26,430 nt of DNA from a virus, in IMG/VR virus record IMGVR_UViG_3300027728_000077, positions 1-26,430 of that record; one strand, written 5' to 3'. Below the pieces are notes generated by a model that was not told the origin of the DNA, did not search any database, and saw only the letters and a list, made by a program, of their open reading frames with translations. The position numbers and the translations under genes are program-made. Of the stretch, positions 1 to 26,430 are shown piece after piece (within the stretch, counting starts at the first letter, position 1; each line of letters opens with the position of its first letter).

Positions 1-200
1 TCCATCATGACGAGGCATTCCTCGGGGAAGTGGGCGACGATCCAATTCCGCACGGCACTCACCCCGCTGATCGCATCGGGAATCCCGACTTTCTCAAGCG
101 GGATGTGCGCGTAGCTGGCGATTTCGGATTCCGGCACAACGAGAGTGGCCGCCGGGAACAGTCGGTGCGTCGTGATCGAACGCTGACGGCTGCGGCTCAT
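1..200 (-). CDS. Partial glycosyltransferase-like phage protein, N-terminus only
   Basis: An open frame begins at the ATG whose first base is 200 and runs off the left edge without a stop (66 codons visible). The start reads MSRSRQRSITTHRLFPAATL and continues with VVPESE, then a segment ending in VRNWIVAHFPEECLVMM. The pattern 'hydrophobic-VVPESE ... IP ... AVRNWI ... VMM(D)' resembles the nucleotide-sugar-binding half of small phage glycosyltransferases, where an acidic DxD motif usually follows. The window ends just before that point, so the call rests on pattern memory only. It lies on the same strand as the ParB-like gene and the tRNA and may share their transcript. No TTGACA element lies at the usual distance upstream. 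It could also be an unrelated hypothetical protein. Confidence 0.55.
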   Translation of the reverse strand, partial: MSRSRQRSITTHRLFPAATLVVPESEIASYAHIPLEKVGIPDAISGVSAVRNWIVAHFPEECLVMM

Positions 201-245
201 GATCACGACACGGATTGAAATCGGACGGAGTTCGGGAAATTCCAC

Positions 246-269
246 AATGGTTGCAGGAATGGTTGCAGG
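246..269. repeat. Perfect 12-bp tandem repeat at the tRNA 3' end
   Basis: AATGGTTGCAGG occurs at 246-257 and again immediately at 258-269. On the - strand this is CCTGCAACCATT twice, that is the last acceptor bases plus CCA of the tRNA followed by a duplicate. A duplicated tRNA 3' end is the kind of scar left by integration or excision at a tRNA gene, but simple slippage would look the same. No third copy was found near the recombinase. Confidence 0.8.
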
Positions 270-334
270 GCCGGGAGTTGAACCCGGATTTGCGGGGTAT
301 GAGTCCGCCGTGACACCACTTTCACTACCCTGCG
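260..334 (-). tRNA. tRNA-Met-like (anticodon CAT), initiator-like mismatch
   Basis: Read on the - strand, the 75 nt fold as a cloverleaf. The acceptor is CGCAGGG with CCCTGCA (six pairs plus a C1.A72 mismatch). The D-stem is GTGA/TCAC with loop AAGTGGTG. The anticodon loop is CTCATAC. The T-arm is CCGGG-TTCAACT-CCCGG, followed by discriminator A and an encoded CCA. The C1.A72 mismatch is a hallmark of bacterial initiator tRNA. The anticodon stem has an A31.C39 mismatch and only two of the three usual initiator G:C pairs, and position 11:24 is T:A as in elongators. It may therefore be a phage-borne, degenerate or specialised Met tRNA. Its first 10 bases overlap the end of the ParB-like gene, whose TAG stop lies inside the tRNA. 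Confidence 0.75.
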
Positions 335-1002
335 GTTGGAGCTGGGGCGGCACTGGCCGCTTTTTGCGCGAGTTCAATGAGTCTTTTTCCATGGAGGACG
401 CGGCCGATGCCGATTTTCTTGGTTTTGCGAGTGATTGAATAATCCACTTCCTTCACGCCGATGAGTTGGAGCGCGAGCATCCAGTCCCGGAGATCATGGA
501 AGATGAACACGAGGTAGTCGTGGTGCTCGAATGCCTGGCATTCCATGCGCGGGATCGTTTCGAGGTCTTCGGCGGGATCTGCCTCGGCGAAAAGTTTGTC
601 GATCTCGTCTTGCATGAAGCCGGTGAGTTCGATGTCGAACGTGGGATCGCTCTCTCTCAATTTATCCACGACCCGCTTGAGATCGTCCTCGTCGAGTTCG
701 GCCAGTTCAGAAAGCCGGTTGTCGGCGAGCAGATCGGCCAGTTCCGCCGCCTCGGACTCGTAATCCTGGATGTCCACCGGCACAGTTTCGCAACCGATGA
801 GCAGGGCAGCTTCGAGACGGCCGTGCCCGCGGACGATCAATCCGCTGCGTTTGCTCACCGTGATTGGCGACCTCCACCCCTGTTCCTGGATGATTGCGGC
901 AAGGAGTTGGATCTGGTGGGCGCTGTGGCGGTTCGGGTTGACCGGGTTCGGTTTGAGTTTCCGGGGATCAACGAGCTGGTTATGGGAGCAGTGGACGGTC
1001 AC
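325..1002 (-). CDS. ParB-like nuclease-fold protein
   Basis: This 225-residue protein starts at GTG. The N-terminal part (about 10-95) has the ParB/Srx-like pattern: LKPNPVNPNRHSAHQIQLLA, then RSPITVSKRSGLIVRGHGRL and the GHGRLEAA core. A middle acidic segment includes LADNRLSELAELDED. The C-terminal part (about 150-225) is not recognised. Phage ParB-like proteins with this core often accompany DNA modification genes, but here the only neighbour seen is the possible glycosyltransferase. A TTGACA hexamer lies 20 nt upstream of the GTG on this strand, which supports the start and links the gene to the phage core set. The stop overlaps the tRNA by 10 nt. The role (DNA binding, nicking or regulation) is not shown by sequence alone. 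Confidence 0.85.
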   Translation of the reverse strand: MTVHCSHNQLVDPRKLKPNPVNPNRHSAHQIQLLAAIIQEQGWRSPITVSKRSGLIVRGHGRLEAALLIGCETVPVDIQDYESEAAELADLLADNRLSELAELDEDDLKRVVDKLRESDPTFDIELTGFMQDEIDKLFAEADPAEDLETIPRMECQAFEHHDYLVFIFHDLRDWMLALQLIGVKEVDYSITRKTKKIGIGRVLHGKRLIELAQKAASAAPAPTAG

Positions 1003-1015
1003 AGCCTCGCCAACG

Positions 1016-1033
1016 CTGTCAACCGCTTGACAG
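1016..1033. promoter_or_regulatory. Divergent palindrome CTGTCAA-CCGC-TTGACAG, candidate operator
   Basis: This is a perfect 7-bp inverted repeat with a 4-nt centre between two divergent genes. The - strand arm supplies TTGACA (1022-1017) 20 nt before the ParB-like start. The + strand arm supplies TTGACA (1027-1032), followed after 19 nt by TAGGAT (1052-1057), a possible -10 box just before the HTH gene. It could be the operator of the adjacent HTH protein. Confidence 0.5.
1017..1022 (-). promoter_or_regulatory. Start-proximal TTGACA element, ParB-like gene
   Basis: TTGACA on the - strand with its first base at 1022, 20 nt before the GTG at 1002. It is the only - strand case seen. Confidence 0.55.
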
Positions 1034-1064
1034 CCATGTGCGTGTCTCGCGTAGGATCGCCGCC

Positions 1065-1253
1065 ATGACGCGGAAGGAATTCCAACGGACGATCCAGCGC
1101 TGGCGGGCGAAAAATGGTTTCACCCAGCAGGGCGCCGCCGATCATCTCGGGATTTCCATCCGCACTCTCCAGAACTGGGAAATCGCCCGTAACATGCCCA
1201 ACGGCTATGGGCTCAAGGCAATCCTGCAGGTGATTTCAAGGCGCCTAAACTGA
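1065..1253 (+). CDS. Small XRE-family helix-turn-helix regulator
   Basis: Starting at the ATG at 1065 gives 62 residues; an in-frame GTG at 1038 would add nine poorly fitting residues. One HTH fills most of the protein: WRAKNGFTQQGAADHLGISI then RTLQNWEIARNMP, with the recognition helix around TLQNWE. This is the Cro/XRE pattern that often binds a symmetrical operator near its own promoter. The perfect palindrome at 1016-1033 lies just upstream and is the natural candidate target. The stop abuts the start of the LysE-family gene with no gap, so the two are probably co-transcribed. It may control the divergent ParB/tRNA unit or the exporter; whether it is the phage lysogeny regulator cannot be told. 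Confidence 0.85.
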   Translation: MTRKEFQRTIQRWRAKNGFTQQGAADHLGISIRTLQNWEIARNMPNGYGLKAILQVISRRLN

Positions 1254-1880
1254 ATGCTGGCTACCCAGACAGTCGTTTCCTTCTTTGCCGCATCCATGCT
1301 TCTGGCTCTGGCCCCAGGCCCTGACAATATTTTCGTGCTGGCGCAGTCAGTCATTTACGGCAGGACCGCCGGGCTTTGGATCACGCTGGGACTGTGTTCC
1401 GGCCTCATTGTTCACACTACGGCGGTTGCGTTTGGCGTCGCTGCGATCATTCAGGCATCGTCGGTGGCCTTCGCAGTGCTCAAATATGCTGGAGCGGCCT
1501 ACCTCATCTACCTTGCCTGGCAGGCATTCCATGCCGCCAACGCCAGCGAATCCTCTCAGGGCGGAAGCAGGCCGTCTCACGCGATGCTTTATCGACGGGG
1601 GATCATCATGAACGTCACCAATCCGAAGGTATCCATATTCTTCCTCGCCTTTCTTCCCCAGTTTGCCGATCCCGCACGCGGCTCCATTTTTGTTCAGATC
1701 TTTATGCTCGGAGGAATCTTTATGCTGGCGGCATTGCTCGTCTTTGGCTGCATCGCTTGCTTGGCAGAGCGGGTCAATCGATGGCTCCGACGATCTGCGT
1801 GCATGGAGAGAAGGCTTAACCGGTTTGCGGGAGTCGTGTTTGTCGGGATCGCGCTCAAGTTGGCACTAACCCAGCGATAG
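1254..1880 (+). CDS. LysE/RhtB-family amino-acid exporter (cargo gene)
   Basis: This 208-residue protein has about six hydrophobic segments and the LysE signature near the N-terminus: ALAPGPDNIFVLAQSVIYGR. A conserved mid-protein motif follows: GIIMNVTNPKVSIFFLAFLP. Length and topology match the family, inner-membrane exporters of amino acids or small metabolites. The ATG directly follows the TGA of the HTH gene. It has no TTGACAC element and no clear Shine-Dalgarno site, and the base composition seems slightly lower in GC than the terminase genes that follow. It has no evident role in phage assembly, so I read it as a lysogenic-conversion (moron) gene carried with its own regulator. The substrate cannot be inferred. 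Confidence 0.9.
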   Translation: MLATQTVVSFFAASMLLALAPGPDNIFVLAQSVIYGRTAGLWITLGLCSGLIVHTTAVAFGVAAIIQASSVAFAVLKYAGAAYLIYLAWQAFHAANASESSQGGSRPSHAMLYRRGIIMNVTNPKVSIFFLAFLPQFADPARGSIFVQIFMLGGIFMLAALLVFGCIACLAERVNRWLRRSACMERRLNRFAGVVFVGIALKLALTQR

Positions 1881-1884
1881 TGCG

Positions 1885-1890
1885 TTGACT
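1885..1890 (+). promoter_or_regulatory. Start-proximal TTGACT element, small terminase
   Basis: TTGACT begins 19 nt before the ATG at 1904, in the 23-nt gap after the LysE-family stop. Confidence 0.5.
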
Positions 1891-1903
1891 CCATCCCACG
1901 TGG

Positions 1904-2509
1904 ATGGAACCGATTCCACCCGAGGTAGCTCGCAAACTTCTCAACCGTGATTTCTCCAACCTGATCCAGCGGGTTCAGGGAGGAGGAAAGCTCACGCGTT
2001 CCGAGCGCAACATGCTCCAGGCAATGGCCGCCGGGTCGGTGGCGAGCGGGATCACGCTCGCGGCCAACTACAACGAACTGGCCGAGGCACTCGGGGTGAC
2101 GCGTCAGGCGATCCATGCTTGGCGGAAACTCGAAGGCGCACCGGAGGCGAATGCCAACGGCACGCATGAAGTGGCGGCATGGCGGGAGTTCGTCAAACAG
2201 CGCGGGCTCAAAAACGAAGAGGACGTTTCGGATGTCGAATCTTCCCTCAAAGCGCGGAAGTTGCTGGCCGAGGTGATGGAGCGCGAGTTCCGGCTCCAGG
2301 TGAAGCAGGGCGAATACGTGCTACTCGATGATGTGAAGACCCGGTGGGCCTACCACGTCGGGCAGGCAGTGGCGCTCCTGCGCAAGCGGCTCGAACAGGA
2401 AATCCCGCCGATCCTTTCCGGCCTCGATGCGATCGCGATCCGCAAAGAACTTTCCATCGCCGTGGATGAATTCGCGGCAATCCTCCATGACGGCGAACAA
2501 GCTGGATAA
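1904..2509 (+). CDS. Terminase small subunit-like (Nu1-type) protein
   Basis: This is a 201-residue protein directly before the large terminase. An HTH lies around residues 55-75 (NYNELAEALGVTRQAIHAWR), as in lambda Nu1 and related small terminases that recognise packaging sites. The C-terminal half (about 105-195) is rich in charged, probably helical sequence (LKARKLLAEVMEREFRLQVK), which would fit oligomerisation or contact with the large subunit. The last 23 nt overlap the large terminase start, implying translational coupling. The start is supported by the TTGACT element 19 nt upstream. Function is inferred from position, length and HTH; the sequence match itself is weak. Confidence 0.82.
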   Translation: MEPIPPEVARKLLNRDFSNLIQRVQGGGKLTRSERNMLQAMAAGSVASGITLAANYNELAEALGVTRQAIHAWRKLEGAPEANANGTHEVAAWREFVKQRGLKNEEDVSDVESSLKARKLLAEVMEREFRLQVKQGEYVLLDDVKTRWAYHVGQAVALLRKRLEQEIPPILSGLDAIAIRKELSIAVDEFAAILHDGEQAG

Positions 2510-4292
2510 TATCTGGCGGGATGTCTGGCGGCCGCCGGATCGCCGTCCCCCGTGGGCATGGGCGGAGGAACACATCGCCTCGATCCCGTATTCACCGGTC
2601 CCGGGTCGATTCCGCTCCGACCATTCGCCCTGGCTGCGCGAACCGCTTGAGGCATTGGTGGATCCAAGCGTCCGCATCGTTTCGATCATCGCCGCGATCC
2701 AATGCGGAAAGACGAGCGTTGGCGAGGTCGGCATCTCCTACATCATCGCGAACCTTCCCGGTCCCGCACTCTGGCTTGATCAGACTGACGAGGATGCTCG
2801 CGACCAAAGCGAATCCCGCCTCCAGAAGCTCTTCGACGAATGCGCTCCGGTGCGTGCGCTCTACCCCCGTGATCGGCACAAAAAGAAAACCGCCGCGATC
2901 CAATTTTCCAACGGCATGACGCTCTGGATCCTCGGGGCTCACAACAAAACGAACCTCCAGCGTCGGTCGATCCGCTATCTCATTGCCGATGAATGCTGGC
3001 GGTACCCGCCCGGCCACATGGCAGAGGCAGAGGCGCGCGTCACCGCGTTCGGCTGGTTGGGCAAATGCCTGTTCATGAGCCAGGCCGGGGAGGAAGGCGA
3101 CGACACGTCCCGGAAGTTCGAGACGACCGACCAACGGGAATGGACATTCGCCTGCCCGAAGTGCGGCACCCGCCAACCGTTCAAGTGGGAGAATGTCGAA
3201 TGGAGCAAATCCGCCCGCCGGGACGACTACGAATGGGATTACGGTGAAGTGCGCCAGAGCGCCTCTTTGCGCTGCGATGGCTGCAACCACTACTTCGAGG
3301 ATACCGACAGGGTTCGGCGAGAGCTGAATGCGACCGGCCAATTCGTTCCGCAAAACCCGCACGCCTCGCCCGAGAACGCCGGGTTCCACTGGAATTCCCT
3401 TTGCGCGATGAGTTGGGGACGGCTCGCAGAGCTTTACCTGCGGGCGAAGGCGGTTTCCCGGCAGGGCGATTTTTCCCTCCTCCAGCAATTTTACCAGAAG
3501 CGGCTCGCGATCCCGTGGCGGGAAACCAGCGAGGACTACAAGCTGGAAATCGAACGCACTGGCTACCGGAAGGGCGAGCTATGGGATGAGGAGGCGGCAT
3601 TCGACAAAACCGGCCACATCATCCCCGGCCCGTATGACCCGGCCGCAATTTCCGCTCCTCTGCGCGTTCTCACCGTGGACGTGCAGATGGACCACCTGTT
3701 TGCCGTGGTCCGGGCCTGGAGCGCCAACGGTTCCTCCCGGCTCCTCTGGAACGAGAGAATCCTCACGTTTGAGGACATCCGCACATTGCAGGAAAGGTTT
3801 ACGGTCCACCCGAACCTCGTGTTCCTCGATGCCGGCCACGCCGCCTACGAAGTCTATCGCCAGTGTTCGGAATACGGATGGACGGCCCTCATCGGCGACC
3901 GGCGACCGACATTCGTCCACCGGGGCCGCGATGGAAAATCCGTCCACCGGTTTTACTCGCCCCGCCGGAAGGTGGTCCTCGGCCACAACAAAAGCTGCTC
4001 GGTCTTCTACTGGTCGAACCTCAACTGCAAAGACATCCTCGCCCGACTCCGGCGCAACCAACGCCCGGAGAAAGGCGCGACATGGGAAGTGCCCGACGAC
4101 ATCGACGACGACTACCTCGCCCAGATGGAAAGTGAACACCGGGTCAAGGACGGAGGTAAGTGGCTCTGGAAACAGATCGGATCGCGCCCAAACCATCTCT
4201 GGGACTGCGAGGCCATGCAGGTCGTGGCGGTCGTCATGCTCAAGCTGGTCGGCCGGGAGTTTTCCCCCGCAGATCCAGTCGTTGAGGAGTGA
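2487..4292 (+). CDS. Terminase large subunit, GpA family
   Basis: From the ATG at 2487 the protein has 601 residues, close to lambda gpA (641). The N-terminal ATPase shows a Walker A-like loop AAIQCGKT (about 69-76) and a Walker B YLIADE (about 164-169). A four-cysteine zinc-ribbon-like insert follows, CPKC (223-226) and CDGC (263-266), typical of GpA proteins. The C-terminal nuclease has acidic residues in LTVDVQMDH (Asp398), VFLDAGHA (Asp448) and WDCEAM near the end. This enzyme cuts and pumps DNA into the prohead. A longer reading with an upstream start is possible, but 2487 gives the natural start inside the small-subunit tail. It has no TTGACAC element, consistent with coupled translation. 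It ends 9 nt from the convergent kinase gene. Confidence 0.96.
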   Translation: MTANKLDNIWRDVWRPPDRRPPWAWAEEHIASIPYSPVPGRFRSDHSPWLREPLEALVDPSVRIVSIIAAIQCGKTSVGEVGISYIIANLPGPALWLDQTDEDARDQSESRLQKLFDECAPVRALYPRDRHKKKTAAIQFSNGMTLWILGAHNKTNLQRRSIRYLIADECWRYPPGHMAEAEARVTAFGWLGKCLFMSQAGEEGDDTSRKFETTDQREWTFACPKCGTRQPFKWENVEWSKSARRDDYEWDYGEVRQSASLRCDGCNHYFEDTDRVRRELNATGQFVPQNPHASPENAGFHWNSLCAMSWGRLAELYLRAKAVSRQGDFSLLQQFYQKRLAIPWRETSEDYKLEIERTGYRKGELWDEEAAFDKTGHIIPGPYDPAAISAPLRVLTVDVQMDHLFAVVRAWSANGSSRLLWNERILTFEDIRTLQERFTVHPNLVFLDAGHAAYEVYRQCSEYGWTALIGDRRPTFVHRGRDGKSVHRFYSPRRKVVLGHNKSCSVFYWSNLNCKDILARLRRNQRPEKGATWEVPDDIDDDYLAQMESEHRVKDGGKWLWKQIGSRPNHLWDCEAMQVVAVVMLKLVGREFSPADPVVEE

Positions 4293-4301
4293 ATGCGCCG
4301 C

Positions 4302-5270
4302 TTATGCAGCCGCTTTGCCTGCCTGTGAGGGGATGAACAATGTCACACGGGTCCCAACCCCAAGGCGCGAGCGAACCCACATACGGCCGCCAAAGTTTTT
4401 TGCCACCCAAAGCGCCTTTGTAAGCCCGAAGCCGCCCCCCATGGTCCGTTTCTCCAAGACATTGCTCGCCCGATACCCGAAATCGACGACTTTTTGCAAT
4501 TCGTCGCGCGGAATGCCCACTCCGTTGTCCTCGACGACCAAGCGCACACCATCCTCCGACGAGTGCAAGCCCGCGCTGATCCTTCCGCCCGGCGGCGTGT
4601 ATTTCCGGGCATTGGCAATGAGGTCACGAAGAACGTCCTGCAAAACCGGCGGCATAAAAAACTCATCTCCGCTGGTGCTGGCGATATCTAGATCGACCTG
4701 GTAATCGCGCGGGGTTTGCTCCGCGATATTTTTGACAATCCGATAACGACCGCGTGAGTTCTGCTCGATGGCTGCCAAAACCTGTTGGATGGATGCGGCG
4801 AGTTGCGCGGTTGAGAATCGAACCCATGCCCTCGGGTGGGATAACCTCGCCTGGAGTTCGCCAAGACGCACATTGAAGACTTCCAAAACCGTGGCAATGG
4901 TTTCGCGAAGCTCAATGACATCCTCGCTTTCAGCAATAGCGGGATTGGCTTGAAGGGCGCATTCAATCTCGGCCGCAAGGAATGTCGGGAATGTGCTTTC
5001 CAGTTGAAAGGGTCTGCCCTGTGCCGCAGCGGACTTAATGTCTTGCGAGAGCTGATAGACCCGCAATTTCGCATTCTCAAGGCCCTCCACCATTTCCGCC
5101 TGCAGAAGCTCGAGGCAGCCATGAAGCACTCCGATCAGGTTGATGACGGAATGCAGATCGACAATGATTTCCTGTTCAGCCGTTAGTGCTGGAGCTGAGG
5201 CGAGCTCGATCTCGTCGGACTCATCAAGCACGGACGTTTTATGATCACTGGGCGGGGTATTCACAGCCAT
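4302..5270 (-). CDS. Soluble sensor histidine kinase (cargo gene)
   Basis: This 322-residue protein has no transmembrane segment. The dimerisation/phosphoacceptor region has a candidate His40 in VDLHSVINLIGVL. The C-terminal HATPase domain is complete: N-box LRDLIANARKYTPPGG (Asn220), G1 box EDNGVGIP (about 248-254), F-box FGYRAS and G2 box GGGFGLTKALWVAKNFGG (about 278-295), then the usual end VRSRLGVGTRVTLFIP. There is no receiver domain and no response-regulator gene in the window, so the partner must lie elsewhere, perhaps in the host. It sits tail to tail with the terminase and head to head with the endolysin, splitting the head module. It has neither the TTGACAC element nor a Shine-Dalgarno site. 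It probably acts in the lysogen, modulating host signalling or sensing host state. Confidence 0.9.
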   Translation of the reverse strand: MAVNTPPSDHKTSVLDESDEIELASAPALTAEQEIIVDLHSVINLIGVLHGCLELLQAEMVEGLENAKLRVYQLSQDIKSAAAQGRPFQLESTFPTFLAAEIECALQANPAIAESEDVIELRETIATVLEVFNVRLGELQARLSHPRAWVRFSTAQLAASIQQVLAAIEQNSRGRYRIVKNIAEQTPRDYQVDLDIASTSGDEFFMPPVLQDVLRDLIANARKYTPPGGRISAGLHSSEDGVRLVVEDNGVGIPRDELQKVVDFGYRASNVLEKRTMGGGFGLTKALWVAKNFGGRMWVRSRLGVGTRVTLFIPSQAGKAAA

Positions 5271-5320
5271 GGCTCAGCATATCTGAACGCGAGTTCTCTC
5301 TGCAATCGTGTTTCATCCGG

Positions 5321-5326
5321 TTGACG
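5321..5326 (+). promoter_or_regulatory. Start-proximal TTGACG element, endolysin
   Basis: TTGACG begins 19 nt before the ATG at 5340, in the 69-nt divergent gap with the kinase. Here no stop codon forces the TGA. Confidence 0.45.
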
Positions 5327-5339
5327 CCGCCTCGGGTTC

Positions 5340-5855
5340 ATGGACCCGATCAAACGACTCCTGGAAATCGCCACCCACGAGGTGGGCACACACGAAGTAG
5401 GCGGCAACAACCGCGGCCCCCGCATCGTCGAATACCAATCCGCCACCTGGCTCAAGCCTGCCCCCTGGCCGTGGTGCGCGGCGTTCATCTGCTGGATCCT
5501 GCGCGAATGGCTCAAATCGCCGGAAGTTTTGGCGAAATTGTCGTTACGTAACAACAAAGAGGCCGAAAAGTGGCGGCCACAAACAGCAGGCGCGTTCGAC
5601 TTCGAGCGGTGGGCGAAGGAGAAGGGGCTGATGGTCCTGAACAAGAAGTCGCTCGCAAAAGCCGGTGACATTGTCGTTTTTGACTTCTCCCACATTGGTA
5701 TCATCGTCAAAGACCAGATTTCACCGGAGTCGATCGAATGCATCGAGGGCAATACGAACGGCAGCGGACAGCGCGACAGCAACACGGGTGATGGCGTTTG
5801 GCGCAAGCGCCGCGCTGCCTCTCTGGTTCGCTCGTTCATCCGGATCATCCGTTGA
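5340..5855 (+). CDS. Cysteine-peptidase endolysin (CHAP/NlpC-like)
   Basis: This is a 171-residue single-domain protein. A catalytic Cys46 lies in PWPWCAAFICW, the usual 'WCA.F' context at the start of a helix. His118 follows in GDIVVFDFSHIGIIV, and an Asn near 138 in IEGNTN completes a Cys-His-Asn triad as in CHAP/TIGR02594-type peptidoglycan hydrolases. There is no signal peptide, so a holin would be needed for export. It lies between the terminase and the gpW-like gene, about 18 kb from the holin-like genes. The start is supported by the TTGACG element. A 16-bp palindrome shared with two other genes lies inside it (5540-5555). A virion-associated lysin role is an alternative. Confidence 0.85.
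   Translation: MDPIKRLLEIATHEVGTHEVGGNNRGPRIVEYQSATWLKPAPWPWCAAFICWILREWLKSPEVLAKLSLRNNKEAEKWRPQTAGAFDFERWAKEKGLMVLNKKSLAKAGDIVVFDFSHIGIIVKDQISPESIECIEGNTNGSGQRDSNTGDGVWRKRRAASLVRSFIRIIR
5540..5555. repeat. 16-bp palindrome copy 1 (GTCGTTACGTAACAAC)
   Basis: The left half matches the reverse complement of the right half at 7 of 8 positions. It lies inside the endolysin gene. It fits GTYGTTRCGYAACRAC, shared with copies at 11376 and 24360. Confidence 0.7.
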
Positions 5856-5858
5856 CAC
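5852..5858 (+). promoter_or_regulatory. Start-proximal TTGACAC element, gpW-like gene
   Basis: It begins 19 nt before the ATG at 5871 and contains the TGA stop of the endolysin. Confidence 0.6.
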
Positions 5859-5870
5859 CCGCCGTCCGGC

Positions 5871-6122
5871 ATGGCCGCTATCGACTATTCCATCGGGTTC
5901 ACTCGCAAGGAGGTGGAGAAAATCTTCGCGATCCACAAGGCGGAGTTGGAAAAGACGCTCGCCTCGTGGACGGATTCCGGTTCGGCGGTGACCAAGCGCC
6001 GGTTGGACGAAATCCATGTCGTGATCGCGGCCTGCCAAGATGCCCTTCGCAAACTGGCTCCCGAGGACTACGGGCGCGGGCGGCGTGTCGGCCAATCCAC
6101 CGTTGACTATATCCCGCGATGA
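5871..6122 (+). CDS. Head completion / gpW-like protein
   Basis: This 83-residue, mostly helical charged protein (FTRKEVEKIFAIHKAELEKT ... RRLDEIHVVIAACQDALRKL) lies immediately before the portal. In lambda the same position holds gpW (68 residues), a small alpha/beta protein that closes the filled head. Length, helix content and position fit, but no diagnostic residues are visible, so the assignment is mainly by synteny. Its stop overlaps the portal ATG (ATGA), so the portal is probably translated by re-initiation. The preceding TTGACAC element fixes the start. Confidence 0.7.
   Translation: MAAIDYSIGFTRKEVEKIFAIHKAELEKTLASWTDSGSAVTKRRLDEIHVVIAACQDALRKLAPEDYGRGRRVGQSTVDYIPR
6103..6108 (+). 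promoter_or_regulatory. Weak start-proximal TTGACT element, portal gene
   Basis: TTGACT begins 16 nt before the portal ATG at 6119, a shorter spacing than the other cases. It may be chance, since the portal is already coupled to the upstream gene. Confidence 0.25.
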
Positions 6123-7576
6123 ATCTGATCCCAAAACTCGCCCGGTTCGTTGTCCCGGCCGCATTCCTGCCGAAAGCTTGGGCGTCTCCCTACGATGCGG
6201 CAAATTGGTCGCCCTCCCGTGGCCGTGTTCCCGGTTCCGCTCCCCGCGATGCCAAACTCGATCTCTCCCCCGGCGTCAGGACGGAACTTGTCCGTAGATC
6301 CCGCTACCTCCATCGAAATTCCGGGTTCGTGCGCGAGATGGTCTCCAACATGGCGATCTACTCCACGGGCGACGGGATCCGTCCTCAAGCGCAGTCGGCA
6401 GATCCGGAATGGAACCGCCGCGCCGAGGAAATCTTCCGCAGGTGGTCGGCTCAGTGCGAGGTGACGAACCGGTTTTCATTCGAGGAATGCCAGTCGCTCG
6501 TCTGCCGGGGGATGGACGTGGACGGCGAGTTCTTCGTCCTGAAAACCCGCGACCGCAGCGGATTCGCACGAATCCAGCTCATCGAAACCCACCGGATCGG
6601 CGACGATTCAACGGAAACCTGTGATGGAGTCGGGCTCGCATCCGATGGCTCTCCGTCGTTCTACCGCCTGATTGAAGATTCCGGCCCCCGCGACATCCCG
6701 GCTGCTTCGATGCTCCATGTTTTCGAGCCTGAGTCGGTGAGTGCGGTGCGCAATGCGCCGACGATCCAGCATTCGATCAATCACATGATCGACGAGATGG
6801 AACTCCTCGCGCTCGAAAAACATGCGGTGAAGGACAACGCCGACGTGGCGCGGATCCTCAAAACCGCCCGTGGAGAAGTCGAGGACACCGGGGACTTTTC
6901 CATCGGCGCACAAGCCAATCAACCGCAGGCGAGCGATGCCGCCCAGCTCCAGAAGATTATCGGCGGGAAATTGGTCGCGCTCAAACCCGATGAATCCCTG
7001 GACAGCTTCCAGTCGAACCGGCCCTCGCCCACGTTTACTGGGTTTTTAAATCACTTAAGACGTGATAGCGCCCTCGGCGTGCTCCCATACGAATTCGCAG
7101 CCGACTCCAGCAGCATCGGTGGGGCCGGAGTGCGTTTGGTTGTGGCGAAGGCGGACAGGCGGTTCTCATACCGTCAGTTGATCCTCATCAATCGGCTGAT
7201 CGAGCCGGTCTGGGCATATGTGATCGGCGATGCCATCGCCAGGGGCGAACTTGCTGCCCAACCGCAGTGGTGGAGGATTTCCTGCACAACTCCCAAGAAG
7301 GTCTCGGTAGACGCCGGTCGCGAATCGCAGCAGAACCGTGCGGATGTCGAAATGGGCCTCAAAACGATTTCTCAAAGCTACGGCGAACTGGGACTCGATT
7401 TTGAAGAGGAGATGCGAGTGCGCGCCCGCAACGCGAGGTTCCTCGTGGATCTGGCGGCCGAATTTCAAATTCCGCTGGAGATGCTATGGAAAACAAGCGG
7501 GGGCATTGCCACCACAACCGCTGTTGGAGAAATCCAAGATCCGCCACAGATTTCGGGGATGCGGCAGCCGGGGTAA
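6119..7576 (+). CDS. Portal protein, lambda gpB family
   Basis: This 485-residue protein is close to the family length (lambda gpB, 533). It shows the lambda-type portal pattern: an N-terminal SRGRVPGSAPRDAKLDLSPG segment, then LVRRSRYLHRNSGFVREMVS, a CRGMDVDGEFFVLKTRDRSG core, HVFEPESVSAVRNAPTIQH and later DSALGVLPYEFAADSSSIGG. The dodecameric portal forms the DNA channel at the special head vertex and docks the terminase and connector. The C-terminus lacks the long tail of gpB. The TAA stop directly abuts the stop of a convergent cargo gene at 7577 with no gap. Confidence 0.95.
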   Translation: MNLIPKLARFVVPAAFLPKAWASPYDAANWSPSRGRVPGSAPRDAKLDLSPGVRTELVRRSRYLHRNSGFVREMVSNMAIYSTGDGIRPQAQSADPEWNRRAEEIFRRWSAQCEVTNRFSFEECQSLVCRGMDVDGEFFVLKTRDRSGFARIQLIETHRIGDDSTETCDGVGLASDGSPSFYRLIEDSGPRDIPAASMLHVFEPESVSAVRNAPTIQHSINHMIDEMELLALEKHAVKDNADVARILKTARGEVEDTGDFSIGAQANQPQASDAAQLQKIIGGKLVALKPDESLDSFQSNRPSPTFTGFLNHLRRDSALGVLPYEFAADSSSIGGAGVRLVVAKADRRFSYRQLILINRLIEPVWAYVIGDAIARGELAAQPQWWRISCTTPKKVSVDAGRESQQNRADVEMGLKTISQSYGELGLDFEEEMRVRARNARFLVDLAAEFQIPLEMLWKTSGGIATTTAVGEIQDPPQISGMRQPG

Positions 7577-7879
7577 TCAGAATGCCGGCTTGCCACGTTC
7601 TGCTAGCGGCACGGCAAGAGTCTTCTCGATATGCCTTCGCAGTTCGCGAACCTTTGGAATAAAATTCAACTCCTCGTCCTCCGTGATATCCCACTCATCA
7701 ATATAGCTTTTGGGGGATTTTTGGATTGACCTCACATGGGCAAGAATCCCCAGGAGATACTCGTCCTCATTCTGGTATCGCGAGCACGCCGCCCCGAGTT
7801 CGGCCCGCAGGCAATCGCTCGCTTCGCCAGCAAGCCCGATGCTCTCGTAGGCCATTTCTGTGAGTTCGTCGGTATCCAT
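7577..7879 (-). CDS. Small acidic cargo protein, unknown function
   Basis: This is a 100-residue soluble, acidic, helix-rich protein (MDTDELTEMAYESIGLAGEA, later DEWDITEDEELNFIPKVREL). I do not recognise the family. It starts 3 nt after the TGA of the upstream PH-like gene, so the two form a two-gene operon opposite to the phage genes. Its stop is flush with the portal stop. No phage-type TTGACAC element precedes it. The pairing of a membrane protein with a small acidic soluble protein could mean an immunity, exclusion or regulatory pair, but nothing in the sequence proves this. Confidence 0.7.
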   Translation of the reverse strand: MDTDELTEMAYESIGLAGEASDCLRAELGAACSRYQNEDEYLLGILAHVRSIQKSPKSYIDEWDITEDEELNFIPKVRELRRHIEKTLAVPLAERGKPAF

Positions 7880-7882
7880 GGC

Positions 7883-8206
7883 TCAGCGCGGCCTTGCGTC
7901 TAGTTGGCGCAAGATATCATCCCGGTCTGCCGGTGTAATGATGAAGTTTTTTATCCAGCCGCTCTTCCGCCGAATCCTCAGCACCCTTTTCATGGCGAAA
8001 GCAGTGTTGCACCAGTGCTCGTTCCAAAACGGGGCCGATGTATCCACAAATGCGATGTCTGAAAGCGCGATTTTTCGGAGTGTGAATCTGCCAACCACAA
8101 CCCGCAAATACTGATCATCCACCACGTAGGCGATCCTGGTGATCATCCAGTATAGGAACGTGCCCCACACCAGGATTCCCACGAACACGCCGATGTTTTC
8201 CTTCAT
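7883..8206 (-). CDS. Membrane protein with PH-like domain (cargo)
   Basis: Starting at the ATG at 8206 gives 107 residues; the reading frame extends further upstream without a good start. An N-terminal hydrophobic helix (IGVFVGILVWGTFLYWMITR, about 5-24) is followed by a short beta-rich domain (DDQYLRVVVGRFTLRKIALS; VLRIRRKSGWIKNFIITPAD; ending DRDDILRQLDAR). The ending 'FIITPADRDDILRQL' is typical of small bacterial PH-like domains that sit below a membrane helix. It is probably an inner-membrane protein with a cytoplasmic domain. It lies upstream of the small acidic gene, with a candidate promoter just before it. Its role in the lysogen is unknown. Confidence 0.7.
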   Translation of the reverse strand: MKENIGVFVGILVWGTFLYWMITRIAYVVDDQYLRVVVGRFTLRKIALSDIAFVDTSAPFWNEHWCNTAFAMKRVLRIRRKSGWIKNFIITPADRDDILRQLDARPR

Positions 8207-8212
8207 CCGCAA

Positions 8213-8241
8213 AATATGACCGCATGATCCTCCCGGCGCAA
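8213..8241 (-). promoter_or_regulatory. Candidate promoter for the two-gene cargo operon
   Basis: On the - strand, TTGCGC (8241-8236) and CATATT (8218-8213) are separated by 17 nt and lie just before the ATG at 8206. Both boxes are imperfect. Confidence 0.3.
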
Positions 8242-8250
8242 CCCGACTGA

Positions 8251-8257
8251 TTGACAC
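8251..8257 (+). promoter_or_regulatory. Start-proximal TTGACAC element, protease
   Basis: It begins 20 nt before the GTG at 8271, immediately after the cargo slot. No same-strand upstream gene ends here, so the element is not a by-product of a stop codon. Confidence 0.6.
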
Positions 8258-8270
8258 GGGGTTCCACGGC

Positions 8271-9671
8271 GTGAACCTCACACTCCTTCAAAAACAGCCA
8301 TGGCTGATCGCGCCCGAAGCTCTCGGGGCGATGGTCGCCGCCACAAAATCGTTCTTCGACAACGCGCCTGATCTTCCTGAGCGCCCGAACTCGCCCTGCC
8401 TCGCATTGGAGGATGGCGTGGGCGTCATTTCGATCACCGGCCCGATGCTCCGTAACCCGGACATTTTCGACCGGATCATCTTTGGAGCCTGCGACACCGG
8501 AGAACTCATCAATGCCGTGGCCGAGGCTGCTGCCCGTCCCGACATCGAGGCTATCTTCCTCGACATCGATTCCCCCGGCGGATCGGTCAACGGCACCCCC
8601 GAACTCGCCCAGGCAGTCGCCGACGCCTCCAAGACGAAATACGTCTATGCGTTCAGCGCGGGCCAGATGTGCTCGGCTGCCTACTGGGTCGCGAGCCAGG
8701 CGGATGCCATCTACGCCACCCCGAGCGCAAGGATCGGCTCCATCGGCGTGATCCTCCCGGTCGTGGATTCCTCGGCCGCGTTTGAGCAGGCGGGACTGAA
8801 GGTGGAAGTCTTTGCGGCGGGGAAATTCAAAAGCGCCGGAACTCCTGGCACGAGCCTCACCGACGACCAGCGGGCCTGGCTGCAATCCGAAGTCGAGGAA
8901 ACCGCCGCTGACTTTCACGCCGCCGTGCTCGCCCGCGGTCGCAAGATCCCTGACGAGGCGATGGAGGGGCAGACGTTTTCCGCCCGGAAGGCGATGCGGT
9001 TCAACTTGGCCGGAATGGTGGCGAGTCGTGCGGAGGCGATGTCCCGTCTGCGGAAACTCCATGTTCGTTCGGTTGACACGGGTTCCGGTGCAATGAGCGC
9101 ACCAACAATCGAAAACGAACTCGCCCAGGCCCGTGAGCAAATCACCCGCTTGGAAGCCGACGCTGCGGCCCGGGATTCACTCCTGACCGAAGCCAACACC
9201 AAATTCACCGAGGCCACCGCCAGCGCGACCGGCCTGCAAGCCCGCCTGGAGGTTCTCGAATCCGAGCGACAGATCGAGGCGGAATCCCTCGCCCAACTCC
9301 GCGTCGATCTCGATGCCGCACGCTCCACGAACGCTTCGCTCGCCAGCGACAAGGACGCGCTTGCCGGGCAGCTCAAGGAAATCGAGACGAGCAACGCCGC
9401 CTTCAATCTCAGCCTCAAAGAAATCCAGACCCGCAACGCCGCACTGGAAGCCGCCGAGCAGGATTTGGAAAAGCGGGCCTCGCTCCGCGCCGCCCAGATC
9501 GTCGCCGAAACCGGCACTTCGGCTCCGGCCAATGTGACCCCGAAAGGCGAACCGCAGACGGCCAGCCTCCTGGAGCGGTTCCGCTCGATCACCAATCCCG
9601 CCGAGCAGACCGCTTTCTGGCAGGGACTCTCCGCCGACCAGAAAAACCAAATCCTGTCCTCAACCAAGTAA
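8271..9671 (+). CDS. Prohead protease (S49/SppA-type) with C-terminal scaffold
   Basis: This 466-residue protein starts at GTG. Residues about 45-260 form an S49 (SppA/lambda gpC-like) serine peptidase: LDIDSPGGSVNGTPELAQAV, catalytic Ser135 in AGQMCSAAYWVASQADAIYA and the general-base Lys187 in AAGKFKSAGTP. From residue 275 onward the sequence changes to a long coiled coil (LAQAREQITRLEADAAARDS and further heptads), ending in a short globular piece AFWQGLSADQKNQILSS. This is the layout of lambda gpC, whose C-terminal part is also made separately as scaffold Nu3. The protease matures the head after assembly. The GTG start is fixed by the TTGACAC element 20 nt upstream. Confidence 0.93.
   Translation: MNLTLLQKQPWLIAPEALGAMVAATKSFFDNAPDLPERPNSPCLALEDGVGVISITGPMLRNPDIFDRIIFGACDTGELINAVAEAAARPDIEAIFLDIDSPGGSVNGTPELAQAVADASKTKYVYAFSAGQMCSAAYWVASQADAIYATPSARIGSIGVILPVVDSSAAFEQAGLKVEVFAAGKFKSAGTPGTSLTDDQRAWLQSEVEETAADFHAAVLARGRKIPDEAMEGQTFSARKAMRFNLAGMVASRAEAMSRLRKLHVRSVDTGSGAMSAPTIENELAQAREQITRLEADAAARDSLLTEANTKFTEATASATGLQARLEVLESERQIEAESLAQLRVDLDAARSTNASLASDKDALAGQLKEIETSNAAFNLSLKEIQTRNAALEAAEQDLEKRASLRAAQIVAETGTSAPANVTPKGEPQTASLLERFRSITNPAEQTAFWQGLSADQKNQILSSTK
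9073..9079 (+). promoter_or_regulatory. Internal TTGACAC element, nested scaffold start
   Basis: It lies inside the protease ORF and begins 20 nt before an in-frame ATG at 9093. Confidence 0.6.
9093..9671 (+). CDS. Nested in-frame scaffold protein (Nu3-like)
   Basis: An in-frame ATG at 9093 (residue 275 of the protease ORF) would give a 192-residue protein beginning MSAPTIENELAQAREQITRL. It is almost entirely coiled coil, as expected of a scaffold, and its start coincides exactly with the protease-to-scaffold boundary. The same TTGACAC element that precedes other phage starts is present 20 nt upstream, although the region is coding. In lambda, Nu3 is likewise translated from an internal start within gene C. 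The independent product is inferred; the frame, motif and domain break are seen. Confidence 0.7.
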   Translation: MSAPTIENELAQAREQITRLEADAAARDSLLTEANTKFTEATASATGLQARLEVLESERQIEAESLAQLRVDLDAARSTNASLASDKDALAGQLKEIETSNAAFNLSLKEIQTRNAALEAAEQDLEKRASLRAAQIVAETGTSAPANVTPKGEPQTASLLERFRSITNPAEQTAFWQGLSADQKNQILSSTK

Positions 9672-9677
9672 CATCCC

Positions 9678-10571
9678 ATGTCCAACATCCTCACCAACGC
9701 AAAAGACGTCAAAGTCGCGCAGTCGGCCCTCAAGCCGTTCATGGCGACGCTCCTGCCCATGCGGGCATTCTCCAGCAACTTCTCGCCCGAGCCCGCTGAC
9801 AAGCTCGACACGATCCGCGTCCCGATCGTGGGCGCGCCGAGTCCGGCCAGCGACTTCAGCGGAAGCTACACGGCGAATGCAGATTCCTCGATCGACGTGG
9901 CGCCGGTGCAACTCAACCGGCACAAATACAAGACCGTCCACGTCACCGCCCGCGAGGCGGCCGAGACCGCTCTCAACGTGCTGGAAACCCTCGTTGGCAG
10001 CGCGGTCAAGCAGCTCGCCCAGGATGTGCTCCAGGACATCTTCACGGAGATCACCGCCGCCAACTACGGCGCACCCGGAATCGCGGCCCTGGCCTCGACC
10101 GCCTTCGACTACAAGAAGGTGCTCGGAGTGCGGGAATCCTGCGGTGCCGCGAGGATGCCGAGCACGGACCGTGCGCTCGTCCTCGATGCCGCCTACTTCA
10201 GCAACCTGCTTGGCGACGACATCGTGGCCAAGAGCTTCATGACGCCGGTTGCGCAGCCGGGCGTGGTCGATGGCCTCATCCGCCGCCTGGCCGGGTTCGA
10301 CGTGTATGAAACCACGATCCTGCCCAACGGCGACGAGAAGCTGGTCGGGTTCGCCGGGCACCCGAGCTGCCTCGCGGTGGCCATGCGCTACCTCCAGCCG
10401 GTCGCCCAATACGACGAGGCGGGCGCGGTCACCGATCCCGAAACCGGGCTCACCTTCGGCTACCTGCGCTATACCGAGACCAGCTCCAACCGGATCTTCG
10501 TCACCGTCGAATGCCTCTACGGCTTCAAGGTGGCGATCGCGGGCGGCCTCAAGCGTATCGTCAAACCCTGA
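9678..10571 (+). CDS. Major capsid protein (HK97-fold type expected)
   Basis: This 297-residue protein follows the scaffold by 6 nt. Its start (MSNILTNAKDVKVAQSALKP) and the alternating beta/helix pattern, with PVQLNRHKYKTVHVTAREAA, an AAYFSNLLGDDIVAKSFM stretch and the C-terminal RIFVTVECLYGFKVAIAGGL, fit major capsid proteins of lambda/P22-like phages. Position after portal, protease and scaffold makes the role nearly certain. No decoration protein of the gpD type follows. Neither TTGACAC nor Shine-Dalgarno precedes the ATG. A strong terminator lies just after the stop. Confidence 0.88.
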   Translation: MSNILTNAKDVKVAQSALKPFMATLLPMRAFSSNFSPEPADKLDTIRVPIVGAPSPASDFSGSYTANADSSIDVAPVQLNRHKYKTVHVTAREAAETALNVLETLVGSAVKQLAQDVLQDIFTEITAANYGAPGIAALASTAFDYKKVLGVRESCGAARMPSTDRALVLDAAYFSNLLGDDIVAKSFMTPVAQPGVVDGLIRRLAGFDVYETTILPNGDEKLVGFAGHPSCLAVAMRYLQPVAQYDEAGAVTDPETGLTFGYLRYTETSSNRIFVTVECLYGFKVAIAGGLKRIVKP

Positions 10572-10590
10572 TCTGTGGTTCGGTTGCAAG

Positions 10591-10620
10591 CCCCCGCATC
10601 AGCAATGGTGCGGGGGTTTT
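10591..10620 (+). terminator. Rho-independent terminator after the capsid gene
   Basis: CCCCCGCA (10591-10598) pairs perfectly with TGCGGGGG (10609-10616) around a 10-nt loop and is followed by TTTT. It lies 20 nt after the capsid stop and before the toxin-antitoxin pair, so it would limit read-through into the tail genes. Confidence 0.85.
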
Positions 10621-10682
10621 GTGTTTCGTGAAACGCCCGGAAAACTGTTGCGACCCATCGGTGTGCGTGGCAAGGTTACTCC

Positions 10683-10895
10683 ATGAGCGCACTTGAAGTT
10701 CTCGAGCATCTGCGGGAGGCGAATCCCAAGGAGTTGGCCATGGTCAGGGACACCGCAGAATCCCTCCTGTCGGTCGCTCAACTCACGTCGAGCGAGGATC
10801 GGGAAATTGCCGCCGCGCTTGAAGAATCCGAAGCAGAGTTTGCAAGAGGCGAGGGAATCCCTGCCGCTGAAGCCTGGCGGAGACTGGGAATTTGA
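10683..10895 (+). CDS. Antitoxin of a RelE/ParE-type module
   Basis: This 70-residue acidic helical protein (MSALEVLEHLREANPKELAM ... EESEAEFARGEGIPAAEAWR) has the size and C-terminal pattern of small antitoxins that wrap RelE/ParE toxins. The ending 'FARGEGIPAAEAWRRLGI' is common in this type. It overlaps the toxin start (TTGA). The DNA-binding part is not obvious. A short palindrome, GTTTC-GT-GAAAC at 10623-10634, lies upstream and could be an autoregulatory operator, although it partly adjoins the terminator. The pair is a stability or exclusion module inserted between head and tail genes. Confidence 0.8.
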   Translation: MSALEVLEHLREANPKELAMVRDTAESLLSVAQLTSSEDREIAAALEESEAEFARGEGIPAAEAWRRLGI

Positions 10896-11185
10896 AAGAC
10901 TTCTCCGTCGAAATCTCTCCAAGGGCGCTTCGTGATCTTGAGCGTGCAAAGCGCGAGGTGTTTGATGCGTCCCAAAGCGAGGTGGTAGCGGTGGACTATT
11001 TGCGGAGAATCGCCGCAGAGATCGATGCCTTGAGCACGATGCCCAGCCGTTTTCCATTTTGGAAAACCAGCCAGAAATACCGATTCCTGACCACCGAGAA
11101 GTATCTCGCGTTTTTTCAAATCGAAGGGATGCGGGTGAAAGTCTCCCACGTTCGTTACGCGGGACGAAGGCCGTTTCGAGGATAG
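10892..11185 (+). CDS. RelE/ParE-family toxin
   Basis: This 97-residue protein starts at TTG overlapping the antitoxin stop. It shows the family pattern: an N-terminal strand FSVEISPRALRDLERA, a long helix with DYLRRIAAEIDAL, then the beta-sheet core RFLTTEKYLAFFQIEGMRVK and VSHVRYAGRRPF at the C-terminus, where RelE/ParE toxins have catalytic or contact residues. It is expected to cleave ribosome-bound mRNA (RelE) or poison gyrase (ParE); the two cannot be told apart here. A GGAG-like Shine-Dalgarno lies in the antitoxin end. It ends 4 nt before the TTGACAC element of the next phage gene. Confidence 0.88.
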   Translation: MKDFSVEISPRALRDLERAKREVFDASQSEVVAVDYLRRIAAEIDALSTMPSRFPFWKTSQKYRFLTTEKYLAFFQIEGMRVKVSHVRYAGRRPFRG

Positions 11186-11189
11186 GCCG

Positions 11190-11196
11190 TTGACAC
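11190..11196 (+). promoter_or_regulatory. Start-proximal TTGACAC element, connector gene
   Basis: It begins 19 nt before the ATG at 11209 and lies after, not within, the toxin's TAG stop. Confidence 0.6.
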
Positions 11197-11208
11197 GCCC
11201 GGCGGGGC

Positions 11209-11514
11209 ATGTCCATCCATGATGAAATGGCCGCAGATGTGGCCGGTATATTTTCCGAGTTCGGGAAAGAAGTCGCCATTGCCGGTCGCACGCTGCCCGC
11301 TCTGATCTCCGAACCGCAGGAAACCCTCGAACTCGGGGCCGGCGGGTTTACGGCCTCCGGCAATTTCACGGTAAAGTTGTTACGCAACAACCTTCCGGCG
11401 ATTCCGACGATCGGGCAGACGCTCACCTACGCCGGGGAAACCTTCCGGATCGTGCGGGTGTCGAACCGCCCGCCTCATCCTCTCCTCACCCTCACCGTGG
11501 AGCCGGTCGAATGA
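11209..11514 (+). CDS. Head-tail connector (gpFII-like)
   Basis: This is a 101-residue beta-rich protein. The C-terminal half, IPTIGQTLTYAGETFRIVRV then PHPLLTLTVEPVE, is the pattern seen in lambda gpFII/Gifsy-type head-tail joining proteins, where a short barrel ends in a strand that contacts the tail. Position after the capsid and before the tail terminator supports this. Its TGA overlaps the next ATG (ATGA). A 16-bp palindrome lies within it (11376-11391). The assignment is mostly by synteny and secondary structure. Confidence 0.65.
   Translation: MSIHDEMAADVAGIFSEFGKEVAIAGRTLPALISEPQETLELGAGGFTASGNFTVKLLRNNLPAIPTIGQTLTYAGETFRIVRVSNRPPHPLLTLTVEPVE
11376..11391. repeat. 16-bp palindrome copy 2 (GTTGTTACGCAACAAC)
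   Basis: The halves match as inverted repeats at 7 of 8 positions. It lies inside the connector gene and fits the same degenerate consensus as copies 1 and 3. Confidence 0.7.
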
Positions 11515-11912
11515 ACACGGACATCGAACGCGGCTTCGTGGTGGTGATCCAGGCGGCAATGCCGGGCGTTCATGTGAGGGAGGCGACAAGTTCAAAGCCC
11601 CATCCCTCGGACGCCCAGATGGTGATCGTCCAGTGCTCCGAATGCGAGCATGTGGCCGGACCGCTTTACCGGGCGACTGTGAAAGTGCATCTCGGCACAC
11701 CGGCTTTCGACATGGGCGAGTCCCGCCACCGCGAGGCTGCGGGAATGCTGGCTCTTTCGCTCCTCGATCCAACCGAGGCGAAGGTCGTGTTTGATGCCGC
11801 CGCCGGCAGCGTTTCACTCCATGGGTTTCATGTCAGATCCCAGAGCGAAGATATCGTCGAGAACACCTGGCGCTCGACCATTGAGCTGATCGCCGGGATC
11901 CGCCTCGGTTGA
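11511..11912 (+). CDS. Tail terminator-like protein (gpU-like)
   Basis: This is a 133-residue alpha/beta protein: an N-terminal helix (IERGFVVVIQAAMPGVHV), strands MVIVQCSECEHV and LYRATVKVHLGTPAFD, a helix SRHREAAGMLALSLL and a final strand NTWRSTIELIAGIRLG. This order (helix, strands, helix, strand) and the length match gpU-type proteins that cap the tail tube, and the gene follows the connector as expected. The start overlaps the preceding stop. Sequence alone gives no signature residue. Confidence 0.6.
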   Translation: MNTDIERGFVVVIQAAMPGVHVREATSSKPHPSDAQMVIVQCSECEHVAGPLYRATVKVHLGTPAFDMGESRHREAAGMLALSLLDPTEAKVVFDAAAGSVSLHGFHVRSQSEDIVENTWRSTIELIAGIRLG

Positions 11913-11914
11913 CA
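11909..11914 (+). promoter_or_regulatory. Start-proximal TTGACA element, 70-residue tail gene
   Basis: TTGACA(T) begins 19 nt before the ATG at 11928. It selects that ATG over a closer one at 11913, which lies in another frame. Confidence 0.5.
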
Positions 11915-11927
11915 TGGCCGTCGGTGC

Positions 11928-12140
11928 ATGGCTGACACATCACCTGAGCCGAAACCCGAGATTCGCCGTTCCACCTACGACTTCTGCGAAAAGGCACTGG
12001 CCCAATTTGAGGCCATCCCCGCCCAAGCACGGGCGAAAGGATTCTCGATCACCCGCTCCCAGACGATTTCCGGCGACACGGTTCAACGCTCCTACATCAT
12101 CCAGTTCGATCTCAAACTGACCGGCTGCGAACTCCCCTGA
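11928..12140 (+). CDS. Small tail-region protein, unknown
   Basis: This is a 70-residue protein, MADTSPEPKPEIRRSTYDFC, followed by an amphipathic segment and a strand-like end VQRSYIIQFDLKLTGCELP. I do not recognise a family. It lies between the tail terminator and the two tail-tube-like genes, so it is probably a structural or assembly component. Only 1 nt separates it from the next gene. The start is fixed by the TTGACA element. Confidence 0.7.
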   Translation: MADTSPEPKPEIRRSTYDFCEKALAQFEAIPAQARAKGFSITRSQTISGDTVQRSYIIQFDLKLTGCELP

Positions 12141-12141
12141 C

Positions 12142-12450
12142 ATGGCCTTCGCGACAATCAACCTCTTTGGCGTGACCGACCCGGCTGCCGGATACCTTCA
12201 GGAATCCTCGCAGGAAAAGAGCGTCGAGGTCGCGACCTGCAAGGATGCCACGGGCGTCACCAAGTTGGCCGTGCCCAAAGGCGTTGTCACCACCACGGTC
12301 ACGCTCAAAGGCAAGGGCACGTATGCGCCATCGGTTTCAAGGAACACGGCGGTCGGGGCCACTGCCGTCATCACCTCCGCGAAGGCGTCCGAGAGCAACG
12401 ACGACTTCCCCGACTACGAGATCACTTACCAGAAATTTGCCTCCACCTGA
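12142..12450 (+). CDS. Tail tube-like protein, copy A
   Basis: This 102-residue, beta-rich, Thr/Ala/Val-rich protein (VPKGVVTTTVTLKGKGTYAP; TAVGATAVITSAKASESNDD) resembles the next gene over its whole length, with shared landmarks KGKG and VI.(S/T)..KxSxxNDD. Position matches lambda gpV, the tail tube protein, but it is much shorter than gpV (246). It may be a tube subunit or tail-tube-associated protein. The start lacks both TTGACAC and Shine-Dalgarno. Confidence 0.6.
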   Translation: MAFATINLFGVTDPAAGYLQESSQEKSVEVATCKDATGVTKLAVPKGVVTTTVTLKGKGTYAPSVSRNTAVGATAVITSAKASESNDDFPDYEITYQKFAST

Positions 12451-12454
12451 TTTT

Positions 12455-12769
12455 ATGGCCGCACCCACTGACATCGGCATCACACTCGTCACCGAGGCCA
12501 CCGCTCAATCGGCGGAGGTTTCGAGCAAAGGTGACGTCAAAATCCTCACCGACAGGAGCGGCAACTACTCGAACGCCGCCGTCCAGGATCCCACGTTTGA
12601 ATTCAGTGTGCGCGGTAAAGGTGCGGCATGCCCGGTCGCGCTCAAGGCCGCGACAGCCCCGACCGGAGTCAGCGGCAAGGTCATCGTGACCACCGTGAAG
12701 GAATCCACCAAGAACGACGACTGGGAGGAATGGGAATATTCCGGCCAGGGCTACCCGTCGGCCACCTGA
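12455..12769 (+). CDS. Tail tube-like protein, copy B (paralogue of copy A)
   Basis: This 104-residue protein starts at the ATG at 12455, 4 nt after copy A. It aligns with copy A: ATAQSAEVSSKGDVKILTDR against SQEKSVEVATCKDATG, the RGKGAACPV/KGKGTYAPS pair, and KESTKNDDWEEWEYSGQGY against KASESNDDFPDYEITYQKF. The two probably arose by tandem duplication and now differ strongly. Possibly one forms the tube and the other a specialised ring. The longer upstream reading of this frame overlaps copy A and is unlikely to be used. Confidence 0.62.
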   Translation: MAAPTDIGITLVTEATAQSAEVSSKGDVKILTDRSGNYSNAAVQDPTFEFSVRGKGAACPVALKAATAPTGVSGKVIVTTVKESTKNDDWEEWEYSGQGYPSAT

Positions 12770-12793
12770 TCCGTTTTCAACACCGATCCCATC

Positions 12794-13288
12794 ATGAGAA
12801 ACGGCCAATCATTCCACTGGATTGCGGAGGAGGCGAAAGCCCAGCAGACGCCGGAAGGCAAACTGCGTTTCGCCAACAACCCTCTCACGAGTCCCAACAC
12901 CCAGCTCATCGCAGCAGCCCTCACATCTGGATTCAAGTTGGTCGAACCGGGCGGCTTCCGTGACACGGTTGAGCAGACCGAGAACGGCCCGCTGCGCCGG
13001 GTCGAGTGGTTTATCGACGGGGCCTCCCGAGGGATCTTCAAATCTCCCGACGAGGAAATCGAATTCCCCGAGTTCCGACGCCGGTTCGAAAGCGAAGAGT
13101 GGTGCCTGGCCAACCCCGACCACCCGATTTCGTTCCTGCGGTGGGCATTCCGCGCTCACGGCGATCTCCGCGACCGGATCCGCACGCTCAAACCCGCCGC
13201 CCTCGTGCGCCGGGGCAACCGGCAAGTCACGCTCCCAGCCGATCTTCCCGAAGACAAACGCCAGAAACTCCTTTCCTACCTCAAATGA
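12794..13288 (+). CDS. Tail-region protein, unknown
   Basis: This is a 164-residue protein with many charged residues: an N-terminal MRNGQSFHWIAEEAKAQQTP, a middle GFRDTVEQTENGPLRRVEWF and a C-terminal LPEDKRQKLLSYLK. I do not recognise the family. It is followed, with an ATGA overlap, by the frameshift pair of assembly chaperones, so a tail assembly role is likely. No initiation element was found upstream of the ATG. Base use matches the neighbouring structural genes. Confidence 0.7.
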   Translation: MRNGQSFHWIAEEAKAQQTPEGKLRFANNPLTSPNTQLIAAALTSGFKLVEPGGFRDTVEQTENGPLRRVEWFIDGASRGIFKSPDEEIEFPEFRRRFESEEWCLANPDHPISFLRWAFRAHGDLRDRIRTLKPAALVRRGNRQVTLPADLPEDKRQKLLSYLK

Positions 13289-13674
13289 ACGACGCTACCG
13301 ATTTCCTCCGCCCTGCCGCCGAACCAGCCGGACTCAAGCTGCGACCACTTTCCAGCGGTTCCTATGCGATCCTCCACCGCACCGGGAATGCGTTCGTCGT
13401 TCCGCCGGGCAACACCACCCCCGACCATCTCACGGCAGCTCTCGAATACGCCTACATCCATGGCGCACCATTGGAAGCGGTCCTGCGGGCGGCGTATTCC
13501 GCTCCGGATGTTTTTCATGCCGAGGTGTTCAGATTTTCCCAAGCGATCCCGGTCGCCGACATCCCGGCCATCATCCGCGAGGTCGAAAACGGCCTTACCG
13601 CCGCCGCCTCGCAGTCCGTGGACGTGATCCCGCGCCCCGGCAGCGAGGACAAGGACGCGCCCCCAAACTCCTAG
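13285..13674 (+). CDS. Tail assembly chaperone, short form (gpG-like)
   Basis: This 129-residue protein starts at MNDATDFLRPAAEPAGLKLR and ends a few codons after a slippery run. It precedes the tape measure region, as gpG does in lambda (140 residues). The middle has helices (LTAALEYAYIHGAPLEAVLR) typical of chaperones that coat the tape measure. The start overlaps the previous stop (ATGA). It is the un-shifted product; the shifted product is listed separately. Confidence 0.75.
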   Translation: MNDATDFLRPAAEPAGLKLRPLSSGSYAILHRTGNAFVVPPGNTTPDHLTAALEYAYIHGAPLEAVLRAAYSAPDVFHAEVFRFSQAIPVADIPAIIREVENGLTAAASQSVDVIPRPGSEDKDAPPNS

Positions 13675-13892
13675 CGCCAGCCTGGATCGCCTCGCGCGTA
13701 TTCACGCTGGCCGAAAAGACCGGCTGGCCGGAAGCCTTCATTTTGTGGGAACTCCCGCTCTGGCGGGCGCTCGCCTACCAGCATTGTGCGCTCTGGCAAT
13801 CCGGCGCGTGGACGGTCGCTCCGTCCGCTCCGATCGAGGAGCAGATCACGAAGTTGACCGCGCTCCAGATCGAAGATGATGAACCTGGATAA
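13285..13892 (+). CDS. Tail assembly chaperone, -1 frameshift product (gpGT-like)
   Basis: The frame of the short form shifts -1 at C CCA AAC (13662-13668) and continues to the stop at 13890-13892, giving a fusion of about 202 residues. The added segment starts LLAPAWIASRVFTLAEKTGW, then EAFILWELPLWRALAYQHC, a helical pattern often seen in the T-like part of tail chaperones. The T frame has no credible independent start. The length is shorter than lambda gpGT (279). The frameshift is inferred from the slippery heptamer, the correct direction, the gene order and a downstream hairpin; it has not been measured. Confidence 0.75.
13662..13668 (+). other. -1 programmed frameshift site CCCAAAC
   Basis: In the zero frame the heptamer reads C|CCA|AAC, the X XXY YYZ form for -1 slippage. 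After 7 nt, GCCAGC (13676-13681) can pair with GCTGGC (13706-13711), or GCCAGCC (13676-13682) with GGCTGGC (13722-13728). The zero-frame stop TAG follows at 13672. Confidence 0.78.
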
Positions 13893-14568
13893 GACAAAGT
13901 TTGATGCAGCCCTGAAGAGGTTCCGGGCGGAAAGCAGGCGTGCGGCAGGCGTAGTTCTGCGGGAGCAGGCGAAGGGCACGCTCGGTAAAATCATCGAGTG
14001 GACACCGCCCGGCGGAAAAAACGCCACCGGTCAGGCCGCCAAGAAGCGGGGGGAGGCGCGGGTGGAAAGAGACATTCTAAAACTCATGCAGCCGTGGGTA
14101 GCTCCCAAAGCTCCCATCAACATCTTGCGCGCTGCTGGCATGTTCGTGGAGGAAGCCTCCAAGGAATCGCCCGCCGCCATCCACAAAGCCAACCGCTCTC
14201 CGACAGGGCGGGTCAACCGCAAGCTCAACCCCCGGATCAAAATCAAGGCGGCAGATCTCAAACGCTACATCGCGGCCAAAAAGAAGATGGTTGGATTCCT
14301 CGCATCGGGCTGGAAAGCGGCAGCCGCAAAATTCGGCTCAAGCCTGCCGGCGTGGATTTCCCGGCACTCGGCTCCGGGCATGGGAAAGATCAAAAGCGAT
14401 GCTGTGTCTATCGAGGTGACGGCCACCAACCAAGTCAAGGGAGCTCCCCGGCTCGACATGGAACGACGGGTTCAAAGCGCCCTCGATTCGCAGTCGGCCG
14501 CAATGGTCCGGCGGGTGGAGAACTTTGCTGTCAGGGAGGCGGCGCGGAAGGCGGGGTTCAGGGCCTGA
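13876..14568 (+). CDS. Minor tail protein (gpZ / HK97 gp10-like)
   Basis: This 230-residue basic protein (many Lys/Arg; KRGEARVERDILKL, KSPT-type linkers and a long helix LKRYIAAKKKMVGFLASGWK) ends in a helix EARRVENF-like region (MVRRVENFAVREAARKAG). Charge and motif 'KKMVGFLASGWKAAAAKFGS' recall tail completion proteins of the gpZ/gp10 type, though these usually precede the tube genes. It begins inside the end of the frameshift gene. A TTGACC at 13854 lies 22 nt upstream, outside the usual spacing. The exact function is uncertain. Confidence 0.6.
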   Translation: MMNLDKTKFDAALKRFRAESRRAAGVVLREQAKGTLGKIIEWTPPGGKNATGQAAKKRGEARVERDILKLMQPWVAPKAPINILRAAGMFVEEASKESPAAIHKANRSPTGRVNRKLNPRIKIKAADLKRYIAAKKKMVGFLASGWKAAAAKFGSSLPAWISRHSAPGMGKIKSDAVSIEVTATNQVKGAPRLDMERRVQSALDSQSAAMVRRVENFAVREAARKAGFRA

Positions 14569-14569
14569 T

Positions 14570-14749
14570 TTAGCCTTCTTCGCCGCTCAATTCCTGTTTT
14601 GCCTTTTCCCAATCGGTTTTCGACAAATTTATCGCCGACCGACCATCAGCGATGGCTAACTCAATTGCGCGAGCCATAACCACTCCCCCAGCAACGTGGT
14701 CGGTAAGATGCGGCTCAATCTCCTCATTATTTTCCACAGTGGAAGCCAT
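14570..14749 (-). CDS. Small cargo protein, unknown
   Basis: From the ATG at 14749 the frame gives 59 residues: MASTVENNEEIEPHLTDHVA, then GGVVMARAIELAIADGRSAI and a C-terminal KTDWEKAKQELSGEEG. A longer start at 14791 is possible. The acidic, helical composition resembles small antitoxin-like or regulatory proteins, but I do not recognise a family and there is no toxin next to it. It sits tail to tail with the preceding tail gene, with only 1 nt between stops, and the tape measure's TTGACAC element follows its far end, so it occupies a cargo slot. Confidence 0.6.
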   Translation of the reverse strand: MASTVENNEEIEPHLTDHVAGGVVMARAIELAIADGRSAINLSKTDWEKAKQELSGEEG

Positions 14750-14795
14750 ACATGATGAAACCCATAGGATGCTATGGGGCATTGACCCCAAATGA

Positions 14796-14802
14796 TTGAC
14801 AC
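14796..14802 (+). promoter_or_regulatory. Start-proximal TTGACAC element, tape measure
   Basis: It begins 19 nt before the GTG at 14815, after the small cargo gene. A hairpin-forming GGGG-CATTGA-CCCC lies just upstream (14777-14790). Confidence 0.6.
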
Positions 14803-14814
14803 GCCCCCTGCGGC

Positions 14815-17217
14815 GTGGCCGACATCACAGCCAGATTCCGTCTCGATATTTCCGGCATTGATGCCGCGCTTGCCCGTGTAGCGGCGGCAACCGTTGCCGT
14901 CCAAGGCGCATTTGCCGCCGCCAATACAGCGCTTGCTCCCTTCGCGAGCGCGTTCTCAGCAATCAAAGAATCCCTCGACCTGGGTGGGCAGCTCACAGAC
15001 ATGAGCGCCCAGACCGGGATCGCGGTGGCCGATCTTGTCGTGCTTCGCCAGGCATTCGCGAACGCAGGCATGGACGCCGAGCAAGTCGGGCCGGCAATCA
15101 ACCGGCTCCAGAAGGCTCTCGGCGGCATCAACGAGGACGGAGAGCCGACAAACAAGGCGCTCGCAGCTCTTGGGATTTCGATGGCAGAACTTCAGTCACT
15201 CAACCCGGCGGAACAATTCTCGCGGGTATCGGCTGCGCTTGCGGCGATCCCGGACACGACCGAGCGGGCGGCAACTGCCATGGGGATCTTTGGGCGCAAG
15301 GGCGCCGCGTTGCAGGCGATCTTTCTGGATGGCTCGGCAATGGATGTCGCCCGTCAGCAGGTCGGCGGGCTTGCGGACACGATGCAGGCGAACGCATCGA
15401 AGTTTGATTCCATCTCGGACGCGCTCGGAGCGGCAAACCTGAAAGGCCAGCAGCTTGCAGCCGGGTTCACTGCGGCCATCGCCCCAGCGCTGGAGGAAAT
15501 CGGCAACGCTCTCAACGCGACCGATCTGACCGGTCTCGGCGAATCTCTCGGCGAAATAGCAGCGGCAGCCATCCGTTTCGGCCAGGCGCTTTCGGGCATG
15601 ATCCCGCAGATCGTCGGGGTGGTGGCGGCAATGGCCCTCTACCGCGCTGGGTTCGACACGAAGGTGGTGAGCGCCATGAGCAACATCGGCCCGGCTGCGA
15701 CTCGTGCGTTTGCCCAGGTCCGCGTGGCTCTCGCCACGATGAACTTTTCGAGCGTGGGCGCGGCAGCCCGCACCGCTTTCGCCGGGATAGGCATGGCGGC
15801 ACGCGGTGCGGCGCTCGCGATCAAGGGCGCTCTCATTTCCACGGGCATCGGTATCCTGATCGCGGGGATCGCGGCAGCCATCGAGGTGGTCATCGGAAAA
15901 GTCCAACAGGCAAAGGAAGCGATCCGTGCGGCGGGCTCGGCGAGCAGCGACACGCTCAAGGCGGTGACATCCATCGCGGCAGAAATGAAAACCGTGTCGA
16001 GCGAGGCCGACAAAGTCGATGTGGGCAAGCGCATCGACCAGGACATCGAAGCGGCCAAAGAATCGCTCGCCGGGCTCGCCGACCAGTTCGAAAACCTTTC
16101 GCCCGAGCAGCGAAACGACATCTCCAAAGAATACAACCTGCGCATCCGGCTTCTGGAGCAGATGAAGGCGAGCATGGCCGGGATCACGCCCGAGGTCATG
16201 GCGCAACGACAAGCAGAGAAGGATCGCGCCGCAGCACTAGCGGAAAGCCAGCGGAGGGCGGCGGCACTCAGCGGCGAGCTGGGCAAAAACAAGGAGGCGC
16301 TCGACAAAAAGCTCGCCGACGCAGCGTTCAGCGACCTATCCGCGACCGACCAGAAAACCGCGACTCTTTCGGGCGTTGGGCACTCCACCACATCCGAGGT
16401 GGATCAACAAATCGCCCTCCTGGCCGCCAAACGGGAATCATCCGCGCTCACCGACGACGAGGTGGTCCGCATGCAGTCGCTTATCGATGCCCGTGAAAAA
16501 TTGATCGGCATCGAACACGACCTTGCCCGTGAAAAGGAACAGGCGGCCAAGAAGGCGGAGGAGGACGCAAAAAAGGAAGCTGAGGCGACAGCGAAGCGTG
16601 CGGAGTTCACCCGCGACGTGAACCGGGAAATCGCCCGCGCCCAGGCCGAGGCCTCCGGCGACAAGGAAACCGTCAAGCGGCTGGACCACGAGGCGCAGAT
16701 TGCCCAGGAGACCAAACAGGGGATCTCGGCGGGCTTGGATCCAAAAGAGGCCGCACGGTTGGCAAACGAGAAGGTCGGCGCACTCGACACGGCCGCAGCC
16801 GCCCAAAAGGACGAGGAAAACCGCAAGACGCTCACCGCTCTGGATCTCGAAACCCGACTCGCCGAAGCGAAGGCGGCCGGAAACAAAGAGGAGGCCGCAC
16901 GGATCGAGTGGCTTCAAAAATACAACTCCGAGCTCGCCCGGCTGCGTGACGTGATGCCCGAGGCCGACGCGCAAGCCGCCGCCGCCCGGTTGGCAAACGC
17001 ACAGTCCGCCGGCGACCCCCAAGCCGCACAGGAACGTTCCGGGGCACTCTATTCCTCCTCGATGGCCAAGATCGGCGCGGGCGGGAACTTCGTCTCCGGT
17101 GGTTCGGATCCGATCCTGACCGAAAACCGCCGGCAGACCTCCATCCTCGAGCGGATCGCCCGGTCTGTCTCGCGCCAGGGCAGCCAGAGCACAGAGCTCA
17201 ACTACACGCTCGCTTGA
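14815..17217 (+). CDS. Tail tape measure protein
   Basis: This 800-residue protein starts at GTG. The N-terminal third has helical repeats with the phrase 'MSAQTGIAVADLVVLRQAF', typical of phage tape measure proteins (compare 'LGQATGMSVEELSALQYAA'). Two hydrophobic segments follow, at about 261-280 (MIPQIVGVVAAMALYRAGF) and 339-362 (ALISTGIGILIAGIAAAIEV). The C-terminal half is a long coiled coil rich in Ala, Lys and Glu. The protein sets tail length and is ejected with DNA. At about 0.15 nm per residue this suggests a tail near 120 nm; that conversion is a rule of thumb. Its stop lies within the TTGACAC element of the next gene. Confidence 0.93.
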   Translation: MADITARFRLDISGIDAALARVAAATVAVQGAFAAANTALAPFASAFSAIKESLDLGGQLTDMSAQTGIAVADLVVLRQAFANAGMDAEQVGPAINRLQKALGGINEDGEPTNKALAALGISMAELQSLNPAEQFSRVSAALAAIPDTTERAATAMGIFGRKGAALQAIFLDGSAMDVARQQVGGLADTMQANASKFDSISDALGAANLKGQQLAAGFTAAIAPALEEIGNALNATDLTGLGESLGEIAAAAIRFGQALSGMIPQIVGVVAAMALYRAGFDTKVVSAMSNIGPAATRAFAQVRVALATMNFSSVGAAARTAFAGIGMAARGAALAIKGALISTGIGILIAGIAAAIEVVIGKVQQAKEAIRAAGSASSDTLKAVTSIAAEMKTVSSEADKVDVGKRIDQDIEAAKESLAGLADQFENLSPEQRNDISKEYNLRIRLLEQMKASMAGITPEVMAQRQAEKDRAAALAESQRRAAALSGELGKNKEALDKKLADAAFSDLSATDQKTATLSGVGHSTTSEVDQQIALLAAKRESSALTDDEVVRMQSLIDAREKLIGIEHDLAREKEQAAKKAEEDAKKEAEATAKRAEFTRDVNREIARAQAEASGDKETVKRLDHEAQIAQETKQGISAGLDPKEAARLANEKVGALDTAAAAQKDEENRKTLTALDLETRLAEAKAAGNKEEAARIEWLQKYNSELARLRDVMPEADAQAAAARLANAQSAGDPQAAQERSGALYSSSMAKIGAGGNFVSGGSDPILTENRRQTSILERIARSVSRQGSQSTELNYTLA

Positions 17218-17220
17218 CAC
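17214..17220 (+). promoter_or_regulatory. Start-proximal TTGACAC element, tail gene at 17237
   Basis: It begins 23 nt before the ATG at 17237, longer than the usual 19-20, and contains the tape measure TGA. Confidence 0.45.
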
Positions 17221-17236
17221 GGTTCCTTCGTTACCG

Positions 17237-17857
17237 ATGGCAGCCGTTCTCACAAAATCCGAATCTTCGACCGATTCCAAAGGGCGGGCCATCACCACGG
17301 AAACGTGGGAGGCGTTTGACGGGCCTCCTTCGGCACCATCTGGCGCATCCAACATCAAGCGCACGCACACCGACGGCAAGCACACGCTGGTTTACGACAA
17401 CACTCCGACCGACAGCACAGGCGAGGAATACAGCGTGGAGGGCAGCATGTCGCAGGAACCGATCGAGACGCACGAAAAGTTCAAAACCATCAGTGCTGCA
17501 GATTGGAAAAAGTGGAACCTCTGGAAAAACAACCCGAACGACGAGAGTCTCGGAGGATGGAAACCAGGCAGCCAGACGGGTCCAATGGCCGAGCTCGCCG
17601 CCCTCTACGACAAAGGGGTAACCGATTACCTGGTTCCCCGTGCGGTCGTGCGGATCACCAAGAGCGAGGGATCATCGCCCCGTCTCTCGAAGCTCGGCAA
17701 AATTGACACTCCCTCCGGTGCTCCCACGCTCCCGAGCGGGGCGAACTGGATGCTCACGGGCGCGAGCGGGGCGAAGCAGGAAGGCGGGAAGTGGAGCAAT
17801 ACCTACGAATACATGTCCAGCGGACCCGCCGGATGGAACAAGGAGGTCTATTCGTGA
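17237..17857 (+). CDS. Tail protein downstream of tape measure, unknown family
   Basis: This is a 206-residue, Ser/Thr/Gly-rich soluble protein (MAAVLTKSESSTDSKGRAIT; later SAADWKKWNLWKNNPNDESL and WSNTYEYMSSGPAGWNKEVY). The composition with many Trp/Tyr and beta-turn residues suggests an exposed structural protein, probably part of the distal tail or baseplate, where lambda has gpM/gpL. No family is recognised. A Shine-Dalgarno for the following gene lies in its last codons. Confidence 0.7.
   Translation: MAAVLTKSESSTDSKGRAITTETWEAFDGPPSAPSGASNIKRTHTDGKHTLVYDNTPTDSTGEEYSVEGSMSQEPIETHEKFKTISAADWKKWNLWKNNPNDESLGGWKPGSQTGPMAELAALYDKGVTDYLVPRAVVRITKSEGSSPRLSKLGKIDTPSGAPTLPSGANWMLTGASGAKQEGGKWSNTYEYMSSGPAGWNKEVYS
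17840..17847 (+). promoter_or_regulatory. Strong Shine-Dalgarno AAGGAGGT before GTG 17854
   Basis: A perfect Shine-Dalgarno match sits 6 nt before the GTG. It is the only strong one noticed among the phage structural genes and selects this start. Confidence 0.8.
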
Positions 17858-18456
17858 CGATTCCGTCCTTCAGAAAAGGCGAGAAGCTTAAGGCGGCGGA
17901 TCTCCAGACCCTCGCGGATGCGGTGCGCGCAAATCGCGTGCTCCCCGGCGCTGGCATCAGGATCACCGGCAGCCCGAACGGAACGACTGTGGCGGTCGTG
18001 GGTGGCGGGGCTGGAGCGCAGGGTGTAACGGCCCATCCATTCAAGGTGATCGTGGCAAAGAATGACGCTCAGGGTGTCCGAGTGCAGGTGCTTTTCGGCA
18101 CGGTCAACGGAATCGAGCCAACGATTGGCGGCCAGTGGCTCCACAACGTGCGGCCCACGCCGCCCACACTCCCGGCGAACGATGGCAGCCAGGTTTACCT
18201 CAAAGCCAACCTCGATGCTTCGCGCAATGTGGCGAGCGCGGAAGTTGCAGCGGCTTCGGAGTTGCCGCAGAATTCCGAAACCCTTTCCCATATCCTCCTG
18301 GCCCGGATCAGCATCGCGGAAGACAGCGGCAATCGCACCATCACAATCGCTCAAAACCTGGCGAGTTCGCTCGGGTTCCGAACCTGCAAAAACCCGGACT
18401 GGTATGAGGGCGCAACCGACACGCTCAAATACCAGCACATCTGGTGGGGGATTTGA
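17854..18456 (+). CDS. Tail-tip region protein, unknown
   Basis: This 200-residue protein starts at GTG behind a perfect Shine-Dalgarno. The N-terminus MTIPSFRKGEKLKAADLQTL and NRVLPGAGIRITGSPNGTTV have the look of a short helix followed by beta structure common in phage tail-fibre or baseplate connector proteins. The rest is beta-rich (AHPFKVIVAKNDAQGVRVQV, SQVYLKANLDASRNVASAEV). The C-terminal TDTLKYQHIWWGI overlaps the next start. Its start overlaps the preceding stop (GTGA), so it may be both coupled and independently initiated. The function is uncertain. Confidence 0.7.
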   Translation: MTIPSFRKGEKLKAADLQTLADAVRANRVLPGAGIRITGSPNGTTVAVVGGGAGAQGVTAHPFKVIVAKNDAQGVRVQVLFGTVNGIEPTIGGQWLHNVRPTPPTLPANDGSQVYLKANLDASRNVASAEVAAASELPQNSETLSHILLARISIAEDSGNRTITIAQNLASSLGFRTCKNPDWYEGATDTLKYQHIWWGI

Positions 18457-20351
18457 TGGCGAGCTCCCCCTACGGTATGGAGTCGCTGGCATGGCCGCCC
18501 GGCGGCGAACCTCCCGACTGCTGCACGGCTTCCGAGTATCTCGGGACAAACGTCCAATACATGAGCATCAGTGCGCAGAAGGCGAAATGCGGGACGGCCC
18601 CGATCGTGGGACTCTCCGGGGGCGACACGGGGTCACCGATTTACAGGCAGCCCGCGGAGGGGCCGAAGAAGTTCTTCCTCGTCGTGACGGAAACCGCGAG
18701 CGGGACGTGCCAGGCGGGACCGGGATGCTACGGGTATGATCCGGAAGGAGAAAGCGAACACGAAACGAGTTCCGGCACGAAGACGAGTAGCACCAACCCC
18801 AGAAGCAGCGGACCGTATTGGGCACCGTGCGTCGTGAACGTGGAGGGAGAGTTGCACGATGACTGCGGCATTTGGTTCTACGTGAACTGGAGTTTCAACT
18901 GGAGCGAAACTTCCTACACGGTCAACCGTTCGGAGGGGGAGCCGACCCCCGGTTACTGCAAAGTGCTTGGCAGTTCGACCTACTCGCTGGAATTGTCCGA
19001 AGAATTTGACACCGACATGCTCGAAGGGATCGTGGGCGAACTGCTCTCGGTCTGCTCGTGGGATGAGATGCAGTGGGGGCAGAGCAAAGTCGGGGCTTTC
19101 AGTGGCGAGGAGATGATTTGCCAGAGTGGATCCGCCAGCGATGGCTCCGGCTGGGGCAGCAGCGCCTACCGGAAGCTGCGCGATGACGAGTCAGTGCTTA
19201 CGAAGCGGCGGATCCGCTACAAGGTGAGCGGGCAGGCATTCCCGACCTCGAAGGGCAGCTTCCGAATCCGGTGGCGGGAGATGTTTCTTCCTGAGGTGGG
19301 CGAGGATGAAGACCCGGTCCCAACTTTCACCGACCGCGAATACACGGGTGCGCCAGCGGAGGGCGAAACCACAATTGATGCCGGGGAATTTACCATCGAA
19401 CCTCCGGAAACGAACGGGAGCGTGCTCGTCGTGGGGCTTCCGGCAAAGGGAACTATAAGCGCGCAGATCGAGGTCAAGGGATGGATACTCACCAAGCGGG
19501 GATTCCTCGAATACAAGCCGACCGGGGACAAACCTCGCGTCTTCAAGCGTGAGACCGCTTCCGGCGCGTTTGCCGGATGCCCGGCCCAGAACATCGACCC
19601 CAAAACGTATTCTGGGTTCCAGAGGTTCACCGACGATGCGGTGACTGTCCAATATCCGTGGGGCAGCTACACCGTCCCGGCGAGCGACGATCCCACGGGA
19701 AACTCCGAGACAACTTTGAGTGAGGACGTAAAGAATGGCGGCTTGTATTCCCGATCGTTCCCGGGAGGCGGATACTTCCGGTTTACGATGCCCGTGAAGG
19801 AAGTCACGCCGACTCGCCGCACGTTCTCTGAGGAAATCTCCTGTGATGGCAATCCCGTCAAGAACACGCTGATTTTCGACCTCTCAGAGGAATACACCAC
19901 GGCAGAGATGATCGCAGCTGTGGAGGCCGAATGTTCGAAGGCATGGGATGACCGGAGCACAAAGTTCCTCTCCGAGTATAACCTTGAAAACGATTGGTGG
20001 GATCAGACTCCAATCCAGGCAGCGCTGCTCCTCCAGAGCACAGATGAGGCGAACTACGCCAAGCAGCATCTGCGCTACAAACTGACGTTTTCCATCCCGT
20101 GGTCGTTCGCCACAACCAAGAGCTTCACCTTCAAGTGGAAGATCTACACTTGTCGCTTTGACACTGGCACGACGACCGAAGAAGTGATGTCCCAAAGCGT
20201 CACCTTCGAAGATGGCAACACGGTTGTCACCGATGAGGACTGGCGGGAGGTCCCTGCGCCGTCTGTTCCTTCGCGGGTCTGGATCGGCGGATTCGATGGC
20301 CCAGAGCACCCGTTATTCTATGAAAGAGACCCAAAAATCGAGCGCGTCTGA
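18456..20351 (+). CDS. Large tail protein with duplicated domain
   Basis: From the ATG at 18456 the protein has 631 residues, rich in Trp, Tyr, Cys, Ser and Glu. Two regions resemble each other: about 178-280 (LSEEFDTDMLEGIVGEL ... RIRYKVSGQAFPTSKGSFRI) and about 471-570 (LSEEYTTAEMIAAVEAE ... HLRYKLTFSIPWSFATTKSF). Each starts with LSEE(F/Y), a helix and a Trp-Asp, and ends with a (R/L)RYK(V/L) strand and an 'FR/TxWK/RW' strand. Cysteines near the N-terminus (DCCTASE, TCQAGPGCYGYD) may form disulfides outside the cell. It is probably a tail-tip or adhesion protein. No family is recognised. It overlaps the following gene by 32 nt. Confidence 0.75.
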   Translation: MASSPYGMESLAWPPGGEPPDCCTASEYLGTNVQYMSISAQKAKCGTAPIVGLSGGDTGSPIYRQPAEGPKKFFLVVTETASGTCQAGPGCYGYDPEGESEHETSSGTKTSSTNPRSSGPYWAPCVVNVEGELHDDCGIWFYVNWSFNWSETSYTVNRSEGEPTPGYCKVLGSSTYSLELSEEFDTDMLEGIVGELLSVCSWDEMQWGQSKVGAFSGEEMICQSGSASDGSGWGSSAYRKLRDDESVLTKRRIRYKVSGQAFPTSKGSFRIRWREMFLPEVGEDEDPVPTFTDREYTGAPAEGETTIDAGEFTIEPPETNGSVLVVGLPAKGTISAQIEVKGWILTKRGFLEYKPTGDKPRVFKRETASGAFAGCPAQNIDPKTYSGFQRFTDDAVTVQYPWGSYTVPASDDPTGNSETTLSEDVKNGGLYSRSFPGGGYFRFTMPVKEVTPTRRTFSEEISCDGNPVKNTLIFDLSEEYTTAEMIAAVEAECSKAWDDRSTKFLSEYNLENDWWDQTPIQAALLLQSTDEANYAKQHLRYKLTFSIPWSFATTKSFTFKWKIYTCRFDTGTTTEEVMSQSVTFEDGNTVVTDEDWREVPAPSVPSRVWIGGFDGPEHPLFYERDPKIERV

Positions 20352-20616
20352 GCGCCAGGAGCGGGCACGCATTTGCGGGACGTGTGCCAACCGCTCCGGC
20401 TGCGACTCGGCCGCCAAACCTGCGTTTGCGGACACCGCCTGCCCGCTCTCGCTCTGGCCGAGTCGGCTTGTAGGGGTGGGCGATGTGGTTGCGGCCGTGG
20501 CCCAGCCGGTCGCCCGTGCGATTGACGGGGCGTTCGGCACCGATCTGGCCAACTGCTCAGGCTGCAAGGACCGGCGGGAATGGCTCAACAAGAAGCTACC
20601 TTTCCCGTCGCGTTGA
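20320..20616 (+). CDS. Small cysteine-rich tail-region protein
   Basis: This 98-residue protein starts at the ATG at 20320, inside the end of the preceding gene. Two Cys clusters, CGTCANRSGC near the N-terminus and CSGCKDRREWLNKKLPF near the C-terminus, could bind zinc. Between them is a hydrophobic stretch LVGVGDVVAAVAQPVARAI. The ending 'CSGCKxRREWLN' is a pattern I associate with small phage tail-region proteins, without a known function. The TGA stop is inside the TTGACAC element of the fibre gene. Confidence 0.75.
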   Translation: MKETQKSSASERQERARICGTCANRSGCDSAAKPAFADTACPLSLWPSRLVGVGDVVAAVAQPVARAIDGAFGTDLANCSGCKDRREWLNKKLPFPSR

Positions 20617-20619
20617 CAC
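20613..20619 (+). promoter_or_regulatory. Start-proximal TTGACAC element, tail fibre
   Basis: It begins 20 nt before the ATG at 20633 and so decides against longer readings of the frame that start at 20483. Confidence 0.6.
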
Positions 20620-20632
20620 GGGCGCGGCAGGC

Positions 20633-23092
20633 ATGAGGCTTTTCCTCGACCTCGATACCCGGTCATTCATCGAATCCGCGCAGTTCCAGCGGGCCGTTTC
20701 TTCGCTCGTGCTCAAGCGCCGCGACCACCTGCCCGTGGATGTGCAGTTCCTCCGCGGTGGCGTGGTGGTTGGACTCGCCGATGGGGCCACCGGAAAACTC
20801 GGACTCAAAGCCGACAAGGATTTCAACGGTTCGTTTGCCGCCTCCGACCTGGAATGGGCGAAATCTGGAACAGGCGATGCCACGACCTACAGGTTCGACC
20901 TCAACCTGAATACGGTTCAGATCAATGCCCTCTTCGCCGGCGTTCCCACTCCGGCATTTGTCACGCTCATGCTCGAAATCGAATGGGCAGAGGGCGAGCT
21001 GCGCACCAGTTCCAACACGCTCGCCGTCACTCTGGAAAACGACATCGTGCGTGGTGATGAGGGCGTAGTCGAAGAGGGCGGGCCAGTTTACCCGCTCCCC
21101 GGTGCAATCGAACTGATCGCCCGGAAAGGCCAAAACAGCGGTTACGCAGGCCTGGATGATTCGGGGAAAGTGCCCGTTGCCCAGCTGCCGCAGACGGGGC
21201 CGGTACTGCGTGAAACACAAAATCGATTTGTTGCGAATCACTCGGGATGGAAGGTCGGTGACATCATCCGTCAATTGGGAGATACGTCCACGGCTTCCCT
21301 GGTTATCGAGGTAACAAGCGCAGTGCCGGGAGGAGCGCAGGAGGAGATCGAAATCACGGCACTCGCTGTTCCAGAGGGGGAGACGAGCGGATTCCAGCTT
21401 TCGTCCAATTTCGGATCCAGCGATCAGGCGACCACTCCTGGCCCCCTTACAGCCGGGGAGCATGCAATGGCGATCTACTTCGCACTCCAAAACTTCGGGG
21501 CATGCAGTAGCCCGCACGGCGACAACGCCGACAAGTTGACCTTCACGTTTAATTCTCCAGGGGTCGCCGGCGCTTCGCTGGCCGGAGGTTTCGCATCCCT
21601 CGAAGTCATCACCCCCGGCGTGGATCAATTGGCTTACTCGTTCTCCGGAGGCTTTTATGATCAGAACTGGAACAACTATTCTGCATCAGTTGAGGTTTAC
21701 GGCCCCATGTCGGCTGAGGATTTTGCCCAGGAAATCGCCAATGCGCTCACCAACAATATTTCGCTTCTGAATGTCACCGTGTCCGGGGCGGTTGTCTCCG
21801 CCTCTTACACCTTTCCTGGCCAACTGATCTCACCGCCATATTTTTACGACCCGACCGGGAATGGCCAGCTTTGGCAGGCGATCTTCACCGACGGGGTTGA
21901 TGGTGCTCCGCCAGGAACATTTATTGTGAGCGACATCTCGGCCCTCAGCAACGCCGGGGGTTACAAGGGAATCGGAGACACCGTGGACTTCCTCTCAGGA
22001 TACGGCGAACCCTTTAACGGGGTGGGCTCCCTTGGCAACGGCTATGTCGATCTGAACAATGGAAATTTCTACCACCGCTCCGAGAGTGGCTGGATTTTTG
22101 TCCTCAACATCAAGGGTCCGCAAGGGCCGCAAGGGGCACCAGGCACGACCGGACCTGTTGGACCCGCTGGGGCTTCAGCGGCAAAGCTTCCCCGACTGGG
22201 GATGCATCGGGCTTTTCATTTGGCCCCTCAAAGCCTCGCCCTCTCATTCACTCCCATCAGAGGTTGCTTCGATGGATCCTTCCTCTGGGTGACATCCGGC
22301 ACAAGCCTGGCGAAGATCGACGTTCGCTCGATTGTTCCCTCTGTGGTTGGGACATATGCCGTATCGGCAGGGTCCAACTGCCAAGACGTCTGCTTCGACG
22401 GGACAAATATCTGGCTCACGAATGGCAGCACCTCCATTTTCAAAATCAATGGCAGCACGGGGGCCAGCATTGGCACTTACACCCTCGGTGGCGCGGCATA
22501 CGGCCTGTGCTTCGATGGGACGAATCTCTGGGCTAGCCATTATAACGCGTCGCCCCTGAGTCTGTCTAAAATCAACATCGCTACGGGTGCCGTTCTGGCA
22601 ACCTACAACGTGCCTGACGCCAAATTTATTTCCAGGTTTTCGACAAATGGCACAGACTTGTTTGTTCCCTGCGATTGGACAACAGCAGCTCCAGGCATTT
22701 GCAGGGTGAGAATCAGCGACGGATTACGCGTGGCGACTCACTCGATGCCAAACAACTACAACCTCGGCGCCAACGCATTCGACGGCTCCTATTTGTGGCA
22801 GGCGGGTGGTGGGGGTTCGACGAACACCGTTTACAAGGTCAATCCAATCACTGGGGCTTATATGGGAGATTTGCCGGAGAACTCGCTCGTCTGGCCATAT
22901 GTCGTGGCTTTTACAGATACCCGCCTGTTCCTCGCCAACAACAATACGGTCAAGAGCTTCGACAAGATCACCATGGCGTTGCAGAACACCTATACGCTGC
23001 CCGGCTCCGTCTCCTGGCTGCTCTCCGATGGATTCTACATCTGGGCGGGGCAGCCCTCAGCCCTGGTAAAGATCGACACTGTCTTCCCGTAA
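20633..23092 (+). CDS. Tail fibre / receptor-binding protein with collagen stalk and beta-propeller
   Basis: From the ATG at 20633 the protein has 819 residues. The N-terminal part (MRLFLDLDTRSFIESAQFQR) is probably the tail-binding domain. A middle beta-rich region follows, with DDSGKVPVAQLPQTGPVLRE, a linker common in phage fibres. A short collagen-like stalk, GPQGPQGAPGTTGPVGPAG, lies at about 494-513. From about 540 to the end there are seven repeats of about 40 residues built on '(C/A)FDGT.LW.......I.KI...TG....TY.(L/V)', which look like the blades of a seven-bladed beta-propeller. This C-terminal head is the likely receptor-binding domain. The next gene may be its assembly helper. Confidence 0.88.
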   Translation: MRLFLDLDTRSFIESAQFQRAVSSLVLKRRDHLPVDVQFLRGGVVVGLADGATGKLGLKADKDFNGSFAASDLEWAKSGTGDATTYRFDLNLNTVQINALFAGVPTPAFVTLMLEIEWAEGELRTSSNTLAVTLENDIVRGDEGVVEEGGPVYPLPGAIELIARKGQNSGYAGLDDSGKVPVAQLPQTGPVLRETQNRFVANHSGWKVGDIIRQLGDTSTASLVIEVTSAVPGGAQEEIEITALAVPEGETSGFQLSSNFGSSDQATTPGPLTAGEHAMAIYFALQNFGACSSPHGDNADKLTFTFNSPGVAGASLAGGFASLEVITPGVDQLAYSFSGGFYDQNWNNYSASVEVYGPMSAEDFAQEIANALTNNISLLNVTVSGAVVSASYTFPGQLISPPYFYDPTGNGQLWQAIFTDGVDGAPPGTFIVSDISALSNAGGYKGIGDTVDFLSGYGEPFNGVGSLGNGYVDLNNGNFYHRSESGWIFVLNIKGPQGPQGAPGTTGPVGPAGASAAKLPRLGMHRAFHLAPQSLALSFTPIRGCFDGSFLWVTSGTSLAKIDVRSIVPSVVGTYAVSAGSNCQDVCFDGTNIWLTNGSTSIFKINGSTGASIGTYTLGGAAYGLCFDGTNLWASHYNASPLSLSKINIATGAVLATYNVPDAKFISRFSTNGTDLFVPCDWTTAAPGICRVRISDGLRVATHSMPNNYNLGANAFDGSYLWQAGGGGSTNTVYKVNPITGAYMGDLPENSLVWPYVVAFTDTRLFLANNNTVKSFDKITMALQNTYTLPGSVSWLLSDGFYIWAGQPSALVKIDTVFP

Positions 23093-23097
23093 TCGCC

Positions 23098-23619
23098 ATG
23101 AAATTCTCCATCAACCCATCTCCCACCGGCACTCACATCGCCAAGAACGGTCGGCGCGTGAACATTGTCCCGGCCGAAAACGGCAAGGACTACGAATCCG
23201 AAGCGGCCTTTCTCACGGCTATGGCGATCCAGCCACTCGCGCTTTTCGTTGCCAAGCAAACCGCCATCGCCAATCTCCAGCAGGCCCATGAGAAATCTCT
23301 CCGGGACGGGATCACTCCAGACGGGGCGGCATTTGTCCTGCCGGCGGAAATCGAGTGGCAGAACAAATTCACGGGAATGGTGACGCTACTGCAGACGGCG
23401 CTTCTGGCTGCATCAAACAAAGCAGGCCGGGACGCCATTCTTGCGGCACCATCCGTCATTCCCGACAAAACGGGTGCGATCCACCCGATCACGAATCAGG
23501 ATCTGCTGAGTCTACTGAGCAGCTACGGGCTGAAAATCCAGACGAAGGAAGTCGTCCTCGCAACCAAACAAGCTGAAATCGCGGCAGCGGCAACGCTTGC
23601 TGACTTGGAGCCGAAATAA
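23098..23619 (+). CDS. Fibre-associated protein, possible tail fibre assembly helper
   Basis: This 173-residue protein directly follows the fibre gene. The N-terminus MKFSINPSPTGTHIAKNGRR and the helical, Ala-rich C-terminus (TKEVVLATKQAEIAAAATLA) suggest a soluble alpha/beta protein. Position after the fibre is where tail fibre assembly chaperones usually lie, but no signature is seen. A TCGACA 25 nt upstream is too distant and degenerate to count as the start-proximal element. Its TAA overlaps the ATG of the next gene by 1 nt. Confidence 0.65.
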   Translation: MKFSINPSPTGTHIAKNGRRVNIVPAENGKDYESEAAFLTAMAIQPLALFVAKQTAIANLQQAHEKSLRDGITPDGAAFVLPAEIEWQNKFTGMVTLLQTALLAASNKAGRDAILAAPSVIPDKTGAIHPITNQDLLSLLSSYGLKIQTKEVVLATKQAEIAAAATLADLEPK

Positions 23620-23897
23620 TGGACAACGACCCACTCCATGAACTCGCTGGTCGCTGCGACCTTTGCCGGGAATCCGTGCGCGACCGGCTGGCCGCCTTCG
23701 ACCGCCGACTGCTCGCGCTTGAAATCGTCGTCCGGGGCGAGGACGGTCGCAACGGGATGAAGGCTCAACTCACAGGGCTCTGCGAGCGTTTTGACGCCTT
23801 TGAGAAAAAGGCAATTCGCTGGATCGCTATCGGCACTAGCCTGCCGGGAGTAGTAGTCGGTGTAGTCGCAGTGCTGAAGTTCCTGGGGCGGTTGTAG
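23619..23897 (+). CDS. XhlA-like protein with C-terminal membrane helix
   Basis: This 92-residue protein has a soluble charged region with CDLC near residue 15 and heptad-like helices (RDRLAAFDRRLLALEIVVRG; GLCERFDAFEKKAI), then a single C-terminal transmembrane helix (WIAIGTSLPGVVVGVVAVLK). This layout, coiled coil plus one C-terminal helix, matches XhlA-type holin-associated proteins and some class III holins. It starts the lysis-like cluster right after the fibre genes. The Cys pair is an unusual addition. Whether it forms holes or helps the following small membrane protein cannot be told. Confidence 0.68.
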   Translation: MDNDPLHELAGRCDLCRESVRDRLAAFDRRLLALEIVVRGEDGRNGMKAQLTGLCERFDAFEKKAIRWIAIGTSLPGVVVGVVAVLKFLGRL

Positions 23898-23963
23898 TCG
23901 TGCTGGGATTGCGTGTATCAGCCGGTTTTATCGCGTTTCCGGCGACCGATGTAGGGGAAGTGG

Positions 23964-23970
23964 TTGACAC
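23964..23970 (+). promoter_or_regulatory. Start-proximal TTGACAC element, small membrane protein
   Basis: It begins 20 nt before the ATG at 23984, in an 86-nt gap, and selects this ATG over earlier in-frame starts at 23900. Confidence 0.58.
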
Positions 23971-23983
23971 CCGCGCCGGTGGT

Positions 23984-24175
23984 ATGAACGCCATTAAAAT
24001 CCTCACTCTCGTCGGCAAGGTTGCCGGTGTCATCGCCGGCCTCAACGTCATCCCTTTCGTCCCTGCCGAATACGGTCTCTTCATCTTCGCCGGAGCCTCG
24101 ATCCTCAAGGACGTGGTGAACCGGGTCGGCGACCTCGTAGACGACGGAAAGCAGAACGATTCGTTCAAGGCCTGA
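23984..24175 (+). CDS. Small two-helix membrane protein, candidate holin
   Basis: From the ATG selected by the TTGACAC element, the protein is 63 residues: a first hydrophobic helix (AIKILTLVGKVAGVIAGLNV), a short turn with PFVPAEYG, a second helix (LFIFAGASILKDVVNRVGDL) and a charged tail DDGKQNDSFKA. Two helices with a charged end and this size are typical of class II holins. It lies between the XhlA-like gene and the spanin-like pair, which supports a lysis role. A structural role in membrane anchoring is possible. Confidence 0.68.
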   Translation: MNAIKILTLVGKVAGVIAGLNVIPFVPAEYGLFIFAGASILKDVVNRVGDLVDDGKQNDSFKA

Positions 24176-24180
24176 TCGCC

Positions 24181-24354
24181 ATGTGGACGGCCATCCTCGC
24201 CCTCCTGCAATCCGTGCCAGTCGTGGCCCGGGTCGTGGAGAAGCTCACGCCAACCCGGCGCGAGCGGCAGATCGAAAAAATCCGCACCGACAAACAGCAT
24301 GAACGCGAAAAAATTGATTCTTGGGTTGATCGGGGCGGCACTCCTCCTCTGTAG
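24181..24354 (+). CDS. Short protein overlapping a lipoprotein gene, spanin-like
   Basis: This 57-residue frame is short and easily missed. It starts at ATG 24181, 5 nt after the preceding stop, with a hydrophobic N-terminus (MWTAILALLQSVPVVARVVE) followed by a strongly charged helix (RRERQIEKIRTDKQHEREK). That layout, one N-terminal helix plus charged periplasmic helix, is what an inner-membrane spanin (Rz) has, but it is much shorter. The last 56 nt overlap the start of the lipoprotein-like gene in another frame, as Rz and Rz1 overlap. Confidence in a real gene is moderate. Confidence 0.55.
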   Translation: MWTAILALLQSVPVVARVVEKLTPTRRERQIEKIRTDKQHEREKIDSWVDRGGTPPL

Positions 24355-24547
24355 CCAAGGTTGTTGCGTAACGACTTCGAGCGTTCCTCCGCTCCCCGAC
24401 GGCAACGTCCGCCGCCTCCTTCAATCCTACCCGCAGGAAGCCGAAAAAGCCCGAGTCGCCGCTCCCGCTTTTACCCGCGACGCTTTGAAGACGATCTCCG
24501 GGCTGGAGGAGCAGGTCTTGGTGCTCGGCGTGCTGCCGGAACCGTGA
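24299..24547 (+). CDS. Lipoprotein-like small protein (possible outer spanin)
   Basis: This 82-residue protein has a basic N-terminus and a hydrophobic stretch (MNAKKLILGLIGAALLLCSQ) followed by GCC, a probable but imperfect lipobox (SQGC). The mature part is Pro/Ser-rich at first (TTSSVPPLPDGN), then helical (RRLLQSYPQEAEKARVAAPA). Short lipoproteins overlapping an Rz-like gene are outer-membrane spanin subunits (Rz1), so the pair may complete lysis. The start lies within the preceding gene. Copy 3 of the 16-bp palindrome lies in its signal peptide region. Confidence 0.65.
   Translation: MNAKKLILGLIGAALLLCSQGCCVTTSSVPPLPDGNVRRLLQSYPQEAEKARVAAPAFTRDALKTISGLEEQVLVLGVLPEP
24360..24375. repeat. 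16-bp palindrome copy 3 (GTTGTTGCGTAACGAC)
   Basis: The inverted-repeat halves match at 6 of 8 positions. It is located in the lipoprotein-like gene just after its hydrophobic segment. It is nearly the reverse complement of copy 2. Confidence 0.65.
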
Positions 24548-24550
24548 CGC

Positions 24551-24766
24551 TCACTCCCGGATAAACCGCATTGTTTCCTGCTTCACGGTGGCGATCATCT
24601 TTTCCGCGCGCACGTCCGCCAGATGGCTATTGACCACGAACAGGGCATGCACCACGCCGGGGATCCAAAGGAACAGCGTGAGAATCAGGTTCAGCATCGC
24701 CTGAAACGGCTTCCCGCAAAGCAGCACCGCGACCGGAGGCAACACAATTGCGAGCAGGTAGCGCAT
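24551..24766 (-). CDS. YqaE/Pmp3-family small membrane protein (UPF0057)
   Basis: This 71-residue protein has two hydrophobic helices. It contains the family signature: LLAIVLPPVAVLLCGKPFQA followed by NLILTLFLWIPGVVHALFVV. The tail after the second helix (NSHLADVRAEKMIATVKQET) is longer than in most members and charged. Pmp3/YqaE proteins sit in the plasma membrane and are linked to salt and envelope stress, but their biochemical role is unclear. It is downstream of, and on the same strand as, the recombinase, and convergent to the lysis-like cluster. It is probably a cargo gene. Confidence 0.9.
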   Translation of the reverse strand: MRYLLAIVLPPVAVLLCGKPFQAMLNLILTLFLWIPGVVHALFVVNSHLADVRAEKMIATVKQETMRFIRE

Positions 24767-24824
24767 ATTGGGACTCTGGCTCGTGGCGGGCTGGGTTTCA
24801 ATCGTGATTCACAAAATTGGCGGA

Positions 24825-26378
24825 TTACCTTGTACGTGCTTTTCCCCGCTTCCTGTTTTTCGCAGGCGAGGTTTTCTTCACTCGCCCAGGCTTATCCATT
24901 TTCCGTCTGGATACCGGCTCGCTCGAAAGAACCTCAATCGAACCGCCCTCCTCCGTATAGCGCACTTCCCTGCCATCGAAGGTTTTGACGGTAAACCAGC
25001 GTTCCTGCGGATGGACTTCAATTCGCTCGATGATCGCCCGGGCGTTTTCCTTCAGCTTTGATGCATCCCGCCAATCAACCTGCTCCAGATCCATGTCGGG
25101 GGCAGCGTTATCGACCTTCATCTCCGCAATCCGGCTCTCCAATTCCTTTTTTTCTGCTTCAAGCAGGCGGAGTTTTTCATGAGCCCCGGCCGAGAACCCA
25201 TCGGAAATAAAATCAACAAGCCGCGGAATCTTCGCCTCGATCTCGTCTTTGCGCTTGAGGGCGTCTTCCAATTCCTGATTCTGCTTTTTGGCCGATGGCG
25301 GGCATGTCGTGATGGCTTCGCAGGCGCCCATGAGGGCCTCCAAAAACCGGCCATAATGCCATGTGATGCGCGGAGCTGCTCCAACCGGGGCGGCGGCATC
25401 TACCAAATAGGAATAACCCCTCGCTTCATTGGAAACGAGCCGAATCATTTTCCGCCCGGTCATCACGTTGTAGAGCAGTCCCGCGATGGGGTTGCCTTGT
25501 CCCCGGCCCCGATACGATGACCTGATGCGGCGGATCCGCTGAACCGTGGAATACAAATCCATCGGGACCACGGCGGGGTAGTATCCCGGCACGGGGTCGC
25601 AGAGCACCCGCTTGCCGTCCACTGTGCGGGCCAGTTGAAACTCCCCAATCACGGCGCGGGAATCCAGGATGTTCTTGATACCTGTCGGATACCACCGGCT
25701 TCCTTTGCCCATTCTGGCGACCTTTTCTTTCTGAAAAACCTGGGCGATATGAAGCCCACCTTTGCCCTGCGCCGCCATCTGGAAGATCCGCTTCACGATC
25801 TTTGCCTTTTCGGGAATCACCTCAAACTTCTTCCGGTCGGCACTGAGTTTCAACCAGCCGGGGCACAAGGCGGTGATCTTCTCAGTCGTGGCCCGCCCTC
25901 GCTTCGCCTCCCACGCCTGCGTGCTCCGCATCGACTTGATCCGGCTTTCTTCGTTCGCCCGGCTCAGGATCGTCAGGCTGATGATCAGGTCTGTGAAATT
26001 TCCATCATTGATCCGCTTCTTGTCATAGACCCGCTCGTCGGCCAGCGTCACCACCACGATCCCGGCATTAATGATCCCGAGGAACATCTGCAGCGCATAC
26101 GTGATGTCGGTTCGGGACAGCCGGTCCAGGCTTTCCACGATCAGGTAGGAACCCGGCTCGATTGCCCCGGACTCCACCCGGCTCAGGAACGCCTTGAGCG
26201 CCCCCTTGTCCGCATTCTTGCTCCGGAATGCCGAGACCCCGAGGTCGCGGTAGTTCTCCACCAGCGGAATCCCGTTCTTCTGGCACCAGTTTTTCGCCAG
26301 CGTGGTTTGACGGCGCAGGGAGTCTCCGTGTATTTGGTCAGCAGTGGAAAACCTCAAATACGAATAGGCCTTATGCAT
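24825..26378 (-). CDS. Large serine recombinase (phage integrase)
   Basis: This 517-residue protein has an N-terminal resolvase-type catalytic domain: YSYLRFSTADQ with nucleophile Ser11, then GDSLRRQ and the VESLDRLSR motif. A Recombinase domain follows (CPGWLKLSADRKKFEVIPEK; AKIVKRIFQMAAQGKGGLHI), then a beta region around GLLYNVMTGRKMIR and a coiled coil (ELEDALKRKDEIEAKIPRLV; EAEKKELESRIAEM). Many large serine integrases carry a four-cysteine zinc ribbon in the region around GLLYNVMTG; here no CxxC pair is seen. It most likely integrates and excises this prophage at a site near the right edge. No excision factor was recognised. Confidence 0.93.
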   Translation of the reverse strand: MHKAYSYLRFSTADQIHGDSLRRQTTLAKNWCQKNGIPLVENYRDLGVSAFRSKNADKGALKAFLSRVESGAIEPGSYLIVESLDRLSRTDITYALQMFLGIINAGIVVVTLADERVYDKKRINDGNFTDLIISLTILSRANEESRIKSMRSTQAWEAKRGRATTEKITALCPGWLKLSADRKKFEVIPEKAKIVKRIFQMAAQGKGGLHIAQVFQKEKVARMGKGSRWYPTGIKNILDSRAVIGEFQLARTVDGKRVLCDPVPGYYPAVVPMDLYSTVQRIRRIRSSYRGRGQGNPIAGLLYNVMTGRKMIRLVSNEARGYSYLVDAAAPVGAAPRITWHYGRFLEALMGACEAITTCPPSAKKQNQELEDALKRKDEIEAKIPRLVDFISDGFSAGAHEKLRLLEAEKKELESRIAEMKVDNAAPDMDLEQVDWRDASKLKENARAIIERIEVHPQERWFTVKTFDGREVRYTEEGGSIEVLSSEPVSRRKMDKPGRVKKTSPAKNRKRGKARTR

Positions 26379-26409
26379 GAGCTATTTATGCCGCTGGGAG
26401 ATTGTGTGG

Positions 26410-26423
26410 TAAAGTATAAAGTA
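26410..26423. repeat. 7-bp tandem repeat TAAAGTA upstream of the recombinase
   Basis: Two exact copies at 26410-26416 and 26417-26423 in an AT-rich stretch just beyond the recombinase start. On the - strand this contains TATACT (26418-26413), a possible -10 box; a -35 box would fall outside the window. It could be a promoter, a regulator site or part of the attachment site. Confidence 0.4.
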
Positions 26424-26430
26424 GGGAGCA

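Follow-up and report, generated by a model that had tools for sequence, protein, structure and literature searches.

The only tRNA gene found in this stretch of phage DNA appears to be an initiator-like tRNA-Met nested whole and in frame within a protein-coding gene, an arrangement in which each transcript would yield either the tRNA or two proteins. We put the probability of this working interpretation, taken jointly with membership of the tRNA in a class of initiator-like phage tRNA-Met genes with an open 1:72 position, at roughly 0.6. The window, i.e. the whole 26,430-base stretch of DNA analysed, is from a tailed phage with head, tail and integrase genes (Pfam/PHROG-type matches), and the one tRNA that ARAGORN finds in it is tRNA-Met(cat), 334..260 on the minus strand. 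A single stretch would here fill three roles, providing the last codons and the stop of a ParB-like gene, a tRNA gene, and a disordered N-terminal linker of a TAGT-type (TET-associated) glycosyltransferase.

The tRNA (260..334, minus strand) matches RF00005 over its full length (model positions 1-71 of 71; 51.1 bits, E 2.1e-8, gathering score 29) and folds as a cloverleaf, and on this sequence evidence it is a real tRNA. The initial annotation had described a CAT tRNA with a C1.A72 mismatch and a weakened anticodon stem, overlapping a ParB-like gene on the same strand, all of which is borne out by ARAGORN, by the covariance score and by the A31.C39 pair. Features that it did not mention are the U11:A24 pair in the D stem and the position of the whole tRNA in frame within the TAGT gene; the anticodon loop is CTCATAC and CCA is encoded. 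A low covariance score, which the annotation had given as the mark of a pseudogene, is not found in the intact lineage and applies to a sister set with an insert in the T arm, since L003, L005, L007 and L009 of that set give no RF00005 match at the gathering score. No sigma-70 type promoter was found in window positions 1-1200.

The ParB-like gene (325..1002, minus strand; 225 aa, GTG start) ends in TAG 327-325, which is T8-A9-G10 of the tRNA, so the stop codon does lie within the tRNA as had been proposed. Its product matches phrog_620 (ParB-like, 1.2e-32) and phrog_498 (DNA methyltransferase, 4.3e-39) and scores 22.4 bits against PF02195, under the cut-off of 26.3. The 5' part of the TAGT gene (3..392, minus strand), recognised as an ORF and from the relative L002, starts at ATG 392-390 and runs off the window. 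It overlaps the ParB gene by 68 nt, as in L002, and contains the entire tRNA in frame. The window holds the N-terminal 130 aa of TAGT only, and the PF20691 score (28.6 bits, cut-off 27.5, match from residue 61) is that of the full-length, 299-aa L002 protein. Read as TAGT codons, the tRNA stretch (261..332, minus strand) gives QGSESGVTADSYPANPGSTPGPAT, an N-terminal linker predicted to be disordered; in the structure model of L002 TAGT, a weak model (mean pLDDT 50.9) used for the disordered N terminus alone, residues 1-52 have pLDDT <50 and the first strand comes at 60-65.

Comparison with relatives suggests how the tRNA came to occupy this place. In 11 tRNA-less relatives TAGT starts at an ATG within the ParB gene (the same ATG in nine, a nearby one in L023 and L040), the overlap is 50-203 nt, and the start is followed by a short variable linker and then WPELRPLSLR or a variant; L021 has no such upstream ATG and has a GTG instead. 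In five tRNA forms the overlap is 29-68 nt, the start is the same ATG (a nearby one in L017), and the tRNA, read as QGSESGVTADSYPANPGSTPGPAT or a near variant, leads into FPELR. Because the tRNA replaces the variable linker between a common ATG and [WF]PEL, it must have been inserted into the TAGT linker or have arisen there. The overlap of the parB-like and TAGT genes is long in itself, reaching 203 nt in these relatives, and is out of phase. ParB is 218-226 aa long in the five tRNA forms and 256-270 aa in 10 of the 11 tRNA-less ones, L045 having 219.

With the ParB-like protein as query, 73 viral loci and 22 loci in bacterial genomes, all of which we take to be Verrucomicrobiota, were found. 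In 11 of the 73 viral loci (L002, L004, L008, L012-L018 and L026) ARAGORN places a tRNA at the corresponding junction. Eight more (L003, L005, L006, L007, L009, L010, L011 and L065) carry an 18-nt insert in the T arm with the stretch otherwise kept; in L007 a further 6 nt are missing from the D arm, and L009 has a broken acceptor pair. No tRNA is called in the other 54, of which a few end at the junction or are distant. Among the genome loci one of 22 has the tRNA, L089 in the Chthoniobacterales MAG VE1 (G001), and a search of 387 genomes of its phylum gave a full-length match in that MAG only. Scores of intact members with RF00005, where reported, are 48.1-53.1 bits; Rfam cmscan, when run with its fast filters, did not list the tRNA of L015, L016 or L089, although L016 and L089 otherwise score 50.4 and 50.8 bits. 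The T-arm insert adds a short hairpin, GTCCGAGCCGGAC, which is present in 11 of 110 loci, all of them T-insert contigs or copies. Within the ParB tree (27 rows), T-insert and intact forms are intermixed, the tRNA label and the T-insert label each requiring three changes, and the poorly resolved base (44/85) does not decide whether the tRNA arose once in the clade. The tRNA is dispensable, because eight of 73 loci carry an insert that destroys the cloverleaf, keep the frame and are mixed with intact forms in the tree.

Within the intact lineage, the pattern of change indicates that the tRNA is held by selection as an RNA. All 15 pairs of the acceptor, D and T stems are kept in all eight distinct intact sequences, as are the CAT anticodon, U33 and A73, and CCA is encoded in four of the eight. 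Identity of the tRNA between lineages (the window type, L015/L016/L089 and L017) is 0.84-0.90, against 0.48-0.60 at third positions of ParB; for the window and L017 the two values are 0.86 and 0.50. Two sets of four among the eight sequences differ at both positions of pairs 28-42 and 29-41, with 97.5% of cells paired. The covariation score, which relatedness can inflate, is reached by none of 500 shuffles and the number of both-side changed pairs (two) by 483 of 500; the covariation must be called modest, because there are two pairs only, both in one arm and perhaps produced by a single shift. Folding returns the exact cloverleaf in five of the eight distinct intact sequences and a cloverleaf with a rearranged anticodon loop in the other three, with z-scores of only -1.4 to -2.5. 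None of four T-insert forms folds as a cloverleaf, L005 being more stable than its shuffles (z -2.6) in another shape.

These data bear on the possibility, unlikely in our view but to be taken seriously, that the parB-TAGT overlap acquired a tRNA which has since gone out of use and survives as a tolerated linker of TAGT. The T-arm insert in eight of 73 loci, together with the D-loop loss in L007 and the broken acceptor pair in L009, would be expected of such a remnant, and the A31.C39 pair in four of the eight intact sequences (the other four having the full anticodon stem) and the predicted disorder of the linker are compatible with it. A useless linker would drift, however, as it does in the tRNA-less relatives, and it would not keep 15 of 15 stem pairs in every intact sequence while about half of the ParB third positions changed.

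The TAGT frame, judged by the same set of relatives, runs through the tRNA and is under coding constraint shortly after it. Between an ATG ahead of the tRNA and the LFP motif it is open in 14 of 14 sequences (the window and 13 loci), with no stop within the tRNA in any of seven distinct 73-nt forms. The linkers between the tRNA and FPEL (3, 6, 9, 15 or 21 nt), the T-arm insert (18 nt) and the D-loop loss (6 nt) are all multiples of three. By our own count there are at least six length changes behind the ParB stop, all of whole codons, for which a frame-blind chance would be about (1/3)^6 = 0.0014. Fourteen codons from FPEL to an ATG (198..239, minus strand; FPELRPISIRVVIM) do not fall within the ParB frame in the tRNA forms and precede the first common ATG. 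Here 13 distinct sequences differ by 352 synonymous and 79 non-synonymous single-base changes, against 38/396 and 4/392 (synonymous/non-synonymous) in the other two frames; these counts are pairwise, so that related sequences weigh repeatedly. Inside the tRNA the coding signal disappears, with 64 non-synonymous and 47 synonymous differences in the TAGT frame. It is therefore the RNA and not the peptide that sets the letters of the tRNA, and the argument for read-through is one from frame, start codons and flanks, not from codon bias.

In the window taken alone, TAGT may start behind the tRNA, at GTG 245-243 (243..245, minus strand), a possible alternative start that is absent in several relatives. 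If this were the actual start, nothing would be nested in practice and the tRNA would be intergenic, overlapping the ParB stop. A GTG just ahead of FPEL is also present in L002, L004, L007, L008 and the L009 type, with a TTG in L017/L018, and no Shine-Dalgarno sequence is evident before the upstream TAGT ATG. Seven intact loci (L012, L013, L014, L015, L016, L026 and L089), however, have no ATG, GTG or TTG from the start of the tRNA to the constrained FPEL, and the upstream ATG is common to most tRNA-less relatives, where constraint on the ParB frame may independently preserve that codon. A start behind the tRNA is thus rather improbable as the general rule.

If the tRNA is nested and used, its layout has a direct consequence: release of the tRNA must cut the TAGT message and remove the ParB stop. 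Excision would be by RNase P and 3' nucleases, and since the 5' cut parts the TAGT start from its body and leaves ParB without a stop, a given transcript could serve for the tRNA or for the two proteins, not both. We infer that this conflict is used as a switch, with, for instance, tRNA output at an early stage or under host stress. The probable role of the tRNA is to provide methionyl- or formylmethionyl-tRNA after damage to the host tRNA. According to one proposal (available portion of PMC10264068), tRNAs of phages stand in for host tRNAs that anticodon nucleases have cut, their loops being altered so as to evade the nucleases, and enteric VapC cleaves tRNAfMet between A38 and C39 (PMC4105405, seen as an excerpt). 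Position 38 is C in all eight clade sequences and A in tRNAfMet of the host MAG, and the C38 of the phage tRNA coincides with the A38/C39 cleavage site of VapC toxins in initiator tRNA. No general rule of nuclease evasion follows, because A38 is present in 33 of 62 members of the wider class among the matches listed (29 of 62 having another base) and because Shigella phages, in the accessible part of PMC10264068, generally avoid carriage of tRNA-fMet.

The cloverleaf could instead be a tRNA-shaped control element of the mRNA, a target for RNase P, MetRS or the ribosome that sets TAGT expression, the released RNA having no role in translation. It lies over the gene junction, its processing necessarily cuts the TAGT message, and a comparable repression has been proposed for selB-selC (PMC8124441, in the part available). 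The features of a translating tRNA are nevertheless kept (CAT, U33, A73, and CCA encoded in four of eight distinct sequences), and T-insert forms keep the TAGT frame open with no cloverleaf, which makes a purely regulatory RNA a doubtful explanation. A bolder extension of the nested either/or arrangement, for which we see a small chance, is that phages repeatedly place an initiator-like, nuclease-resistant tRNA-Met in the frame of an early gene, where translation and maturation compete, so that the tRNA would be its own sensor and cure. With good initiation, ribosomes would traverse the tRNA stretch and protein would be made; upon failed initiation (e.g. when a toxin has cut the host initiator tRNA) the bare RNA would fold and be processed to the missing tRNA. 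If that were true, two unrelated settings would fit, parB-TAGT and a group of Cro-like genes in which a tRNA of the same class as that of the window is in frame ahead of an ATGA overlap.

The class to which the tRNA would belong was sampled with a tRNA pattern fixing GCAGGG/CCCTGC, part of the T arm and CCA and leaving positions 1, 72 and 73 free. At least 80 loci gave 68 distinct sequences among the matches listed (one match at a contig edge was skipped), of which six without CAT were set aside and 62 with CAT were counted, one of them (L079) from the clade of the window. Among these listed matches, 55 of 62 lack a pair at 1:72 and none has G-C there; 42 have R11:Y24 (A11:U24 in 33), 15 have GGG/CCC at 29-31/39-41, and nine have all three hallmarks. 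Lack of a Watson-Crick pair at 1:72 is a hallmark of initiator tRNAs (PMC8576571, available text). One host MAG has 1:72 paired in 40 of 42 tRNAs from 30 fetched loci (some of the 42 being in a phage-type array); the two exceptions are a tRNAfMet and a tRNA-Met that has A.A there and shares the GCAGGG acceptor, and in view of the latter the class may have an elongator origin. The earlier designation of the window tRNA as initiator-type is upheld for the open C1.A72 pair and not for the other two hallmarks: U11:A24, which is common to all eight clade sequences, replaces A11:U24, and A31.C39 follows G29-C41 and G30-C40. The L015/L016/L017/L089 forms have C29-G41, G30-C40 and G31-C39. In sum, the tRNA resembles bacterial tRNAfMet in its CAT anticodon, unpaired 1:72, A73 and G30-C40, and differs in having U11:A24 for A11:U24, A31.C39 for the third G:C pair and C38 for the A38 of the host MAG.

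Lone tRNA-Met or tRNA-fMet genes are known in other phages, including phiLM21-like prophages (PMC12429752, portion available), BUCT566, RR1-A and Stenotrophomonas phage QDWS359 (annotated tRNA-fMet), which show BLAST similarity to the class. These share CAT, and three of them have an open 1:72, G.A in RR1-A and phiLM21 and C.T in BUCT566, but phiLM21 and RR1-A have another acceptor sequence, and in RR1-A, phiLM21 and BUCT566 the tRNA lies outside annotated protein genes; nesting as a rule for the class is not supported. ORFs of at least 60 codons whose start is 15 or more codons ahead of the tRNA read through it in frame 2 in 18, in frame 0 in 8 and in frame 1 in 1 of the 62 class members among the matches listed, counts that ignore kinship. 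The nested ORF of L202, used as query, found its own contig alone.

The nearest known system is selC (tRNASec) nested in selB ORFs of Alphaproteobacteria, which Mukai (2021) calls the first such case (PMC8124441, in the text available), and it was the sole published example of tRNA nesting in a bacterial ORF that our search of the open-licence literature found. In both cases a protein ORF encloses a complete tRNA of its own strand, some lineages have frame-keeping remnants, and tRNA processing is proposed to conflict with protein expression; some selB/selC relatives have a stop codon inside the tRNA, as ParB has in the window. In the accessible account of selB/selC, however, the genomes are bacterial and the tRNA extends the C terminus of its own elongation factor, whereas here a tRNA-Met of a phage lies near the N terminus, with more than 230 residues after it, of a protein that is not a translation factor. 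The present case thus differs in tRNA, protein, position within the protein and carriage by a phage; a different tRNA inside an unrelated protein suggests that nesting arises more than once. The intact and broken relatives make the conflict of processing with translation directly testable, in a virus family whose hosts are Verrucomicrobia bacteria and in which an RNA stretch would become tRNA or protein message, not both. The present case also exposes a class of phage tRNA-Met with open 1:72, which bears on why phages carry single tRNAs.

The duplication reported for the 3' end of the tRNA is exact: 12 bp, CCTGCAACCATT, with a first copy covering the tRNA 3' end (258..269, minus strand) and a second copy as in-frame PATI codons (246..257, minus strand), an in-frame four-codon duplication in the TAGT frame. 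It matches the window twice and nowhere else even when one mismatch is allowed (shuffle mean 0.12; two reached in 0 of 100 shuffles), and among 319 loci the tandem pair occurs in the window and one related contig only (L002/L086). The suggestion that the 12-mer might mark a prophage boundary found no support, the 12-mer being at the tandem alone within the window. tRNA genes are frequent phage integration sites, and the tandem at a tRNA 3' end could recall a host tRNA fragment serving as attP with the 12-mer as core, but such a scar is extremely improbable because the integrase (24825..26378, minus strand; PF00239, PF07508; phrog_95 integrase) is a large serine recombinase, the 12-mer is confined to the tandem and the MAG has no second copy of the tRNA (best other match 22 bases), and moreover the tRNA is whole and not a 3' half and, of 66 genomes matched at E 0.01 or better among the 387 of the phylum, only G001 matched over the full length. 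The other listed matches in that search were 19-41 bases long. Capture of the tRNA from the present host likewise received no support. There is a likeness to tRNA-dependent lysogeny, in which the tRNA of a temperate phage is important to the phage; that system, as described in the available part of PMC10865867, uses a tyrosine integrase and an attB located in a same-isotype host tRNA, and the serine recombinase of the window argues against it.

Larger sets of tRNA genes occur around this family. The T-insert contigs L010 and L065, probably one phage, have 18 tRNA matches each, including in L010 a C1.A72 tRNA-Met, and seven intact contigs and the window have the nested tRNA only. Replacement of the nested tRNA by an array is a tentative lead from this comparison, in which most contigs are partial, and several cases speak against it: no tRNA is matched in the T-insert forms L003 and L007, L035 combines an array with absence of the nested tRNA, and an array lies on another contig of the MAG that holds intact L089. 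ARAGORN finds 21 tRNA genes in L332 1-4101 (G397:C1:15600-19700), a relative of the window phage, and 16 in L151 (G001:C90:4500-8500), in the MAG of L089. Their T loop is GTGCRA in 17 of 21 and 14 of 16 genes, respectively, with TTCRA left in CAT tRNAs alone (two and one), one of which in L332 has C1.A72. U55 is near-universal in tRNA T loops, and GTGCRA has G there.

tRNA-Met genes also lie within or beside other phage genes. In the Cro-like group (L191, L198, L200, L223, L229, L231, L237 and L241) a tRNA-Met of the same class is in frame near the 3' end of the gene; by eye, there are five different HTH parts with one shared tail, and hairpin-like repeats follow the tRNA. No clear coding bias was found before or after the tRNA in these eight loci, and the frame ends in ATGA, likely the next start, in seven of them. 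In L183 (Erythrobacter phage vB_EliS_R6L) an unannotated tRNA-Met of the class lies at 1502-1578 between terminase and the next gene. In Pseudanabaena phage Pan5 (L333), an unannotated tRNA-Met at 1201-1273 overlaps the beginning of a gene annotated as a repressor (1215-1505), and a tRNA-Cys lies at 1566-1637. Finally, in Mesorhizobium phage vB_MseS-P1 the tRNA-Met at 1500-1574 of L184 is wholly within the annotated CDS of gp13 (1151-1651), on the same strand.
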